Assembly (NCBI RefSeq): GCF_002798405.1
Contig: NZ_PGGV01000027.1
Span: 185,894 to 249,893, forward strand
Direction of reading: 5' to 3'
DNA: 64,000 nucleotides
DNA from: Glycomyces xiaoerkulensis
Lineage (GTDB): Bacteria > Actinomycetota > Actinomycetes > Mycobacteriales > Micromonosporaceae
The position numbers were made by a program, and so were the translations under genes. Positions 1 to 64,000 of the stretch are shown here, in pieces. The notes under the pieces were generated by a model that was not told where the DNA came from, did no database searches, and saw nothing but the letters and a program-made list of their open reading frames with translations. The number at the start of each line of letters is the position of its first letter. Position 1 is the first letter of the stretch.

Positions 1-200
1 CTCATGCCGAGGTCGGCCTGGATGGGCGGCACGGCGATGCCGACCATGATGTTGTCGAGGGCGTCGAGCGAGAACGCCGCGCACACGACCAGGAGCATGA
101 ACCACACCTTGAATCCCCAGGTGGGTCTGCCTTCGGGCGCGGCGTCTCGGAGGTCGGCGATGTTCTCTGCGTGGCTGTCGGGCCGCTTGGTGGTGACCAT
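1..200 (-). CDS. MFS transporter, N-terminal fragment
   Basis: The window edge cuts this gene; only the first 66 residues are present. The ATG at 200-198 is preceded by a purine-rich AGAAAGAG stretch. After about 28 hydrophilic residues, the first membrane helix begins near GFKVWFMLLVVCA. It runs into DALDNIMVGIAVPPIQADLG, which is typical of the first helix and following loop of major facilitator exporters and sugar/acid transporters. The gene starts 19 bases after the stop of the monooxygenase gene in the same direction, so the two are probably co-transcribed and the transporter may move that pathway's substrate or product. The substrate cannot be told from this fragment. Confidence 0.75.
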   Translation of the reverse strand, partial: MVTTKRPDSHAENIADLRDAAPEGRPTWGFKVWFMLLVVCAAFSLDALDNIMVGIAVPPIQADLGM

Positions 201-219
201 GATGCTCTTTCTTGACGGT

Positions 220-1422
220 TCAGTCGACGATGCCGAGGATGTAGGGGAACTCCGGTTCGGCCCCCAGCAGGAAGGCCCCGGCGGACTGGATGATCGGGTC
301 CTGGACGACGATGTGCTGGCACATCGTGGTGATGTCGCGCAGCCACCGGTCGACCGGGTTGGGGCGGTAGATGGCCGAGGAGGCCAGCAGGTCGTAGATC
401 CGGGTGATGACCTCGCGGGCGGTCCGGAACGCGTAGAGGCGCAGCAGCGGGCCCTCGATGCGCTCGTGGTGCGTCAGCTCGGCGAACTCGCCGACCTGCT
501 CGAGGCGCTCCCACTGGGTCCGGAGTTGGTTGTAGACCGCGTGCCGGACGGCGGCGTACTCCATCTCCATCTCGCCCAAGGCCTTCTGCATGCGGTAGGT
601 GTCGGCCCAGCGCTGCCCGCTGATCGGGATGGTCTTGGAGAGGGCGAGGTCGCGGAAGTGGTCGAGCGCGGCCCGCATCATGCCCAGCGGTACACCGGGC
701 ATGTTGCGCACCACCGCGTCGGGGGCGCCGATGGGGCCGTCCGCGCTGCGGGGCGAGGAGAAGCTGAAGGTGCGCTCGGCGGGGACGAACAGGTCGTCGA
801 CGAGGTAGTCGCACGAGCCGGAGCCGGCCAGTCCGGTGGTGTCCCAGGTGTCGACGATCTCGACCTGGTCGGCGGGCATGTACATCAGCCGCCAGTGCTT
901 GGGGCCTCCGGTGGGACCGGGCTCGGGTTCGCCGTCGCGGTGGACAAGTGCGCCTCCGACGACCCATTCCGCATGCGTGACACCGGATCCGAAGCGCCAC
1001 CGGCCGGTGAGGCGGAAGCCGCCCTCGACGCGCTCGGCGCGGCCGGCCGGGAGGATGAGCCCGGCGGTGACCTGGTCCATGTCGGCGAACATCTCCCGGG
1101 CGGCGGACTCCTCGAGGTATCCGGAGTAGATGCCGCTGTCCATGCCGATCATGGCGCACCAGCCCGCGGAGGGGTCGCCGTAGGATAGCGCCTCCACGAC
1201 CTCGGTCTGCTGGTATGAATCGAGTCCGGGGCCGTCCCAGGACGAGGGGAAGGCCATGCGGAAGACTCCGGTGTCCTTCAGCGCGGCGACTACGTCGTCC
1301 GGCAACCGGCGTCCCTGTTCGATCCTCTCCGACTGCTCTCGCAGCCACGGTGCGATCTTCCGCGACCGTTCGAGGATCTCGCCGGCGTCCTTCGGGGGTT
1401 CCGGATAGCTGGGAGGGGGCAT
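220..1422 (-). CDS. flavin-dependent monooxygenase, acyl-CoA dehydrogenase fold (HsaA/DszC/VlmH-like)
   Basis: This 400-residue protein has the acyl-CoA dehydrogenase layout: a helical N-terminal domain (FRMAFPSSWDGPGLDSYQQ), a beta domain (RLTGRWRFGSGVTHAEWVVG) and a C-terminal helical bundle that carries HpaB/HsaA-type features. Members of this group are usually the oxygenase half of two-component monooxygenases that use free reduced flavin to hydroxylate phenols, sulfur compounds or amines. A flavin reductase gene lies just across the divergent promoter and would supply FMNH2 or FADH2, which supports a monooxygenase rather than a dehydrogenase. The start is the ATG at 1422-1420, which has AAGGAG seven bases upstream; an in-frame extension to 1479 lacks such a site. 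The substrate is unknown. Confidence 0.82.
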   Translation of the reverse strand: MPPPSYPEPPKDAGEILERSRKIAPWLREQSERIEQGRRLPDDVVAALKDTGVFRMAFPSSWDGPGLDSYQQTEVVEALSYGDPSAGWCAMIGMDSGIYSGYLEESAAREMFADMDQVTAGLILPAGRAERVEGGFRLTGRWRFGSGVTHAEWVVGGALVHRDGEPEPGPTGGPKHWRLMYMPADQVEIVDTWDTTGLAGSGSCDYLVDDLFVPAERTFSFSSPRSADGPIGAPDAVVRNMPGVPLGMMRAALDHFRDLALSKTIPISGQRWADTYRMQKALGEMEMEYAAVRHAVYNQLRTQWERLEQVGEFAELTHHERIEGPLLRLYAFRTAREVITRIYDLLASSAIYRPNPVDRWLRDITTMCQHIVVQDPIIQSAGAFLLGAEPEFPYILGIVD

Positions 1423-1978
1423 GGTCGACTCCTTCGCGTACGTAATGGGAGCGGTGATCCGGGGAGGGATCCGCCGCAAACGCTAGTCGCGGGCCGTCCC
1501 GGCGGTTGTCGTGAATGCACACCGGTGATGGCTCATTTGCGAACGCGTCGGCCGTCCGGCCCTCCGCGCCGCGCCCCGTTGCCGCCGGCGGATCGGAGGA
1601 CCGCTCTCGAGCCGCATGTGCATTCCTGACAATTGACAATAAATTGGGCAAATGACAGGGTTGCCGCTTACGTGCTTAATTCCCAATGAACCCTGTTCAA
1701 GGTCCCGCTTTCACAGGAATATCCAGTTTCCATTCAACCCGGCCGATCTCGCTGCGTTCGTGAATTCAATAATCCGCATTCGCGACTGTGCGTAACCGAT
1801 CGGTCCCGAAAACTAGACTTCACAGTGCATCGCACACCCAATCGGCCCCGACTCATTCGACAACCCACATCGGATCTCGCGGCATCGCCGCGGAACGCGT
1901 CCTCGGGTCTGCGCTCGCCGAGGTATGGCGTTCACCCGACAACCCACACCTCGCACTTCTCATGAGAGGCACCGCATA
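1423..1978. promoter_or_regulatory. divergent intergenic region, AT-richer than its surroundings
   Basis: This 556-base region separates the leftward monooxygenase gene from the rightward reductase operon. I see no credible gene in it. It is clearly more AT-rich than the neighbouring genes from about 1620 to 1800. It contains an inverted repeat, CAATT-N7-AATTG at 1630-1646, that overlaps TTGACA (1633-1638). An 11-base direct repeat GACAACCCACA occurs at 1859 and again at 1938. These may be regulator sites for both directions, but no regulator gene is present in this part of the window. Confidence 0.45.
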
Positions 1979-2476
1979 ATGCCGCCCGACCACCGTCGCG
2001 TCATGCGCCAATTCGTTACCGGAGTCTGCGTAGCATCCACCTATGTGGACCAAGACAGTGAACGCCGCCACGACGCGGTGACCGTCAACTCGGTCACCTC
2101 GCTCTCGCTGGATCCTCCGCTGATCGCTCTGTGCCTGAGGCACGAGTCCCGCTTCCTCGCCCGCATCCGCAGCAGCGCACGCTGGGCGGTCTCCATCCTC
2201 TCGGCCGACCACGAGTCGATCGCCGAGGCGTTCGCCCAGGACCAGGACAAGCGGGCCTGGGCGGTCAAGACCATGCTCGGGGAACCGGGTCCGGCCACCG
2301 GCGCGCTCATCGTCAAGGGCCCGGGGTGGATGGAATGCGAACTCGACCGGAGCATCGCCGTCGGCGACCACACCATGGTCATCGGCGAAGTCCGGTCCAC
2401 CGGTGTCGGTGACGCCGACTCACCGCTCATCTTCCTCGAAGGCAGGTTTCGGAGTTTGGAGACCGTCCAGTCATGA
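1979..2476 (+). CDS. flavin reductase (FMN-binding split barrel)
   Basis: This 165-residue protein belongs to the flavin reductase-like split-barrel family (HpaC/DszD/VlmR type), which reduces free FMN or FAD with NAD(P)H for a partner oxygenase. Visible hallmarks are the N-terminal FVTGVCVAS strand, TVNSVTSLSLDPPLIALCL (flavin-binding strand and loop) and the C-terminal GDHTMVIGEV segment ending in LIFLEGRFRSL. I chose the ATG at 1979 because GAGAGG lies about nine bases upstream; an earlier in-frame ATG at 1925 has no such site. Its stop overlaps the next start as ATGA. The oxygenase across the divergent promoter is the likely partner. Confidence 0.88.
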   Translation: MPPDHRRVMRQFVTGVCVASTYVDQDSERRHDAVTVNSVTSLSLDPPLIALCLRHESRFLARIRSSARWAVSILSADHESIAEAFAQDQDKRAWAVKTMLGEPGPATGALIVKGPGWMECELDRSIAVGDHTMVIGEVRSTGVGDADSPLIFLEGRFRSLETVQS

Positions 2477-4131
2477 CCATTCACAATGCACCGAAACGCG
2501 GCGCCCACATCCCCGCACTCTCCTGGGGTGCGAACCTCCCGGCACCGGGCGCCGGCAATCTCGCCGAAGTAGCGCTCCGCGCGGCCGAGACCGGGACCGG
2601 CGGCATCGTGGTGATGCACGGCCCGGAGCACGAGACCGAACTGTCCTACGAGGAACTGGTCGCGTCCGCATCGCGGGTCCTCGGCGGCGCCCGCGCCGCC
2701 GGCGCCGCCCGCGGCGACAAGGTCGTGATCACCGCCGCGGACGCGCGCGAGCAGCTCACGGCGTTCTGGGCCTGCATGCTCGGAGGCATGATCCCGCTCC
2801 CGCTGGGGACCGGCGGCCGCGACCCGGCCGATCTCGACCACCTGTGGAGCCCGTCCGACCGAGTGTGGCTGATCGGACCGGAGACCGGCACCGAATCCCA
2901 GCACGCCCACCTCCTGGGAGCGGTCTCCGAACTCGCCTCGGCCGCACCCGACCACGTGTACACCCCGGGGACGTGGGACGACCTCGCCGTCCTCCTGCTC
3001 GCCCCGCCCGCGGGCGAACGCCCGCGGGCGGTGGCCCTCAGCCACGGCAACCTGGTGAGCCGCACCGTCGCCACCATCGGGGCCAACCGGCTCAGAACGG
3101 ACGACCGCACCTTCAACTGGGGGCCCCTCGACCAGGCCGGCGGCCTGGTCATGTCGCACCTGCGCGACGTGTACCTGCGCTGCCTCCAGGTCCACGCCCC
3201 GGCCCGCTGGATCCTGGGCGACCCGCTGCGGTGGATCGAGCAGATGCACCGGCGCGGCACCACCGTCTCCTGGGCCCCGAACTTCGCGTTCGAACTGGTA
3301 AACGACTCCGCCAGCCGCATCAGCGACCGGCGGTGGGACCTGCGGGCGCTCCGCCGGGTGATGAACGGCGGCGAAGGACTCCGCCCCGAGGTCCTGCGGC
3401 GCTTCGCGCGCCTGCTGGAGCCGCACGGGCTCGGCGGCGACGTCATCGTCGCCGGCTGGGGCCGAGCGGAGACGGCCTCCACGGTCGTGGACTGGCGCCC
3501 GGACCTCGACCAGGCCCGCGCGCACCGGTTCGTCGCCGCCGGAGAGCCCTACGCCAGCGTCGGCGTCCGGATCGTCAACCACTTCGACGAGGTCCTGCCC
3601 GAGGGCGAGTCCGGCCTGCTCGAAGTCACCGGAGAGCCGGTGAGCGCCGGCTACTACGGCGACCCCGAGGCCACCAGGCGGTCCTACAGCACCGACGGGT
3701 GGCTCCGGACCGGAGAGATCGCCTTCCTCCACCGGGGACGGCTGACCGTGACCGGCCGCGACGGCGACATCGTCATCGTCGACGGCACGGCCCACGACGG
3801 CGGCGAGATCGAACGGGCCGTCGAGGCCGCCGCCCCGGTGGAGCCGGGCCACACCGTCGCCTGCGCGGTCGACGGCGCCGACGGACCGGGCCTGGCGGTC
3901 TTCTACATCCCCGAGGGGATCGGCGACGCCGCACTGGCCGAAAAGGAGATACGCGAGGCGGTCGCGCACAGCCACGGACTCCGCCTCGCGCACGCCGTTC
4001 GGCTGCGCCGGGCCGACTTCCCCGAGACCAGCCTGCCGAGGCTCAAGCGGATGCTGCTGGCGCAGCGATTCGAGGCCGGGGCCTTCGACCGCACCGATGC
4101 CGGTGCCGAACCCGCTGGAGCCGTTCACTGA
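2473..4131 (+). CDS. AMP-binding (AL-type) acyl ligase homologue with eroded catalytic motifs
   Basis: The 552 residues align with stand-alone acyl-ligase (AL) proteins and fatty acyl-AMP ligases of polyketide and peptide clusters: YEELVASASRVL near the start, RRVMNGGEGLRPEVLRRF, GWGRAETAS (motif A5), a TDGWLRTGEI segment (A7) and GRLTVTGRDGDIVIVDG (A8). The phosphate-binding loop, normally SGSTGxPK, is replaced by APPAGERPR just before AVALSHGNL. The C-terminal catalytic lysine of the TSSGKIQR motif aligns with arginine in TSLPRLKR. The protein may therefore not adenylate normally; it could bind an acyl group or act as a scaffold. It overlaps both neighbours by 4 and 1 bases, so it is translationally coupled. 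Confidence 0.78.
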   Translation: MTIHNAPKRGAHIPALSWGANLPAPGAGNLAEVALRAAETGTGGIVVMHGPEHETELSYEELVASASRVLGGARAAGAARGDKVVITAADAREQLTAFWACMLGGMIPLPLGTGGRDPADLDHLWSPSDRVWLIGPETGTESQHAHLLGAVSELASAAPDHVYTPGTWDDLAVLLLAPPAGERPRAVALSHGNLVSRTVATIGANRLRTDDRTFNWGPLDQAGGLVMSHLRDVYLRCLQVHAPARWILGDPLRWIEQMHRRGTTVSWAPNFAFELVNDSASRISDRRWDLRALRRVMNGGEGLRPEVLRRFARLLEPHGLGGDVIVAGWGRAETASTVVDWRPDLDQARAHRFVAAGEPYASVGVRIVNHFDEVLPEGESGLLEVTGEPVSAGYYGDPEATRRSYSTDGWLRTGEIAFLHRGRLTVTGRDGDIVIVDGTAHDGGEIERAVEAAAPVEPGHTVACAVDGADGPGLAVFYIPEGIGDAALAEKEIREAVAHSHGLRLAHAVRLRRADFPETSLPRLKRMLLAQRFEAGAFDRTDAGAEPAGAVH

Positions 4132-5636
4132 TGAAGATCGCCGTCATAGGAGCCGGCGCTTCAGCGGTGAGCCTGCTCGACGCGCTCGCGCAACGCTGGG
4201 AATCGCCGGCCGAGATCACCGTGTTCGAACCCGCGCCCGACCTGTGGCGCGGGCGCCCCTACCGGGACGACACTCCGGCGGTGCGGGTCAACGCCCCGCC
4301 GGTCGAGATGTCGGTCCGCGACGGGGACCCGGCGCACTTCGAGCGATGGCTGGACCGGCACTTCGGAGGGGAGCGCGACTGCGCGCCCGATCCCTTCTCC
4401 GGTGACCGGTTCGTCCCCCGCTCCCGGTTCGGATCGTATCTGGACTCCTCGGCCGCTTCGGCGATCGCGCGCCTGGAGGCCGCGAACTCCGAGGTGACGA
4501 TCCACCGCAGCACCGTGACCGGCCTGCTGCGCACCACCCACCAGGTCGTGGCCAGGGACAGCGCGGGGCGCTTCCAGCCCTTCGACGCCTGCGTCATGTG
4601 CGTCGGCGTGGCCTCCCCGGCCGACCACTACGGCCTCTCCGGCCAGGAGGGGTTCGTCCCCGACCCGTACCCGGCCGCGGCGAAGCTGTCCCGCATCGAC
4701 CCGAGCCACGACGTGGCGGTGCTCGGCAGCGGCCTGACCGCCGTCGACGCGGTCCTGTCGCTCGTCCACCGCGGACACCGGGGGCGGATCGCGCTGGTGT
4801 CCCGGCAGGGCGTGCTGCCGGCCGTGCGCCAGAGCCGGGTCGAGCACCGGCTCCGGCACTTCACCGTGCCGCGCCTGCGCGAACTCGCCCGGCGAGGCCG
4901 GATGCGGCTGGAGGCCCTGACCGACCTGATGCGGACCGAGCTGGCCGCCGCCGGCCACGGCACCGCCGCGATCGAACGGGAATTCGGGCGGTTCGGCTCC
5001 GAGTCGGCCGCCGACCGGCTCCGCCGCCATCTGGCGGCCGTGGACGACTCCGACATCGGCATGCGGGTCCTCCAGCAGGCCGTGCCCGAGACCGGGCCCG
5101 ACGTGTGGCCGGCGCTGCCGGCCGGGGAGCGGGACCTGGTGCTGCGCGACTACTACCGGCACCTGATGAGCCTGTGCTGCCCCATGCCGCCGTCGAGCGC
5201 CTCCATCCTGCTGAGACTCATGGAGTACGGACAGCTCGAGGTGCTCTCGGGCCTGGCGGGCGTCCGGCCGGAGCGGCGCGGGTTCACCGTGGCCGCCTCC
5301 GGTTCGCTGCGCCGGTTCGACACCGTGGTCAACGGCGTCGGCGCCTCGGCCAGCCGGGTCCCGCCCCGGGCCGCGACGCTGGTGGATTCGCTGCTGCGGT
5401 CCGGTGCGGCGCAGCGGCACCCGCACGGCGGGCTCGCCATCGACCCGGCCACCAGCCGGGTGGTGAGCGTGCGCGGTCCCGATCCGCGCCTGTACGCGCT
5501 GGGCGACCTGGCCGCCGGGACCCTGTTCTTCACCTTCGGCATTCCGTCGCTCGTCGACCGCGCCCGCGACATCGTGGGGGCGCTCGAACGCGAGCGTGCC
5601 GCCGCCGACCGGCGGCGCGCCGTCCACGCCATGTAA
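4131..5636 (+). CDS. FAD/NAD(P)-binding oxidoreductase (HsvA/YdhS-like, NAD_binding_9)
   Basis: This is a 501-residue cytosolic protein with an N-terminal dinucleotide fold, IAVIGAGASAVSLLDAL, followed by the WRGRPYRDDTPAVRVNAPP segment typical of the pfam13454 group. A second Rossmann motif, VAVLGSGLTAVDAVLSL, is near residue 196. The C-terminus carries LYALGDLAAGTLFF, matching the FAD-binding GD motif. Relatives are annotated only as FAD/NAD(P)-binding or hydroxyacylglutathione-like proteins; some act on amino acids or siderophore intermediates. The start overlaps the preceding stop by one base (TGATG), so it belongs to the same operon. The substrate is unknown. Confidence 0.8.
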   Translation: MKIAVIGAGASAVSLLDALAQRWESPAEITVFEPAPDLWRGRPYRDDTPAVRVNAPPVEMSVRDGDPAHFERWLDRHFGGERDCAPDPFSGDRFVPRSRFGSYLDSSAASAIARLEAANSEVTIHRSTVTGLLRTTHQVVARDSAGRFQPFDACVMCVGVASPADHYGLSGQEGFVPDPYPAAAKLSRIDPSHDVAVLGSGLTAVDAVLSLVHRGHRGRIALVSRQGVLPAVRQSRVEHRLRHFTVPRLRELARRGRMRLEALTDLMRTELAAAGHGTAAIEREFGRFGSESAADRLRRHLAAVDDSDIGMRVLQQAVPETGPDVWPALPAGERDLVLRDYYRHLMSLCCPMPPSSASILLRLMEYGQLEVLSGLAGVRPERRGFTVAASGSLRRFDTVVNGVGASASRVPPRAATLVDSLLRSGAAQRHPHGGLAIDPATSRVVSVRGPDPRLYALGDLAAGTLFFTFGIPSLVDRARDIVGALERERAAADRRRAVHAM

Positions 5637-5670
5637 CGCGAAACCCTTCCCCGAGCGTTGAGGAGACGCA

Positions 5671-6477
5671 ATGAATCACCAACCCTCCACCGCGAACTAC
5701 CTGGCCGACACCGAGACCGGCCTGCCACTGCCGAAGCCGCCCGTGTTCGAGTCGGTCGAGGACGAGCGGCGCCACCGCAAGCAGCGGCTCGCCGCGGCGA
5801 TGCGCCTGTTCGGAAAGTTCGGCTACTCCGAGGGGATCTCGGGCCACCTTTCGGTGCGCGACCCCGAATACCCCGACCGGTTCTGGGTCAACCCGTTCGG
5901 CCAGGCCTTCGAGCGCATCCGCGTGGCCGACCTGGTCTGCGTCGACCCCGACGGCCGGGTGGTCGACGGCGACGGCCTGGTGAACCCCAGTGCGTTCGTG
6001 ATCCACTACCACATTCACGACCAGCGGCCGGACGCGGTGGCGGTGGCGCACGGGCACACCGTGTACGCGCGGGCGCTCGGCGCCCTGGGGCGGCTGCTCG
6101 AGCCGCTCGACCAGGAGTCGGCGGCGTTCTGGAACGACCAGGTCCTGTTCGCCGAGTACGAGGGGCCGGCGGTGGACTTCGACATGGGGCGCCGGATCGC
6201 CGAGTGCCTCGAGGACAACCGCTCCATCCTGCTGGCCCACCACGGCCTGATCACCGTGGGCGGTTCCATCGACGAGGCCGCGCACTGGTTCTTCACCTAT
6301 GAGCAGGCCGCCCGGGTCCAGCTCGCGGCGGCGTCGGCCGGGGAGGTCCGCCCGCTGGACGACAAGCAGGCGCGCCTCGCCCGCGACGGCTTCGGCAACG
6401 CCCACCTGGGCTGGTTCAGTTTCCAGCTCCTCTGGGACCAGATCATCGCCGAGCAGCCCGACCTGCTGGAGGAGTGA
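5671..6477 (+). CDS. class II aldolase/adducin family protein
   Basis: The 268-residue protein has the zinc-dependent class II aldolase fold of L-fuculose- and ribulose-phosphate enzymes. Visible features are GYSEGISGHLSVRDP (substrate loop), the first metal pair in HGHTVYARAL and the third histidine in LLAHHGLITVGG. Such enzymes cleave or form a C-C bond next to a carbonyl, or epimerise sugar phosphates; some decarboxylate. The ATG at 5671 follows a GAGGAG site. It is the last gene of the rightward operon, 34 bases after the FAD protein. The context of monooxygenase, ligase and oxidoreductase suggests a special-metabolite or degradative role rather than central sugar metabolism. Confidence 0.83.
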   Translation: MNHQPSTANYLADTETGLPLPKPPVFESVEDERRHRKQRLAAAMRLFGKFGYSEGISGHLSVRDPEYPDRFWVNPFGQAFERIRVADLVCVDPDGRVVDGDGLVNPSAFVIHYHIHDQRPDAVAVAHGHTVYARALGALGRLLEPLDQESAAFWNDQVLFAEYEGPAVDFDMGRRIAECLEDNRSILLAHHGLITVGGSIDEAAHWFFTYEQAARVQLAAASAGEVRPLDDKQARLARDGFGNAHLGWFSFQLLWDQIIAEQPDLLEE

Positions 6478-6490
6478 GCCGGACCGGCCG

Positions 6491-6814
6491 CTAACGGTCG
6501 CCCGACGGCTCGTCGCACCATCGGAACCACGCTTCGCCGTCTTTGATGTGCAGCAGGAAGTCCGATACCGGGCCGTCGGGCGCGACCAGGGTCAGGGTCT
6601 CGACTATCCGGTCGTAGACCTCTTCCCAGCCCTCCTGCGCGCCGTCGTCGTGGTGCAGCAATTCGAGGCTGCGGTCGAACAGCGGCTTGACCTCGGCAAA
6701 GCCGGGCCTGGGGACGAAGCGCCCCATCAGCCAGGGGAATTCGCCGTCGTTGACGTGTATTTCGCCGAGCACCTCCGAGCCGCGCCGCAGCTCCCAGACG
6801 CCGTCGAACGCCAT
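6491..6814 (-). CDS. small conserved hypothetical protein
   Basis: This 107-residue acidic soluble protein begins MAFDGVWELRRGSEVLGEIH. It contains a WLMGRFVPRPGF segment and ends in WFRWCDEPSGDR. It looks like a real actinobacterial protein of unknown function, with well-ordered alternating strand and helix character and no signal peptide. The ATG at 6814-6812 begins the conserved-looking part; the longer leftward frame through neighbouring genes is a shadow. It converges on the aldolase gene with a 13-base gap. I do not recognise a family with a known role; a toxin-immunity or regulatory role is possible but unsupported. Confidence 0.65.
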   Translation of the reverse strand: MAFDGVWELRRGSEVLGEIHVNDGEFPWLMGRFVPRPGFAEVKPLFDRSLELLHHDDGAQEGWEEVYDRIVETLTLVAPDGPVSDFLLHIKDGEAWFRWCDEPSGDR

Positions 6815-6961
6815 ATGTGTTCTCCAGTTCCAACTAGCCTCGGGTCCGATTTTGGGGGATGGCCGCCTCCCGGGCCGCAGAGGGCTTGTCCCCCGGAGGG
6901 CGAATTTCGACCAGGTGTTCGCGAGCCGATGCGGCGCCGTGTCGGCTCGGTGGGTTAGGTT

Positions 6962-7711
6962 GTGGCCGTGCCTGAAGTGTTGTACCGGCGGCTGGACGAA
7001 CTCAGTGACGCCGAGGTGTACGAGGCGTACGAGCCTCCCGAACCGGACTGGCTGCGCGTCAACTTCGTCGCCAGCGCCGACGGGGCGGCGACCCTGGGCG
7101 GCCTGTCCGGGCCGCTGTCGGGAGCCGCCGACAAGCGGGTGTTCAAGGCGCTCCGGGCCCGCTGCGACGTGCTGGTCGCCGGGTCGGGGACGGTGCTGGC
7201 CGAACGCTACCGGGAGCTGCGGCTGAGTCGCGAGCGGGTTCGCTGGCGGCTCGAGCGGGGGCTGCCGGAGGTGCCGGTGATGGCGGTGCTCTCGCGGTCG
7301 GCCGGGCTGGACCCGGACGCACCGCTGTTCACCGAGGCGCCGCGGCGTCCGATCGTGATCTGCTCGGGGGCCTCCTCGGAGGACCAGATGGCCTCGCTGA
7401 GGGAGGTCGCCGATGTCATCGCGGTCGGTGCCGGGGCGATCGACTACCGGGCCGCACTGGCGGCGCTGCGGGAGCGCGGGCTGCGGCAGGTGCTGTGCGA
7501 GGGCGGCCCGACGGTGCTGGGCCACCTGATCGCCGAGGACATGGTCGATGAGTTGGACGTGACGGTGTCGCCGATGCTGGTGGGCGCCGGCCCGATCCGG
7601 ATCGCCGAGGGGCCGGCCTCGGAGGCGGCCCGGCGGATGCGGCTGCACCACGTCTTCGAAGCCGAGGGCAACCTGATCCTGCGGTATCTGCGAGGATCGA
7701 GCAATGACTGA
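6962..7711 (+). CDS. RibD C-terminal domain (pyrimidine reductase) family protein
   Basis: The 249 residues form one dihydrofolate-reductase-like domain of the RibD-C family, NADPH-dependent reductases of riboflavin-type pyrimidines or related substrates. Visible motifs are LRVNFVASADGAATLGG (substrate and cofactor loop), LRARCDVLVAGSGTVLAERY and the late CEGGPTVLGHLIAEDMVDEL with DVTVSPMLVGAGP. The deaminase half of full RibD is absent, as in many stand-alone actinobacterial members whose real substrate is unclear. The GTG at 6962 is used; no strong ribosome site precedes it. The stop overlaps the start of the HerA-like gene by eight bases. Confidence 0.85.
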   Translation: MAVPEVLYRRLDELSDAEVYEAYEPPEPDWLRVNFVASADGAATLGGLSGPLSGAADKRVFKALRARCDVLVAGSGTVLAERYRELRLSRERVRWRLERGLPEVPVMAVLSRSAGLDPDAPLFTEAPRRPIVICSGASSEDQMASLREVADVIAVGAGAIDYRAALAALRERGLRQVLCEGGPTVLGHLIAEDMVDELDVTVSPMLVGAGPIRIAEGPASEAARRMRLHHVFEAEGNLILRYLRGSSND

Positions 7712-9413
7712 TGCGGTCGGCCGCGTGCTCGGCACCGAGGACGCCACTCCCCTGTCGTTCTGGGTCGGCGTCGGCACGGAGGCGTACGCCCAGCTCGACG
7801 ACGTGCTCACCACCGAGCGGGAGGTCCCGGGGGTGGGGACGGTCCGCATCTCGGGGGTGGTGACGTCGGTCAGGTCGCGCCACGAGGGCGCGCAGTTCGA
7901 CTCCGACGTGTTCGACATCGCCGGCGGGCTGCTGCCGGCGCAGGTGCAGGAAGCCGCCGAGGTCACCGTCACCCGGGTGGAGCCGGAGGTTTTCGTGCCG
8001 CCGACTCCCGGCGCGGCGGTCGAGCGCGCCACCGGCGCCGAGCGCGACCGGGCACTGTACTTCGACGGCATGGAACGCCAAGTGCCCCTTGGTATCTCTC
8101 GGGACGGCCAGCCGGTGTTCCTGAACGCCGACTTCCTCGACGGGACCCGCGGGGCGCACGTGTCGATCTCGGGGATCAGCGGCGTGGCCACGAAGACGTC
8201 GTTCGCGACCTGGATGCTGTACTCGCTGCTGCACTCGGGCGCGATGGGCGCGGAGGCGGCCAACACCAAGGCGCTGATCTTCAACGTCAAGGGCGAGGAT
8301 CTGCTGCTGCTCGACCACGACAACACCCGGATCGACGACGAGATCCGGGAGTCCTACCGGCGCTTGGGGATGGCGCCGGGGGCGTTCAAGTCGGTCGAGG
8401 TGCTGGCGCCGCCGCGGGAGGGCGACGGCAACGGCGTCCCGGACGTGGCGTGCCGGTCGACCGGCGTCGACGCGTTCTACTGGACGCTGGCCGAGTTCTG
8501 CCGGGACGGATTGCTGCCGTTCGTGTTCGCCGACGCCGACGACGACCGCCAGCAGTACACGATGGTGGTCCACCAGGTCGCGGCGCGGCTGCGGAAGGAG
8601 GCCCGGCCGAAGGACAACGGCGCGGTCGCGCTCGACGGGCAACTGCTGACCACCTACCGGGACCTGATCGACCTCGTCTGCGACCGCCTGTCCGATGAGG
8701 AGACCCGCGTCGACTGGGCCGGCTCGGCGATCGGCCTGGGCACGGTGAACGCGTTCATCCGGCGGCTCATCGCCTCCGGCCGCGACATCGGGCGCCTGGT
8801 GCGCGGGGACCTGCCCCCGCGCGGCCGCACGGTCGCCTCCGACGCGCAGGCGACCGTGGTCGACCTGCACAACCTGCCCGACCGGGCGCAGCGGTTCGTG
8901 GTCGGGGTGGTCCTGCGCACCGAGTTCGACCGCAAGGAGAAGGCCGGGACGGCCCGGCCGCTCCAGTTCGTGGTGCTCGACGAGCTGAACAAGTACGCCC
9001 CGCGCGAGGGCACCAGCCCCATCAAGGACATCCTGCTCGAGATCGCCGAGCGCGGCCGTTCGCTGGGGGTGATCCTCATCGGCGCCCAGCAGACCGCCAG
9101 CGAGGTCGAGCGGCGCATCGCCTCCAACTCGGCGGTGCGCGTGGTCGGCCGCCTCGACGCGGCCGAGGCCGGTCGGCCGGAGTACGGCTTCCTCACCCAG
9201 GCCCAGCGGCAGCGGGTGCTGATGGCCAAGCCGGGCACCATGTTCGTCGGCCAGCCGGAGCTGCCGGTCCCGCTGGTGGTGAACTTCCCGTTCCCGGCGT
9301 GGGCGACCCGCCCGGCCGAGGCCGGTTCGGCACCGGCCTCCTCGGCCCGGTCGGTGACGGCCGCGGCCGACCCGTTCGAGCTGGCCGACGACGATGACGA
9401 CATCCCGTTCTAG
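7704..9413 (+). CDS. HerA-like hexameric ATPase/DNA translocase with SSB-like C-terminal tip
   Basis: This 569-residue FtsK/HerA-clade ATPase has an N-terminal HAS-like barrel (about 1-100), then a P-loop domain. The Walker A region is GISGVATKTS (157-166), which has Thr where the usual Gly precedes the lysine. Walker B is VVLDELN (D426, E427), followed by LGVILIGAQQTASEVERRI, typical of HerA. HerA pumps DNA and activates the NurA nuclease in end resection. SbcD and SbcC follow directly, and a NurA-like gene lies 5.5 kb further on, so all four parts are present. The protein ends in ELADDDDDIPF, closely resembling the protein-docking tail of bacterial SSB. It overlaps the preceding reductase gene by eight bases. 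Confidence 0.85.
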   Translation: MTDAVGRVLGTEDATPLSFWVGVGTEAYAQLDDVLTTEREVPGVGTVRISGVVTSVRSRHEGAQFDSDVFDIAGGLLPAQVQEAAEVTVTRVEPEVFVPPTPGAAVERATGAERDRALYFDGMERQVPLGISRDGQPVFLNADFLDGTRGAHVSISGISGVATKTSFATWMLYSLLHSGAMGAEAANTKALIFNVKGEDLLLLDHDNTRIDDEIRESYRRLGMAPGAFKSVEVLAPPREGDGNGVPDVACRSTGVDAFYWTLAEFCRDGLLPFVFADADDDRQQYTMVVHQVAARLRKEARPKDNGAVALDGQLLTTYRDLIDLVCDRLSDEETRVDWAGSAIGLGTVNAFIRRLIASGRDIGRLVRGDLPPRGRTVASDAQATVVDLHNLPDRAQRFVVGVVLRTEFDRKEKAGTARPLQFVVLDELNKYAPREGTSPIKDILLEIAERGRSLGVILIGAQQTASEVERRIASNSAVRVVGRLDAAEAGRPEYGFLTQAQRQRVLMAKPGTMFVGQPELPVPLVVNFPFPAWATRPAEAGSAPASSARSVTAAADPFELADDDDDIPF

Positions 9414-9423
9414 GAGCTGAGCC

Positions 9424-10581
9424 TTGCGGATTCTGCACACCTCCGACTGGCACGTCGGGGTCGCCCTGAAGGGCCGCTCCCGGCTCGACGAGCAGCGCGC
9501 GGTCTTCGGCGAGATCGTCGGGATCGCCCGAGACGAGCAGCCCGACCTGGTGATCGTGGCCGGGGACCTCTACGACACCGCCTCCCCCTCGAGCGCGGCG
9601 CAGAAACTGCTGTACACGACCCTGTCGGCCCTGCGCGCCACCGGTGCCGAGGTGGTGGCCGTGGCCGGCAACCACGACAACGGCCCGGGCCTGGAGGCGC
9701 TGCGCGAATGGGCGGCGGCCGCCGGCATCCACCTGCGCGGCCGCATCGGCAAGGCCCCCGACCACCTCGTATCCGGCGAGACCGCCGACGGCGAGCGGTG
9801 GAAGCTGGCGGCGCTGCCGTTCGTCAGCCAGCGCTACGCCGTCCGCGCCGCCGAGCTGTTCGAGCTGGGCGCCGCCGATACCGAATCGGCCTACGCCGAC
9901 CACCTGCGGCGCATGGTCGCTGCGCTGTCGCAGAACTTCACCGCCGACGCGGTGAACCTGTTCTGCGGGCACCTGACGGTCGTCGGCGGGAAGGTCGGCG
10001 GCGGCGAGCGCGAAGTCCACACCGTGGCCGACTACGCGGTCCCGGCCGCGATCTTCCCGGCCTCCACGAGCTATGCCGCCCTGGGGCACCTGCACCGGGC
10101 CCAGAAGATCGAAGGGCCCTGCCCGATCCGCTACTCCGGGGGGCCGCTCGCGGTCGACTTCGGCGAGGAGGACCACACGCCGTCGGTCACGATGGTGGAG
10201 GTCACCGCCGACACGCCCGCGCGGGACCGCCGGGTGCCGCTGGCCGAGGCGGTGCCGCTCCGGACCGTCCGCGGCACGCTCGCCGAGCTCCGGCAGGCCG
10301 AGGTGGACGAGCGGGCGTGGCTGCGGGTGTTCGTGACCGAGCCGGCGCGGGCGGGACTGCGCGGCGAGGTCGCCGAGCTGTTCCCGAACGCGGTCCAGAT
10401 CCACATCGACCCGGGCAGGGGCCCGGACGACCCGAGGCCGCGCCGGCGGCGGACCGGGCGGAGCGCGGGCGAGCTGTTCGACGCCTACCTGGCCGAGATC
10501 GGCTACGAGGACCGGGACGTGGCGGGGCTCTTCGCGGAGCTGTACGAGCAGACCCAGACCGTCGGCTCCGAGGAGGCCTGA
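9424..10581 (+). CDS. sbcD: exonuclease SbcD (Mre11 family)
   Basis: The 385-residue protein is the metallophosphoesterase subunit of the SbcCD nuclease, which opens DNA hairpins and processes protein-blocked double-strand ends. Manganese-binding motifs are in order: HTSDWHVG (I), VVAGDLYDTA (II), VAGNHDNGPG (III), FCGHLTVVGG (IV) and ALGHLHRAQ (V). A capping region and the SbcC-contact region (EIGYEDRDVAGLFAEL) follow. The start is a TTG at 9424, immediately before RILHTSDW. The stop overlaps the sbcC ATG by one base (TGATG), so the two subunits are translationally coupled. The HerA-like gene ends only 10 bases upstream. Confidence 0.95.
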   Translation: MRILHTSDWHVGVALKGRSRLDEQRAVFGEIVGIARDEQPDLVIVAGDLYDTASPSSAAQKLLYTTLSALRATGAEVVAVAGNHDNGPGLEALREWAAAAGIHLRGRIGKAPDHLVSGETADGERWKLAALPFVSQRYAVRAAELFELGAADTESAYADHLRRMVAALSQNFTADAVNLFCGHLTVVGGKVGGGEREVHTVADYAVPAAIFPASTSYAALGHLHRAQKIEGPCPIRYSGGPLAVDFGEEDHTPSVTMVEVTADTPARDRRVPLAEAVPLRTVRGTLAELRQAEVDERAWLRVFVTEPARAGLRGEVAELFPNAVQIHIDPGRGPDDPRPRRRRTGRSAGELFDAYLAEIGYEDRDVAGLFAELYEQTQTVGSEEA

Positions 10582-13013
10582 TGCGCCCGATCCGATTGGA
10601 CATGCACGGCTTCGGCGCCTACACCGAGCCCTCGACGCTCGACTTCACCGGCGTGGACTTCTTCGCGCTGACCGGCCCGACCGGCGCCGGCAAGTCCACC
10701 GTGCTCGACGCCGTGTGCTTCGCGCTGTACGGGCGCACGCCGCGCTGGCGGGTCAACTCCACCCAGAACGCGATCGCGCCCTCGGCCGTGGAGGGCCGGG
10801 TGCGGCTGGTGTTCGCCGCCGCCGGGACGCACTACGTCGCCACGCGGGTGCTGCGCCGGGACAAGAACGGCAAGGTCAAGACCTCCGGCGCCGCGCTGGA
10901 GCAGTTGCCGGCGGGGGTGGACCCGGCCGACGACACCGAGCTGGTCGAGGGCCTGGGCAAGGCGCTGGCCGGGAGCTCCAGCGAGGTGAGCGCGGCGGCC
11001 GAGCGGGTGGTCGGGCTGCCGTTCGAGCAGTTCACCAAGTGCGTGCTGCTCCCCCAGGGCGAGTTCGCCGAGTTCCTGCACGCTTCGGCCGCCGACCGCC
11101 GCAAGATCCTGGAGAACCTCCTGGGGCACAGCGTCTACCGTCGGGTCCAGCAGCTCGCGGGCGCCAAGCGCGACGCGGCCGCGACCGCGCGCCGGACCCT
11201 CGAAGCGCAGTTGGCGAAGGTCCCGCAGGTGTCCGATGAGGAGCTCGCGGCGGCCGAGCGGCGGGTGGAGGGGCTGGAGAAGCTCACCGAGCCGGTGCGC
11301 GACAAGGCCGGCGCGCTCGACGGTCTCGACGGCGCCGCCGAGGCCGCCCGGCGCCGCCTGAGCGAGGCCGAGGCGAACCTGGCCTCCCTGACCTACATCA
11401 AGCGGCCCGCCGGGATCGACGACCTCGCCGCCCGGCTGGCCGAGGCGACCGCCAAGGCCGCCGAGAAGGCCACCGAGGTCGAGACCACCGAGGCCGAGGA
11501 CGAGCGCCTCCGCGCCGAGCTCGACGGCCTCGACTCCGGTCTGATCGAGCGGCGGCTGGCCGCCTGGGAGGAGCTGGCCGAGACCGAATCGGGGCTGAAG
11601 ACCGGCCGCGAGCTGACCGACGAGCTGCGCCTCCAGTACGACGAGGCCAAGGAGCTCGAGGGCGCGGCGGCCGAGGAGATCGAGGTCTGGCACGCGGCCG
11701 TCCACAGGGCCCGGATGGCCGACCTGGCCGGGACGCTGCGCGCCGAGCTGGCCGTCGGCGAGGAGTGCCCGGTCTGCGACCGCCCGGTCGAGGCCGTCCC
11801 CGACCGCGACCTGTCCACGGCCCTCGAAGAGTCCCAGCAGGCCTCGTCCCGGGCCACCGCCGAGTACAAGGACGCTCAGAGCGCGGTCGCGAGCCTGTCG
11901 GCCAAGCTCGAGTCCTATGAAGAGCGCCTGACCGATCTGGAGCTGAAGCGCCGCCGCCTGGTCAAGAAGCTCGAAGGCGCCCCCGGACCCGAGGCGCTGC
12001 GCGCCGAGCGGGACTCCGCCGCCGAGGCCAAGCAGCACCTCAGCGGCACCGCCGCCGCCCTGAAGGCCGCCCGCCGCGCGCTCCGCGAGGCCGAGAAGCG
12101 CCGCACCGCCGCCGAGGAGCGGCAGCAGCGGGCCTGGCGCGAATTCGCCCACGCCCGCGACCAGGTCGCGGCTCTCGGTCCGCCCCCGGGCGGCGACGAC
12201 CTGGGCGATAGCTGGCAGCGGCTGACCGACTGGGCGCAGGAGTCCCTGGACCAGGCCGCCGCCGAACGCGAAGCGGTCCGCGAAGAGCTGCGCGGCCACG
12301 ACGGTCGCGCGGGCACGCTGCGCGCCGAGCTGATGGCGGCCTTGGGCGAGTTCGACGTGGACGCGCCGCGGACCGGCTCCGGCGGCGACTACGTCGCCGC
12401 CCACGCCGCCGCGGTCGAATCGGCGCGCGCGACCTCGTCGAGCATGCGCGAGGCCCGCAGCCGCCGCGTGGAGATCGAATCGGAGACCCGCAGGTTCGCC
12501 CACGAAGCCGAGGTCGCCAAGGACCTCGCCCGGCACCTGGAGGCGCGCCGGTTCATGGAGTGGCTGCTGAGCGAGGCGCTCGACGAGCTGGTGGACGGCG
12601 CGACGGTGATGCTCCACCGGATCACCGGCGGCCAGTACGACCTGATCTACCGCGATCAGGACTTCTGGGTCGTCGACCACCACGACGCCGACCTGGCCCG
12701 GCCCGCCCGGGGCCTGTCCGGCGGGGAGACGTTCGCGGCCTCCCTGTCGCTGGCGCTGGCCCTGTCCGACCAGTTGGCGGGCATGGCCGGGCACGGGGCG
12801 TGCCTGGAGTCGATCATCCTCGACGAGGGCTTCGGCACCCTCGACCCCGAGACCCTCGACGCGGTCGCCACCACCCTGGAGGCGCTGACGGTCTCCTCCC
12901 AGCGGACGGTCGGCCTGGTCACCCACGTCCCCGACCTGGCCGAGCGGGTCCCGGTCCGCTTCCGCATCACCAAGGACACCAAAGGCTCCCACGTCGAGCG
13001 GACCATGGAGTAG
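10581..13013 (+). CDS. sbcC: exonuclease SbcC (Rad50 family SMC ATPase)
   Basis: This 810-residue ATPase partners SbcD. Its N-terminal ABC half has Walker A GPTGAGKST (about 32-40) and the Q-loop in LLPQGEFAEFL. Two long antiparallel coiled coils flank a zinc hook, CPVC, at residues 396-399, almost exactly mid-protein as expected for dimerisation. The C-terminal half carries the signature LSGGETFAASLSLALAL (near 713) and Walker B SIILDEGFGTLD (near 746), then the H-loop in VGLVTHVPDLAERV. All key residues are present, so it should be active. It is shorter than the 1,000-residue E. coli enzyme, a difference taken up in the coiled coils, as in other actinobacteria. Confidence 0.95.
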   Translation: MRPIRLDMHGFGAYTEPSTLDFTGVDFFALTGPTGAGKSTVLDAVCFALYGRTPRWRVNSTQNAIAPSAVEGRVRLVFAAAGTHYVATRVLRRDKNGKVKTSGAALEQLPAGVDPADDTELVEGLGKALAGSSSEVSAAAERVVGLPFEQFTKCVLLPQGEFAEFLHASAADRRKILENLLGHSVYRRVQQLAGAKRDAAATARRTLEAQLAKVPQVSDEELAAAERRVEGLEKLTEPVRDKAGALDGLDGAAEAARRRLSEAEANLASLTYIKRPAGIDDLAARLAEATAKAAEKATEVETTEAEDERLRAELDGLDSGLIERRLAAWEELAETESGLKTGRELTDELRLQYDEAKELEGAAAEEIEVWHAAVHRARMADLAGTLRAELAVGEECPVCDRPVEAVPDRDLSTALEESQQASSRATAEYKDAQSAVASLSAKLESYEERLTDLELKRRRLVKKLEGAPGPEALRAERDSAAEAKQHLSGTAAALKAARRALREAEKRRTAAEERQQRAWREFAHARDQVAALGPPPGGDDLGDSWQRLTDWAQESLDQAAAEREAVREELRGHDGRAGTLRAELMAALGEFDVDAPRTGSGGDYVAAHAAAVESARATSSSMREARSRRVEIESETRRFAHEAEVAKDLARHLEARRFMEWLLSEALDELVDGATVMLHRITGGQYDLIYRDQDFWVVDHHDADLARPARGLSGGETFAASLSLALALSDQLAGMAGHGACLESIILDEGFGTLDPETLDAVATTLEALTVSSQRTVGLVTHVPDLAERVPVRFRITKDTKGSHVERTME

Positions 13014-13169
13014 GCCCGGCCGGGCACCGCCCCGGCGGCGAACCGACTGGAGGAATCCACGAAAATCCCCCGGATCCGGCGCCCGCGGCCGTTCCCCGGT
13101 AGTAAGGGGTCCACAAATCGCGCCGGATTCGTCCCGTTCGCAACTTGACGGGCGGTCGACACTGGACGC

Positions 13170-13562
13170 ATGACCGTACCTTCCCCTGATTCGCCTCGGC
13201 AATGGTCGAGCCCGCCGCACGGCCGACCGCCGCGCAACCCCGACCCGGACCCCGACCGCCTCCTCTACCGAGCGATCGGGATCGTCAGCGCAACGGTCCT
13301 GTGGATGCTCTGCACGGCGGCCCTGCTCGCATCCGCCGTCGGCGCGGGTTTGTGCTCGATGGCGGGCGCGACCTGCACCGAAGAGGATACCCGCCAATTC
13401 GACCTGTTCTCGACGTTGTGGGTGGTCTCGCTGCTGGGCGGACCGTTCCTCATCGCCGTCCTGGCCTTCGCCCTCCGGTTCGGCAAGACCGGCGCCGCGT
13501 ACGTGCTCGTCGGCGTCGCCCTAGCGGTGGCGGTGCTCGCCGATTCGGCGGCCTCGGCGTAA
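13170..13562 (+). CDS. small membrane protein of unknown function
   Basis: The 130-residue protein has a proline-rich hydrophilic N-terminus (about 30 residues) and three hydrophobic segments: near AIGIVSATVLWMLCTAALLA, LWVVSLLGGPFLIAVLAFAL and AAYVLVGVALAVAVLA. The loop between helices one and two holds two cysteines (LCSMAGATC), which could form an extracytoplasmic disulfide. The ATG at 13170 has a weak ribosome site. The last 42 bases overlap the end of the convergent nucleotidyltransferase gene. I recognise no family, and it has no evident link to DNA repair. Confidence 0.6.
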   Translation: MTVPSPDSPRQWSSPPHGRPPRNPDPDPDRLLYRAIGIVSATVLWMLCTAALLASAVGAGLCSMAGATCTEEDTRQFDLFSTLWVVSLLGGPFLIAVLAFALRFGKTGAAYVLVGVALAVAVLADSAASA

Positions 13563-14075
13563 GGCCAGCAACTCCCGCACCAGGAACTCGGTCTTCGCCG
13601 TCAGCAAATGCGGAGGGTATGCCTCCTCCAAGGATTCGAGCGCCTCGTCGACCGAACCGAACCCGGCCATCCGATACAGGGTCAGCAGGTCCTCGGCGTC
13701 CCGATCGGCCCTGGCAGCGACCGCCTTCATTGCGAACAGATAGCGCGGCGAGGCCACCCGGACCGAGATCCCCGGTTCATCGAGGAGCACCGTCGCATTC
13801 GGATCGGCCCCCGGCAGGAACCCCTTGACCGCATCGTTCAGCCAGTCCTCCGGCAGCCCTCGGCGCTCGCCCACCTTGCGAGCGGCGTCGTAGACCACCT
13901 GCTTAGGCTCGAAAATCGCATCGAGGTCCCTGGTAAGACGCCGGGTGCTGTACGCCAGGGCCATCGCCGCGCCGCCGACGAGGAAGATCTCGGCGCGCTC
14001 GCCGTCCTGATCGAGGGCCTCACCGAGCTCGGTCAGCAGCTCGATAATGTCCTCACGGCTCAGCAGTTCGTTCAT
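13521..14075 (-). CDS. nucleotidyltransferase-fold protein (DUF6036/AbiEii-like), likely toxin partner
   Basis: This 184-residue protein has the minimal nucleotidyltransferase signature: a helix, then FLVGGAAMALAYSTRRLTRD followed by LDAIFEP, matching the GG...DLD arrangement of AbiEii/MNT-like enzymes. A later YLFAMKAVAARADRDAEDL segment matches the conserved KxxAxRxRDxxDL helix of DUF6036 proteins. Such proteins pair with a DNA-binding partner in toxin-antitoxin or abortive-infection modules and may modify RNA or tRNA ends. The start overlaps the end of the XRE gene as ATGA, so the pair is one coupled operon. The pair sits between sbcC and the NurA-like gene, against their direction, suggesting insertion. 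Confidence 0.75.
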   Translation of the reverse strand: MNELLSREDIIELLTELGEALDQDGERAEIFLVGGAAMALAYSTRRLTRDLDAIFEPKQVVYDAARKVGERRGLPEDWLNDAVKGFLPGADPNATVLLDEPGISVRVASPRYLFAMKAVAARADRDAEDLLTLYRMAGFGSVDEALESLEEAYPPHLLTAKTEFLVRELLALRRGRRIGEHRHR

Positions 14076-14686
14076 ACGCTCTCCAGCGAAGTTCGATCGA
14101 TCAGCACACCTCTCGCTGCAAGCTCGGGCGGGGAGGAAGCGAACGCCAGAACGGCCAGGCCGGGCGAAGGGCGTTCTATGATGTCCTCGATCACGAACCA
14201 GGATCTGCGGAGGAACCGACCCGGAGCGCTCGCCCAGCCGGGCACCGGTAGCCCGACTCCACGGCTCACGTACTCGGCGATACCGGCCAGCATCGCGTCC
14301 CAGCGTTTGTCCCCGGTGCTTTCGGGCTCGATCCGGACTGCTCGCCGGACTGCGGCCGCATCCGCTCGCCTGATGTCGTCGACGAACTGGACTACCTGCC
14401 TGAAGGCCTCGGCGGAGTCGTGCTCGGCCAAGGATCTCCGAATCTGTGCCGCCGTGAACTCCAGCGACGACATCCGGCTGTGCTCGCTGCGAACGCCGAG
14501 CTTGACACCGACCACGTCTGCGAAGCGCTCGAGCGTACTGAGGCGGGGATCGGAGGCGCCGGATTCAAGGCGCGCGATCGCCGATTGCGTGGTGCCGATC
14601 CGGGCGGCTACCTCGCTCTGCGATAGCCCGCTCCTGACCCTCGCCGCCCGAAGCCGCTCCACTGCCGTCGATCTTGCCGCTTGCAT
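14072..14686 (-). CDS. XRE-family DNA-binding protein, likely antitoxin and autorepressor
   Basis: The 204-residue protein starts with a clear helix-turn-helix (about residues 9-65): LRAARVRSGLSQSEVAARIG, then TTQSAIARLESGASDPRLST. A helical middle follows, then a C-terminal domain ending LAARGVLIDRTSLESV, related to domains fused to XRE in antitoxins that pair with nucleotidyltransferase toxins. The ATG at 14686-14684 lies six bases after a TATAAT-type -10 box, so the transcript is probably leaderless. An imperfect palindrome sits over that promoter and is a good candidate for its own operator. It is translationally coupled to the nucleotidyltransferase gene. Confidence 0.78.
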   Translation of the reverse strand: MQAARSTAVERLRAARVRSGLSQSEVAARIGTTQSAIARLESGASDPRLSTLERFADVVGVKLGVRSEHSRMSSLEFTAAQIRRSLAEHDSAEAFRQVVQFVDDIRRADAAAVRRAVRIEPESTGDKRWDAMLAGIAEYVSRGVGLPVPGWASAPGRFLRRSWFVIEDIIERPSPGLAVLAFASSPPELAARGVLIDRTSLESV

Positions 14687-14692
14687 GGATCG

Positions 14693-14712
14693 ATTATATC
14701 GTATTCGCTATA
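14693..14712 (-). promoter_or_regulatory. promoter and operator-like palindrome of the XRE/NTase operon
   Basis: Read on the minus strand, a TATAAT box (14698-14693) ends six bases before the ATG at 14686, which predicts a start site at or next to the start codon. The 18 bases 14695-14712 (TATAGCGAATACGATATA on the minus strand) match their own reverse complement at 14 of 18 positions. This is the usual geometry for an XRE antitoxin binding over its own promoter. The region is strikingly AT-rich for this genome. Confidence 0.55.
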
Positions 14713-14880
14713 CGGCGTTCGCCGCTCCGCGGTCACTCGGCTTGACGCACTGCCTCCAAGATCGGCTACAGGCCTTCACCTCAAGGTGCGCCCGCTGGGG
14801 CGCTCGGGGCGCCGACCTGGCCGACCCTCTGGGACCGATCATCTAGGCTGGGACCGACCCGCCCGGAAAGCAGGTGCGCC

Positions 14881-15786
14881 TTGCAGATCACCGTCGACGC
14901 CTGGGACCCGTCCTTCGCCGACAACTCCGAATCGCCGTCCCGGTCCGACTCCGCGACCGTCGACGCCGGGGTCGAGATCCCGGCCGAGCGGTGGGCCCCG
15001 GTCGACGCCCCGAGCACCGGCCCGCGGAGAGTCCTCCTGGTCGACGGCGTGCGCCGCATCGACGCGCGGGTGGAATTGACCGACCAGGACGGACGCTGGC
15101 CGGGCCTGTGCGTGTCCTGGGCGGCCGGAGCGGTCGCCTGCGACCTCGACGGCAGGGCCTCGGCGGTGACCGAGGCGGCCGTCGAGCGCGGCCTGTTCGC
15201 GCCGGTCGACCCCGAGACCGACTTCGGCGGCTACACCCACCACAAGACCGAGGCCGCCGACGCGGGCGAGCTCATCAACGCCAGCCAGACGGCCATGACC
15301 CAACTCGAGGCGAAGGTCGCCGCCTCGGTGGCCACGCACGCCGAGCTGTCGGTCCTCGACGGGACCCTGCGCGGCCGGACCCGGCTGCCGAACTCGGTCG
15401 GCTACGTCAAAAGCCACCACCGCACCTACCTCCAAGGCACGCTCAACGGCGTGGTGGAGCGGCTCCGGCCCGGGCAGCGGACCCCCGTGTTCCACCTGCT
15501 GACGACCTGGCCCCGCTACTCGTGGTACCTGCGCCTGCCGGGCACCCGCTCGCGCGGCTGGGCCGGCGTGGCGCGCCTGGAGGCCGCCGACGGGCTCAGC
15601 GAGGAGGCTGCGGTCGCGCTGGCCGACGCCACGGCGTCGGCCCTGCCGCCGCTGGGGTCGGCCGCGCACAAGGACGCCCGGGCCCCGCAGAACCTCACCC
15701 CCATCGCCGGGCTGGAGCGGCGCCTGAAGCGGATGCTCGGCGACGCCCGGCTGCTGCTGCGGTCGGTCCGGTCGGCCGCGTACTGA
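14881..15786 (+). CDS. NurA-like nuclease
   Basis: This 301-residue protein matches the NurA fold by its ordered acidic motifs: VLLVDGVRRIDARV (D55, motif I), SVLDGTLRG (D160, motif II) and GYVKSHHRTYL (K177, motif III, RNase H-like active site). The later STRSRGWAGVARLEA-like region has the conserved strand expected near the C-terminus. NurA nucleases resect DNA ends together with HerA and Mre11-Rad50. Here the HerA-like, SbcD and SbcC genes lie just upstream in the same direction, separated by an inserted toxin-antitoxin-like pair. The TTG at 14881 follows GAAAGCAGG. The family call is mine by motif; a profile search would settle it. Confidence 0.7.
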   Translation: MQITVDAWDPSFADNSESPSRSDSATVDAGVEIPAERWAPVDAPSTGPRRVLLVDGVRRIDARVELTDQDGRWPGLCVSWAAGAVACDLDGRASAVTEAAVERGLFAPVDPETDFGGYTHHKTEAADAGELINASQTAMTQLEAKVAASVATHAELSVLDGTLRGRTRLPNSVGYVKSHHRTYLQGTLNGVVERLRPGQRTPVFHLLTTWPRYSWYLRLPGTRSRGWAGVARLEAADGLSEEAAVALADATASALPPLGSAAHKDARAPQNLTPIAGLERRLKRMLGDARLLLRSVRSAAY

Positions 15787-15847
15787 CCCGCCTCCGGCGC
15801 CGGCCGGTGCCCTCGGCCGGTGGACAGGCGCACCGCGACTTAGTAAA

Positions 15848-15870
15848 GTGAGGTATATAAATATATTCAC
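15848..15870 (+). promoter_or_regulatory. AT-rich promoter/operator-like element upstream of the cellulase
   Basis: The 23 bases from GTGAGG to TTCAC contain an 18-base run that is almost all A and T (TATATAAATATA core, near-palindromic), extreme for this genome. It lies about 65 bases before the cellulase start. It could hold the -10 region, a regulator site, or both; I cannot separate the two by eye. Confidence 0.4.
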
Positions 15871-15932
15871 TGCGGCAGCGACGGCACGCACCCGGCATCC
15901 GCGCGCTGCCGCCCCGAACACGAGGGCAGACC

Positions 15933-17012
15933 ATGAAGCAACGATGGAAGTTCGCCATCGTCGGGGCGTTCTCGGCCCTGGCGCTGGCGCTCGCGGCGAG
16001 CCCGATGGGCTTCAGCGCCTCCGCCGACCACAGCTCCCCCACCTGGCAGTCGAGCGACCAGTGGGGCAACACGGAGTACGGCGACTACACGGTCTACAAC
16101 AACATCTGGGGCTCCGGCGCGGGATCCCAGACGATTTCGGCGGTCGACCAGTCCCACTGGTGGGTCGACGCCGACCACCCGGACACCGGCGGCATCAAGA
16201 GCTACCCGAACGCGTCATACACGCTCGGGCAGCAGATCACCCAGATGCCCCAGGTGACCAGCAGCGTCACCTGGGAAGGCCCGGCGGCTACCGGCGGCGT
16301 GGCCTACAACGCCGCCTACGACGTGTGGGGCAACGGCCATGAACACGAGATCATGATCTGGCTCGCCTCGGTGGGTCCGGTCGGTCCGCTCGGCAGCTAC
16401 GAGACCACCGTCGACGTCGGCGGCCACACCTTCGACTACTACCGGGGCAACAACGGCTCCAACGAGGTCTACAGCTTCATCCGGACCTCGAACACCAACT
16501 CGGCGACGGTCGACATCACCGGGATCTCGCGGTGGCTGTACGACACCGGCCGCATCCCCGACGTGCGGATCGACCAGATCCAGTTCGGATACGAGATCAC
16601 CTCCTCGGCCGGCGGGCACCGGTTCAGCACCGAGAGCTACTCGCTGGACATCGGCGGCAGCCAGCCGACCGACCCGCCCTCCGAGCCCGACGACCCGACC
16701 ACGACGCCCGGAGGCGGAGGCGACGGCGACTGCGCGGCCAGCATCGAGTCGGTCAACGACTGGGGCTCGGCCTGGCAGGGCAGCGTCACGATCCACGCCG
16801 GCGACCAGGCCGTCGACGGCTGGGACCTGAGCTGGAACTGGCCCGGCGGACAGGAGGTGAGCAGCGCCTGGAACGTGGACTGGTCGCAGTCGGGATCGGC
16901 GTTCACCGCCTCGGACGTCGGCTGGAACGCCCGGATCGAAGCGAACTCGAGCCAGGAGGTCTTCGGCTTCGTCGCCTCAGGTCCGGCGGTGGACCTGGAG
17001 ATCGGCTGCTGA
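15933..17012 (+). CDS. secreted endoglucanase, GH12 catalytic domain with CBM2
   Basis: The 359-residue precursor has a Sec-type signal (basic MKQRWK, then a hydrophobic stretch ending ASA near residue 31). A GH12 jelly-roll domain (about 35-240) follows. Its catalytic glutamates are visible as E139 in HEIMIWLASVGPVGP (nucleophile) and E221 in IQFGYEI (acid/base). The NNIWGS and GNNGSNEVYSF segments are typical of GH12. A Pro/Thr/Gly linker (about 243-266) leads to a family 2 cellulose-binding module (267-359) with paired cysteines C267 and C359 and exposed tryptophans. It would cut cellulose or mixed-linkage glucan outside the cell. The ABC importer and GH1 enzyme later in the window could use the products. 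Confidence 0.93.
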   Translation: MKQRWKFAIVGAFSALALALAASPMGFSASADHSSPTWQSSDQWGNTEYGDYTVYNNIWGSGAGSQTISAVDQSHWWVDADHPDTGGIKSYPNASYTLGQQITQMPQVTSSVTWEGPAATGGVAYNAAYDVWGNGHEHEIMIWLASVGPVGPLGSYETTVDVGGHTFDYYRGNNGSNEVYSFIRTSNTNSATVDITGISRWLYDTGRIPDVRIDQIQFGYEITSSAGGHRFSTESYSLDIGGSQPTDPPSEPDDPTTTPGGGGDGDCAASIESVNDWGSAWQGSVTIHAGDQAVDGWDLSWNWPGGQEVSSAWNVDWSQSGSAFTASDVGWNARIEANSSQEVFGFVASGPAVDLEIGC

Positions 17013-17027
17013 GCCGCTAGCGCGAGC

Positions 17028-17069
17028 GCGGGCGTCGGACCGCCGGTTGATCGGCGGTCCGACGCCCGC
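17028..17069. terminator. bidirectional terminator with perfect 18-bp stem
   Basis: Bases 17028-17045 and 17052-17069 are perfect reverse complements (18 pairs) around a six-base loop, GTTGAT. It lies between two convergent genes, the cellulase ending at 17012 and the PD-(D/E)XK-like gene ending at 17078, so it can terminate both. There is no T-run on either side, as is common in high-GC actinobacteria. Confidence 0.8.
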
Positions 17070-17077
17070 GGCGCTGG

Positions 17078-17953
17078 CTAAGAGCTCTCGAAGATCTCCT
17101 CCGCGTGCGAAGCTCTGAATGCGCTCACCCTCCACTGGTGCAGCCGCTCCAGGTCGGTGCATTCTGCGACCGTGCTCCGCTGTTCCGGCGTTAGGTCGAG
17201 CCCACGAGCATCGCAGATCTCGATCAGCACCTCACGGAATACGTGTAGACGTTCCTCCGCTCGGAGCTCGTCGGTCCAGGCGCTGTGGTACGGCCGAGTC
17301 TGGGTCTTCATGCGGTCCTCCAAGAGTTTCAACACATCCCTGTTGACTACGGCGTAGAGCATGTTCACGCAGTCCTTCGCGGCCCCGGTCTCAATGGTAC
17401 CGAGAACCTGGTCAACAGTGTCGATAGCAGGCTCAGGATCTTCCGGGTCCGGGTTGAGCATCAACCCGAGCATTACTCGTTCCGGTGTGGCTCCGGGATC
17501 GTTCGGGTCGGTGATCGGCCGCAGGTCCGATGGACTGACCGTCAGCGGGGTCAGCCACCAGCGGCGGTTGATACGTACACCCTCCCGGAACTTTCTGGCG
17601 ACCTGGTCGCTACCGCACACCATCAGGAGCTCTACCTCGCATTCGGCGTGATCCTCGAAGGCCCGGGCGACGTACCCCAGCAGCCTGCGGTTCTTATCCT
17701 CGCTCCACTTGTTCTGGACCTCGGTGATGACCACCAGCCGGTCGACCTCGCTGAACTCCAGCGTCAGCGCGGTCACTGCATCGGCCCGTCGCTCGGTGGT
17801 CGCCTTGGAACCGAGCGCGTTCGTGCTGCGCTCTGCGCCGGTGATGGACAGGTCTCCGTAGTCACGGCGGTCGGCGATGCCGAGCAGTTCCGCCGCGAAT
17901 CTCGGGTTCGTTTGAATCAGGTTGACGATGTTCTCGTGCGGATCATCCGCCAT
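17078..17953 (-). CDS. PD-(D/E)XK-like (Rpn/transposase-nuclease-like) protein
   Basis: The 291-residue protein resembles the large actinobacterial family with a Rpn/YhgA-like restriction-endonuclease fold. It has an N-terminal HENIVNLIQTNPRFAAELL helix, then RRADAVTALTL, the acidic strand VVITEVQNKWSEDKNRR (E-x-Q in place of E-x-K) and YVARAFEDHAECEVELLMVC. Family members may be domesticated transposon nucleases; their cellular role is not known. The ATG at 17953 was chosen because GGAGG sits five bases upstream; the GTG two codons earlier would touch that site. It is monocistronic, with a strong terminator behind it. Confidence 0.65.
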   Translation of the reverse strand: MADDPHENIVNLIQTNPRFAAELLGIADRRDYGDLSITGAERSTNALGSKATTERRADAVTALTLEFSEVDRLVVITEVQNKWSEDKNRRLLGYVARAFEDHAECEVELLMVCGSDQVARKFREGVRINRRWWLTPLTVSPSDLRPITDPNDPGATPERVMLGLMLNPDPEDPEPAIDTVDQVLGTIETGAAKDCVNMLYAVVNRDVLKLLEDRMKTQTRPYHSAWTDELRAEERLHVFREVLIEICDARGLDLTPEQRSTVAECTDLERLHQWRVSAFRASHAEEIFESS

Positions 17954-18046
17954 GAACACCTCCAGGGGAATCGGATCACTCGTTCCAGCGACTAACGACC
18001 GATGCCCCCGGAGGTTCCGGGAATGTCCGATAGACGACAGTTCCAG

Positions 18047-18781
18047 CTAGTACCAGTTATTGGCCTCGGAATGCTGCCAAGCACCGCACGGGGTCCCGTA
18101 GCGGCCGGAGATGTAGTCCAGGCCCCAGGCGATCTGGGTGGCCGGGTTGGTCTGCCAGTCATCGCCGTGGGAGGCCATCTTGTCGCCCGGAAGCGACTGC
18201 GGGATGCCGTAGGCACCGGAGCTCGGATTCATGGCGGTCTCGTTCCAGTTCGACTCGCGTTCCCAGAGGGACTCGAGGCAGGAGAACTGGTCGAGGCCCC
18301 AGCCGACCTCGAGGGTCATGGTGCATCCGATGGCCCGATTGCCCGAGTACGACGAGCAGTCCGAGGCGATGTCCACCGGAGCGGAACCGGAGTCAGAGCC
18401 GGAGTCGGAATCGGAACTTGAGCCGGACTCCTCCGCCGGCGCCTCCTCTTCTTCCTCCTCCTCGGGGACCTCGGCGGCCTCGGGCTTGGAGACGCTGTTC
18501 AGCGACTCGCCGTCCTTGACCGGGATGATGCTCTCCATGACGGGGACGTTCCGCCACTGGGGTTCGGCCTCGACTCCGGACTCGACGATCTCGGAGGCAA
18601 GGATTTCCTTCTCGCTGCGATCGTCGACCTGGGTGATGGCCGCCCCGGCGGTGGTCGCCGTGCTGGCGCCGATGACGACGGCGGCCAGCGAGGCGAACGT
18701 GCGGTTGCGGAAAACGCGGCTCTTCCGGCGGAGGAAGCCGGGAGCTGCGTGCTTAGCGTGGGTCAGCTTTGTCGTAAGCAC
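18047..18781 (-). CDS. secreted transglycosylase-like cell wall hydrolase
   Basis: The mature C-terminal domain (last 85 residues or so) is a lytic-transglycosylase/aggregation-promoting-factor type fold: CLESLWERESNWNETAMNPS with the catalytic-type glutamate in WERESNW, then SSGAYGIPQSLPGDKM and ATQIAWGLDYISGRYGTPC. An N-terminal hydrophobic export segment near TFASLAAVVIGASTATTAGA and a long acidic Glu/Ser/Asp linker precede it. I use the GTG at 18781 (244 residues). An ATG at 18886 in the same frame lies inside a conserved-looking structured leader and gives a poor extra 35 residues. Such enzymes cut peptidoglycan outside the membrane during growth or germination. Confidence 0.75.
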   Translation of the reverse strand: MLTTKLTHAKHAAPGFLRRKSRVFRNRTFASLAAVVIGASTATTAGAAITQVDDRSEKEILASEIVESGVEAEPQWRNVPVMESIIPVKDGESLNSVSKPEAAEVPEEEEEEEAPAEESGSSSDSDSGSDSGSAPVDIASDCSSYSGNRAIGCTMTLEVGWGLDQFSCLESLWERESNWNETAMNPSSGAYGIPQSLPGDKMASHGDDWQTNPATQIAWGLDYISGRYGTPCGAWQHSEANNWY

Positions 18782-18789
18782 CCGCGTAA

Positions 18790-18955
18790 GGCTAAAGACG
18801 TCTGATAACGCAGCCCTGTCTGTGAGTGATCGAACAAATACGGCACTCCCGAGCGTGCTCCCGAAACACTCGACCGCCCGGTTCATCCGATAGCAGCTCT
18901 ATCGCGTGCTCTGGTCCCCGTGCCCGAGCCTCGGTCCCGAATCGTCGGCCATTCG
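18790..18955 (-). ncRNA. candidate c-di-AMP (ydaO/yuaA-type) riboswitch-like leader
   Basis: The transcript upstream of the cell wall hydrolase gene has pieces that resemble the ydaO motif: GGCCGAC (18950-18944), CGGGGACCAGAG, a perfect 6-bp hairpin CGATAG/CTATCG (18904-18888, read on the minus strand), then GGATGAACCGGG and a later CGGGAGCAC. Rpf-like and other peptidoglycan hydrolase genes in actinobacteria often carry this c-di-AMP riboswitch. The 3' GCTAAC-type motif is not convincing, so the call is tentative. A covariance-model scan would decide it. Confidence 0.35.
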
Positions 18956-18993
18956 GATGATTCAAACCTCCTGAGCAGCCAGTTCTTTTTCTA

Positions 18994-19003
18994 TAGACGT
19001 CTA
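18994..19003. promoter_or_regulatory. palindrome TAGACGTCTA in the divergent promoter region
   Basis: A perfect 10-bp palindrome lies upstream of both the hydrolase leader and the XRE/DUF5753 gene. Its 8-bp core AGACGTCT recurs at 18796-18803, just inside the leader of the hydrolase gene. This may be a paired regulator site. The surrounding 18970-19010 segment is AT-rich (run of T, CTATAG) and could include the -10 box. Confidence 0.35.
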
Positions 19004-19175
19004 CAGAGGGCAATCTCACACTCCAGGAAAACCGCCTTCACGACCCGGTTTCAGTCATTTGACCGAAAGATTTAAGGCAACCGATGGTGCGCAGAATCTT
19101 GCGCAGTGTGGCGGCTATCCAGACGAACGGGGGCGTGGGAACCTAAACCTCCCACCACGTGCGACGGAGGTATAC

Positions 19176-20003
19176 ATGCCCGCTCCTTCGAAACTCACCC
19201 GCTGGCAGGTCGGCATCTACATCCACGACCACCGGACCGAGCTGGGCTTCTCGCAGACCGAACTCGCCGTTCGGCTCGGGGTGAGCGGAGCGACCATCTC
19301 CAACTGGGAGCGGGGCGCGTCGATGCCGAGCGCCGGAGAGGTCTGGGGCCTCGCCCGCCACCTGAAGATCCCCGACGAGATCGCCGAGTTCATGGAGACC
19401 ATCGCCCGGGAGGGCAGCAGCCCGAACATGGAGGCCCACCCGAGGTACAACGCGCTGGGGCTGGCGAAGGCCGAACTTCACTACAACTCGATCTGGAAAT
19501 GGGAGCCGCTGATCCTGCCCGGCATCGTGCAGACACGCCACTACAACTCGCTGGTGGTGCAGCAAGCGGAGGGAACCACCGATGAGCAAGCGCAGTTCGG
19601 CTGGAACTTCAAGCAGCAGCGTCAGAACGCGATCATGTTGAGGCCCACCGAGTACCGAATGACCGTCATCATCGGCGACAGCGCCGTCAGGCACCTCACG
19701 GCGATGCCGGAACGTGAGCGCCGGGAACAGGTCGACTACCTCCGAGAATGCAACTCGCGCCCCGGCTGGGAAATCCGGATCATGAATCAGCACAGTGACC
19801 TCGGCGGACCCTTCGAAGTTTATGTTTCCAGCCAGAGCACTACCGCTGGTCCGCCATTCGTCTATGTCCAGATCCATGACCTCAGTTGGTGCATCGAGGA
19901 GCGCGACCGCGTCAAGGGGTACCATGATCGAGTCAAAACGAACTGGCCGCGCGCAACGGAACTTGAGGTGTACCTCGATGCAGAACGTGACCTCCTGGCG
20001 TAA
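19176..20003 (+). CDS. XRE-family regulator with DUF5753 (Scr1/WhiJ-like)
   Basis: The 275-residue protein has an N-terminal helix-turn-helix, LGFSQTELAVRLGVSGATIS, then NWERGASMPS (about residues 15-70). The C-terminal DUF5753 domain has typical EPLILPGIVQTRHYNSLVVQ, RREQVDYLRE and PFVYVQIHD segments. In streptomycetes these proteins pair with small DUF397 partners, and the pairs regulate development and antibiotic production or act as toxin-antitoxin-like modules. The ATG at 19176 has an ideal GGAGG five bases upstream; an upstream in-frame extension from 19059 does not. A DUF397 gene overlaps its last 26 bases. Confidence 0.88.
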   Translation: MPAPSKLTRWQVGIYIHDHRTELGFSQTELAVRLGVSGATISNWERGASMPSAGEVWGLARHLKIPDEIAEFMETIAREGSSPNMEAHPRYNALGLAKAELHYNSIWKWEPLILPGIVQTRHYNSLVVQQAEGTTDEQAQFGWNFKQQRQNAIMLRPTEYRMTVIIGDSAVRHLTAMPERERREQVDYLRECNSRPGWEIRIMNQHSDLGGPFEVYVSSQSTTAGPPFVYVQIHDLSWCIEERDRVKGYHDRVKTNWPRATELEVYLDAERDLLA

Positions 20004-20226
20004 GAGCACCCGCAGCGGCAGCGACGGCAATTCGAGCTGCGTCGAGCTCCGCCGCTCCTGGCGCAAGAGCTCCCGCAGCGGCACGGACGGGAATACCAAC
20101 TGCGTCGAGATCGCCCCTTGCGCCGAAGCGGGCTTCCACCTCCGCGACTCCAAGCTCGGCGACACCTCCCCCATCCTCGACCTCGCCGAGACCGACCTCG
20201 AAGCCCTCCTCACCGCCACCCGCTAG
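19978..20226 (+). CDS. DUF397 small partner protein with a duplicated N-terminal motif
   Basis: The 82-residue protein is of the DUF397 family, partners of XRE/DUF5753 regulators. The usual opening motif, WRKSxRSGxDGNxxCVE, occurs twice in tandem (about residues 7-24 and 27-45), followed by one normal C-terminal half with FHLRDSKLGD and ILDLAETDLEALL. The duplication is also visible in the DNA as near-repeats around 19995 and 20055. The ATG at 19978 lies inside the end of the XRE gene, so translation is probably coupled. Confidence 0.85.
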   Translation: MQNVTSWRKSTRSGSDGNSSCVELRRSWRKSSRSGTDGNTNCVEIAPCAEAGFHLRDSKLGDTSPILDLAETDLEALLTATR

Positions 20227-20296
20227 CGACGTTCAAGCGGGCGTCGAAACGGACGACCTGCAGACTTCCCTTCTCCGGCCGTCCGATCCGATGAGG

Positions 20297-21481
20297 TCAG
20301 TAGACGCCCGCGTAGGTGGTGAACGAGATGCGCGCGTGGATGTCCGCCCGGTCGCCGTTGAAGTCGTAGCAGCGCACCGCCACCTCCTCATCGCTGCCGT
20401 CCTCGTACCAGTACCCCACTACGCAGTGGCCGTCCGGCCAGGAGTAGGGATCTGCGTTGTTGACCGGATTGACCAGGGCATGTCCTCCGCTGGTGGCCAG
20501 GTCGGTGAACGCGATCCGGTACAGACCGGTGCCGTCGTACGAGCCCTGAGTCCCTCCCCAAGGGACGGTCGAGACGTACGAGTCGCCGCTGATGGAGCCG
20601 CCGGAGATGGTGTCGGTGTACAGGGTGCCGCTACCGAACCGGCTGGTCGTGTGCCCGAGCAGGCCGACCTCCAGGCCGTAGGTGACGGTGAACTTGGAAT
20701 CGATCGGCGAACCGTCGTGGTCGACGCAGCGCACCTCCCAGCCGTCGGGCCAGGCGATCTGGCAGTGGGTCGCGGCCGAGTTGTAGGCGGTCACGTGGAC
20801 CATCGGGAACGCCCGCGAGTCCGGGTTGTCGGGCATGTCGAAGCGGTACCGACCGGTTTCCAACCGCTCGTATGAGATCGGGCCGCCCTGGGAGTCGTAC
20901 TGGTAGTCGTGGGACAGGGTGCGCTCGCCGTCCGGCGCGTCCCGGTCGGTCCAGAAGTACGCGAACCGGCCTTCGCCGTGGTAGGTGGCGCTGGTGTAGT
21001 TGGCCACGAATCGAGCGTCGACCGGTTCGCCGTCGGGTCCGAAGCAGCGGACACCCACATTCAGGTCGTCCACGCCGATGAACAGACCCGGACCCCAGTA
21101 GGCCACGGTGCACATGGCGTTGGTCCACGACCCGTAGGCCGATACGTGCACGACCCCGGAGGTCTCGGTGGGGATCGACGCCACGCCTTCGAAGGTCACG
21201 GTGTAGACGCCGGTGCCGGAACGGGTCACCTTCACGTCCCCGGCCGGGTTGTAGGAGTAGAGGGAGTGCGGCTCGTAGTCGTCGGTCGAGGACCGGTTGG
21301 CCCACACGTAGGCGCTGAGGTGGTCGGAGGTGTGGTTGACCGGCTCGAGGTCGACCTGCTCCGAGGACTCGTCGGACTGGGCGACGGCGGGGCCGGCGGA
21401 CCGGTCGACCCCGAACAGGCCGACGAGCAGGGCCAGCGCGGCCAGCGCCGCGCCAAGCCGGGACAGATGGGACGTGGGCAT
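20297..21481 (-). CDS. secreted repeat protein of unknown function
   Basis: The 394-residue precursor has a Sec signal: ALAALALLVGLFGVDRSAG and cleavage near AVAQS. The mature part holds about three beta-rich repeats with the motif C-x-V-x-Y-W ... VRCF-x-x-x-G-x-x-D-x-x-F: VGVRCFGPDGEPVDARFV, WEVRCVDHDGSPIDSKFTV and VAVRCYDFNGDRADIHARI. These pair cysteines within repeats. Similar repeat proteins occur widely in secreted actinobacterial proteins without known function. The ATG at 21481 follows GGAGAGGAG. A palindrome resembling the PadR operator lies about 140 bases upstream. Confidence 0.72.
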   Translation of the reverse strand: MPTSHLSRLGAALAALALLVGLFGVDRSAGPAVAQSDESSEQVDLEPVNHTSDHLSAYVWANRSSTDDYEPHSLYSYNPAGDVKVTRSGTGVYTVTFEGVASIPTETSGVVHVSAYGSWTNAMCTVAYWGPGLFIGVDDLNVGVRCFGPDGEPVDARFVANYTSATYHGEGRFAYFWTDRDAPDGERTLSHDYQYDSQGGPISYERLETGRYRFDMPDNPDSRAFPMVHVTAYNSAATHCQIAWPDGWEVRCVDHDGSPIDSKFTVTYGLEVGLLGHTTSRFGSGTLYTDTISGGSISGDSYVSTVPWGGTQGSYDGTGLYRIAFTDLATSGGHALVNPVNNADPYSWPDGHCVVGYWYEDGSDEEVAVRCYDFNGDRADIHARISFTTYAGVY

Positions 21482-21621
21482 GGTGAGCTCCTCTCCGTGG
21501 GCCTCCCGCCGGTCCGCCCACGCGTGATGTTCGGTTCCAGGGGGCCGCGGACCGGCTCGGCCGTGCCCGCAGGCGGTGACGTCCGGCTTCAATGGGCAAT
21601 GAGGACGCCTCGCACCCTCCT

Positions 21622-21636
21622 ACTATGCACTATAGT
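21622..21636. promoter_or_regulatory. operator-like inverted repeat, copy 1 (PadR candidate)
   Basis: ACTAT-GCACT-ATAGT is a perfect 5-bp inverted repeat. It matches 12 of 15 positions of the sequence at 23040-23054, in front of the padR gene. It lies between the end of the padR operon and the start of the leftward secreted-protein gene, where it could control the latter. Confidence 0.45.
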
Positions 21637-21685
21637 CGTCGGCGACCACATGCGGGAGCACCCCAGGGCGTCCAGGACGACGCGC

Positions 21686-22693
21686 CTACGTGGCCTCAGC
21701 AGACGGTTCGGCCTCCGGGGTCTCGGTCGGCTCCAGCGTCGGCCCCGCATCGGGTTCGATCTCTGAGGGTTGCTCATCCGGCAGGCACAGCGGGTACTGG
21801 TAGCCGTATTCCGGGTGGTGTTCGCGCTGCTCCTCGAACTCCGGGCTCCCCGACTCCTCCTCGAACGGGTCGTCGGGCGGCATCGGGCAGCTTTCAGGGT
21901 CGCCGAGCAGCACCGGGTTCCCGTTCTGGTCGAACAGGTACACGCCCCGAAGCAGCTCGCCGTTCTCGGAGTAGACGTAGACGTCCCGCACCTCCCCGTG
22001 CAGGTCGGCCGCGCGCGGACGGTGCTCCTCGTAGAAGACCGGTCCGACCTCCGGGCCGCGAAGCAGGTGGTTCGGGAAGTTCGCCAGCGCGATCGCCACC
22101 AGTGCCGCTCCGGCGGCCCCGGTCAGCAGTCGGCCCCGGCGGCTCCACCGCTGCGAGCGGACGCCCAGGCGGAGCGAGAGCCAGACGAGCGGCAGGGCGA
22201 TCAGCCCGATCGTCGGCAGCAGGACGAACGGATTGTTCATGATCGGCATCGTCCCCTCGCGGGCGGTGATGAGGAAGTAGGCGACCAGCATCCCCGCGAT
22301 GATCCCGCGCAGCACCCACCATCCGGGCTTGAGCTCCCGGCGGAGCTGCCCGGCCCGGCCTGCTCCCGCGCTTCGGGTGAACCGGTCGGCCGCCACCTGC
22401 ATCCAGGTGATCGGCGAGACCGCCAGGCCCCACACGCCCCGGATGAGGCGCTCAGCCAGCGGCTGCCGCTCGACGCCCGCGGCCTCGCGCAGCTCCCGCG
22501 CATACGTCTCGGGGCTGCCGAGCAGTTCGTTCAGGGTCATGCCGGGTTCCATGTCCGCGGCGACCTCGGCCAGGTGCTCTTCCAGGCCGCTCAGGAGGTC
22601 TTCGCGGAGACCCGCGGGGAGGTCGGAGAGGTGGCGTTCGACCGCGAGGCGGTATTCGGCGATCCCAGCGGTCCCTTGAGGAGTGTCGGTCAT
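21686..22693 (-). CDS. membrane protein with HAAS/DUF1700-like N-terminus
   Basis: The 335-residue protein starts with a helical region, AEYRLAVERHLSDLPAGLRE and LLSGLEEHLAEVAADM, as in HAAS/DUF1700 proteins commonly encoded after PadR regulators. Three hydrophobic segments follow (around GIIAGMLVAYFLI, LLPTIGLIALPLVWLSL and AAGAALVAIALANF). The C-terminal 130 residues are hydrophilic, acidic and Pro/Glu-rich and probably outside the membrane. The start overlaps the PadR stop as ATGA. By family, the PadR regulator is likely to repress this protein, which may act in envelope or signalling homeostasis. Confidence 0.75.
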   Translation of the reverse strand: MTDTPQGTAGIAEYRLAVERHLSDLPAGLREDLLSGLEEHLAEVAADMEPGMTLNELLGSPETYARELREAAGVERQPLAERLIRGVWGLAVSPITWMQVAADRFTRSAGAGRAGQLRRELKPGWWVLRGIIAGMLVAYFLITAREGTMPIMNNPFVLLPTIGLIALPLVWLSLRLGVRSQRWSRRGRLLTGAAGAALVAIALANFPNHLLRGPEVGPVFYEEHRPRAADLHGEVRDVYVYSENGELLRGVYLFDQNGNPVLLGDPESCPMPPDDPFEEESGSPEFEEQREHHPEYGYQYPLCLPDEQPSEIEPDAGPTLEPTETPEAEPSAEAT

Positions 22694-23031
22694 GCTTGCC
22701 CCTTCTCGGCGTCGAACAGTCGCCGCATCTTGTCGCTCACGTCCTCCCACGCCTCGCGCATCTCGGCCAGGTACTTGCGGCCGGGCTCGGTCAGGGCGTA
22801 CCACTTGCGGTGCGGCCCGGAGTCGCTCGGCTGGAGGTAGGTGGACAGGTAGCCGGCCCGGTAGAGCCTGCGCAGCGTCCCGTACACCGACGCGTCGCCC
22901 AGCTCGTCGAAACCGGCCGCCCGGAGGCGACGCAGGATCTCGTAGCCGTAGCCGTCCTCGGTCTCCAAGACCCGCAGGACGATGATGTCGAGCAGGCCCT
23001 TGAGCAGTTGCGATCGCTCCACGCCTAGCAC
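22690..23031 (-). CDS. PadR-family transcriptional regulator
   Basis: The 113-residue winged-helix repressor shows the PadR signature: LLKGLLDIIVLRVLETEDGY, then GYEILRRLRAAGF, SVYGTLRRLYRAGYLS (recognition helix) and GPHRKWYALTEPGRKYLAEM, followed by a short dimerisation helix. It begins at a GTG (23031); its own promoter region holds an inverted-repeat-like element at 23040-23054. It is translationally coupled to the downstream membrane protein, the normal arrangement for this subtype. Confidence 0.9.
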   Translation of the reverse strand: MLGVERSQLLKGLLDIIVLRVLETEDGYGYEILRRLRAAGFDELGDASVYGTLRRLYRAGYLSTYLQPSDSGPHRKWYALTEPGRKYLAEMREAWEDVSDKMRRLFDAEKGQA

Positions 23032-23039
23032 GGTACCAT

Positions 23040-23054
23040 GCTATGCACAGTAGT
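23040..23054. promoter_or_regulatory. operator-like element, copy 2 (PadR autoregulation candidate)
   Basis: GCTATGCACAGTAGT lies nine bases upstream of the padR GTG and shares CTATGCAC and TAGT with the element at 21622-21636. Its position fits an autorepressor site. The symmetry is weaker than in copy 1. Confidence 0.45.
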
Positions 23055-23084
23055 GGACACGAGGCCGCCTCCCGAAAGCGAGAC

Positions 23085-23109
23085 GGCCCCGCCCGGGACG
23101 GGCGGGGCC
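23085..23109 (-). terminator. terminator downstream of gltX
   Basis: An 11-bp perfect stem (GGCCCCGCCCG / CGGGCGGGGCC) with a three-base loop lies 15 bases after the gltX stop codon. It has no strong T-run. Confidence 0.7.
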
Positions 23110-23123
23110 GGACGGCGTCGGCC

Positions 23124-24590
23124 TCAGAGGGTCTCGCGGGCCGCGCGAAGCCGGGCGAGGCTCACGTCCCTGCCCAGCAGCTCCATCGACTCGTACAGCG
23201 GCGGGGACACCGTCTTGCCGCTGATCGCGACCCGGACCGGCCCGAAGGCCTTGCGCGGCTTGAGGCCCAGCCCCTCCACGAGCGACTCCTTGAGGGAGGC
23301 CTCGATGGCCTCGGTGGTCCAGTCGATCCCTTCGAGCCCGGCGATCGCGGCGTCGAGGACCTCGGCCGCGCCCTCCTTGAAGGTCTTCTTCGCGCTGGCC
23401 TCGTCGATCTCGATCTCGGTGCCGCAGAACAGGAACCGGAGCATCTCGGTCGCCTGCCCCAGGGTGGTGCAGCGCTCCTGCACCAGTGGCACGGCCACTG
23501 CGAGCACGTTCCGCTGATGGTCGGTCGGCTCGGCCGGGAGCAGGTCGCGGTCCTGGAGCCACGGGATGAGCTGCTCGGTCAGCTCGGCCGGGTCGACCGC
23601 GCGGAAGTGGTCGGCGCAGATCGCGTCGAACTTCTTCTCGTCGAACCGGGCCGGGTTGGACTTGACGTCGTGCAGGTCGAAGGCGCCGAGGAACTCCTCG
23701 ACGGTGAAGGTGTCCCGGTCGCCGCTGATCGCCCAGCCGAGGGTGCCGACGTAGTTGAGCACGCCCTCGGGCAGGTACCCGGCCTCCTTGTACTGCAGCA
23801 GGTTCGAGCGCGGGTCGCGCTTGGACATCTTCTTGCCGCGTTCGTCGACGATGAGCGGCAGGTGCGCGTACTCGGGCACCTCGTCGGCGATCCCGAGGTC
23901 GATCAGCGCCCGCCACATCACGATCTGGCGGGGCGTGGACGCCAGCAGGTCCTCGCCGCGGGTGACCACGTTGACCTTCATCAGGGCGTCGTCGACCGGG
24001 TTGGTCAGCGTGTACAGCGGCGAGCCGTCGCCGCGGGCGATGACGTAGTCGGGGACGGTCCCGGCCGGGGTGGTCACCTCGCCGCGGACGGCGTCGGTGA
24101 AGGTGATGTCCTCATCGGGCATCCGCATCCGGTAGACCGGCTTGCGGCCCTCGGCCCGGAAGGCGGCCTTCTGCTCGTCGGTGAGGTCGCGGTCGAAGTT
24201 GTCGTAGCCGAGCTTGGGGTCGCGGCCGGCCTCGCGGTGGCGGGCCTCGACCTCCTCGGGGGTGGAGAACGCCTCGTAGGCGTGTCCGGCCTCGACCAGG
24301 CGCTTCATGACGTCGGCGTAGAGGTCCCCGCGCTGGGACTGCCGGTAGGGGGCGTGGGGGCCGCCGATGTCGGGGCCCTCGTCCCAGGTCAGGCCGAGCC
24401 AGGACAGCGCCTCGAGCAGTTGGCGGTAGGACTCCTCGGTGTCGCGGGCGGCGTCGGTGTCCTCGATGCGGAAGACGAACCGGCCGCCGTGGTGGCGGGC
24501 GTGGCCCCACGAGAACAGGCAGGTGCGGACCAGGCCCCAGTGCGGCAGGCCGGTGGGGCTGGGGCAGAAGCGGGTGCGGACGTCACTCAC
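23124..24590 (-). CDS. gltX: glutamyl-tRNA synthetase
   Basis: The 488-residue class I synthetase charges tRNA-Glu with glutamate. It starts with VRTRFCPSPTGLPHWGLVRT; the HIGH-class motif reads HWGL, with Trp in place of the usual Ile or Val. FRIEDTDAARDTEESY and the KMSKS-loop variant KKMSKRDPRSNLLQY follow, then an anticodon-binding helical domain. The full length matches discriminating or non-discriminating bacterial GluRS; the window does not tell which. The gene overlaps the upstream FAH-family gene by eight bases and is followed by a terminator. Confidence 0.95.
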   Translation of the reverse strand: MSDVRTRFCPSPTGLPHWGLVRTCLFSWGHARHHGGRFVFRIEDTDAARDTEESYRQLLEALSWLGLTWDEGPDIGGPHAPYRQSQRGDLYADVMKRLVEAGHAYEAFSTPEEVEARHREAGRDPKLGYDNFDRDLTDEQKAAFRAEGRKPVYRMRMPDEDITFTDAVRGEVTTPAGTVPDYVIARGDGSPLYTLTNPVDDALMKVNVVTRGEDLLASTPRQIVMWRALIDLGIADEVPEYAHLPLIVDERGKKMSKRDPRSNLLQYKEAGYLPEGVLNYVGTLGWAISGDRDTFTVEEFLGAFDLHDVKSNPARFDEKKFDAICADHFRAVDPAELTEQLIPWLQDRDLLPAEPTDHQRNVLAVAVPLVQERCTTLGQATEMLRFLFCGTEIEIDEASAKKTFKEGAAEVLDAAIAGLEGIDWTTEAIEASLKESLVEGLGLKPRKAFGPVRVAISGKTVSPPLYESMELLGRDVSLARLRAARETL

Positions 24591-25359
24591 TGGGAACCAC
24601 CTTGTTGGACAGAGTGCCGATGCCGGCGACCGAGACCGAGACGGTGTCGCCGCCCTGCAGCGGGCCGACGCCGGCCGGGGTGCCGGTGAGGACGACGTCG
24701 CCGGGCAGCAGCGTCATCACCTGGGAGATGTAGGAGATCAGCGTCGCCGGGTCGAAGACCATGTCCTTGGTGGAGCCGAGCTGGCGGACCTCGCCGCCGA
24801 CCTCGCAGCGGATCTCGTTGTCGGTCGGCTCCAGGTCGGTCTCGATCCAGGGGCCGAGCGGGCAGAACGAGTCGAAGCCCTTGGCGCGGGTGAACTGGAC
24901 GTCCTGGCGCTGCAGGTCGCGGGCGGTGACGTCGTTGGCGCAGGTGTAGCCGAAGACCGCCTGCGAGGCGGCGTCCCTGTCGGCCTCCCGCGCCCCGGGC
25001 AGGCCGATGACGACCGCGAGTTCGGCCTCGTGCTCGACCTGGTCGGACACGGCCGGCAGCCGCACGCCCTCGCCGGGGCCGACGACCGAGGTCGAGGGCT
25101 TGAGGAAGATCAGCGGCTCGGAGGGCACCTCGTGGCCGTGCTCGGCGGCGTGGTCGGCGTAGTTGCGGCCCACGCACACGATCTTGGACGGCAGGATCGG
25201 GGCCAGCAGGCGCACGTCCTCCAGCGCCCACCGCTGGCCGGTCGTCTTCACCTGCGCGAAGGGGTGGCCGTCGACTTCGGCGGCGGTGGCGCCGGGGCCC
25301 TCCCCTTCGAGAACCGCGAACGACATGCCGGTGGGGTGAGCGATCCGTGCGATGCGCAC
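24583..25359 (-). CDS. fumarylacetoacetate hydrolase family protein
   Basis: The 258-residue enzyme has the FAH C-terminal fold: CVGRNYADHAAEHG, FLKPSTSVVGPG, the metal-binding acidic ExE in VEHEAELAVVIG, GYTCANDVTARDLQ with KGFDSFCPLGPW, and the terminal VVLTGTPAGVGPLQGGD. Relatives act as acylpyruvate hydrolases, oxaloacetate decarboxylases or 2-hydroxyhepta-2,4-dienedioate isomerases. The gene sits directly before gltX in many actinobacteria, which suggests a housekeeping (oxaloacetate or acylpyruvate) role. The GTG start at 25359 follows GAGAGGGG. Confidence 0.9.
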   Translation of the reverse strand: MRIARIAHPTGMSFAVLEGEGPGATAAEVDGHPFAQVKTTGQRWALEDVRLLAPILPSKIVCVGRNYADHAAEHGHEVPSEPLIFLKPSTSVVGPGEGVRLPAVSDQVEHEAELAVVIGLPGAREADRDAASQAVFGYTCANDVTARDLQRQDVQFTRAKGFDSFCPLGPWIETDLEPTDNEIRCEVGGEVRQLGSTKDMVFDPATLISYISQVMTLLPGDVVLTGTPAGVGPLQGGDTVSVSVAGIGTLSNKVVPSE

Positions 25360-25432
25360 ACTGCGCCCCTCTCTAGTACTGAACGAAGCTTCCGGCCTCA
25401 GCTTAGTTCGGCCCCCGGGGCCGGCGGAGTCA

Positions 25433-25774
25433 CTACCCGACCAGTAGGAACGGCACCACGATCAGCGCGGTGCCGAGCAGCGCGCCGACGACCATGCCCG
25501 TGCCCATCCGCCGCAGGCGCCCCGACAGGCCGACGGCGAATCCGATCGCGCAGGTCACCGGGGTGGCGATGAGCGAGGAGATCGCCGACGAGCCCAGGCG
25601 GACGTTCAGGGAGACGCCCAGGTCGTCGACCAGGACGAACCCGAGCACCAGCGCCAGGACGAGCTGCATCACCAAGCCGAGGAGGAACCCGGCGACGAAC
25701 CGGCGCCGCGAATAGACCGCCGAGTCGGCGGCCCGGGCGGCGGCGCGGGCACGGTCGGTGGCATAGGAAGTCAC
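25433..25774 (-). CDS. small integral membrane protein
   Basis: The 113 residues contain an N-terminal basic/alanine region and three hydrophobic helices: FVAGFLLGLVMQLVLALVLG, SLIATPVTCAIGFAVGL and GTGMVVGALLGTALIVVPFL. The GTG at 25774 follows TTGAGGGC. The gene ends 73 bases before the FAH-family gene starts in the same direction. No family is recognised; the length and helix arrangement suggest a real small membrane protein. Confidence 0.65.
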   Translation of the reverse strand: MTSYATDRARAAARAADSAVYSRRRFVAGFLLGLVMQLVLALVLGFVLVDDLGVSLNVRLGSSAISSLIATPVTCAIGFAVGLSGRLRRMGTGMVVGALLGTALIVVPFLLVG

Positions 25775-25882
25775 GCCCTCAACTCTAATACGCCACCGCC
25801 CGGCCCCCGGTCCCGCGGCCCGGCCGGGGACGCGCCGCGCCGCCTCCCGGACTCGCCGCCGTTCCCGTGCGAGACTGCCGCA

Positions 25883-27025
25883 ATGCGCCGTTCGGTCACA
25901 CTGCTCGCACTGATCTCCGTGCTCGTCTTCGTCCAGGTCCCCGCCGGTGCCATCGACTCCGACCTGCCGCGGGCCAGCGCCTCGTTCGGCGCCGACGTCC
26001 GCAAGGTCGCCTACGACGGCGACGTGCTGTACGTCGGCGGGAGGTTCACCGGCGCCCGCGACGTCGACGGCGACCTCGCCTCCCGCCGCTACCTGGCGGC
26101 GGTCGACACCGCCGACGGCTCGCTGCTGCCGTTCGCCCCGGAGCTCGACGGGCCGGTCTACGACGTGGTCACCGCCGGCGGATACCTGTACGTCTCCGGC
26201 GACTTCCGGCGGGTCGAGGGCGTTTCGATGCCGCGGGTGGCGCGCTTCGGGCTCGACACGGGGCGACTGGACCCCGAATGGCGCCCGCTGCCGTCGGCGA
26301 CGGTGTTCGCCGTCGAACCGGCCGGCGACACCGTCTACCTGGGCGGGCGCTTCGCGCGGGTCGCCGGCGCCGACCGGCGCCACCTGGCGGCCGTGTCGGC
26401 CGGCGACGGGTCGGTGCTCGGCTCCTTCAAGGCGGCGGTCGGCGACGGTTCGGTGCGCGACATCGAGCACGCGGACGGGCGGCTGTACATCTCCGGCTCG
26501 TTCGGCCACGTCGAAGGCGAGGAGCGGCACGGCAAGCTGGCCGCGCTCGATCCGGCCGCCGGGGCGCTCGACCCCTCCTTCGACGCGAGGGTGTACGTGC
26601 TGATCCGCCAGATCGCCGTCGACGGCGACCGGGTCTACGCGGCCCTGGACGGCCGCGGCGGCGAGCTCCGCGCCTTCGACCGCGGCGGCGAGGCGCTGTG
26701 GCACCAGGGCGTCGACGGCGGGGTGCAGGCGGTGACCGTCTGGGACGGCGCGATCGTGGCCGGCGGCCACTTCGACAGGGCGTGCGTCACCAACCGGTCG
26801 GGCCCGACCGGGGAGTGCGTCGACGGGACCAAGGCCGACCGCGGCAAGCTGTTCGCGGTCGACTCGGGCGGGCGGATGCTGCCGTGGAACCCGGGCGCGA
26901 ACGGGGTGATCGGCGTGTGGGATCTCGAAACGCACCCGCGCGGTTCCAACATCGCCGCCGGCGGCACGTTCACCACCTTCGGGGGCGGGTCGATGTGGCA
27001 GCAGCGGCTGGCGATCTTCGACTGA
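25883..27025 (+). CDS. secreted beta-propeller (delta-60-type repeat) protein
   Basis: The 380-residue precursor starts with a signal peptide: RRSVTLLALISVLVFVQVPA with cleavage near AGA. The rest is six to seven blade-like repeats of the pattern VLYVGGRFTGARDVDG, YLYVSGDFRRVEGVSMPR, VYLGGRFARVAGADRRHL and LYISGSFGHVEGEERHGK, each followed by AALDPAAGALDPSF-type strands. This matches delta-60 beta-propeller repeats seen in exported actinobacterial proteins. A binding or adhesion role is likely but unproven. A terminator shared with cimA follows. Confidence 0.82.
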   Translation: MRRSVTLLALISVLVFVQVPAGAIDSDLPRASASFGADVRKVAYDGDVLYVGGRFTGARDVDGDLASRRYLAAVDTADGSLLPFAPELDGPVYDVVTAGGYLYVSGDFRRVEGVSMPRVARFGLDTGRLDPEWRPLPSATVFAVEPAGDTVYLGGRFARVAGADRRHLAAVSAGDGSVLGSFKAAVGDGSVRDIEHADGRLYISGSFGHVEGEERHGKLAALDPAAGALDPSFDARVYVLIRQIAVDGDRVYAALDGRGGELRAFDRGGEALWHQGVDGGVQAVTVWDGAIVAGGHFDRACVTNRSGPTGECVDGTKADRGKLFAVDSGGRMLPWNPGANGVIGVWDLETHPRGSNIAAGGTFTTFGGGSMWQQRLAIFD

Positions 27026-27033
27026 CCGGCCCG

Positions 27034-27062
27034 GCGGCCCCGGAGGATCGCCCCGGGGCCGC
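27034..27062. terminator. bidirectional terminator between the beta-propeller gene and cimA
   Basis: GCGGCCCCGG (27034-27043) pairs perfectly with CCGGGGCCGC (27053-27062) around a nine-base loop. Both flanking genes end within 15 bases of it, so it likely stops transcription from both sides. Confidence 0.65.
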
Positions 27063-27074
27063 TCCACCGCGCGG

Positions 27075-28679
27075 CTACTGCCGGTTCAGGCCGTAGGCCA
27101 TGCCCTCGGTGAGGGCGTTCCAGGAGGCTTCGATGAGGTTGGGCGCGACGCCGACGGTCGTCCAGTCGGTCTCGCCGTCGCCCATGGTGACCAGGACGCG
27201 CGTCACCGCGTCGGTGCCGGAGGACCCGGCCAGGATGCGGACCTTGAAGTCCGACAGGTCCAACTGGGCCAGCCGCGGGTGGCGCTCGGCCAGGGCTTTA
27301 CGGAGCGCGGCGTCCAGGGCGTTGACCGGGCCGTTGCCTTCGGCGGTGGAGATGACGCGCTCGCCCTCGACGTCGAGGCGGACGGTGGCCTCGGCGACGG
27401 TGGCCCCGTCGGGGTCGTGGTCGACGATGACGCGGTAGGTGTCGAGGGTGAACGGCCGCGGCAGTCCGCCCTCGACCTCGTCGCGCACCAGCAGCTCGAA
27501 CGAGGCGTCGGCGGCTTCGAACGACCAGCCCTTTGCCTCCAGTTCCTTGACGCGTTTGGTGATCCGCTCCAGCGCGGCCTGGTCGCCGGAGAGGTCGACG
27601 CCGATCTCGCGGCTCTTGAGCTCCACCGAGGCCCGGCCGGCCATCTCGGTGACCAGGATGCGCATGTCGTTGCCGACGACCTCGGGCTCGATGTGGTTGT
27701 ACAGCGCCGGGTCGGCCTTGATCGCGGAGGCGTGGATGCCGGCTTTGTGCGCGAAGGCGGCGTGCCCGGTGTACGGGGCGTGCTCGTCGGGGGCCATGTT
27801 GGCGATCTCGGCGACGGCGTGGGAGATGTGGGTGAGCTTCTCCAGGCAGCCGTCGGGCAGGACCTTCAGGCCGAGCTTGGTCTCGAGGTTGCCGATGACG
27901 CTGAACAGGTTGGCGTTGCCGGGGCGCTCGCCGTAGCCGTTGGCGGTGCCCTGGACGTGCATGACTCCGGCCTCGACGGCGGCGAGGGTGTTGGCCACGG
28001 CGCAGCCGGTGTCGTTCTGGGCGTGCATGCCCAGGCGGATCCGCTCTGGCGGCAGGTCGGCGGCGAGTCTGTCCCGGAGGTCGGTGACCGCGCCGGTGAC
28101 GTCGGAGGGGATCGAGCCGCCGTTGGTGTCGCACAGGACCACGGCGTCGGCGCCGGCTTCGAGGGCGGTGCGGACGACCAGGGTCGCGTACTCCGGGTCG
28201 TGGCGGAAGCCGTCGAAGAAGTGCTCGCAGTCGATGAAGGTCTCGCGGCCGTGCTCGCGCCCGGACCTGACCGAGTCGGTGATCATCGCGAGGTTCTCCT
28301 CGGGGCTGGTCCGCAGGGCCTGCCGGACGTGCCGCACGTCCGACTTGGCGACCAGGCACAGGGCGGGGGCGCGGGAGTCGAGGAGCGCCCGGAATCCGGG
28401 GTCGTCCTCGGCCCGCGTCCCGGCCCGGCGGGTCATGCCGAAGGCGACGAGTTTGGCGTGCTTGAGGGTGAGCTCCTCGGCGGCGCGGGCGAAGAACTCG
28501 GTGTCGGAGGGGAGCGCCCCCGGCCAGCCGCCTTCGATGTAGTCGACGCCGAGCTGGTCGAGCAGCCCGGCGACGGTGAGTTTGTCGGCCACCGAATAGC
28601 GGAGGCCCTCCATCTGCGCGCCGTCGCGGAGCGTGGTGTCGAAGACGTGGAACTGTCCGACGGTGTGTGGTTGCGTCAC
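27075..28679 (-). CDS. cimA: citramalate synthase
   Basis: The 534-residue enzyme joins pyruvate and acetyl-CoA to give (R)-citramalate, the first step of the threonine-independent isoleucine route. The HMGL-like TIM barrel starts FDTTLRDGAQMEGLRYSV, with YIEGGWPGALPSDTEFF, LCDTNGGSIPSDV and HAQNDTGCAVANTL supplying metal and substrate residues. GTANGYGERPGNANL is typical of the citramalate/isopropylmalate group. The C-terminal 120 residues form the regulatory LeuA-dimer domain. The GTG at 28679 has GGAG eight bases upstream. A leader peptide and attenuator precede it. Confidence 0.93.
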   Translation of the reverse strand: MTQPHTVGQFHVFDTTLRDGAQMEGLRYSVADKLTVAGLLDQLGVDYIEGGWPGALPSDTEFFARAAEELTLKHAKLVAFGMTRRAGTRAEDDPGFRALLDSRAPALCLVAKSDVRHVRQALRTSPEENLAMITDSVRSGREHGRETFIDCEHFFDGFRHDPEYATLVVRTALEAGADAVVLCDTNGGSIPSDVTGAVTDLRDRLAADLPPERIRLGMHAQNDTGCAVANTLAAVEAGVMHVQGTANGYGERPGNANLFSVIGNLETKLGLKVLPDGCLEKLTHISHAVAEIANMAPDEHAPYTGHAAFAHKAGIHASAIKADPALYNHIEPEVVGNDMRILVTEMAGRASVELKSREIGVDLSGDQAALERITKRVKELEAKGWSFEAADASFELLVRDEVEGGLPRPFTLDTYRVIVDHDPDGATVAEATVRLDVEGERVISTAEGNGPVNALDAALRKALAERHPRLAQLDLSDFKVRILAGSSGTDAVTRVLVTMGDGETDWTTVGVAPNLIEASWNALTEGMAYGLNRQ

Positions 28680-28732
28680 GGTGTGCTCCAGGTTGGTTTC
28701 CGTATCGGCTGAACGTTGACTAGGGCCCCACG

Positions 28733-28761
28733 AAAAAGACCCCCTGCGGTCGCAGGAGGTC
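28733..28761 (-). terminator. attenuator terminator in the cimA leader
   Basis: On the minus strand GACCTCCTGC-GACC-GCAGGGGGTC forms a 10-bp stem (with one to two G-U pairs), followed directly by TTTTT (28737-28733). It lies between the leader peptide stop and the cimA start, so it is best read as a conditional terminator of the cimA transcript. Confidence 0.75.
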
Positions 28762-28780
28762 TGGCGCTCGGCGGTGGCAT

Positions 28781-28834
28781 CTACAGCCGGTGCTCCGCCG
28801 GGCGCCCGCAGCTAATGATGAGCTGGAAGGTCAC
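28781..28834 (-). CDS. cimA leader peptide (candidate)
   Basis: A 17-codon frame, VTFQLIISCGRPAEHRL, begins at a GTG seven bases after a CATACT -10 box (minus strand 28847-28842), so the transcript is likely leaderless. It contains adjacent isoleucine codons (ATC ATT) after CTC leucine and ends 20 bases before the attenuator stem. Isoleucine is the end product of the pathway that cimA starts, which fits ribosome-mediated attenuation. With only two Ile codons the signal is modest. Confidence 0.5.
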   Translation of the reverse strand: MTFQLIISCGRPAEHRL

Positions 28835-28841
28835 GAAGGGA

Positions 28842-28847
28842 AGTATG
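28842..28847 (-). promoter_or_regulatory. -10 box of the cimA leader transcript
   Basis: CATACT on the minus strand, seven bases upstream of the leader GTG, fits the TAnnnT actinobacterial -10 consensus for a leaderless start. No clear -35 is visible, as is common here. Confidence 0.4.
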
Positions 28848-28899
28848 CCATCCGCCCGAGGAGCGGACCAGCATTTCCCGCCATCTGGGAGGCGGCGTG

Positions 28900-29685
28900 T
28901 CACCATTCGGCACCGAGCAGGCGGCGCCGCCACGCCAGTATCCCGACTCCGGCGCCGATGGCCAGGACCGCGATGCCGACCCCGGCCGCGATCCCGGTGC
29001 CGGTCGTCGGCAGCTTGGGCTGGGCCGGCGGCGTCGACTCCTGCGGCGACGTGGAGGTCGGCGGCTGGGTCGTCGGCGGCGCGGTGGTCGGGGGCGCCGT
29101 GGTCGGGGGCGCCGTGGTCGGCGGCGCGGTGGTCGGGGGCGCCGTGGTCGGCGGCGTGGTCTTCGGCGGCTTCTGCTTCTTGGAGTCGACCTCGGTGTAG
29201 ACCCACTCGTGCGCGTGGCCGTCGGGGCCGTCGACGACGACCACCTCGGCGCCGCCGGCGGCCTCGGCGGCGCCCTCGACGCCGAGGTAGTGGCCCTCGG
29301 AAGTCGAGAACCGCCAATCCTGCGCCGAGGGGACGTCCTCGTACTCCGCGGTCCACTGCGTGGCCTCGGCGCACTCGGCGAGTCCCACCGGCGCGGCGGC
29401 CGCGCCCGCCTCCACCGGCGCCGCGGACAGGCACTCCCCGGTCGGTTCGTGGACGATCATGTGGACGCCGAGGTCCAGGAGGGCCTCGACCGGGACCAGC
29501 GACCACTCGTCGCCCTCCTCGGCGAGCACGGCGGACTCGCCGTCCCAGGCCAAGGCCAGGTCGGAATGGTCCTTCAGATGGAGGTGCACCTGCGGTGCGG
29601 ACGCCTCCTCGGCTTGAGCGGGGACGGCGATGGGCAAGGCTGCGGCGGCCGCGATGAACGCGGCTTTGGCCAACTGGCTTCTCAT
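28900..29685 (-). CDS. sortase-anchored (LPxTG) surface protein
   Basis: The 261-residue precursor has an N-terminal signal (AAFIAAAAALPIAVPAQA) and a beta-rich domain of about 140 residues. A threonine/proline stalk of repeated PPTTA units follows, then the classic sorting signal LPTTGTG, a hydrophobic span (GVGIAVLAIGAGVGILAW) and RRR. Sortase would link it to peptidoglycan and expose the head domain. The head includes ECLSAAPVEAG and WRFSTSEGHYLGVEG segments, reminiscent of ricin-type or carbohydrate-binding beta-trefoils, but I would not assign a ligand. Confidence 0.85.
   Translation of the reverse strand: MRSQLAKAAFIAAAAALPIAVPAQAEEASAPQVHLHLKDHSDLALAWDGESAVLAEEGDEWSLVPVEALLDLGVHMIVHEPTGECLSAAPVEAGAAAAPVGLAECAEATQWTAEYEDVPSAQDWRFSTSEGHYLGVEGAAEAAGGAEVVVVDGPDGHAHEWVYTEVDSKKQKPPKTTPPTTAPPTTAPPTTAPPTTAPPTTAPPTTQPPTSTSPQESTPPAQPKLPTTGTGIAAGVGIAVLAIGAGVGILAWRRRLLGAEW
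29066..29162. repeat. 15-bp tandem repeat encoding the PPTTA stalk
   Basis: About six near-identical 15-base units (GTGGTCGGGGGCGCC and one-base variants with GGC for GGG) encode the PPTTA repeats of the LPxTG protein. Such repeats can change copy number by slippage and so alter stalk length. Confidence 0.85.
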
Positions 29686-29718
29686 GGTGGGAATTAGATC
29701 AAATTAGGATATTTCACG

Positions 29719-30504
29719 TTATTCGAGCCGGATCCTGCCGCGGATCTCGCTCGCCGCGTCCCCTGCGGCGCGCAGCCGCTCGGCCGCGTCGGTGAGCGTC
29801 TCCAGGGTGTCGTCGGCCGAGTTCGCCGCCAGCGCCTCCCGCAGCCCCACCGAACCGGCCAGGCACTCCCCGGCGGCCGCCACCATGTCCTCATAGGCGC
29901 CGACCCCCGACTCCAGCCGCTCCACCAGGCGGTCGCGGTCCTCCTTCAGCGTCTCCAGCTTGGGGCCGCGCGCCAGCCGGATCGACTGCTCCACGTCGCG
30001 GACGGTCAGCGCCAGCCGGTACAGCTCCTGGCCCGCCCCGGCGGCACCCGCCAGCGCGGCCCCGGCCTCGGGGTCGCCCTCCAGGCGCTGGGCGAGCTGC
30101 TCGGCGGTCACCCCGGCCCGCTCCAGGCGCTGGTACGGCCCCCACGCGGCGCTGCGGCGGAACTTCGAGCGCATGCGCTCGCGGCGCAGCATCTCGGCGG
30201 CCTCGCCGAAGAACCCGCGCACCTCCGAGCCGAGCTCGGCCCGTCCGCCGTGCAGTTCGAGGGAGTCGCGCTCGGCGGGCATGGCGCGGGCCAGGCGCCG
30301 GTAGTCGAGCCAGCGGACCACCGCCAGGGCGCCCGAGAGTCCGGCCGCGACCACCCAGACGCCGTCGGAGCCGGTGATGCCGTCGAAGGGGACGAAGAAC
30401 GCCGAGCCCGCCACCGAGCCTCCGGCGGCGGCCGTCCAGAACCGGGCCGAGGACAGCCTGCCGCGCAGGCGCCTGCGGGCGCGCTTGCGGTCCCTGGCGT
30501 CCAC
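29719..30504 (-). CDS. pspM: PspM-like phage-shock membrane protein
   Basis: The 261-residue protein has a very basic N-terminus (KRARRRLRGR), two hydrophobic segments (ARFWTAAAGGSVAGSAFFVP and GVWVVAAGLSGALAVV) and a long helical cytosolic domain rich in Glu/Arg/Ala heptads. This matches actinobacterial PspM (Rv2743c-type), the membrane partner of PspA. Position supports the call: it follows pspA by 14 bases, which in turn follows clgR. The GTG at 30504 is used. Confidence 0.78.
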   Translation of the reverse strand: MDARDRKRARRRLRGRLSSARFWTAAAGGSVAGSAFFVPFDGITGSDGVWVVAAGLSGALAVVRWLDYRRLARAMPAERDSLELHGGRAELGSEVRGFFGEAAEMLRRERMRSKFRRSAAWGPYQRLERAGVTAEQLAQRLEGDPEAGAALAGAAGAGQELYRLALTVRDVEQSIRLARGPKLETLKEDRDRLVERLESGVGAYEDMVAAAGECLAGSVGLREALAANSADDTLETLTDAAERLRAAGDAASEIRGRIRLE

Positions 30505-30518
30505 CGGGGCGTCCCCCC

Positions 30519-31397
30519 TCAGCTCTTGGTCGAGTCGGCCTCGGCCTCGGAGTCGCCGTCATTGCCGAGGCTGTCGCGGATGTCGGCCAGGCGGGCGTTG
30601 GTGACCGACTCCTTGGACTCGACCGCCGGGCTCTCGGTCTTGGGCTCGGAGCCGGCGGCGGAGCCGGAGAGCTGGTCGCCCTCGAGGGAGGCGCGGATCT
30701 GGTCCAGACGGGACGAGCCGGCCATGTCGCGGCTGGCGCGGTCGACCTCCAGCAGGCGGCCCTCGACGGTGTTGCTGGCCAGTTCGGCGCGGCCCATGGC
30801 GTTGGAGTAGCGCCCCTCGATCTTGTCGCGGACCTCCCCGAAGTCCGGCACGTTCCCGGGAGAGGCCGTCTGCGACATCGACTCGAGCGAGGAGGCGATG
30901 GTCTCCTGCATCTTGGCCTGCTCCAGTTGGCCGAGCAGCTTGGTGCGCTCCTGCAGCTTCTGCTGCAGCATCGTCTGGTTGTCCTCGACGGCCTTCTTCG
31001 CCTGGTCGGCCGCGGCCAGCGACTGGTCGTGCATCGTCTTCATGTCTTCAAGGGACTGTTCGGTGGAGACAAGCTGACTCGCCAGCACCTCGGCGGTCTG
31101 CTCGAACTCGCGGGCCTTCGCCTCGTCGCCTTCGGCGCGCGCCTTGTCCGACAGCACGAGCGCCTGACGCGCCTGCGCCTGCAGCCGCTCCACTTCGGCC
31201 ATCTGGCGGTTGAGCTTCATTTCCAACTGGCGCTGATTCCCGATCACCGAGGCGGCCTGCCCCACCAGTACCTGGTGCTGCTTCTGCGCTTCCTCGATCG
31301 CCTGCTGGATCTGGATCTTGGGGTCGGCGTGCTCGTCGATCTTCGCGCCGAACAGCGCCATCATGTACTTCCAGCCCTTGACGAACGGATTGGCCAT
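30519..31397 (-). CDS. pspA: PspA/IM30 family envelope stress protein
   Basis: The 292-residue protein is almost all coiled coil: [39 protein letters not shown] and [20 protein letters not shown] are typical PspA/Vipp1 helices. The N-terminal [20 protein letters not shown] is the amphipathic membrane-sensing helix. It polymerises on damaged membranes. A low-complexity acidic tail of about 70 residues (with [20 protein letters not shown]) extends beyond the usual PspA core. The ATG at 31397 follows GGAAGGA. The gene is third in the clgR-pspA-pspM order used by mycobacteria. Confidence 0.93.
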
Positions 31398-31513
31398 TAT
31401 CGGGGTCCTTCCGGTGATGTAAACGCCGACTTCCCTACAGTGTCGGACATCCTCGCCACGAATGCGCGCCAGGGTGACCGGCTCATTCGCCAAAACTACA
31501 TCATCGGTCGCGT

Positions 31514-31954
31514 TCAGGCAGCCGCCCGCAGTACCGAATCGGTCACCTCGCCACGGCGATGGCGAGACCGGACTTGGGCGATGGAAGCGGGCGACGCCGC
31601 GGCGACCCGGCGGCGGCGCGTCTGCTCCTCGATCGCGGGCTGCGCCTCGTGCTCGACCTCGCGCGGCAGCGGCAGCACCGCCACCGACCGGCCCTGCGGC
31701 GTCAGGGCGTCGCCGGGCTTCTCATGGGACGCGACCTCCCGGGCCACCTCCGCCAGGACCTCGCTCAAGCGCACCTGCAGCGCCCCGCACACCGAGGCCA
31801 GCAGCTCACTGGAGGGCTCCTTGTGACCGCGCTCGATCTCCGACAGGTACCCCAGGCTGACGTTGGCCTGCTTGGAGACGTCGCGGAGGGTCCGCCTCTG
31901 GGCGCGGCGGCGGCGACGCAGGGTCTCTCCCAGAAGTTCCCGCATCAACATCAT
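31514..31954 (-). CDS. clgR: ClgR-like XRE transcriptional regulator
   Basis: The 146-residue protein has a short helix-turn-helix, [20 protein letters not shown] followed by [19 protein letters not shown] (about residues 19-75), and a variable C-terminal tail. This matches ClgR, activator of clp protease genes and of pspA in actinobacteria. The third-position pspA downstream, 117 bases away, supports the call. The first ATG at 31954 follows GAGGAG; two more ATGs follow closely. Unlike in many relatives, no cinA gene lies between it and pgsA. Confidence 0.85.
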
Positions 31955-32042
31955 CGAACTCTCCTCTGCGCCGCGATCACTCTGCAGCCTTGGCGGAGCC
32001 TGCGAGCCATCCATTGGTCAAGGCTAAGTGGCCACTGCAAGC

Positions 32043-32624
32043 CTAGCGCGTCCGGCCCGCCTCGCTCCCTCTCAATTTAAAGGCCTTCCAGAGGTAATCC
32101 ATTCCCGTGGCCACGGTGAGGATCACCGCAGCGCCCATCAGCCACGGCCCGACCAGGTCCAGCGGCTCCGGCCACGGCCACAGGTACCAGGCCACCGCCG
32201 TGATCTGGAGGACCGTCTTCAGCTTCCCGCCGCTCCCGGCCGCGATGACCGAGTGCCGGAGCACCGCCATCCGCAGCGCGGTGATGCCCAACTCCCGCAG
32301 CAGAATCAGCGCGGTGACCCACCACGGCAGCACCCCGTGGAAGCTCAGCAGCACCAGCGAGGTGCCGATGAGGGTCTTGTCGGCGATCGGGTCGGCGAGC
32401 TTGCCGAACTCGGTGACCAGGCCGCGCGAGCGGGCCAGCCACCCGTCGACGAAGTCGGTCGCCGAGATGAACACGAACATCGCGCACGCCAGCATCCGCC
32501 ACCCCGAGTGCTCCATGCCCGAGACGATCACCACGACCGCGAAGACCGGCACCAGGAAGATCCGGGCCACCGTCACGACGTTGGCGATGTTCCACGGCGA
32601 CACCGGGCGCGGCTCGGACCTCAC
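32043..32624 (-). CDS. pgsA: CDP-alcohol phosphatidyltransferase (phosphatidylglycerophosphate synthase)
   Basis: The 193-residue membrane enzyme carries the CDP-alcohol transferase motif D-G-x2-A-R-x8-G-x3-D-x3-D, seen as [20 protein letters not shown] followed by ADPIADK. It makes phosphatidylglycerol phosphate from CDP-diacylglycerol and glycerol-3-phosphate. About five hydrophobic helices are visible. The GTG at 32624 overlaps the rimO stop by four bases, the standard rimO-pgsA order in actinobacteria. Confidence 0.92.
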
Positions 32625-34072
32625 CGGGGCTCCTCCACGACCTCGGCGACCAGATCCACCCCGTGGGAGTCGACGATCTCGGCGGCGGTGAAATCGCCCA
32701 CTCGAAGGCGGTCGACCGCGCCGACCAGCTCCACCGAGCCGTCGACCTCGGGGGCCTGGAAGGCGGCGCGGCCCTCGACGCCGTCGGCTCCGGCCGACTC
32801 CACCAGCACGGTCGCGCGCTCGCCGACCCGCTCGGCGGCACGCTGGCTGACCAGTTCGTCGACCAGCATGGAGACGCGGGTGAGGCGCCGGTCGACCACG
32901 TCGGGGTCGACGTGCCCGTCGAGGCCGGCGGCCTCGGTGCCGTCCTCGTCGGAGTAGGCGAACACCCCCACCGAGTCGAGTCGGGCCTCCGAGAGGAACC
33001 CGGTGAGCTCCTCGAGGTCGTCCTCGGTCTCGCCGGGGAAGCCGACGATGACGTTGGTGCGGGCTCCGGCCCGCGGGTCGCGCTCGCGGATCTGGTCGAG
33101 CAGGGCCAGGAAGTTGTCGGTGGACCCGAACCGCCGCATCCGCCGCAGCACGGCGGCCGAGGAGTGCTGGAACGACAGGTCGAAGTAGGGCGCGACCTTG
33201 CCGATGCGGCACACGGCCTCGATCAGGCCGGGGCGCAGCTCGGCCGGCTGGAGGTAGGACAGGCGGATCCACTCGATGCCGTCGACGGCGGCCAGCCCCT
33301 CGAGCAGGCGCTCGAGCGCGTCCGGGTCCGAGAGGTCCTTGCCGTAGGAGGTGGTGTTCTCCGAGACCAGGTTGAGCTCCTTGACGCCGTCGGCGGCGAG
33401 CCAGGCGGCCTCGGCGAGGACCTCCTCGGGGGTGCGGGAGACGAACGATCCGCGGAAGGACGGGATCGCGCAGAACGAGCAGCGCCGGTCGCAGCCGGAG
33501 GCGATCTTGAGGTTGGCGACCGGACCGGTCGACAGCCGCTTGCGGGTCACGGCCAGGTGCGCGGGGGCCCCGGCGGTGTCGGCGGCGGCCGCGGCCTGGT
33601 CGGCCCGGGAGTGCCCGGGGACGACGGCGGCGGCGCTCTGCCGGTCGGCGGGGGTCAGGGGCAGGAGCCGGCGCCGGTCGGTGGGCCGGTGCGAGTCGAG
33701 CTCGCGCCCGGAGAGCACGTCGTCGAGGCGCGCGGCCATGTCCGGGTAGTGGTCGAAGCCGAGAACCGCGTCGGCTTCGGGGAGGCTGTCGGCCAGCTCG
33801 GTCCCGTAGCGCTCGGCCATGCAGCCGGTGGCGACGACCTTGGCGCCGGTCTCGGCGGCGTCGAGCAGCACGTCGATCGATTCGGCCTTGGCCTGTTCGA
33901 TGAACCCGCAGGTGTTGACCATGACCACGTCGGCGTGCTCGCCGTCGTCGGTCACACTCCACCCGCCGGCCGCCAGGCGGCCGGCCAGTTCCTCGGAGTC
34001 GGTCTCGTTGCGCGCGCAACCGAGCGTGAGGACCGCTACCTTTTTCGCGGCCGATTGAGCTGATGACACCAC
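32621..34072 (-). CDS. rimO: ribosomal protein S12 methylthiotransferase
   Basis: The 483-residue radical SAM enzyme adds a methylthio group to the conserved aspartate of ribosomal protein S12. An N-terminal UPF0004 domain has cysteines in [23 protein letters not shown] and [10 protein letters not shown] (first 4Fe-4S cluster). The radical-SAM triad is [18 protein letters not shown] domain closes the C-terminus. An insertion of about 50 residues ([20 protein letters not shown] region) separates the domains, as in other actinobacterial RimO. The start is GTG at 34072, with a second GTG next to it. Confidence 0.94.
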
Positions 34073-34218
34073 AAAAGCGTACCTAGCTGTGATCGGCCGA
34101 CGGCCGGGCGGCGGCGACGACCACGTTTTTCCACGCCCGGGCGGCGTGGACCGCCCCGGCGATCACCCACCTGTATGATGGCTGCTCGCCTTTGGCGCTT
34201 ATGCCATAAGCTTGCCTC

Positions 34219-35310
34219 ATGTCCCCCATAGGCAACGCCTCTGCCCGCGTCAGACCCTTCCGCCGGTCCGCGCTGCTCGCCCTCGGCGCGGCCGCCGCCC
34301 TGACCGTCGCCGCCTGCGGCGAAGCGCCCACCGGAGCCCTGAACACCCGCGCCGGCTACACCGCCGACGGCGCCGAGGTCCCGGTCTCGATCTGCCCCGA
34401 AGGCGAATCGCACCTGACCGACGAGGAGGGGACCCTCATCGGCCCCCACTTCGCGCTGCGCGTCGAGTGCGCCGCCTCCTTCGACGAGATCCCCGAGGAC
34501 TACCAGCTCGAGTACCTGCTCGGAGAGGGCACCGAGCTGTTCCCGCCGCCGGCCGGCCACGAGTTCACGGTCGTCCAGTTCGCCCCGGAGCCGGGCGTCG
34601 AGGCCCAGCACCCGGTCAAGGACGACACCGAGCTCGAAGGCACCCTCGCCATCGGCGAGCAGACCTGGGACTTCGACGGCGAGGTCCCGGCCCCCGGCTC
34701 GGCGTACTTCGCGGTCGCCCAGGAGGGCGCGCCCATCACCCTGGAGGTCAACGACACCGACCGGACCCAGTCGATGGACCTGCGCGAACGCACCCGGGAC
34801 GGCCTGATCGAGGCCTACTACCAGGGGTCGCGCCGGACGATCACCACCGACTCGGTGGAGAACACGGTGAGCGCCTACCTGGAGTCCGGCAGCTACCAGT
34901 ACAGCCTCGACGAGTGGACCTACGTGGTCACCTTCGTGGTCGACCGGTCGGTCTTCACCGAGGACGAGGGCTGGGTCGCCGACGCCGACCGGGCCAGGCT
35001 CAGCATCGACTTCGTGTGGTTCCGCGAGACCCAGGAACTGGGGCTGGTCTGGGACATCGACCCCGAGGAGGTCCTGGAGGTCTCCGGCCCGGACGGGGCC
35101 CTGGAGGCGGCCGAGGTCGACAGCTACGACGAGGACTGGGACGGCGACCAGGTGGGCCGCTACTACACCCTCACCTACGACGTCCCGGCCGAGGCGCTGG
35201 AATTCGACCTCACCTTCCACCCGACCGGGCACATCCAGTGGGAAGAGGAAGGCGTGGACATGCCCGTCGACGGCGACGAGGAGCACGAGGTCTCGGTCGA
35301 CTTCGGCTGA
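34219..35310 (+). CDS. lipoprotein of unknown function
   Basis: The 363-residue protein has a type II signal with lipobox LTVAAC (cysteine near residue 33) after a hydrophobic ALLALGAAAA stretch. The mature part is acidic with beta-rich segments such as HEFTVVQFAPEPG and YVVTFVVDRSVF, and ends in an acidic, His-containing tail. It should sit on the outer face of the membrane. The function is not recognised. Its last 101 bases lie antisense to the end of the ftsK frame. Confidence 0.75.
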   Translation: MSPIGNASARVRPFRRSALLALGAAAALTVAACGEAPTGALNTRAGYTADGAEVPVSICPEGESHLTDEEGTLIGPHFALRVECAASFDEIPEDYQLEYLLGEGTELFPPPAGHEFTVVQFAPEPGVEAQHPVKDDTELEGTLAIGEQTWDFDGEVPAPGSAYFAVAQEGAPITLEVNDTDRTQSMDLRERTRDGLIEAYYQGSRRTITTDSVENTVSAYLESGSYQYSLDEWTYVVTFVVDRSVFTEDEGWVADADRARLSIDFVWFRETQELGLVWDIDPEEVLEVSGPDGALEAAEVDSYDEDWDGDQVGRYYTLTYDVPAEALEFDLTFHPTGHIQWEEEGVDMPVDGDEEHEVSVDFG

Positions 35311-37867
35311 GGGCGCCCCGTAATCCGCCGCGGATCGAGGCGATCACGTCCCCCAGCTCGTCGGGCTTGACCAGGACGTCGCGGGCCTTGGTGCCCTCGG
35401 AGGGGCCGACCACGCCGCGGGTCTCCATCAGGTCCATCAGGCGCCCGGCCTTGGCGAAACCGACCCGCAGCTTGCGCTGCAGCATCGAGGTCGAGCCGAA
35501 CTGGGTGGTGACCACCTGCTCGACCGCCTGGCACAGCACGTCCATGTCGTCGCCGATCTCGGGGTCGATGTCCTTCTTGCCGCCGGGAGGGGCCGTGACC
35601 TCCTCGATGTACTGCGGCTCCATCTGCGATCTCACGTGCTCGACGATGGCCTCGATCTCGGTGTCGGAGACCCAGGCGCCCTGGATGCGCTCGGGCTTGG
35701 CCGCGCCCATCGGCAGGAACAGGCCGTCGCCGCGCCCGACCAGCTTCTCGGCGCCGCCCTGGTCGAGGATGACCCGGGAGTCGGCGAGGCTGGAGGTGGA
35801 GAACGCCAGCCGCGAGGGCACGTTCGCCTTGATCAGGCCCGTGACCACGTCCACCGACGGCCGCTGCGTGGCGAGCACCAGGTGGATCCCGGCCGCGCGC
35901 GCAAGCTGCGTGATCCGGACCACCGACTCTTCCACGTCGCGGGCCGCCACCATCATCAGATCGGCCAGCTCGTCGACGATCACCAGCAGATACGGGTGGG
36001 GCCGCAGCTCGCGGTCCGAACCGGGCTCGGCCTGGAGCTCGCCGGAGCGGACCTTGCGGTTGAAGTCCTCCACATGCCGGACCCCGGCGTAGGCCAGGTC
36101 CTCGTACCGCATGTCCATCTCCTTGACCACCCACTGCAGCGCGTCCGAGGCCTTCTTCGGGTTCGTCACGATGGGGTGGACCAGGTGCGGGATGCCCTCG
36201 TAGTTGGCCAGCTCCACCCTCTTGGGGTCGATCAGCAGCAGCCGCACCTGCTCGGGGGTCGCGCGCACGAGCGTCGACCCCAGCAAGGTGTTTATGAGGC
36301 TGGATTTCCCCGAGCCGGTGGCGCCGGCCACAAGAAGGTGAGGAGTATTCGTCAAGTTCGTCAGGATGTAGCCGCCCTCGACGTCCTTGCCCAGACCCAC
36401 CAGCATCGGATGGTCGTCGGCCTTCGCCTGCGCCGACCGCAGCACGTCGCCGAGCGCGACGTTCTCCCGGTCGGTGTTGGGGATCTCCACGCCCACCGCG
36501 CTCTTGCCCGGGATCGGGTTGATGATGCGGATGTCCGGGCTCTTGACCGCGTACGCGATGTTCTTCGACAACTGGATGATCCGCTCGACCTTGACGGCCG
36601 GTCCCAGCTCGATCTCGTAGCGGGTCACGGTCGGCCCGCGGGTGAAACCGGTGACGGCCGCGTCCACGTTGAACTGCCCGAAGACCTCCTGGAGGGCGGC
36701 GATCACGGCCTCGTTCGACTTCGACCGCTTCTTGGCGGCCGGGCCGGGCGGCAGCAGCTCCATCCCCGGCAGCCGGTAGTCGTCGTCCATGGCCGCCGAG
36801 CCCTCCGAGAGCGTCGGCTGCTCCACCTTCTTCGGCGGCGGGGTGTGCTCGGGCGGCTCGCGTTCGGGTTCGGCGATGACGGTGGTATCGCGGCCGCCCG
36901 GCGCCGGATCGTTCAGCTCCGGCACCTCCTCGGGCGACAGGCGCGGCAGGACCGTGGTGGCGCGGTGGACGTTCCGGGCCTCCTCCTCCTGGAGGCGCTT
37001 GGCGGCCTCGCTCTTGCGGTGCGCCTTCCGCTTGGACCCGCCGCCGGAGTCCTCGAACGACTCCACCTTGCCGGTCGCCAGCTCCCACAACCGCACCAGC
37101 TTGGCCGGTACCTGGTTGAGCGGGGTGGCCGTCGCGACCAGGACGCCGAACACCAGCAGCAGCACCAGCAGCGGGAAGGCCACATAGGGCGAGACGCCCA
37201 GCGACACCCCGCCGCCGACGATCCAGCCGATCTGGCCCCCGGCGGCCATGCGGTCGCCCATGTCCGACGGCAGCCCCGAGATCAGATGCAGCAGGCCCAG
37301 GCTCGACAGCCAGATCGCACCCCAGCCGACCAGCGCCCGGCCGTGGGCCTCCTCGGGCGGTTCCATGCGCATCACCCGCAGCCCCCACAGGACCAGCAGC
37401 ACCGGCAGCGCGCGCGTGGCCAGGCCCAGCGCCCAGTCCAGACCGAACGCCAGGTGCTCCCCCACCGGCCCGGCCACGTCGAACCACACCGCCATCGCCA
37501 GCACGATCGCCACGGCGATGATCAGCAGCCCCAGGCCGTCGCGGCGGTGGGCCGGGTCGATCCGGCGGGCCGTGGCCGCCTCCTTGCCGACCGAGCGGGC
37601 CACCCAGCCGGTGGCGCGGGCACTGCCGACCCACAGGCCGCGCAGCGCCATCCCGCTCGCCTCGATCGGACCGGGGATCGCATCGGCGCGGCGCTTCTTG
37701 GCCGCCGCCTTCTGCGCCGGGGTCTTCCTGCGCTTGGCGGGCGCCCGCTTGGCCGGCGCGCGCTTCGCGGTCCGCTTGGCCACCTTCTTCTGGGTGGGCT
37801 TCCGCTTCGCGGACGAGGTCCGCTTGCGCGCGGTCTTGCGCGCCCTCCCGGAAGTCTTCGCCATCAT
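35210..37867 (-). CDS. ftsK: DNA translocase FtsK/SpoIIIE
   Basis: The 885-residue translocase pumps chromosome DNA through the division septum. A basic Lys/Arg/Ala N-terminus is followed by four transmembrane helices, a linker, and the motor: Walker A GATGSGKSSLINTLLG (near residue 515), Walker B LLVIVDELADLMM and LATQRPSVDVVTGLIKANVP. A gamma winged-helix domain, QRKLRVGFAKAGRLMDLMET with GVVGPSEGTKARDVLV, recognises KOPS. After the usual end near ELGDVIASIRGG the frame continues about 35 Arg-rich residues into the lipoprotein gene's antisense. The start is one of two adjacent ATGs. Confidence 0.94.
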   Translation of the reverse strand: MMAKTSGRARKTARKRTSSAKRKPTQKKVAKRTAKRAPAKRAPAKRRKTPAQKAAAKKRRADAIPGPIEASGMALRGLWVGSARATGWVARSVGKEAATARRIDPAHRRDGLGLLIIAVAIVLAMAVWFDVAGPVGEHLAFGLDWALGLATRALPVLLVLWGLRVMRMEPPEEAHGRALVGWGAIWLSSLGLLHLISGLPSDMGDRMAAGGQIGWIVGGGVSLGVSPYVAFPLLVLLLVFGVLVATATPLNQVPAKLVRLWELATGKVESFEDSGGGSKRKAHRKSEAAKRLQEEEARNVHRATTVLPRLSPEEVPELNDPAPGGRDTTVIAEPEREPPEHTPPPKKVEQPTLSEGSAAMDDDYRLPGMELLPPGPAAKKRSKSNEAVIAALQEVFGQFNVDAAVTGFTRGPTVTRYEIELGPAVKVERIIQLSKNIAYAVKSPDIRIINPIPGKSAVGVEIPNTDRENVALGDVLRSAQAKADDHPMLVGLGKDVEGGYILTNLTNTPHLLVAGATGSGKSSLINTLLGSTLVRATPEQVRLLLIDPKRVELANYEGIPHLVHPIVTNPKKASDALQWVVKEMDMRYEDLAYAGVRHVEDFNRKVRSGELQAEPGSDRELRPHPYLLVIVDELADLMMVAARDVEESVVRITQLARAAGIHLVLATQRPSVDVVTGLIKANVPSRLAFSTSSLADSRVILDQGGAEKLVGRGDGLFLPMGAAKPERIQGAWVSDTEIEAIVEHVRSQMEPQYIEEVTAPPGGKKDIDPEIGDDMDVLCQAVEQVVTTQFGSTSMLQRKLRVGFAKAGRLMDLMETRGVVGPSEGTKARDVLVKPDELGDVIASIRGGLRGALSRSRPRPRAPRRRRRACPRLPLPTGCARSGGR

Positions 37868-37919
37868 GGCCCATACGTTACCGCCGCCGCTCCCGTATAC
37901 ACGCTCTAGAGTGAGGCCC

Positions 37920-38642
37920 ATGCCGAGAACGATCTTGGTGACCGGCGCCGGGCGCGGGCTCGGGCGATCACTCGCCGAGCGCCTGAGCGAGCGCGGTGAG
38001 GCCGTGATCGCCCACGCGCGGAGCCGGTCCGCGCTGGAGGGGGTGCCGTGCGAGCGGCGCCTCATCGCCGACCTCGAAGCGCCCGAAACGCTGGCCGAGC
38101 GGGTGGCCGGGGCGCGGATCGAGCACCTGGACGCGCTGGTCCACAATGCCGGGGTCGCGCACACCGGTCCGGTCGGCGAGCAGCGGCCCGACCGATGGCG
38201 GCAGAGCCTGGCGGTGAACCTCGCCGCACCGGCGGAACTGACCCGGCTGCTGCTGCCGGCCCTGCGCGCGGCCCGCGGCCGCGTGGTGTTCGTCAACTCC
38301 GGGGCGGGCCTGTCGGCGGGGCCGGGCTGGAGCTCGTACGCGGCGGCCAAGCACGGCCTGCGGGCGCTGGCCGACGCCCTCCGGGCCGAGGAGCGGGCCG
38401 CGGGCGTGCGCGTGACGAGCTTCTATCCGTCGCATTTCGACAGCGACATGCAGCGGCGCGTGCGCGAGCAGTTCGGTTCGGACTACGATCCGGACCGGGC
38501 CATCAGCCTCGAGTCGGTGACCGACGCCCTGATCGGCCTGCTGGACGCCCCGGAGGACCTGGTCGTCAACGACATCCGCGTGGAGCCGCCTAACCCTCTG
38601 CCGATCCGTCCGCGTGCTGATCGTCGGTCTCCTCCGCCTTGA
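37920..38642 (+). CDS. short-chain dehydrogenase/reductase
   Basis: The 240-residue NAD(P)-dependent oxidoreductase has the SDR Rossmann motif ILVTGAGRGLGRSLAERL, the NAG motif in VHNAGVAHTGPV, and the catalytic Ser (FVNSGAGLS) with YxxxK in SSYAAAKHGLRALADALR. A proline-rich C-terminus (VEPPNPLPIRPRA) replaces the usual ending. The start at 37920 lies about 50 bases from the divergent ftsK. Its last 53 bases are antisense to a small ribbon-helix-helix gene. The substrate is unknown. Confidence 0.88.
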   Translation: MPRTILVTGAGRGLGRSLAERLSERGEAVIAHARSRSALEGVPCERRLIADLEAPETLAERVAGARIEHLDALVHNAGVAHTGPVGEQRPDRWRQSLAVNLAAPAELTRLLLPALRAARGRVVFVNSGAGLSAGPGWSSYAAAKHGLRALADALRAEERAAGVRVTSFYPSHFDSDMQRRVREQFGSDYDPDRAISLESVTDALIGLLDAPEDLVVNDIRVEPPNPLPIRPRADRRSPPP

Positions 38643-38793
38643 GCGGCCTGCCGCGACGGCCTTCCACTCGAGGCCGTGCGGCGGCGCGGTCCATCAGGTG
38701 CTCGATCTCCTGGGCGAGCGTGAGCCCGTCCTGCTCGGCCAGCCGCTGGAGCCGGTCGTGCAGCGACTTGGGAACCTCGATCGTCGTCATCAC
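38590..38793 (-). CDS. ribbon-helix-helix (antitoxin-like) protein without a visible partner
   Basis: The 67-residue protein has a typical RHH domain: TIEVPKSLHDRLQRLAEQDG, then LTLAQEIEHLMDRAAARP, followed by a charged tail. RHH proteins of this size are usually antitoxins that also repress their own operon. No toxin gene follows on this strand, because its 3' end lies inside the SDR gene. The GTG at 38793 is used, with an ATG one codon later; no strong ribosome site is seen. Confidence 0.65.
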   Translation of the reverse strand: MMTTIEVPKSLHDRLQRLAEQDGLTLAQEIEHLMDRAAARPRVEGRRGRPLKAEETDDQHADGSAEG

Positions 38794-38869
38794 GGTCGTA
38801 CCGTGCAGGATGGCCGCCGCGGGCGTGGCTACGCCACGCCCGCGAAACGACCCGCGAAGCAGTGAGCTC

Positions 38870-40561
38870 TCACACTTCCAGGACGTGGGGGACGATCATC
38901 GGGCGGCGGCGGTAGGTGTCGTTGACCCACTTGCCGACCGTCCGGCGCAGGATCTGCTGGAGCTGGTGCGGGTCGGCCACGCCGTCGGAGGCGGCCGCCT
39001 CCATGGCGTCGTCGATGAGCGGCAGGACGCCCTCGAACGCCTTCGGGTCCTCCGAGAACCCGCGGGCCGACACGGTCGGGCCGCCGACCACCTTGCCGTT
39101 CTCGGAGTCGATCACCACCGTGGCGGCGACGAAACCGCCGTCGCCCAGGACGCGCCGCTCGTTGAGGACCGGCTCGCCCACGTCGCCGACCGACAGGCCG
39201 TCGACGTAGACCAGGTTGTTCGGGAGGTGGCCGACCAGCCGGGCGCGCCCGTCGACGAGGTCGACCACGTCGCCGTTCTCGACCACGATCACCTGGTCGG
39301 ACGGGACGCCGGATTCGACCGCGAGCCGGGCGTGGGCCTGCAGGTGCCGGTACTCGCCGTGGACCGGGATCATGTTCGAGGGCTTGACGCTGTTGAGCAC
39401 GTACAGCAGCTCCCCGGCGGGCGCGTGCCCGGAGACGTGGACCTTGGCCACGTCCTTGTGGATCACCGAGGCGCCGGTCTGGGCCAGGCGGTTGATGACC
39501 CCGTAGACGGCCGTCTCGTTGCCGGGCACGAGCGAGGAGGCGAGGATGACCGTGTCGTCGGAGTCGACGGTGATGTGCCGGTGGTCGCCCGAGGCCATGC
39601 GGCCGAGGGCGCTCATCGGCTCGCCCTGGGAGCCGGTCGACATGTAGACGATCTCGTCCTTGGGCAGCCGCACCGCCTCGTCCATGCTCACCAGGAGCCC
39701 CTCGGGGATCTTCAGCAGGCTCAGGTCCCGGGCGATGGCCATGTTGCGGACCATGCTGCGGCCCACGAACGCGACCTTGCGGCCGTGGGACCAGGCCGCG
39801 TCGAGCACCTGCTGGACCCGGTGGACGTGGCTGGCGAACGAGGCCACGATGACCCGGCCGGTGACGTCCTCGAACAGCTTGTCCAGGACCGGCCCGATCT
39901 CGCGCTCGGCGGTGACGAAGCCGGGGATCTCGGCGTTGGTCGAATCCGACAGCAGCAGGTCGACGCCCTGGTCGCCGAGCCTGGCGAAGCCGGCCAGGTC
40001 GGTGATCCGCCCGTCGAGCGGGAGCTGGTCCATCTTGAAGTCGCCGGTGTGCAGCACCAGGCCGGCGCCGGTGCGGACGGCCACGGCCATCGCATCGGGG
40101 ATGGAGTGGTTGACCGCGAGGAACTCCAGCCCGAACGGGCCCAGGTCGATGGTGTCGCCTTCGGCGACGAGGCTGCTGACCGGCTTGATGCGGCGCTCGC
40201 GGAGCTTGGCCTCGACCAGGGCCACGGCGAACCTGGAGCCGACCAGCGGGATGTCGTTCTTGTGCTCGAGCAGGAACGGGATGCCGCCGATGTGGTCCTC
40301 GTGCCCGTGGGTGATGACGATCGCCTCGATGTCGTCGAGGCGGTCGAGGATGGGCGTGAAGTCCGGCAGGATGAGGTCGACGCCCGGCTGCTCGACGTCG
40401 GGGAACAGGACACCGCAGTCGACGATGAGCAGCCGCCCGTCGTACTCGAACAGGGTCATGTTCCGGCCGATGGCGCCGAGGCCGCCGAGGGGCGTGATGC
40501 GGAGGCCGCCGGCGGGCAGCTCGCCGGGATCGCGGAGGTCGCCGGATCTGCTGCGGCTCAT
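38870..40561 (-). CDS. rnj: ribonuclease J
   Basis: The 563-residue metallo-beta-lactamase/beta-CASP nuclease processes and degrades RNA, both endo- and 5'-exonucleolytically. Zinc ligands are in THGHEDHIGG, NHSIPDAMAV and HTGDFKMDQ. The beta-CASP part has STGSQGEPMSAL and VSGHAPAGEL. The length is that of other actinobacterial RNase J. The start overlaps the dapA stop by four bases, the usual dapA-rnj order in this phylum. Confidence 0.94.
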   Translation of the reverse strand: MSRSRSGDLRDPGELPAGGLRITPLGGLGAIGRNMTLFEYDGRLLIVDCGVLFPDVEQPGVDLILPDFTPILDRLDDIEAIVITHGHEDHIGGIPFLLEHKNDIPLVGSRFAVALVEAKLRERRIKPVSSLVAEGDTIDLGPFGLEFLAVNHSIPDAMAVAVRTGAGLVLHTGDFKMDQLPLDGRITDLAGFARLGDQGVDLLLSDSTNAEIPGFVTAEREIGPVLDKLFEDVTGRVIVASFASHVHRVQQVLDAAWSHGRKVAFVGRSMVRNMAIARDLSLLKIPEGLLVSMDEAVRLPKDEIVYMSTGSQGEPMSALGRMASGDHRHITVDSDDTVILASSLVPGNETAVYGVINRLAQTGASVIHKDVAKVHVSGHAPAGELLYVLNSVKPSNMIPVHGEYRHLQAHARLAVESGVPSDQVIVVENGDVVDLVDGRARLVGHLPNNLVYVDGLSVGDVGEPVLNERRVLGDGGFVAATVVIDSENGKVVGGPTVSARGFSEDPKAFEGVLPLIDDAMEAAASDGVADPHQLQQILRRTVGKWVNDTYRRRPMIVPHVLEV

Positions 40562-41454
40562 CGGACCTCCTCCACCTTCGCCAGGTTCTCGGCTATGAAG
40601 TCGGCGACCATCGAATCCGCCGGGGTCAGCGGCAGCCGCGGCTCGCCGGCGGGCAGGCCGCGCTGGGCCAGGGCCGACTTGACCGCGACCACCCCCTGGG
40701 CCGGACCCTGGAGGGCGCTCAGGGCCGGCAGGAGGGCGTCGTTGATCGAGGAGGCCCGGTCGACGTCGCCCTCGTCGTAGGCGTCGAACATGGCGTTGAT
40801 CTGCCGGCCGACGAGGTGGGCGATGACCGAGACGACGCCGACCTGGCCGGTCGCGTAGGCGGCGAGGTTGAGCGCGTCGACGCCGCAGTAGAAGGTGAGG
40901 CCGGTGGCGACGCGGACCCGCTGGCTGCCCGAGAGGTCGGCGGTGGCGTCCTTGACGGCGATGATCCGCGGGTGCTCGGTGAGCCGCAGGTAGGAGGCGT
41001 CGGTGATCGGCACGCTCGAGCGCGGCGGGATGTCGTAGAGCATGCAGGGCAGCTCGGTGGCGTCGGCGATGGTGGTGAAGTGCGCCTCGATGCCCTCCTG
41101 GGGCGGCCGCGAGTAGTAGGGGGTGACCAGCAGCAGGCCCTGGGCCCCGGCCTTCTCGGCGTCCTGTGCGAGGCTCACCGAGTGGCGGGTGTCGTTGGTC
41201 GAGGCGCCGGCGACGATGTGGGCGCGGTCGCCGACGGTCTCGACGACGGTCTCGATGAGCTGGGCCTTCTCTACGTCGGTGGTGGTGGGCGACTCGCCGG
41301 TGGTGCCGTTGAGGACCAGTCCGTCGAGTCCCTGCTCGTCGACCAGGTGGCGGGCCAGTTCGGCGACGCCGGGGACGTCGAGTTCGCCGGACGGCGTGAA
41401 GGGCGTGATCATGGCCGTCAGTGTGCGCCCGAAGGGCCGAGTCACATTACGCAT
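40558..41454 (-). CDS. dapA: 4-hydroxy-tetrahydrodipicolinate synthase
   Basis: The 298-residue TIM-barrel aldolase condenses pyruvate and aspartate semialdehyde in the lysine/diaminopimelate pathway. Visible are the pyruvate-binding GTTGESPTTT, the catalytic tyrosine in CMLYDIPPRSS and the Schiff-base lysine in RIIAVKDATADL. dapB, the next step, lies 5 kb away in the same direction. The ATG at 41454 is used. Confidence 0.94.
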   Translation of the reverse strand: MRNVTRPFGRTLTAMITPFTPSGELDVPGVAELARHLVDEQGLDGLVLNGTTGESPTTTDVEKAQLIETVVETVGDRAHIVAGASTNDTRHSVSLAQDAEKAGAQGLLLVTPYYSRPPQEGIEAHFTTIADATELPCMLYDIPPRSSVPITDASYLRLTEHPRIIAVKDATADLSGSQRVRVATGLTFYCGVDALNLAAYATGQVGVVSVIAHLVGRQINAMFDAYDEGDVDRASSINDALLPALSALQGPAQGVVAVKSALAQRGLPAGEPRLPLTPADSMVADFIAENLAKVEEVR

Positions 41455-41602
41455 TTGCTTTCACCAATACTGCTTGAGGCGGTCCGGGGCCTCGAGGCCC
41501 GGTCGCTCGTTCGTTCACTGTCTCAAGTTGCGCCGCCGCCTCGGGCGGCTTCGGTCGTCTTCGCTCCCGCATCGGCGTCCGCGGTGCCGCCGACCGGCGC
41601 AC

Positions 41603-42355
41603 CTAGCCTTCGGTGACGTAGGGGCTGTGCGCGACTTCGGTGCCGTCGTCGAGCGAGGCGATCTCGAAGTCCTCGAAGACGTTCGCGGCCTTCTCCTGGA
41701 GCCGGCGCAGGCATTCGACGGCCAGCGCGCGGATCTCGACGTCGGCGTGCTCGGAGGCGCGCATGGCGATGAAGTGGCGCCAGGCGCGGTAGTTGCCGGT
41801 GACGACGATGCGGGTCTCGGTGGCGTTGGGCAGCACCGATCGCGCCGCCTGGCGCGCCTGCTTCCGGCGGAGGGTCGGGTTGGCCACGTCGGCGAACTTC
41901 TTCTCCAGGCCCTCGAGGAGGTCGTCGTAGGCCTGCTGGGAGGCGTCGGCGGCGGCGAGGAACCGCTCGTGGAGCTCGGGGTCGGAGGCGATCGCCTCGG
42001 GCTCGACCATCCGGCCTTTGCGCTCGGGGACGTAGCGCTGGCTCAGTTGGGAGTAGGAGAAGTGCCGGTGGCGGATCAGCTCGTGGGTCAGCGACCGGGA
42101 GATGCCGGTGATGTAGAAGGTGACGCTGCCGTGTTCGAGGACCGAGAGGTGCCCTACCTTGAGGATGTGGTCGAGGTAGCCGGTGTTGGTGGCGGTCTTG
42201 GGGTTGGGCTTCTTCCAGGACTGGTAGCAGGCGCGGCCGGCGAATTCGGCGAGCGCCGAGCCGCCGTCGGCGTCGGTGTCCCAGGGGATGTCGGCCGGGG
42301 GCTCGAAGTGCGTCCAGGCGATGAGTCGGACGTCCATCGGTACGATTTCGGGCAT
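41603..42355 (-). CDS. thyX: FAD-dependent thymidylate synthase
   Basis: The 250-residue enzyme methylates dUMP with methylene-tetrahydrofolate and FADH2. The ThyX signature RHRxxSxxxxSxR is present as [33 protein letters not shown] and [20 protein letters not shown] line the substrate and flavin sites. It stands near dapA and rnj, as in many actinobacteria. The ATG at 42355 is used. Confidence 0.95.
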
Positions 42356-42544
42356 GCCCCGGTCCCCCTCGTGATCGGTGTGCTTACTGGTTGTATCCGC
42401 TCTATGAGCCTACTCGGGCGGCGAGTGTGGGCCTCACCGCGCCCGTCGGGGCCACGGTGTCATCTGTACCCGAAGACGCAGGGGTTCGACCAGGGTTTTT
42501 CGCCTTCGGGCCTGCGGTGGCGGCACGGTGGACGGTGTGCGGAG

Positions 42545-42570
42545 TTGACAGACGTCAGAAGTGATGTCAA
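42545..42570 (+). promoter_or_regulatory. promoter/operator upstream of the HicB-like gene
   Basis: TTGACA (42545-42550) and TGTCAA (42565-42570) form a perfect 6-bp inverted repeat, 14 bases apart, and the first half doubles as a -35 box. A further TGTCA half-site follows at about 42576. The ATG at 42580 is only 9 bases on, so autoregulation by the RHH protein is plausible. Confidence 0.5.
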
Positions 42571-42579
42571 CATGGTGTC

Positions 42580-43071
42580 ATGGACTTGACGCCGCATATC
42601 GAATCGCTCCGCCGGAGCCTCACCGCCGCCGCCGCGCCGGCCGGTGAAGACGCCGCACGGACCGCCGAACTGTTGACAGAGTCGCTGGACGCGGGGGCGC
42701 GGCTCGCGCTGATGGAGGCGCTCTCCGAGGCCGCCGCCGAGATCACCGCCGGGCTCGACCAGGCCGGGTCGTCGGCCTCGGTCGATCTGCGCGTGCGCGG
42801 CAAGGAGGTCGACCTCCGGGTCACCGACGTCGAGGCCGCGGAGGCCGCCCCGCCGCCGGCGCCGCCTGTCGACGACGACGTCGCCCGCATCACGCTCCGG
42901 CTGCCCGAGTCGCTCAAGGAGGACGTCGAGAAGGCCGCTTCCGGCGACGGCGCCTCGGTGAACGCGTGGCTGGTCCGCGCGATCAACAACGCCGTGCACG
43001 CCTCGCGGGCCTCCGGCCAGCAGAGCGGCGCGAAGTACAGCCAACGCATCACCGGTTACGCAAGGGCGTAG
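42580..43071 (+). CDS. HicB-family/RHH DNA-binding protein
   Basis: The 163-residue protein has an N-terminal helical region of about 100 residues with a Pro/Ala linker and a C-terminal ribbon-helix-helix: ARITLRLPESLKEDVEKAAS followed by GASVNAWLVRAINNAV, typical of HicB-type antitoxins. In actinobacteria this gene commonly precedes a DUF4097 protein, as here with a 5-base gap, and no HicA toxin is present. It is more likely a repressor of the pair than an antitoxin. Confidence 0.78.
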   Translation: MDLTPHIESLRRSLTAAAAPAGEDAARTAELLTESLDAGARLALMEALSEAAAEITAGLDQAGSSASVDLRVRGKEVDLRVTDVEAAEAAPPPAPPVDDDVARITLRLPESLKEDVEKAASGDGASVNAWLVRAINNAVHASRASGQQSGAKYSQRITGYARA

Positions 43072-43076
43072 GGATT

Positions 43077-43895
43077 ATGAACGAATACACCGAATTCACC
43101 CACGAGGGCCCGATCACCGCGTCGATCACGCTGGCCGAGGGCTCGGTCAACGTCACCGGCCACGAATCGGACGTGGTGCTGGTCGAGATCAAGCCGGCCC
43201 AGCGCCCCGACAGCGACAACGACGCCGCCGACCTGGCGCGCGTCGACTTCGAGGACGGCCACCTGCGCGTGGTCGCGCCCGAGAAGGCCCAGAACTGGCT
43301 GTTCAAGCGGCAGATCGGCGTCCACATCGGCGTCAAGGTGCCAATCGGCTCCGAGATCGCGGTCAGGTCCACTTCGGCTCCGATCAGCCTGCACGGCAAG
43401 CTCGGGCCGGTCTCGGTCAACACCGTGGCCGGGTCGGCCACGGTCGAGCACGCCACCTCCGTGCGGGCCAACACCGTGTCGGGTTCGGTCAGCGTCATCG
43501 AGGCGACCGAGGACATCCGCGCCAACACCGCTTCGGGTCAGGTCAAGGCCGACCGCGTCGGGGGCGACCTGTCGGCCAAGACCGTCGCCGGGGGGATCGT
43601 GGTCGAGAAGGTGGCCGGATCGGTCAGCGTCAACACCCTCTCGGGCGGGATCGACATCGGCGCGCTCAAGTCGGGCACGTGCCGGGCCAACACCGTCTCC
43701 GGGCGGATCAGCCTCGGCGTGGTCGGCGGGACCGACGTCTGGATGGACCTGGACGCCAAGGCCGGGACGGTCACCTCGGAACTGGCGCCCGGCGACACCT
43801 CGCCGGCGCCCAGCGACGAAGGCACCAGCCTCGAGGTGCGGGCCAGGTCGGTCTCGGGCGACATCTACCTGCACAAGGCGAACGCCTACACATAG
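43077..43895 (+). CDS. DUF4097 beta-strand repeat protein
   Basis: The 272-residue protein is a DUF4097 right-handed beta-solenoid built of short repeats: ANTVSGSVSVIEATEDI, ANTASGQVKADRVGGDL, AKTVAGGIVVEKVAGSV and VNTLSGGIDIGALKSG. It lacks a signal peptide or membrane helix, so it is probably cytosolic. The family has no proven activity. The ATG at 43077 follows the HicB-like gene closely. The end overlaps the convergent DUF2752 gene by ten bases. Confidence 0.85.
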   Translation: MNEYTEFTHEGPITASITLAEGSVNVTGHESDVVLVEIKPAQRPDSDNDAADLARVDFEDGHLRVVAPEKAQNWLFKRQIGVHIGVKVPIGSEIAVRSTSAPISLHGKLGPVSVNTVAGSATVEHATSVRANTVSGSVSVIEATEDIRANTASGQVKADRVGGDLSAKTVAGGIVVEKVAGSVSVNTLSGGIDIGALKSGTCRANTVSGRISLGVVGGTDVWMDLDAKAGTVTSELAPGDTSPAPSDEGTSLEVRARSVSGDIYLHKANAYT

Positions 43896-44380
43896 AAGTA
43901 GGTGAACGGCTCCCACGGCAGGTTGCGGGCGACGAAGAAGACGCCCCAGGCGATCAGGAACGACGTCAGCACCCCCGGGGTGAGGTGGAACCGCGGCAGT
44001 CGCCACCTCACCTTCGGGGCGAAGCGCGGCAGGGCCCAGGTCACGAACATCCAGACCAGGAACGGGGCGGCGAACACGGCCATCGCGTGGTGCCGGGCCG
44101 CCTCGGGCAGGTCGGCGGTGACCAGGTAGTAGAAGGCGCGGGTGCCGCCGCATCCGGGGCAGTCGAACCCGGTGGTCATCTTGAACAGGCACGTGGTGGG
44201 GCCGGTGTCGTCGGTGGGGTCGGCCGCGACGATCGCAGCCGCAGCCAGCGCGAAGCCGCCCAGCACTGCGACCGGGGCGAGCCAGGGCTTGGACAGCGTC
44301 CACGAGGTCAGCCGCGCGGCGGCGCCTTCACCGCGTCGGGGCGCGGCGTTCTCCAGGGTGGTCTCATCGACGGCGCACAC
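43886..44380 (-). CDS. DUF2752 membrane protein
   Basis: The 164-residue protein carries the DUF2752 hallmark TTGFDCPGCGGTRAFYYL between membrane helices (LAPVAVLGGFALAAAAIVAA before it; AAPFLVWMFVTWALP and VLTSFLIAWGVFFVA after it). The CPGCGGTR motif suggests metal or thiol chemistry at the membrane face; the function is unknown. The GTG at 44380 is used. Confidence 0.85.
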   Translation of the reverse strand: MCAVDETTLENAAPRRGEGAAARLTSWTLSKPWLAPVAVLGGFALAAAAIVAADPTDDTGPTTCLFKMTTGFDCPGCGGTRAFYYLVTADLPEAARHHAMAVFAAPFLVWMFVTWALPRFAPKVRWRLPRFHLTPGVLTSFLIAWGVFFVARNLPWEPFTYFYV

Positions 44381-44476
44381 CCCCTCAGCCTAGCCCGGCC
44401 CGGCGCCCTCGGGCCAGGCGTGCCGATTCTCCCGGAATTCACCGGTCCGGTACGTGCGGGCGCTTAGGCTCGGGGC

Positions 44477-45163
44477 ATGCTCGGTCTCGCCAGACGCCTC
44501 GCCTCCGCCGTCGCCGCGATCGCCGTACTGGCCGCCTCCGGCGGGTGCATGCGGCTCGAACTGGACCTGGAGGTCAGGCCCGACGAGACGGTGGGCGGCA
44601 CGTTCACCATCGCCTGGAGCGAGGAGTTCCTCGACGAGGTCCGCTCCGGCGAGGCCTCGGTCAGCGAGTCCGATTTGGAGGCGTTCATGGACGCCGTGCT
44701 GGAGGGCGCTCCCGGGGCCGATCGCGAACCGTACCGGTCCGAGGGCTTCGTCGGTCGGACCGCATCCTTCACCGGCCGGCCGCTGAGCGAGTTCGCCGAG
44801 TCCACCGGCGAGGAGTGGGGCTTCCTGCGCATCACCCGCGAGGACCGCCGGTACCTGCTGGAGGCCCGCTGGGACCTCCGCCCCTCGGGCTTCCTCGATC
44901 CCGGGGAGTTCGAGGACGCCCGGTTCCTGGTGTCGGCGACCTTCCCGGGCCGGGTCGGCGACCACAACGGCGAGCTCGAGGGCCGCACCGTCACCTGGCG
45001 AATGACCCCGGGCCAGGACTACGAGCTGCACGCCGAGGCGGTCAAGGCCGACGGATGGGCGTACCTGTGGGCCGGTCTCGCCTCCCTGGCGGCGGTGCTG
45101 GCGCTGCTGTGGCTGTGGCAGTGGTTCCGGATCCGCAAGCACTCCACGGGGATGCGACGTTAG
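44477..45163 (+). CDS. LppM-like lipoprotein/membrane protein
   Basis: The 228-residue protein has a lipobox (LAASGGC, Cys near residue 24), a beta/alpha ectodomain with MRLELDLEVRPDETVGGTFT and WRMTPGQDYELHAEA, and a C-terminal helix (LWAGLASLAAVLALLWLWQW) with a basic cytosolic tail. This matches the LppM domain, known from a mycobacterial envelope protein with a lipid-binding fold. The ATG at 44477 is used. Confidence 0.82.
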   Translation: MLGLARRLASAVAAIAVLAASGGCMRLELDLEVRPDETVGGTFTIAWSEEFLDEVRSGEASVSESDLEAFMDAVLEGAPGADREPYRSEGFVGRTASFTGRPLSEFAESTGEEWGFLRITREDRRYLLEARWDLRPSGFLDPGEFEDARFLVSATFPGRVGDHNGELEGRTVTWRMTPGQDYELHAEAVKADGWAYLWAGLASLAAVLALLWLWQWFRIRKHSTGMRR

Positions 45164-45164
45164 C

Positions 45165-46766
45165 TCAGGCACAAACCGTGGCCGCCTCGCTCGGGGACCG
45201 TAGGCTGGGTGCCGGTCCGCGTTCACGGAACCGCAACGGCGACGAGGAGGGCCGGTGACCCAGCACCGCTCGGAGGGCAAGGGCTCCAAGCACAAAGACC
45301 CTCGGCTCGATCTCAGCGTCGGCGAGGTGCTGGCCGCCACCGGCGCCACGGTGCTCGGCACGCTGCTGGTCAAGCTCCTCGATCTGTGGGGCACCGTGCT
45401 CGGCACCGCGGTCCTGAGCCTGTTCACCTCGGTGGGCGCGGTCCTGCTCCTGCGCACGATGCGGCAGACCAGCGACCGGGTCAAGTTGCAGCTCGCGGCC
45501 CTGTCGGCGGCGGCGAGCACGGGCGACGGCCGGGCGCGGGAGACGCTCGGCGAGGCCGACACCGACGAACTGCCGTCGCCCGAAGAGGCGGCCGAAGCGG
45601 CCGAGACCATGGAGAAGCGCCACTCCCCCAAGCGCACGCTCATCGCCATCCTGGTCTCCAGCGTGCTGGTGTTCGCGCTGACCATCGGCACGCTCACGCT
45701 CCTGGGCGGCATCACCTCCGGCGATCCGAGCCGACTGATCATCGAGCGGAGGATCACGGTCTACGAGACCACCGAAGTCGAGGGCGACCGCGGCGGCACC
45801 GAGCCGACCGCACCGGCCGGGCCGGAGACCGAGCCGGACGAGCCGACCGAGTCCGAGCCCGAGACCTCCCCCGCCGAGGAGACGACCGAGCCGACGTCCG
45901 AGGAGCCCGACGACGAGACGTCCACCGAGGATGCATCCGAACAGGACGAGGGCATGGACGATCCCGAGGAGCCGACCAGCGCCGAACCGACCGGGACCGG
46001 ATCGGACTCCCCGGCCGACGGGGAATAAGTCGAGCAGCTCGTCGATGCCGACCGTCAGGCCCGGGCGGCCGGTCACGGCCCGCACCGCCAGCAGCACGCC
46101 GGGCATGAACGAGGCGCGGTCCAGCGAGTCGTGGCCGATCGTGAACCGCTCCCCCTGGCCGCCGAAGCGGACCTCCTGACTGGCCACGTACCCGGCCGAG
46201 CGGATCGCGTGGACGTGGACGCCGTCGACCTCGCCGCCCCGGGCCCCGGTCGCGTCCTCCACGGTCGCGTCCGGCATCGGGCCCAGACCCGCCTCCCCGC
46301 GGGCCGCCGCGATCAGGCGCGCGGTGTGCACCGCCGTGCCGCTCGGGGCGTCCACCTTCCGCGTGTGGTGGGACTCGATCACCTCGGCGGTGGTGAAGTG
46401 CTTGGCGGCCCTGGCGGCGAACTGCATCATCAGCACCGCGCCGATCCCGAAGTTCGGGGCGATGATCGACCCCACCTCCGGGTCGTCGCCGAGCATCTCG
46501 CGGACCCGGTCGAGCCGGGCCGTGTCGAACCCGGAGGTCCCGACCACGGTGTGCAGGCCGTGGTCGATGCACCAGGCCAGGTTGCCCATGACCACACCGG
46601 GGAGCGTGAAGTCGACGACCACCTCGGCGCCGGCCTCGGCCAGGTCCTCGAGCGGCTCGTCGTGGTCGATGGCCGCGACCAGCGACATGTCGTCGGCATC
46701 GGCCACGGCCTCGCAGACGGTCCGGCCCATCCGGCCGCGCGCGCCCAGCACCCCGACGTTGATCAT
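45165..46766 (-). CDS. dapB: 4-hydroxy-tetrahydrodipicolinate reductase, no stop at the expected end
   Basis: The first 247 residues are a complete DapB, which reduces the DapA product with NAD(P)H for lysine/diaminopimelate synthesis: NVGVLGARGRMGRTVCEAV (nucleotide fold), the catalytic SHHTRKVDAPSGTA and the terminal VGIDELLDL. DapB proteins normally stop there (about 46026), but this frame has no stop and runs on antisense through the whole convergent membrane-protein gene to 45165, adding about 286 low-quality residues. The last DapB leucine codon TTA is the reverse of the neighbour's TAA stop. Either a stop was lost or there is an indel. The ATG at 46766 overlaps the M16 gene's stop by four bases. 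Confidence 0.75.
   Translation of the reverse strand: MINVGVLGARGRMGRTVCEAVADADDMSLVAAIDHDEPLEDLAEAGAEVVVDFTLPGVVMGNLAWCIDHGLHTVVGTSGFDTARLDRVREMLGDDPEVGSIIAPNFGIGAVLMMQFAARAAKHFTTAEVIESHHTRKVDAPSGTAVHTARLIAAARGEAGLGPMPDATVEDATGARGGEVDGVHVHAIRSAGYVASQEVRFGGQGERFTIGHDSLDRASFMPGVLLAVRAVTGRPGLTVGIDELLDLFPVGRGVRSGPGRFGAGRLLGIVHALVLFGCILGGRLVVGLLGRRLGRLLGGGGLGLGLGRLVRLGLRPGRCGRLGAAAVALDFGGLVDRDPPLDDQSARIAGGDAAQERERADGQREHQHAGDQDGDERALGGVALLHGLGRFGRLFGRRQFVGVGLAERLPRPAVARARRRRQGRELQLDPVAGLPHRAQEQDRAHRGEQAQDRGAEHGAPQIEELDQQRAEHRGAGGGQHLADAEIEPRVFVLGALALRAVLGHRPSSSPLRFRERGPAPSLRSPSEAATVCA
45255..46028 (+). CDS. membrane protein with long acidic Pro/Glu/Thr tail
   Basis: The 257-residue protein has two hydrophobic regions (LAATGATVLGTLLVKLLDLW running into TVLGTAVLSLFTSVGAVLLL, and LIAILVSSVLVFALTIGTL). 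An acidic C-terminal tail of about 75 residues is rich in Glu, Pro and Thr (TEPTSEEPDDETSTEDASEQ) and probably lies outside the membrane. The composition supports this frame over the antisense dapB extension. The GTG at 45255 follows GAGGAGGGCC. The function is unknown. Confidence 0.75.
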   Translation: MTQHRSEGKGSKHKDPRLDLSVGEVLAATGATVLGTLLVKLLDLWGTVLGTAVLSLFTSVGAVLLLRTMRQTSDRVKLQLAALSAAASTGDGRARETLGEADTDELPSPEEAAEAAETMEKRHSPKRTLIAILVSSVLVFALTIGTLTLLGGITSGDPSRLIIERRITVYETTEVEGDRGGTEPTAPAGPETEPDEPTESEPETSPAEETTEPTSEEPDDETSTEDASEQDEGMDDPEEPTSAEPTGTGSDSPADGE

Positions 46767-48070
46767 GCGAACTCCTCCCGGTCGAACGGCCCCACGGCCG
46801 CGGTCGTCATCGGTTGCGACAGGATATCGGCCGCCACGGCCCTGACATCGTCGGACGTGACCGCCTCGTTGCGCGCCAGGTCCCGCTCCAGGGTCTGGAG
46901 CTCGCCGTACAGCAGCTCGTCGCGGCCGAGCCACTCCATGCGCGCACCGGAGTCCTCGGCGGCCATGAGCACGCCGACCTGGTACATCTTCTTGCCGCGC
47001 CGCAGCTCCTCGTCGCCGACGCCGTCGGTGGCGGCCCGCTCGATCTCGGCCAGGATCAGGTCCCGGACCCGGCGGGACTTGTCGGGACTGCATCCGGCGT
47101 AGACGCTGAACAGCCCCGTCTCACCGAAGTAGGCCGAACCGGAGCGGACGGTGTAGGCCAGGCCGCGCTCCTCGCGGATGATGCGGAACAGTCGCGAGGA
47201 CATGCCGCCGCCGAGGATGTTGTCGAGCACCCCGAGCGCGTACATACGCGGGTCCCGGCGCGACATGGTGCGGCAGCCGACCACCAGGTGGGCCTGCTCG
47301 GTGTCGTCGCGGGCGACCACGAGCGGCTCCGGGTCCACCGCCGCCACGTCGTATCCGGGTCCGGACGGCCGCCGCGGCGGCACCTCCGGTCCGGGCCGCA
47401 TCGGGGCGAACGCCTCCCGCACCAGCTTCAGGGTCTCGTCGTGGTCGATGCCGCCGGCGACGCTGACGACCAGGTTCGAGTCCACGTAGTGCCGGTCGTA
47501 GAAGGCCCGGACCTGCTCGGCGGTCAGGGCGCGGACGGACTCGGCCGTGCCGGCGATGTCGCGGCCGAGCCCGCCGTCGCCGAACAGGGCCCGGTTGAAA
47601 TGCTCGAACACCTGCTCGGCCGGGTCGTCGGCGGAGGCGGCGATCTCCTCCAGGATCACGCCGCGCTCGACTTCGACGTCGTCAGCGGCGATCCGCGAGC
47701 CGCACACCGCATCGCCGAGCACGTCGACCGCCAGCGGCAGGTCCTCGGCGAGGACCCGCTCGTAGTAGCAGGTGTGGTCGCGGGCGGTGTAGGCGTTCGA
47801 CTCGCCGCCGACGGCCTCGATCACCCGCGAGATCTCCTCGGCCGAGCGCTTCTCGGTGCCCTTGAACAGCAGGTGCTCCAGGAAGTGGGAGGCGCCGGAC
47901 TCGACGGCCGGCTCGTCGCGCGAGCCGACGCCCGCCCACGCGCCGAGCGTGGCCGACCGCATCGACGGGATCGCTTCGGTAACCACACGCAAACCGCTGG
48001 GAAGCACGGTGCGATGCACCGTGCTTCCCAGCGGTTCGTTCGCCAGCGTGTGAGTCTGAGGGAGACTCAT
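46763..48070 (-). CDS. M16-family zinc peptidase
   Basis: The 435-residue pitrilysin-family peptidase has the inverted zinc motif HxxEH in SHFLEHLLFKGT with the downstream glutamate in VILEEIAAS. The second, inactive-type half contains GGGMSSRLFRIIREERGLAY. Relatives next to pnp (mpp/PqqL-type) process small proteins or precursors. The ATG abuts the pnp stop, so the gene is the second cistron of pnp. Codons 12-26 lie in a perfect 21-bp inverted repeat. Confidence 0.92.
   Translation of the reverse strand: MSLPQTHTLANEPLGSTVHRTVLPSGLRVVTEAIPSMRSATLGAWAGVGSRDEPAVESGASHFLEHLLFKGTEKRSAEEISRVIEAVGGESNAYTARDHTCYYERVLAEDLPLAVDVLGDAVCGSRIAADDVEVERGVILEEIAASADDPAEQVFEHFNRALFGDGGLGRDIAGTAESVRALTAEQVRAFYDRHYVDSNLVVSVAGGIDHDETLKLVREAFAPMRPGPEVPPRRPSGPGYDVAAVDPEPLVVARDDTEQAHLVVGCRTMSRRDPRMYALGVLDNILGGGMSSRLFRIIREERGLAYTVRSGSAYFGETGLFSVYAGCSPDKSRRVRDLILAEIERAATDGVGDEELRRGKKMYQVGVLMAAEDSGARMEWLGRDELLYGELQTLERDLARNEAVTSDDVRAVAADILSQPMTTAAVGPFDREEFA
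47992..48036. repeat. perfect 21-bp inverted repeat, three-base loop, inside the M16 gene
   Basis: Bases 47992-48012 and 48016-48036 are exact reverse complements around GAT. In mRNA this would be a very stable hairpin covering codons 12-26 of the M16 peptidase, about 34 bases after its start. A possible regulatory, processing or termination site; such long perfect symmetry within a coding sequence is not expected by chance. Confidence 0.9.
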
Positions 48071-50446
48071 CTACTCTTCGTTGTCCCCGTCTCCGCTGCG
48101 GCGGCGGCGCCGGCGGCGCTGGCCGCCCTCGCCCCCGCGGTCGTCGTCGCGGCGCCCGCCTTCGCGGCGGGGGCCGCGGGAACGGTCGCCCCGTCCGCTT
48201 TCGCGGCGCTCGGGCCGGCCCTTCTTGTAGCCCTCGGGCTCCTCGCCCTCCGGGTAGACCTTGTCGAGGTAGATCTTGCCGCGGTTGTCGATGTCGCCGA
48301 TCTCCACCTCGAGCTTGTCGCCGACCGAGAGCACGTCCTCGACGCGCTCGACGCGCTTGCCGTCGCCGACCTTGGAGATGTGGAGCAGGCCGTCGCGGCC
48401 CGGCACCAGCGAGATGAACGCCCCGAAGTCGGTGGTCTTGACCACCGTCCCGAGGAAGCGGTCACCGACGTTCGGCAGGGTCGGGTTGGCGATCGAGTTG
48501 ATCGTGTCGACCGCGGCCTGGGCGGCCGAGCCCTCCTCGGCGGCGACGTAGATGGTGCCGTCGTCCTCGACGGTGACATCGGCGCCGGTGTCCTCGGTGA
48601 TCTGGTTGATCGTCTGGCCCTTCGGACCGATGATCGCGCCGATCTTCTCGACCGGGATCTTCAGCGTGGTGATCCGCGGCGCGGTCTCCGACAGCTCCGC
48701 CGTCTCCGAGATGGCCTCGGCCATGACGTCGAGGATCGCGTGCCGGGCGTCGTTGGCCTGGCCCAGCGCCCGCACCAGCACCTCCGAGGGCAGCCCGTCG
48801 AGCTTGGTGTCGAGCTGGAGGGCCGTGACGAACTCGCGGGTGCCGGCGACCTTGAAGTCCATGTCGCCGTAGGCGTCCTCGGCGCCGAGGATGTCGGTGA
48901 GGGTCACGTACTCGGGCCCGGCGTCGGTCTCCTCGCTGATCAGGCCCATCGCGATGCCCGCGACCGGGGCCTTGATCGGCACGCCGGCGCTCATCAGGCT
49001 CATGGTCGAGGCGCAGACCGAGCCCATCGAGGTCGAGCCGTTCGAGCCCAGGGCCTCCGAGACCTGCCGGATCGCGTACGGGAACTCCTCGCGGCTGGGC
49101 AGGACCGGGATCAGGGCGCGCTCGGCGAGCGCGCCGTGCCCGATCTCGCGGCGCTTGGGCGAACCGACGCGGCCGGTCTCCCCGGTCGAGTACGGCGGGA
49201 AGTTGTAGTTGTGCATGTAGCGCTTCTTCGACACCGGCGAGAGGGTGTCGATCGCCTGCTCCATGCGCAGCATGTTCAGCGTGGTCACGCCCAGGATCTG
49301 GGTCTCGCCGCGCTCGAACAGGGCCGAGCCGTGCACGCGCGGGAGGACGCCGACCTCGGCGGCCAGCGGCCGGATGTCGACCGGGCTGCGGCCGTCGATG
49401 CGGACGCCTTCGGCGATCACGCGGCGGCGCACCAGCCGCTTGGTCAGCGAGCGCAGCGCGGCACCGAGCTCGCCCTCGCGGCCCTCGAAGTCGGCGCCGA
49501 TCTTCTCGAGCATGACGGCCTTGACGCGGTCGAGCTCGGTGCCGCGCTCGGCCTTGTCGGCGATGGTGAGCGCCTGGTCGAGCTCGGCGCCCACGGCCGA
49601 CTCGACGGCGGCCAGGGCGTCGTCGAGGTATTCGGGGTAGAGCGGGAACTCCCCGGTGGGCTTGGCGGCGAGGTCGGCCAGCTCCCGCTGGGCGCGGACC
49701 AGCTCGGCGATGGCCGGCTTGACCGCCTCCAGGCCCTCGGCGACGGTCTCCTCGGTCGGCTTGGTGGCGCCGCCCTCGACCAGCTCGACGGTGTTGTCGG
49801 TGGCCTCGGCCTCGACCATCATGATCGCGACCTCGCCGGAGTCGAGGACCCGGCCGGTGACGATCATGTCGAAGGTGGCGCGGGCGGTCTGCTCGTGGGT
49901 GGGGAAGCACACCCACTGGCCGTCGATGAGGACGGCGCGGGTGGACCCGAGCGGGCCGGAGAAGGGCAGGCCGGAGAGCTGGGTGGACATGGAGGCGCCG
50001 TTCATGGCGACCACGTCGTACTCGTCGGCGGCGTCGACCGCGAGGATCGTGCCGATGACCTGGACCTCGTTACGCAGCCCGGAGACAAACGACGGCCGCA
50101 GGCCGCGGTCGATCAGCCGGCAGGTCAGGATCGCGTTCTCGCTGGGGCGGCCCTCGCGGCGGAAGAACGAGCCGGGGATGCGCCCGGCGGCGTACATCCG
50201 CTCCTCGATGTCGACCGTCAGCGGGAAGAAGTCGAGGTGCTCTTTGGGCCCCTTCGACATCGACGTGGTCGACAGGACCATGGTGTCGCCCATCTGGACG
50301 ACGGCCGATCCCGGGGCGAGCTGGGCGAGGCGCCCGGTGCCGAAGACGATTTCGCGGGTTCCGAAGTCACCGTTGTCGATGACCGCCGTGGTGTGGTGTT
50401 CTCCGAGGTTGAAGGCCTCGGGTGTCCGTTCGTTCTGGTCGGACAT
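48071..50446 (-). CDS. pnp: polynucleotide phosphorylase
   Basis: The 791-residue exoribonuclease/polymerase has two RNase PH domains ([20 protein letters not shown] and [14 protein letters not shown]), a helical linker, a KH domain ([20 protein letters not shown]) and an S1 domain ([20 protein letters not shown]). It ends in a basic Arg/Gly-rich tail. It phosphorolyses RNA from the 3' end and in actinobacteria also makes heteropolymeric tails. It follows rpsO, with a large hairpin between them. Confidence 0.96.
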
Positions 50447-50685
50447 TGAGTGTCGTACTCCTCATGATCGATGGTTCGGAGCGCGACAGCCATGCTCGGG
50501 CCGGTCTTCGATCGAAGCACTCGGTCCACGCCCGGTACGGACGCGGGCGGTCCGGATGCCACTACCGAGGACCGGCGGTCTCTGGCGGCCGCACTGGCCC
50601 CGGCGCACGGGGCACTTCGGTTCGAGCGTGGTGCTCTGCGCCCACCCTACGTTACTAGGAGTGCCTGGACGGACGGGCGGGCAAA

Positions 50686-50721
50686 CGCGGAAGGGAGCGG
50701 ATCGGCCCGCTCCCTTCCGCG
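50686..50721 (-). terminator. rpsO 3' hairpin, perfect 15-bp stem
   Basis: CGCGGAAGGGAGCGG (50686-50700) pairs exactly with CCGCTCCCTTCCGCG (50707-50721) around a six-base loop, nine bases after the rpsO stop. On the minus strand TTTG follows the stem. In E. coli and streptomycetes the rpsO-pnp intergenic hairpin is a partial terminator and RNase III target that controls pnp; the same is likely here. Confidence 0.8.
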
Positions 50722-50729
50722 AAAGCTGT

Positions 50730-50999
50730 TCAGCCTCGGATGCCGAGCCGCTCGATGAGCGAACGGTACCGGGTGATGTTCTCGGTGCGGAGGTACTTGA
50801 GCAGCCGACGGCGCTTGCCGACCAGCAGCAGCAGGCCACGACGCGAGTGGTGGTCGTGCTTGTGCTCCTGGACGTGGGCGGTCAGGTCCTTGATCCGCGC
50901 GGTCAGCAGCGCCACCTGGACCTCGGTCGAGCCCGAGTCGCCCTCGTGGGTGGCGTACTCCCGGATGATCTCCGACTTCTTGGCAGCTTCGAGCGCCAT
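50730..50999 (-). CDS. rpsO: 30S ribosomal protein S15
   Basis: The 89-residue protein is a complete S15: [40 protein letters not shown], the [20 protein letters not shown] loop and [20 protein letters not shown]. It binds 16S rRNA in the central domain. The ATG at 50999 follows AAAGGT; an upstream in-frame start at 51008 is less likely. It precedes pnp as in most bacteria. Confidence 0.97.
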
Positions 51000-51083
51000 A
51001 GCGAACACCTTTCATTCTGCGGTCGGCCCGCGGTGCCGAGCAGGCCGGCCGGTTCGGATAACCGGACCAGGCTAGCAGCGGTT

Positions 51084-52013
51084 TCAGTCGAGCTCCAAGG
51101 CGGCGCGCGTCTGTGCGACGTCGGTCTCGATCTGCTCGGCCAGCGCGTCGACGGCGTCGAAGGCGATCTGCCCGCGCAGGCGCGAGACGAAGTCGAGCCG
51201 GACCTCGGCCTCGTAGAGGTCGCCGGAGAAGTCGAGCACGAACGCCTCGACCGTGCGGGCGTTCTCGCCGAAGGTGGGGTTGGTGCCGACGCTGATGGCC
51301 GCCGGGTGGCGGCGCGAGTCGTGGTGGAGCCAGCCGGTGTAGACCCCGTCGGCCGGGACCGCCAGCCCCGGGACCGGTTCGATGTTGGCGGTGGGGAAGC
51401 CCAGGTCGACCCCGCGCCCGGAGCCGTGGACGACGGCGCCCTCGACGCCGAAGGGGCGCCCGAGGATCTCGGCGGCGCCGACCACGTCGCCCTCGGCCAG
51501 GAGCGCGCGCACCCGCGTCGAGGAGTAGGCGGCCCCGTCGGCGGTCAAGGGCTGGGGCAGGGCTTCGAACGACAGCCGCTCGCCCAGTTCGCGGAGGGTG
51601 CCGACGTCGCCGGCGGCCTTGTGCCCGAAGCGGAAGTTCTCCCCGACCACGACCGCGACCGCGCCGGTGGTGCGGACGAGGTGCTCGATGAACCGGTCGG
51701 GGCCGAGTCTGGAGAGCTCCTCGGTGAACGGCAGCACGCACACGCCGTCCACGCCGAGCTCGCCGAGCAGTTCGACGCGCCGGTCCAGGCTCGTCAGTTT
51801 CGGCGGGACCGCCGAAGGGGCGACCACGGCGGTCGGGTGCGGGTCGAAGGTGACCACCACGCTGCGGGCGACGCGCTCGTCGGCGGCCTTGATCGCGGCC
51901 TTGACCAGCGCCGCGTGCCCGCGGTGCACGCCGTCGAACACGCCGATCGCGACCGCCGAGGCGGGCCAGCCTTCGGGTGTCGCCTCGAATCCTCGCCAGG
52001 TTTCCACGGGCAC
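51084..52013 (-). CDS. ribF: bifunctional riboflavin kinase/FAD synthetase
   Basis: The 309-residue enzyme makes FMN then FAD. The N-terminal nucleotidyltransferase half has IGVFDGVHRGHAALVKAAIK and DPHPTAVVAP; the C-terminal flavokinase half has GSGRGVDLGFPTANIEPVPG and FGENARTVEAFVLDFSGDLY. The GTG at 52013 is preceded by GAGAAGATC. The usual ribF-rpsO-pnp order is kept. Confidence 0.96.
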   Translation of the reverse strand: MPVETWRGFEATPEGWPASAVAIGVFDGVHRGHAALVKAAIKAADERVARSVVVTFDPHPTAVVAPSAVPPKLTSLDRRVELLGELGVDGVCVLPFTEELSRLGPDRFIEHLVRTTGAVAVVVGENFRFGHKAAGDVGTLRELGERLSFEALPQPLTADGAAYSSTRVRALLAEGDVVGAAEILGRPFGVEGAVVHGSGRGVDLGFPTANIEPVPGLAVPADGVYTGWLHHDSRRHPAAISVGTNPTFGENARTVEAFVLDFSGDLYEAEVRLDFVSRLRGQIAFDAVDALAEQIETDVAQTRAALELD

Positions 52014-52094
52014 GATCTTCTCACTGCGGCCCGGCGCCCGCCCGGCGGACGGGCGCGGCGGTGGCCGCCGCCCCAGATCGGGTCCCCGAACGCC

Positions 52095-52277
52095 TCAGAG
52101 CATCATCGAGGAGTCGGCGTTGCCTCCGGATGCGAAGATGAGGAGCATCAGCACTCCGATCACCATCAGAAGGAACATGCCGAGCAGCAGCCAGCCGTTG
52201 CCGAGCGTTTCGGCCTCGGCGGGGAGCGGCTCGGATTCGGCGGCCTGCGGAGTCTCTTCTGCGGGGTCTGCGCTCAT
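52095..52277 (-). CDS. small single-pass membrane protein
   Basis: The 60-residue protein has an acidic N-terminus (SADPAEETPQAAESEPLPAE), one hydrophobic helix (WLLLGMFLLMVIGVLMLLIF) and a short polar end with Met-Met-Leu. The start is well supported by AGGAGG before the ATG at 52277. The function is unknown; it may be a small regulatory membrane peptide. Confidence 0.72.
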   Translation of the reverse strand: MSADPAEETPQAAESEPLPAEAETLGNGWLLLGMFLLMVIGVLMLLIFASGGNADSSMML

Positions 52278-52466
52278 GACGGCCTCCTGGGTGGTGGTGC
52301 GGGCTCGGGAGGTGTCCCTCCATTCCTCGATTCTCGAAGAACTGTCGGATACCCGACCGTCATTCGCGAGAATCCCTCCGAACCCAGGCGCGAATCGGTA
52401 CCCGAACGAATTACACCGTCGTCGGCACCGCCGCGGCCGGCGACGGGCCGCCGCCGGCCGCGGGCG

Positions 52467-53423
52467 CTAGCCCTTGACCGAGCCCGCGAGCAGACCGCGC
52501 ACGAAGTAGCGCTGCAGCAGCAGGAACACCAGCAGCGGGACGATGATCGCGATGAACGCCGCCGCCGGCAGGCGGGTCCAGCCGAAGCCCCAGGTCCCGG
52601 CCATGTCGCCGAGGACGGCCGTCAGCGGCCGGGTGGCCTCGCCGCCGCCGAAGGTGCGGCCGACCAGGAAGTCGTTCCACACCCACAGGAACTGGAAGAT
52701 CCCGATCGAGGCCAGCGCGGGCGTGATGAGCGGCAGCACCACCTTGCGGAAGACCTGGGAGTGGCTGGCCCCGTCGATGCGGGCCGCCTCCATCACGTCG
52801 CCCGGCAGTTCCCGCATGAAGTTGTGCAGCAGGAACACCGCCAAAGGCAGTCCGAAGATCGAATGGGCGATCCATACCTGAACGATGGTGTTGACCCCGT
52901 CCAGGTCCCAGGAGGGCATGATCGTGAAATCACCGATCGACAGTCCGCGGCTGAAGAACGACAGCAGCGGGATCAGCGCCATCTGGAGCGGCACCACCTG
53001 GAGGGCGAAGATCGAGATGTAGAACAGGTTGCGGCCGCGGAACTCGATCCAGGACAGCGCGTAGGCGGCCATGGCCGCGAACGTGACCGGGATGAGCACC
53101 CCGGGGATGGTGATGACGACGGTGTTGATCAGGTTGCGGACGAGGCCGCCGCCCTGGCCGGAGCTGTAGAGGACGTAGTTGTAGGTCTCGACGGTGAACT
53201 CGGAGGGGTTGGCCGACCACCAGCCGGTGGCGCGGATGTTGTCCTCCGGGCGCAGCGAGGAGATGAACAGGCCGGCGGTCGGGATCGTCCACAGCACGGC
53301 GATGACGACCGCCGCCAGGCTGGCGGCCCGGCTCGACAGGAGCCGGCGGATCCGCTGGCCGCGGCTCTCGCCGAGGCCGGAGGGCCGCCGTCCGGTTGCG
53401 GGCGATGAAGTCGTAGCGCTCAT
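52467..53423 (-). CDS. sugar ABC transporter permease (CebG/MalG-like)
   Basis: The 318-residue inner-membrane subunit of an oligosaccharide importer has six hydrophobic segments and the EAA loop EAARIDGASHSQVFRKVVLP that contacts the ATPase. Its partner permease lies 1.4 kb upstream on the same strand, split from it by a TnpB element. No ATPase gene is in the window; such systems usually use a shared MsiK ATPase. GGAAGG lies seven bases before the ATG at 53423, which I prefer to that at 53429. Confidence 0.92.
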   Translation of the reverse strand: MSATTSSPATGRRPSGLGESRGQRIRRLLSSRAASLAAVVIAVLWTIPTAGLFISSLRPEDNIRATGWWSANPSEFTVETYNYVLYSSGQGGGLVRNLINTVVITIPGVLIPVTFAAMAAYALSWIEFRGRNLFYISIFALQVVPLQMALIPLLSFFSRGLSIGDFTIMPSWDLDGVNTIVQVWIAHSIFGLPLAVFLLHNFMRELPGDVMEAARIDGASHSQVFRKVVLPLITPALASIGIFQFLWVWNDFLVGRTFGGGEATRPLTAVLGDMAGTWGFGWTRLPAAAFIAIIVPLLVFLLLQRYFVRGLLAGSVKG

Positions 53424-53442
53424 CTGCATCCTTCCGAGGAAA

Positions 53443-53462
53443 CCCCGGTCTTGAGGCCGGGG
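53443..53462. repeat. left-end hairpin of the TnpB element
   Basis: CCCCGGTC and GGCCGGGG form an 8-bp stem (one T-G pair) around TTGA. It sits about 110 bases before the tnpB start, where IS200/IS605 elements have their subterminal left hairpin. Confidence 0.65.
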
Positions 53463-53569
53463 AGGAATCGGGCTCCTGCCGAGCAGGTCAGGTACCGGCG
53501 AAGGCGACGCCTTCGCCGCCGACCCACCCCGAGACCCTTTTCACACAACCTGCATGTACATTGTGAGGC

Positions 53570-54706
53570 GTGAGTGTCACTGTGCGTCACCGGGCCTACC
53601 GGTTCCGGTGCTACCCGACCCCGGAGCAGGCCGACAACCTGCGCCGCACGTTCGGGTGCGCGCGACTGGTCTACAACAAGGCCCTCGAATACCGACACAA
53701 GGCCTACTACCGCCGCGGCGAGAGCATCACCTACAACCAGACCTCGGCCATGCTCACCCGCTGGAAGCAGGCCGACCGGTACGCCTACCTCAACGAGGTC
53801 TCCAGCGTCCCGCTCCAGCAGGCCCTGCGGCATCTTCAAAAGGGTTTCGCGGCCTTCTTCAAGCAGCAGACCGGCTACCCGCGTTTCAAGAAGAAGCGCA
53901 CCGGGGCCGGTTCGGCCGAGTACACCCGCTCGGCGTTCAAATGGAATGCCGGGCAGCTCACGCTCGCCAAGCAGGCCGAGCCGCTCACGATCCGCTGGTC
54001 CCGCAGGCTCCCGGTCGGGGCGGTGCCGTTGACGGTCACCGTCTCTTGCGACGCGGCCGGGCGCTGGTTCGTGTCCCTGCTGGTCGAAGAGGACATTCCG
54101 GCGCTGCCCGAACGCGCCGAGGCAATCGGGGTCGACGCCGGGATCACCAATCTGCTCACCCTCTCCACGGGCGAGCAGGTATCGAACCCGCGTCACGAGC
54201 GGCGCGACCGCGCCCGCATCCGCCGACGGCAGCAAGCACTCTCCCGCAAGCAGAAAGGCTCGAATAACCACCGCAAAGCCCGGATCGAACTCGCCCGCGC
54301 CTATGCCCGCATCGCCGACCGGCGGCGCGACTTCCTGCACAAGCTCACCACCCGGCTGGTCAACGAGAACCAAGTGATCGCCGTGGAGGACCTGGGCGTG
54401 CGCGGGATGCTCGCAGGCCACACGCTGGCTCGCGCGATCGCCGACGCCGCCTGGGCCGAGTTCCGCCGCATGCTCGAATACAAGGCCGAATGGGCAGGCC
54501 GGACCGTGGTCGCGGTCGACCGGTTCCTGCCCACGACCAAGACCTGCTCGGCATGCGGCACCCTGCAAGAGGCCGTGCCGCTGTCGCAGCGGGTTTTCGA
54601 GTGCGCCGCCTGCGGCCACACCGAAGACCGCGACCTGAACGCGGCCAAGAACATTCTGGCGGCCGGGCTGGCCGTTACCGCCTGCCGAGACGGTGTAAGA
54701 CACTGA
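53570..54706 (+). CDS. tnpB: RNA-guided endonuclease TnpB (IS200/IS605 family)
   Basis: The 378-residue protein has the whole TnpB layout: a helical/WED N-terminal half beginning YRFRCYPTPEQADNLRRTFG, and a split RuvC nuclease with D189 (IGVDAGITN), E273 (AVEDLGVRG) and D355 (EDRDLNAAKNI). A four-cysteine zinc finger (C326, C329, C345, C348) is also present. All catalytic and metal residues are intact and the length is usual, so it is likely an active RNA-guided DNA endonuclease. The GTG at 53570 is used. The 3' end would double as the start of its guide RNA. Confidence 0.93.
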   Translation: MSVTVRHRAYRFRCYPTPEQADNLRRTFGCARLVYNKALEYRHKAYYRRGESITYNQTSAMLTRWKQADRYAYLNEVSSVPLQQALRHLQKGFAAFFKQQTGYPRFKKKRTGAGSAEYTRSAFKWNAGQLTLAKQAEPLTIRWSRRLPVGAVPLTVTVSCDAAGRWFVSLLVEEDIPALPERAEAIGVDAGITNLLTLSTGEQVSNPRHERRDRARIRRRQQALSRKQKGSNNHRKARIELARAYARIADRRRDFLHKLTTRLVNENQVIAVEDLGVRGMLAGHTLARAIADAAWAEFRRMLEYKAEWAGRTVVAVDRFLPTTKTCSACGTLQEAVPLSQRVFECAACGHTEDRDLNAAKNILAAGLAVTACRDGVRH

Positions 54707-54748
54707 CACCCCCCGGGTGTTGGCGCGACTGTCGATGAAACAGGAAAC

Positions 54749-54799
54749 CCAGTCGGCGACGACTGGAATCCCCTCCCTCCAGGGAGGGGATGAAGTCAA
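54749..54799 (+). ncRNA. right-end stems of the TnpB element / 3' part of its omega RNA (reRNA)
   Basis: Two perfect stems sit between tnpB and the element end: CCAGTCG/CGACTGG (54749-54766, loop GCGA) and ATCCCCTCCCT/AGGGAGGGGAT (54768-54791, loop CC), followed by GAAGTCAA. In known elements the omega RNA spans the end of tnpB and this right end, and the guide begins just outside the element. Here the guide would start at about 54800, reading into the malF-like gene's 3' end. Confidence 0.6.
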
Positions 54800-55770
54800 C
54801 GTGCCTCCTGTTCCTGCCGGCGCACATTGCGCACCTGGTAGATGATGACGGGGATGACCATCAGGAACAGCACCACCGCCATGGTGGCGCCGCGGCCGCT
54901 GTTGCCGAGCCGGAACGCCTGGTCCCACATGTTGTGGGCCAGGACGTCGGTGCCGTGGTGGCCGCCGGTCATGGCCCGGACGATGTCGAACAGGCGGAGC
55001 GTGGCGAAGAAGACCGTCACGGTCACCACGATGATCGCCGAGCGGATCGAGGGGACGGTGATGTGCCAGAAGATCTCGGTGGGGCTGGCCCCGTCGATGC
55101 GGGCGGCCTCGATCATGTCGACCGGCACGCCCTTGAGCGCGGCCGACAGGACCACGGTGGCGAAGCCGACCTCGATCCAGATCAGCACCACCATCAGCAG
55201 GAAGTTGTTGAGCGGGAAGGTGTTGAGCCAGTTGACCGGGCCGGCCCCCAACCAGACCAGGACCTGGTTGAGCAGGCCGATCTGGTCGCCGGAGGCCTTG
55301 TACTGGTAGACGAACTTCCAGATGATCGAGGCGCCGACGAAGGAGATGCCCATGGGCAGGAACACCAGGGCCTTGTAGGTGCGCTCGCCGCGGCGGCCGT
55401 CGATGAGGACGGCGTAGACCAGGCCGACCGCGGTCGACAGCGCCGGCACGATGATGATCCACAGGGCGGTGTTGATCAGGGTCTGCAGGGCGTCGTCGTC
55501 CTGGAACATCCAGATGTAGTTGTCCAGGAAGATGAACTCGGTGCCGTCGGAGTTGAAGAACGACATGGCGAGCGTCCGGATCGCCGGGTAGATGAGTCCG
55601 ACGGCGAGGAACGCCACGGCCGGGAACAGGAAGACGGTGGCGATCAGCCGGCTGCGGTTGCGTCTGGCGGCCAGTTCGGCCAGGCCGTAGAGGGCGAGCA
55701 GCACGGCCACGAAGGCCACCAGGCCGATCAGCAGCAGCCCGAACCGATCGGTCAGTTCGGAGATTCTCAC
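54796..55770 (-). CDS. sugar ABC transporter permease (CebF/MalF-like)
   Basis: The 324-residue permease has about seven hydrophobic helices (FLFPAVAFLAVGLIYPAIRT; VLIWIEVGFATVVLSAAL) and the EAA loop MIEAARIDGASPTEIFWHIT. It ends in the basic NVRRQEQEAR, with its TGA formed by bases 54798-54796, which also belong to the TnpB element's terminal TCAA. The mobile element may therefore supply the stop codon. It is preceded by the binding protein gene and once lay directly next to the MalG-like gene. Confidence 0.92.
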   Translation of the reverse strand: MRISELTDRFGLLLIGLVAFVAVLLALYGLAELAARRNRSRLIATVFLFPAVAFLAVGLIYPAIRTLAMSFFNSDGTEFIFLDNYIWMFQDDDALQTLINTALWIIIVPALSTAVGLVYAVLIDGRRGERTYKALVFLPMGISFVGASIIWKFVYQYKASGDQIGLLNQVLVWLGAGPVNWLNTFPLNNFLLMVVLIWIEVGFATVVLSAALKGVPVDMIEAARIDGASPTEIFWHITVPSIRSAIIVVTVTVFFATLRLFDIVRAMTGGHHGTDVLAHNMWDQAFRLGNSGRGATMAVVLFLMVIPVIIYQVRNVRRQEQEAR

Positions 55771-55858
55771 TTGAGGTGCACCCCTAGCGTGTCAGGAAGG
55801 GCCGAGCGGGCCGGGCCTCGGCCCGATCCCGCTCGGCTCCCCACTCGGGCTCTTCCGG

Positions 55859-57193
55859 CTACTGCGGCCAGGAGTTCTCGATGTCGTCGGCGATCTGCTG
55901 GGCGTCCTTCTCACCGTCGACCCACTCGATCATGCCGGTCCAGAACGAGGAGGCTCCGACCTCGCCGGGCATGAGGTCCGATCCGTCGAACCGGACGGTG
56001 ACGGCCGGGTCGGTCAGGATCTCGGTGGCGAACTCGTTGATCGGCGTGGTGGCGTTGGCCGGGTCCACCCCCTGGTGGGCGGTGCTCCACGGGCCGGTCT
56101 GGAGCCGGGCGTTGTGGTACAGCTCGCTGGCCAGGAACTGGCGGGTGGCCTCGGTGGCCTCGGAGTCGGAGAAGGCGGCGACGAACTCGCCGGCGACGAG
56201 CATGGTGTTGTCGCCCTCGTTGGACTCGGGGAAGCGGAAGGCGAACACGTCGCCGCCCTCGGCCACCTCGGTGCCCTCGGGCCACATGGCGCCGTAGAAG
56301 GACGCCTGGCGGTGCATGGCGCACTCGCCGTCGAGGATCGGGTAACCGGCCTCCTGGAACGGCGTGGAGCTGATCGTGTCGACGCCGTTGTGGATGTAGT
56401 CGTCGTTGACCAGGATGTCGCCGGCCTTCTCGATGGCCGAGACGATGTCCGGGTCGTTGAACGGGACCTCGTGCTCGACCCACTGGTCGTAGAGGTCGAT
56501 GTCCTCGCGCAGGACGATGTCCTCGATCCAGTCGGTGCCCGGCCAGCCGGTGGCCCCGCCGGATTCGAAGCCGACGCACCACGGGGAGACGCCGCTGTCG
56601 GCGATCTGGTCGGACAGTTCGATCATCTCGTCCCAAGTGGTGGGGACCTCGTAGTCGTTGTCGGAGAAGAACGACGGCGAGTACCAGACGAACGACTTCG
56701 CGTTGGAGGAGTTCGGCGCGGCGTAGAAGGTGCCGTCGAAGGTGCCGTACCCGCGCCAGTCCTCGGTCCATCCCTCCTCGGCCAGGGTGGTGACCTCATC
56801 GGAGGCCGGGACCAGGTCGTCGACGAAGTTCTCCATCAGGCCCGGCTGCGGGAACAGGGCGATGTCGGGGGCGTTGCCGCCTTCGACGCGGACCTGCATG
56901 TCGGCCTCGAACTCGCCCGAGCCCTCGTAGTCGATGGTGATGCCGGTGCATTCCTGGAAGAACTCCCAGGCGGCGACCATCTCGTCGGCCTCCTGGTCGC
57001 GGATGGAGCCGAGCACGTTGACCGTCTCCCCCTCGAAGGAGCCGAACTGCTCGTACGCTTCGCACTCCTGGGCTTCCTCGGGGACGTCGCCCCTGGTGGA
57101 CTCGTCGTCCTCCGGTGCGCCGCACGCGACCGCCGCAAGCGCTACCGCGCTGGTGGCAGCCGTCAGGCACATGAGTCGTCGGGTCTTGCTCAT
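55859..57193 (-). CDS. sugar ABC transporter substrate-binding lipoprotein (CebE-like)
   Basis: The 444-residue lipoprotein has the lipobox ALAAVAC (Cys near 24) and a two-lobe solute-binding fold of the extracellular type 1 sugar family: VNVLGSIRDQEADEMVAAWE, EGGNAPDIALFPQPGLMENF, FVWYSPSFFSDNDYEVPTTW and WPGTDWIEDIVL. It should capture cellobiose or related beta-glucosides given the linked GH1 gene and operator motifs; the ligand is inferred. The ATG at 57193 follows AGAGAGGGA. Confidence 0.93.
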   Translation of the reverse strand: MSKTRRLMCLTAATSAVALAAVACGAPEDDESTRGDVPEEAQECEAYEQFGSFEGETVNVLGSIRDQEADEMVAAWEFFQECTGITIDYEGSGEFEADMQVRVEGGNAPDIALFPQPGLMENFVDDLVPASDEVTTLAEEGWTEDWRGYGTFDGTFYAAPNSSNAKSFVWYSPSFFSDNDYEVPTTWDEMIELSDQIADSGVSPWCVGFESGGATGWPGTDWIEDIVLREDIDLYDQWVEHEVPFNDPDIVSAIEKAGDILVNDDYIHNGVDTISSTPFQEAGYPILDGECAMHRQASFYGAMWPEGTEVAEGGDVFAFRFPESNEGDNTMLVAGEFVAAFSDSEATEATRQFLASELYHNARLQTGPWSTAHQGVDPANATTPINEFATEILTDPAVTVRFDGSDLMPGEVGASSFWTGMIEWVDGEKDAQQIADDIENSWPQ

Positions 57194-57392
57194 TCGGGGT
57201 TTCCCTCTCTGTTGCAGATGGTGGTTCGCCCGGCGAGTCCGACTGCCTCCCACGTTCCGGTCGGAGTCGCACCGCGCTCGATCGCGCACCCGCGCTCCGT
57301 GCGGAACTGCCTCACCCGCCGTCGGGAACGCTGAAATGGTGCGCTGGATAACATGTCGTGTCAAGGCTAAATTACCGAATCGTTACGCAAGG

Positions 57393-57433
57393 CGTCTCTA
57401 TCGAGACGTGTCGGCTCCCGTTTTCATGGGAGC
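57393..57433. promoter_or_regulatory. two operator-like palindromes between the importer and GH1 genes (CebR-type candidate)
   Basis: CGTCTC-TATC-GAGACG (57393-57408) is a perfect 6-bp inverted repeat. GCTCCC-N8-GGGAGC (57414-57433) is another, and its half-sites match the streptomycete CebR operator TGGGAGCGCTCCCA but with an 8-base gap instead of 2. They lie in the shared divergent promoter region, 50-90 bases before the GH1 start. A LacI-family CebR is likely, but no such gene is in the window. Confidence 0.55.
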
Positions 57434-57484
57434 GGTGTCATAGTCGTATCATTCGTTCGACCCACGCCAAGAAAGGTCCCTCGC

Positions 57485-58834
<1,350 letters not shown>

Positions 58835-58837
58835 CGC

Positions 58838-59419
58838 CTACGATTCCACCGCCCCCCGGAGCGCGGCCACGACCCGCTCGGGGGACTCGGCGCGCATGAC
58901 CGCGCCCATGACCGCGACCCCCGCCGCGCCCGCCTCCCGCGCGGCGCGGGCGCGGTCGGGGCCGGTGACCCCGCCGAGGGCGTAGACCGGCACCGCGCAC
59001 GCCGCGGCACGCTCGGCCAGGCCCTCCAGGCCGACCGCGGGACCGTAGCCGGGTTTGGACTCGGTCGCCCACACCGGCGAGTAGGTGATGTAGTCGAGTC
59101 CGGGCTCGACCGGTTCCCCGGCGTGGACCGAGCGTCCGACCAGGGCCGGGCGCGGCCGGGGCATCCCGAAGCCGGCCGACAGGTGCGCGGCCGGGACCGG
59201 CCCGGGCGGGTCGGCCACGAGCAGTTCCGCGCCGGCGGCGGCCACCGGCGGCTCCAGCCGGGCCGCCAGGCGTTCGCGCTCGGCCCACGGGAGGTCCTTG
59301 TCCCGCAGCACGAGCGCGAAGGGCCCGCCCTCGAGGGCGCGGCGCACCCGGTCGACCAGCGGCCCGGGGCACATCATCCGGTCGGTGACGACCATGAGCC
59401 GGTGCTGCGGTCCTGCCAT
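58838..59419 (-). CDS. thiamine phosphate synthase-like protein (ThiE/TenI family)
   Basis: The 193-residue protein has the ThiE barrel fold: HRLMVVTDRMMCPGPL, FALVLRDKDLPWAER, GRSVHAGEPVEPGLDYITYS, PVWATESKPGYGPAVGLE, and VPVYALGGVTGPDRARAARE. The K in RDKDL and the GGVT phosphate loop are kept. ThiE joins the pyrimidine and thiazole parts of thiamine phosphate; TenI paralogues isomerise the thiazole. No other thi gene is near, so the exact role is uncertain. It ends three bases after the GH1 gene. Confidence 0.78.
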   Translation of the reverse strand: MAGPQHRLMVVTDRMMCPGPLVDRVRRALEGGPFALVLRDKDLPWAERERLAARLEPPVAAAGAELLVADPPGPVPAAHLSAGFGMPRPRPALVGRSVHAGEPVEPGLDYITYSPVWATESKPGYGPAVGLEGLAERAAACAVPVYALGGVTGPDRARAAREAGAAGVAVMGAVMRAESPERVVAALRGAVES

Positions 59420-59545
59420 GACCGGCGATCCTAACTGATTTGCACGTTAGGTCCTTACCACCTTGGCCCGCCCGATTTAACACTTCCGTATCGGTTCACG
59501 GCTCAAACTTGCGTTATTCACAACACAGATGAAAGACTGCTTTGG

Positions 59546-60328
59546 ATGAATATCGGCGATCAAATCAACGTGATGCGTACCGAGGGGGAGCGGATCGCCA
59601 TCGCGGGAGGAGAACTCGCGCTCAATGCCGCTGTGCCGACTTGCCCCGGTTGGACCGTAAAAGACCTGCTGATCCATATCGGCACGGTCCATCGCTGGGC
59701 GAACGCCATTGTGGCCGGCGCCCTGCCCCACGACCCGCGACAACGCGATTTCCCCCAGGTCGTCGGGCCCGTACCGCTCGACGAACTGCTCGTCGACTGG
59801 ATCAGGGTGGGAGTCACCCGCCTGGTCGAGACCCTCGAGGCCGCGCCCGACGACCTCCACTGCTGGCAGATGTTCCCCTCCGACTCCTCCCGGCGGTTCT
59901 GGGTCCGGCGCCAAGCCCACGAGACCACCATCCACCGGGTCGACATCGAGCAGGCCCGCGGCGACGAGGTCTCCCCGGTCAAGCGCCAGTTCGCGGCCGA
60001 CGGGATCGACGAGCTGCTGCTGGGATTCCACGGCCGGCCCTCGAGCCGCGTCCGGGCGCTGGAGCCGTCGGTGCTCCACGTCCACGCGATCGATCTGGCG
60101 CCGGGCCACGGCGACTGGTACATCCATCCGACCGACTCCGGGCCGCTGGTGACGTTCAACGAGGTCGAATCGCCTCATTGCACCATCGAGGGCCCGGTGG
60201 AGCTGCTGTACCTGGCACTGTGGAACCGGCTTCCCTTCGACGATCTCACGGTGAGCGGCGACCCGGCACTGCTGCAACTGTGGCGCAACTACTCGGCGGT
60301 CCGCTGGGTCGACCCCGTAGACGTGTAG
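59546..60328 (+). CDS. maleylpyruvate isomerase-family (mycothiol-dependent/DinB-like) protein
   Basis: The 260-residue protein has the mycothiol-dependent maleylpyruvate isomerase N-terminal domain: VPTCPGWTVKDLLIHIGTVH gives the metal-binding His region, then the HETTIHRVDIEQARGDEV segment provides two more histidines. The C-terminal domain resembles the SCP2-like part of these enzymes. Actinobacteria carry many paralogues whose substrates are unknown. The ATG at 59546 is used. Confidence 0.85.
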   Translation: MNIGDQINVMRTEGERIAIAGGELALNAAVPTCPGWTVKDLLIHIGTVHRWANAIVAGALPHDPRQRDFPQVVGPVPLDELLVDWIRVGVTRLVETLEAAPDDLHCWQMFPSDSSRRFWVRRQAHETTIHRVDIEQARGDEVSPVKRQFAADGIDELLLGFHGRPSSRVRALEPSVLHVHAIDLAPGHGDWYIHPTDSGPLVTFNEVESPHCTIEGPVELLYLALWNRLPFDDLTVSGDPALLQLWRNYSAVRWVDPVDV

Positions 60329-60440
60329 CCAATAACACAGCGACACTAGAGCGCTACACCCTGGAGTACCTGGTCAAAACGGGCGAAACACCGGCGATCA
60401 CTGTCGGCGCCCGGCCGATCTTGCCCGTAAGCTCTCTCGG

Positions 60441-61697
60441 GTGAACCGAGAGCGACTCGAACCGCACGACGCCGTCCCCCGCGCGGCCCTGTGGATCCTC
60501 ATCCCGGCCGCGCTCGCCACCGCCCTCGGCCTGTTCCTGCTGTGGCCATACGGGCTCGAGCAGGCCGAGGACTCCGGATTCGGCACCGAGGTGACCGGAC
60601 GGGTGCTCACCGTCCACCAGACCGAATGCGACCCGGCCCAGGCCGAACTGTCCGAGCACCTGCGGGCCGACCGCTGCGGCGAAGTCGCGGTCGGCCTCAC
60701 CACCGGCCCCGACGCCGGCCGGGAGATCGTCGTCGACCTGCCCACCGGACCGGGCGCGGCCGAACCCGAGGCCGGCCAGGACGTCGTCCTCATCCACACG
60801 CCCGACTCGGTGAGCGGGCAGGAATACCACATCATCGACCACGAACGCTCCAGCCCGCTGTGGGCGCTCCTGATCGCGTTCGCCCTGGCCGTGATCGCCT
60901 TCGGCCGCTGGAAGGGGATCAGGTCCCTGGCGAGCCTCGGGGTCACCTTCGCGGTCCTGCTGCTGTTCATCGTCCCGGCGATCCTGGACGGCTCCGCCCC
61001 CATCCTGGTCGCCATCGTCGGCGCCGCGGCGATCATGCTCGTCTCGCTGTACCTCTCCCACGGATGGAACCGGACCACCACCGTGGCGGTGGTCGGGACC
61101 CTCGCCTCCCTGGTCGCCACCGGCCTGCTGGCGCAGGGCGCGGTGCACCTGGCCCATCTCAACGGCGTCCTGGACGAGGAGACCACCACCCTGGCGATGC
61201 AGTACCCGATCGACATGTCGGGCCTGCTGCTGGCGGGCATCCTCATCGGCGCGCTCGGCGTCATCGACGACGTGACCGTCTCCCAGGCGGCCACGGTCGA
61301 CGAACTGTCCAAAGCCAACCCCAAATGGGGCCGGACCCGCCTGTTCTCCTCGGGCATGCGCGTCGGCAGGGACCACCTGACCAGCGTGATCAACACGCTG
61401 GTACTGGCCTACGCGGGCGCCTCCCTGCCGCTACTGGTGCTCATCGCCGCCGCCAACCGCCCCCTGGGCCAGGTCCTGACCAGCCAGACGATCGCCACCG
61501 AGATCGCCCGCTCGATCGTCGGCACTCTCGGCCTGATCGCGGCGGTGCCGATCACCACCTGGATGGCCGCCTACCTGGCCCGCCGCACCCCCAAGGAACC
61601 CAAGCCGCCCAAACGGCCCCGGCCGCGCCCGGCCTCCGACCCGGTCGAGACCTGGGACGAGGAGGACTCGCCCTTCCCACCCTCCCACCTGCGCTAG
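60441..61697 (+). CDS. YibE/F family membrane protein
   Basis: The 418-residue protein has an N-terminal helix, an extracytoplasmic domain with two cysteines (HQTECDPAQAELSEHLRADR then CGEVAVGL) and about seven more helices: LWALLIAFALAVIAFGRWKG; LLAGILIGALGVIDDVTVSQ; VINTLVLAYAGASLPLLVLI. The GVIDDVTVSQAATVDEL segment is characteristic of YibE/F. A Pro/Lys-rich cytosolic tail ends in SPFPPSHLR. The function of the family is unknown. The start is GTG 60441. Confidence 0.9.
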   Translation: MNRERLEPHDAVPRAALWILIPAALATALGLFLLWPYGLEQAEDSGFGTEVTGRVLTVHQTECDPAQAELSEHLRADRCGEVAVGLTTGPDAGREIVVDLPTGPGAAEPEAGQDVVLIHTPDSVSGQEYHIIDHERSSPLWALLIAFALAVIAFGRWKGIRSLASLGVTFAVLLLFIVPAILDGSAPILVAIVGAAAIMLVSLYLSHGWNRTTTVAVVGTLASLVATGLLAQGAVHLAHLNGVLDEETTTLAMQYPIDMSGLLLAGILIGALGVIDDVTVSQAATVDELSKANPKWGRTRLFSSGMRVGRDHLTSVINTLVLAYAGASLPLLVLIAAANRPLGQVLTSQTIATEIARSIVGTLGLIAAVPITTWMAAYLARRTPKEPKPPKRPRPRPASDPVETWDEEDSPFPPSHLR

Positions 61698-61701
61698 GCG
61701 C

Positions 61702-62613
61702 CTAAGCGGCGCTCATCAGCTTCCGCGCGGCCTGGTGCAACGCCTGCAGGACCGTCATCACCGCCGGACGGCCGGTCGAGGCCGTCCGGTGCACCGCGTA
61801 CACGTCCCGCCCCGACAGCGGCTCGGCGACGCGGCGGACCGCCACCCCGCGACGCTCGGCCGCGGCCATCCACGGCGCCACGGTGACCCCCAGGCCCTTG
61901 GCCACCAGCGTCAAGATCGTGTCCAGCCCCTCGAACTCCGACACCGGAGCGGTGATGCCCTCGGCGCGCCAGAGCCGATCCAGCGCCATGCGGGACGGCT
62001 CCCCCTCCGGCGAGGCGATCCAGGCCTCCTCCGACAGCGCGTGCGCCGACAGCACCGACTCGCCCGCCAGCGCGTGCTTGGCCGGCAGCACCGCCACCAG
62101 CGGGTCGCCCACCAGATGGTGGTAGGTCAGCGGCCCCACCGTCGCGGGCCGCCGGATGCCCGACCAGTCGTCGACCAGGGCGATGTCGATCTCCCCCGAA
62201 CGCACCCGGCTGAGGCTCTCGGTGACCGTGCGCTGCTGCCGCAGCACCATCGTCAGCTCCCGGTGCCGACGCAGCCGGCGGACGATCGGCCCGGCCAGCG
62301 CGACCGCGACGGTCGGGAACGCCGCGACCGTGACCCGCCCCCGCGGCACCGCCGCCTCGGCGGCCAGATCCGACTCGGCCGCCTCGATCGCATCGAGGAT
62401 CGACCCGGCGTGCTCTACCAGGCGCCGGCCGGCGTCGGTCAACTGCGCCGAGCGGGCCGTGCGCTCCAGCAGCGCCACACCCGTCTCCTTCTCCAGGGCC
62501 GTCAACTGCTGCGACACCGCCGAGGCGGTCTGCCCGGTCGCGACGGCGGTGGCGGCGATCGAGCCGCGGGCGGCGAACTCGTAGAGCAACCGCAGGCGGC
62601 GCACATCAAGCAT
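61702..62613 (-). CDS. LysR-family transcriptional regulator
   Basis: The 303-residue regulator has the N-terminal winged helix: LRLLYEFAARGSIAATAVAT then GQTASAVSQQLTALEKETGV, a linker helix, and a periplasmic-binding-like effector domain (GRVTVAAFPTVAVALAGPIV; EIDIALVDDW; GVTVAPWMA). It is divergent from an aminotransferase, and a palindrome lies 10 bases from its start codon, so it probably controls itself and the aminotransferase. The ATG at 62613 is used. Confidence 0.93.
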   Translation of the reverse strand: MLDVRRLRLLYEFAARGSIAATAVATGQTASAVSQQLTALEKETGVALLERTARSAQLTDAGRRLVEHAGSILDAIEAAESDLAAEAAVPRGRVTVAAFPTVAVALAGPIVRRLRRHRELTMVLRQQRTVTESLSRVRSGEIDIALVDDWSGIRRPATVGPLTYHHLVGDPLVAVLPAKHALAGESVLSAHALSEEAWIASPEGEPSRMALDRLWRAEGITAPVSEFEGLDTILTLVAKGLGVTVAPWMAAAERRGVAVRRVAEPLSGRDVYAVHRTASTGRPAVMTVLQALHQAARKLMSAA

Positions 62614-62622
62614 AAGAACATC

Positions 62623-62636
62623 TTAGCCTAGGCGAA
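62623..62636. promoter_or_regulatory. LysR operator candidate
   Basis: TTAGCCTAGGCGAA is symmetric at 12 of 14 positions, with a perfect GCCTAGGC core. It lies between the divergent lysR and aminotransferase genes, right next to the lysR start codon. Confidence 0.5.
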
Positions 62637-62711
62637 AGCCACGAATACTTGCATTGATGCTCTGCGGGGACCAGTCTGGGTGCCGTAAACACCGAACACG
62701 AAGGAGCACCC

Positions 62712-63989
62712 GTGACCGTCTCAGCCACCCTCGCCGCAGGCGAGACCATCGCAGCCAGACGCGCCGCCGGACAGGAGGTGCTCGCGCTGGCCTTCGGCGA
62801 GGCCGGAATCCCGGTGCACCCCTTGCTGGGGCAGCGGCTCGGCGACGCGGCCGCCGAAACCTCCTACGGACCGGTCTCCGGCATCCGGCCCGCCCGCGAG
62901 GCCGCCGCCGGGTACTGGACCCGCCGCGGCCTGACCACCGACTCCGACCAGGTCCTGCTCGGTCCGGGATCGAAACCGCTGCTGCTGGCGGTCCTGGCCG
63001 CCACCGGGGGCGACCCGGTGATCCCCATCCCGGCATGGGTCTCCTACGCCGCCCAGGCGTCGCTGCTGGGCCGCCGCCCGCTGCGGGTGCCGGCACCGGC
63101 CGGTGAGGGCGGCGTCCCGGACGCCGAGGCGCTCGAGGCGGCCGTGGTCGCCGCACGCCGGGACGGCCTCGACCCGAGGGTCGTGGTCCTGACCCTGCCG
63201 GACAACCCGACCGGGCGGCTGGCCTCCGATACCGCCGTCAAGGCCGTCTGCGAGGTCGCCCGCGAACAGGACCTGACCATCCTGGCCGACGAGATCTACC
63301 GCGACCTGGTCTTCGAGGAGGGCCCGTTCCCGTCCCCGGCGGCCTGGGCACCCGAGCGGACGGTCACCACCACCGCGCTCAGCAAGAACTACGCCCTGGG
63401 CGGCTGGCGCCTCGGCGCCGCCCGCTTCGGGGACTCCGGCGAGGGCGCGCGCCTGCGGGAGGCCGTGCGCGGCATCGCCTCCGAGATGTGGTCGTCGCCG
63501 CCGATGCCGATGCAGCACGCCGCGGCCTACGCCTGGTCCGACCCGGTCGAACTGGCCGACCGCCTGGTCGCCTCGCGGCGCCTCCACGGCGCGGTCACCG
63601 GGGCCGTCGCCGAGGTCTTCGGCGCCGTCGGCTGCGAGGTCGCCCCGCCTCAGGGCGGGTTCTACGTATGGCCGGACTTCGCACCCCTGCGCGGCGCTCT
63701 CGAAGCCGAATGGTCGGTCCGCGGCAGCACCGACCTGGCGCGGGTCCTGCTCGACCGGTTCGGGATCGGCGTGCTGCCGGGGGCGGCGTTCGGGGAGCCG
63801 GACCAAGGGCTCGGCGGCGACCGGACGGAGCCGCTGACGCTGCGGGTGGCGGTGCCGGGGATCTACGGCGCGAACGACTCCGAGCGGCTGGCCGCGCTGG
63901 TCTCCACCGAGCCGCTGGAGCTGCCGTGGATCGATCGGGCGGTCGCCGGGCTGCGCGGCAAGCTCGAGTCGCTGGTGGGTGTGGCGTGA
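62712..63989 (+). CDS. class I/II aminotransferase (PLP-dependent)
   Basis: The 425-residue fold-type I enzyme has VVVLTLPDNPTGRLAS (substrate loop), ILADEIYRDLVFE (PLP aspartate and tyrosine) and the Schiff-base lysine in TTALSKNYALGGWRLGAARF, with the phosphate-binding arginine in GWRLG. It is closest to the aspartate/aromatic aminotransferase group. The amino acid used is unknown. The GTG at 62712 follows AAGGAG. It is divergent from the LysR gene. Confidence 0.9.
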   Translation: MTVSATLAAGETIAARRAAGQEVLALAFGEAGIPVHPLLGQRLGDAAAETSYGPVSGIRPAREAAAGYWTRRGLTTDSDQVLLGPGSKPLLLAVLAATGGDPVIPIPAWVSYAAQASLLGRRPLRVPAPAGEGGVPDAEALEAAVVAARRDGLDPRVVVLTLPDNPTGRLASDTAVKAVCEVAREQDLTILADEIYRDLVFEEGPFPSPAAWAPERTVTTTALSKNYALGGWRLGAARFGDSGEGARLREAVRGIASEMWSSPPMPMQHAAAYAWSDPVELADRLVASRRLHGAVTGAVAEVFGAVGCEVAPPQGGFYVWPDFAPLRGALEAEWSVRGSTDLARVLLDRFGIGVLPGAAFGEPDQGLGGDRTEPLTLRVAVPGIYGANDSERLAALVSTEPLELPWIDRAVAGLRGKLESLVGVA

Positions 63990-64000
63990 GGCGCGGCGGG

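Follow-up and report, generated by a model that had tools for sequence, protein, structure and literature searches.

A U-less hairpin written into the first codons of an M16 peptidase gene of Glycomyces: a probable 3′ boundary of the pnp transcript

Hairpins without a U trail have been described as a class (PMC8355165). No poly-U tail emerges across the mapped 3′ ends of Streptomyces avermitilis, where a U-rich motif is found in about 25% (PMC8780764), and 3′ ends without poly-U occur in Streptomyces, though the U-lacking ends are weaker (PMC8780764, PMC8355165). As to pnp, the gene for polynucleotide phosphorylase (PNPase), a review reports that the enzyme is impeded by stem-loops and, in the legend of its Fig. 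1, depicts the S. coelicolor gene with a rho-independent terminator downstream (PMC5872136). In the titles and abstract openings of the papers listed by literature searches no hairpin at a pnp–M16 junction is described, this being weak evidence of absence.

The window considered here, a stretch of 64,000 nucleotides of a Glycomyces genome, carries on its minus strand a cluster in the order rpsO, hairpin, Actino-pnp RNA, pnp, M16 peptidase gene and dapB-like frame (Table 1), the names rpsO, pnp and dapB being derived from the translations and from the place of the genes. The stem located behind rpsO is followed by TTT and is likely the rpsO terminator. Nothing separates pnp from the peptidase gene, the ATG of the latter abutting the TAG of the former, and the hairpin with which we are concerned lies just beyond, its stem starting 35 nt from the first base of the pnp stop codon. 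It is formed by an inverted repeat whose arms of 21 nt (47992–48012 and 48016–48036) are 100% complementary and enclose a loop of 3 nt; the perfect 21-bp repeat with a 3-base loop that the initial annotation had reported within the M16 coding sequence is real, with 21 of 21 pairs. The stem widens to 23 pairs (47990–48038) when the adjoining G-U and C-G pairs are counted, the perfect core corresponding to codons 12 to 27 of the M16 ORF.

Table 1. Features of the pnp region; coordinates are those of the window, and + values are nucleotides from the first base of the pnp stop codon
Feature	Position	Strand	Remarks
pnp-end hairpin over M16 codons 11–27	47990..48038	-	core 47992–48036, loop 48013–48015
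pnp stop codon TAG, anchor of the hairpin	48071..48073	-	stem starts at +35
M16 peptidase ORF, 435 aa	46763..48070	-	PF00675 residues 28–175, PF05193 residues 182–362
pnp (polynucleotide phosphorylase), 791 aa	48071..50446	-	named from sequence and Actino-pnp leader
Actino-pnp RNA (RF01688), leader upstream of pnp	50500..50576	-	63.5 bits, gathering 47.7
Gene-end hairpin after rpsO, intergenic, stem score 16	50686..50721	-	
rpsO (ribosomal protein S15)	50730..51008	-	named from sequence and place

The minus (transcribed) strand of the region is predicted to fold, over 91 nt, with −58.1 kcal/mol as against −30.1 (sd 3.6) in shuffled sequences (z −7.8), in keeping with the very stable mRNA hairpin that had been proposed over codons 12–26; the opposite strand of the palindrome gives z −7.9. 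When the stretch is recoded with peptide and codon usage held fixed, none of 1000 sequences scores as high as the actual stem (23), the null distribution having a mean of 6.2 and a maximum of 20. A 113-nt query searched against the 4.37-Mb genome of the organism (E ≤ 0.001) matches the palindrome site and its own reverse complement only, i.e., a single place rather than the several genomic copies of a repeated or mobile palindrome. An Rfam element was rejected, no family scoring above its gathering threshold at 47990–48038, where only microRNA-like matches far below gathering are obtained and the Actino-pnp RNA (RF01688) has no match.

The loci of relatives with which the hairpin was compared were orientated by tblastn, part of them having been hand-picked so as to be spread over genera and families; duplicate genomes (L033–L036) and the window site itself (L001–L002) were left out before the counts. 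All 22 Glycomyces loci examined (window included) have a stem with a score of 16–23 at the hairpin codons and in 18 of them no other stem of the locus (2.9–4.3 kb) equals this score, while CCGCTGGGCGGCACGGTnCGnCGnACCGTGCTGCCCAGCGG or close variants of it are found at the same codons in many loci belonging to other genera of the family. Pairing exceeds, at p ≤ 0.01, what peptide and codon usage account for in 19 of 21 Glycomyces loci and in 31 of the 41 other family loci that lack the second hairpin described below (50/62 together). Pairing is also retained as the letters change: pair 21–27 is C-G, G-C, A-U, G-U or U-A, depending on the relative; in locus L157 a Leu-to-Val and a Ser-to-Thr change together preserve pair 7–41 as G-C and, in L010 and L115, a TTG leucine codon stands opposite an AAC asparagine codon, the two being paired as U-A. 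Contrary evidence is provided by a C-A mismatch at that pair in 10 of 48 distinct rows of the alignment.

Covariation, determined with 22 hand-chosen representative rows, scores 0.273 as against 0.111 in shuffles (0/500), with 8 pairs changed on both sides, and amounts to at most 0.069 when the alignment is slid. A larger alignment consists of 57 rows (48 distinct), namely the 62 loci without a second hairpin minus 5 in whose peptide the motif is without its second Gly; over its 48 distinct rows the paired fraction is 88.1%, compared with a shuffle maximum of 83.8%, and the doubly changed pairs, 8 with a shuffle maximum of 9, are not in excess. These comparisons indicate that the hairpin is conserved and selected as a base-paired element. 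The premise that the symmetry resides at the DNA/RNA level is borne out by the excess over codon shuffles in Glycomyces and by the compensatory changes; the companion statement that the protein sequence at this point is ordinary has to be given up, for the stretch encoded by the hairpin precedes the Pfam M16 domain, which begins at residue 28, and its letters covary with the pairing.

Displaced versions of the stem were also observed. Two loci of the same order (L064 and L065) have a long stem of 18 and 20 pairs, respectively, with 2 mismatches, shifted in the 3′ direction to M16 codons 19–33. In L067, L107 and L137 a stem of 12–15 pairs, having another register and other letters, occupies the same M16 region (GTGGCGGGCGACCTCGGAGG...) and has apparently been re-registered.

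The position of the stem is linked to the pnp stop codon. Stems with a score of at least 13 starting 0–70 nt past this codon are present, class-wide, in 108 of 186 orthologous junctions (21/21 in Glycomyces, 53/76 in the rest of the family, 14/25 in the same order and 20/64 in the same class), many pnp–M16 junctions outside the family being without a strong stem. Equal intervals located upstream, inside pnp, contain such a stem in 0/159, 0/179, 3/186 and 1/186 cases, and those downstream of the pnp-stop zone in 17, 8, 7 and 8 of 186. The 186 loci are what is left of 199 orthologue loci after subtraction of 13 without the pnp end in the fetched stretch (L107, L112, L125, L126 and L131 among them); 3 of these 13 have pnp upstream and a stem of 14–16 after it. 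The sequences of the pnp-end stems differ widely among families; 36 of the stems are closed by a tetraloop, 5 being C(UUCG)G and 9 of the GNRA type. Three loci of one family (L105, L169 and L171 of f33), which we take to be Streptomyces, have, at +19 or +20, a pnp-end stem closed by a C(UUCG)G loop.

Further evidence comes from the loci in which a second stem, with a score of at least 12, is interposed between the pnp stop and the M16-embedded site, a situation encountered in 35 of the 76 family loci outside Glycomyces. The median score of the embedded core is 10 in these 35 loci and 17 in the 41 loci without a second hairpin (p 2e-6), and 13 versus 23 when the comparison is made by genus (p 0.003). 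Eight of the 35 loci (genera g50 and g51) have also lost the PLGG/ALGG-type peptide; among the 27 that keep it the median of the core is 11 versus 17 (p 1e-4) and, by genus, 11 versus 23 (p 0.01), the genus-level p rising upon removal of the 8 peptide-less loci. Likewise, the synonymous pair 9–39 is paired in 88% of the rows without and 50% of those with a second hairpin, and the synonymous pair 18–30 in 83% and 46%, respectively, 27 of the 35 rows being used for the second-hairpin group. Both hairpins, with a core beyond chance, coexist in 6 of the 35 loci (L071, L128, L129, L132, L145 and L159), and the core of some loci that lack the second hairpin is situated 90–253 nt from the pnp stop. 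A phylogeny-aware paired test went in the expected direction (about 1.6 against, 0.1 with) on 5 pairs, which are far too few. From these comparisons it would seem that relatives tend to keep the hairpin, even at the cost of amino-acid changes, unless another hairpin replaces it.

To appreciate how unusual such a stem is at a gene junction, co-directional junctions with a possible start at most 30 nt from the stop were scored in 64 kb plus 220 kb of the same genome and in 100 kb and 80 kb of two relatives, all possible starts being considered and genes being called by a simple script rather than taken from curated annotation. Of 94 junctions, 5 reach a score of 13 and 2 of these are pnp, leaving 3/92 otherwise. 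Strong hairpins are commoner at other gene ends (e.g., at 22 of 72 convergent ends of the same genome). The 14 strongest other gene-end stems sampled in this genome have 1–3 T in the next 10 bases and no T-run. One gene-end hairpin of the window (17027–17070, plus strand), with a stem score of 20 and no T-run, lies 17 nt past a stop codon.

The hairpin under study resembles these stems. Strong and single, it lies shortly past a stop codon, and the 10 bases after its stem contain 4 T; over the 108 pnp stems the corresponding count averages 2.07 and never exceeds 4, bases further on giving a slightly lower mean of 1.52. A canonical (L-shaped) rho-independent terminator was rejected, no T-run following the stem and a pattern scan finding none at the hairpin. 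We propose, on comparative grounds, that the hairpin is probably a U-less 3′ boundary of the pnp transcript, i.e., a terminator and/or an exonuclease stop, located inside the next coding sequence; three sets of comparisons support this reading, namely the selected pairing, the place tied to the pnp stop and the weaker embedded core beside an unrelated, nearer hairpin. Since in Glycomyces M16 starts directly at the pnp stop, the hairpin must share its bases with M16 codons 11–27. The proposal made at the outset of a partial terminator separating pnp from peptidase–dapB comes close to the outcome of the comparisons.

The sequence of events could be as follows. Once the ribosome has left at the pnp stop, the nascent RNA would fold ~35 nt downstream; the folded stem might then either halt RNA polymerase part of the time, acting as a U-less, I-shaped terminator, or block 3′–5′ exonucleases after termination has occurred further on. 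By either route the end of the pnp mRNA would be fixed at the stem and the expression of M16–dapB partly uncoupled from that of pnp, whereas a ribosome starting M16 in time would melt the stem, thereby favoring read-through.

Among the alternatives, the one that survives best, although it must be considered unlikely, is cleavage of the stem by RNase III, which would separate pnp from the M16–dapB mRNA and feed the autoregulation of PNPase, as does the rpsO–pnp leader. With 21–23 uninterrupted pairs the stem is long enough for a dsRNA enzyme, and RNase III is reported to cleave the Streptomyces rpsO–pnp transcript, with a site within the pnp ORF too (PMC10126417). However, the S. coelicolor RNase III cuts described in the same report flank an internal loop, which this stem does not have, and the enzyme is stated to need about 20 bp (PMC5775266), whereas 11 of the 35 second stems score just 12, several of them with stable tetraloops, and are short for RNase III.

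A more speculative reading, doubtful in our opinion, gives the hairpin itself an autoregulatory role: PNPase stalled at the 3′ element of its own mRNA would gauge its own activity, which would be why the boundary is kept, is re-invented at non-homologous positions and even dictates, throughout the family, N-terminal residues of the adjacent protease.

Far less credible is a control of M16 translation, in which the hairpin would either brake the ribosome or keep it, after termination, at the adjoining ATG and so assist a restart. The geometry of the junction would suit such a function, the M16 ATG directly following the pnp stop in 21 of 21 Glycomyces loci with the stem starting 26–36 nt further on. 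Yet of the 108 pnp stems only 81 lie within an open M16 frame, the other 27 preceding any possible M16 start. Moreover, the stem remains with pnp when M16 is elsewhere: a stem of 13–19 at +10 to +52 is present in 14 of the 16 genomes whose fetched stretch has no M16 gene after pnp, the best stems of the other 2 scoring 5 and 9. These 16 cases came from 23 pnp loci, of which 3 cut before the stop, 1 cut 112 nt after it and 3 with M16 downstream were left out; the 26 genomes behind them were selected non-randomly, either because M16 was not found or because pnp was not beside it, and 3 gave no pnp. Conversely, two of three displaced M16 genes, 6–7 kb from pnp, are without the stem (best scores 7 and 7), and the third (L197, 19 kb from pnp) has a stem of 13 with one mismatch. 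The hairpin thus appears to be an element of pnp and not of the peptidase gene and, because it goes with pnp and not with M16, a brake on M16 translation, which had been among the functions first suggested, is unsupported; the brake/restart element was dropped.

Two observations on the pnp loci of these genomes may be added. L226 and L227 (G034 and G033) are two members of the family whose pnp is 80% identical to that of the window and in which M16 could not be matched at E ≤ 1e-60; pnp is followed by a 16-pair hairpin in one and by none in the other. In L237, L239, L242 and L245 the pnp match runs through one TGA, probably reflecting an open frame past the gene end.

That the palindrome is a by-product of the protein, the motif PLGGTVxxTVLPSGL being self-complementary by chance when written in GC-rich codons, is highly improbable. 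Stretches of TV...TV with ACS and GTS codons do pair easily, the mean score of recoded sequences being already 8–10, but an excess over codon shuffles is displayed by 50 of the 62 loci without a second hairpin as opposed to 6 of the 35 with it (6 of the 27 that keep the peptide). Equally improbable is an assembly artefact, a mobile palindrome or a DNA dyad for a binding protein, all of which can give rise to long perfect palindromes: the palindrome is conserved in place in 22 Glycomyces genomes and occupies a single place in its own, while its letters change and the pairing is kept, which argues against a sequence-specific binding site; the DNA-binding dyad and the mobile repeat were both dropped. 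As to the artefact, a worry raised in the initial annotation, stems scoring 16–23 at the same codons in 21 other Glycomyces genomes, together with those at many loci from the family's other genera, make it very unlikely.

If the hairpin is the 3′ boundary of the pnp transcript, the locus represents a natural experiment on transcript ends devoid of a U-tract in GC-rich bacteria, one and the same gene end being marked by different, non-homologous hairpins. Where no intergenic room is available, the codons of the next protein accommodate the hairpin, codons and amino acids of the two arms having changed in step, from which follows a testable prediction as to which actinobacterial hairpins define mRNA ends, and also a warning that conserved N-terminal peptides may reflect constraints on the RNA rather than on the protein.

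Compared with known systems, the hairpin shares with the Actino-pnp RNA (RF01688) the nature of a cis element of the same operon, with the difference that the latter is located upstream and the former downstream of pnp. The terminator placed behind pnp in S. coelicolor occupies the same position after the same gene, but the review labels it rho-independent and, in the passages concerned, does not describe conservation, overprinting or replacement (PMC5872136). The closest likeness is with the U-less (I-shaped) gene-end hairpins of actinobacteria, with which our hairpin has in common a strong GC-rich stem situated shortly past a stop codon and the lack of a U-tract, and from which it differs in being overprinted on the initial codons of the following gene, whose amino acids it constrains.
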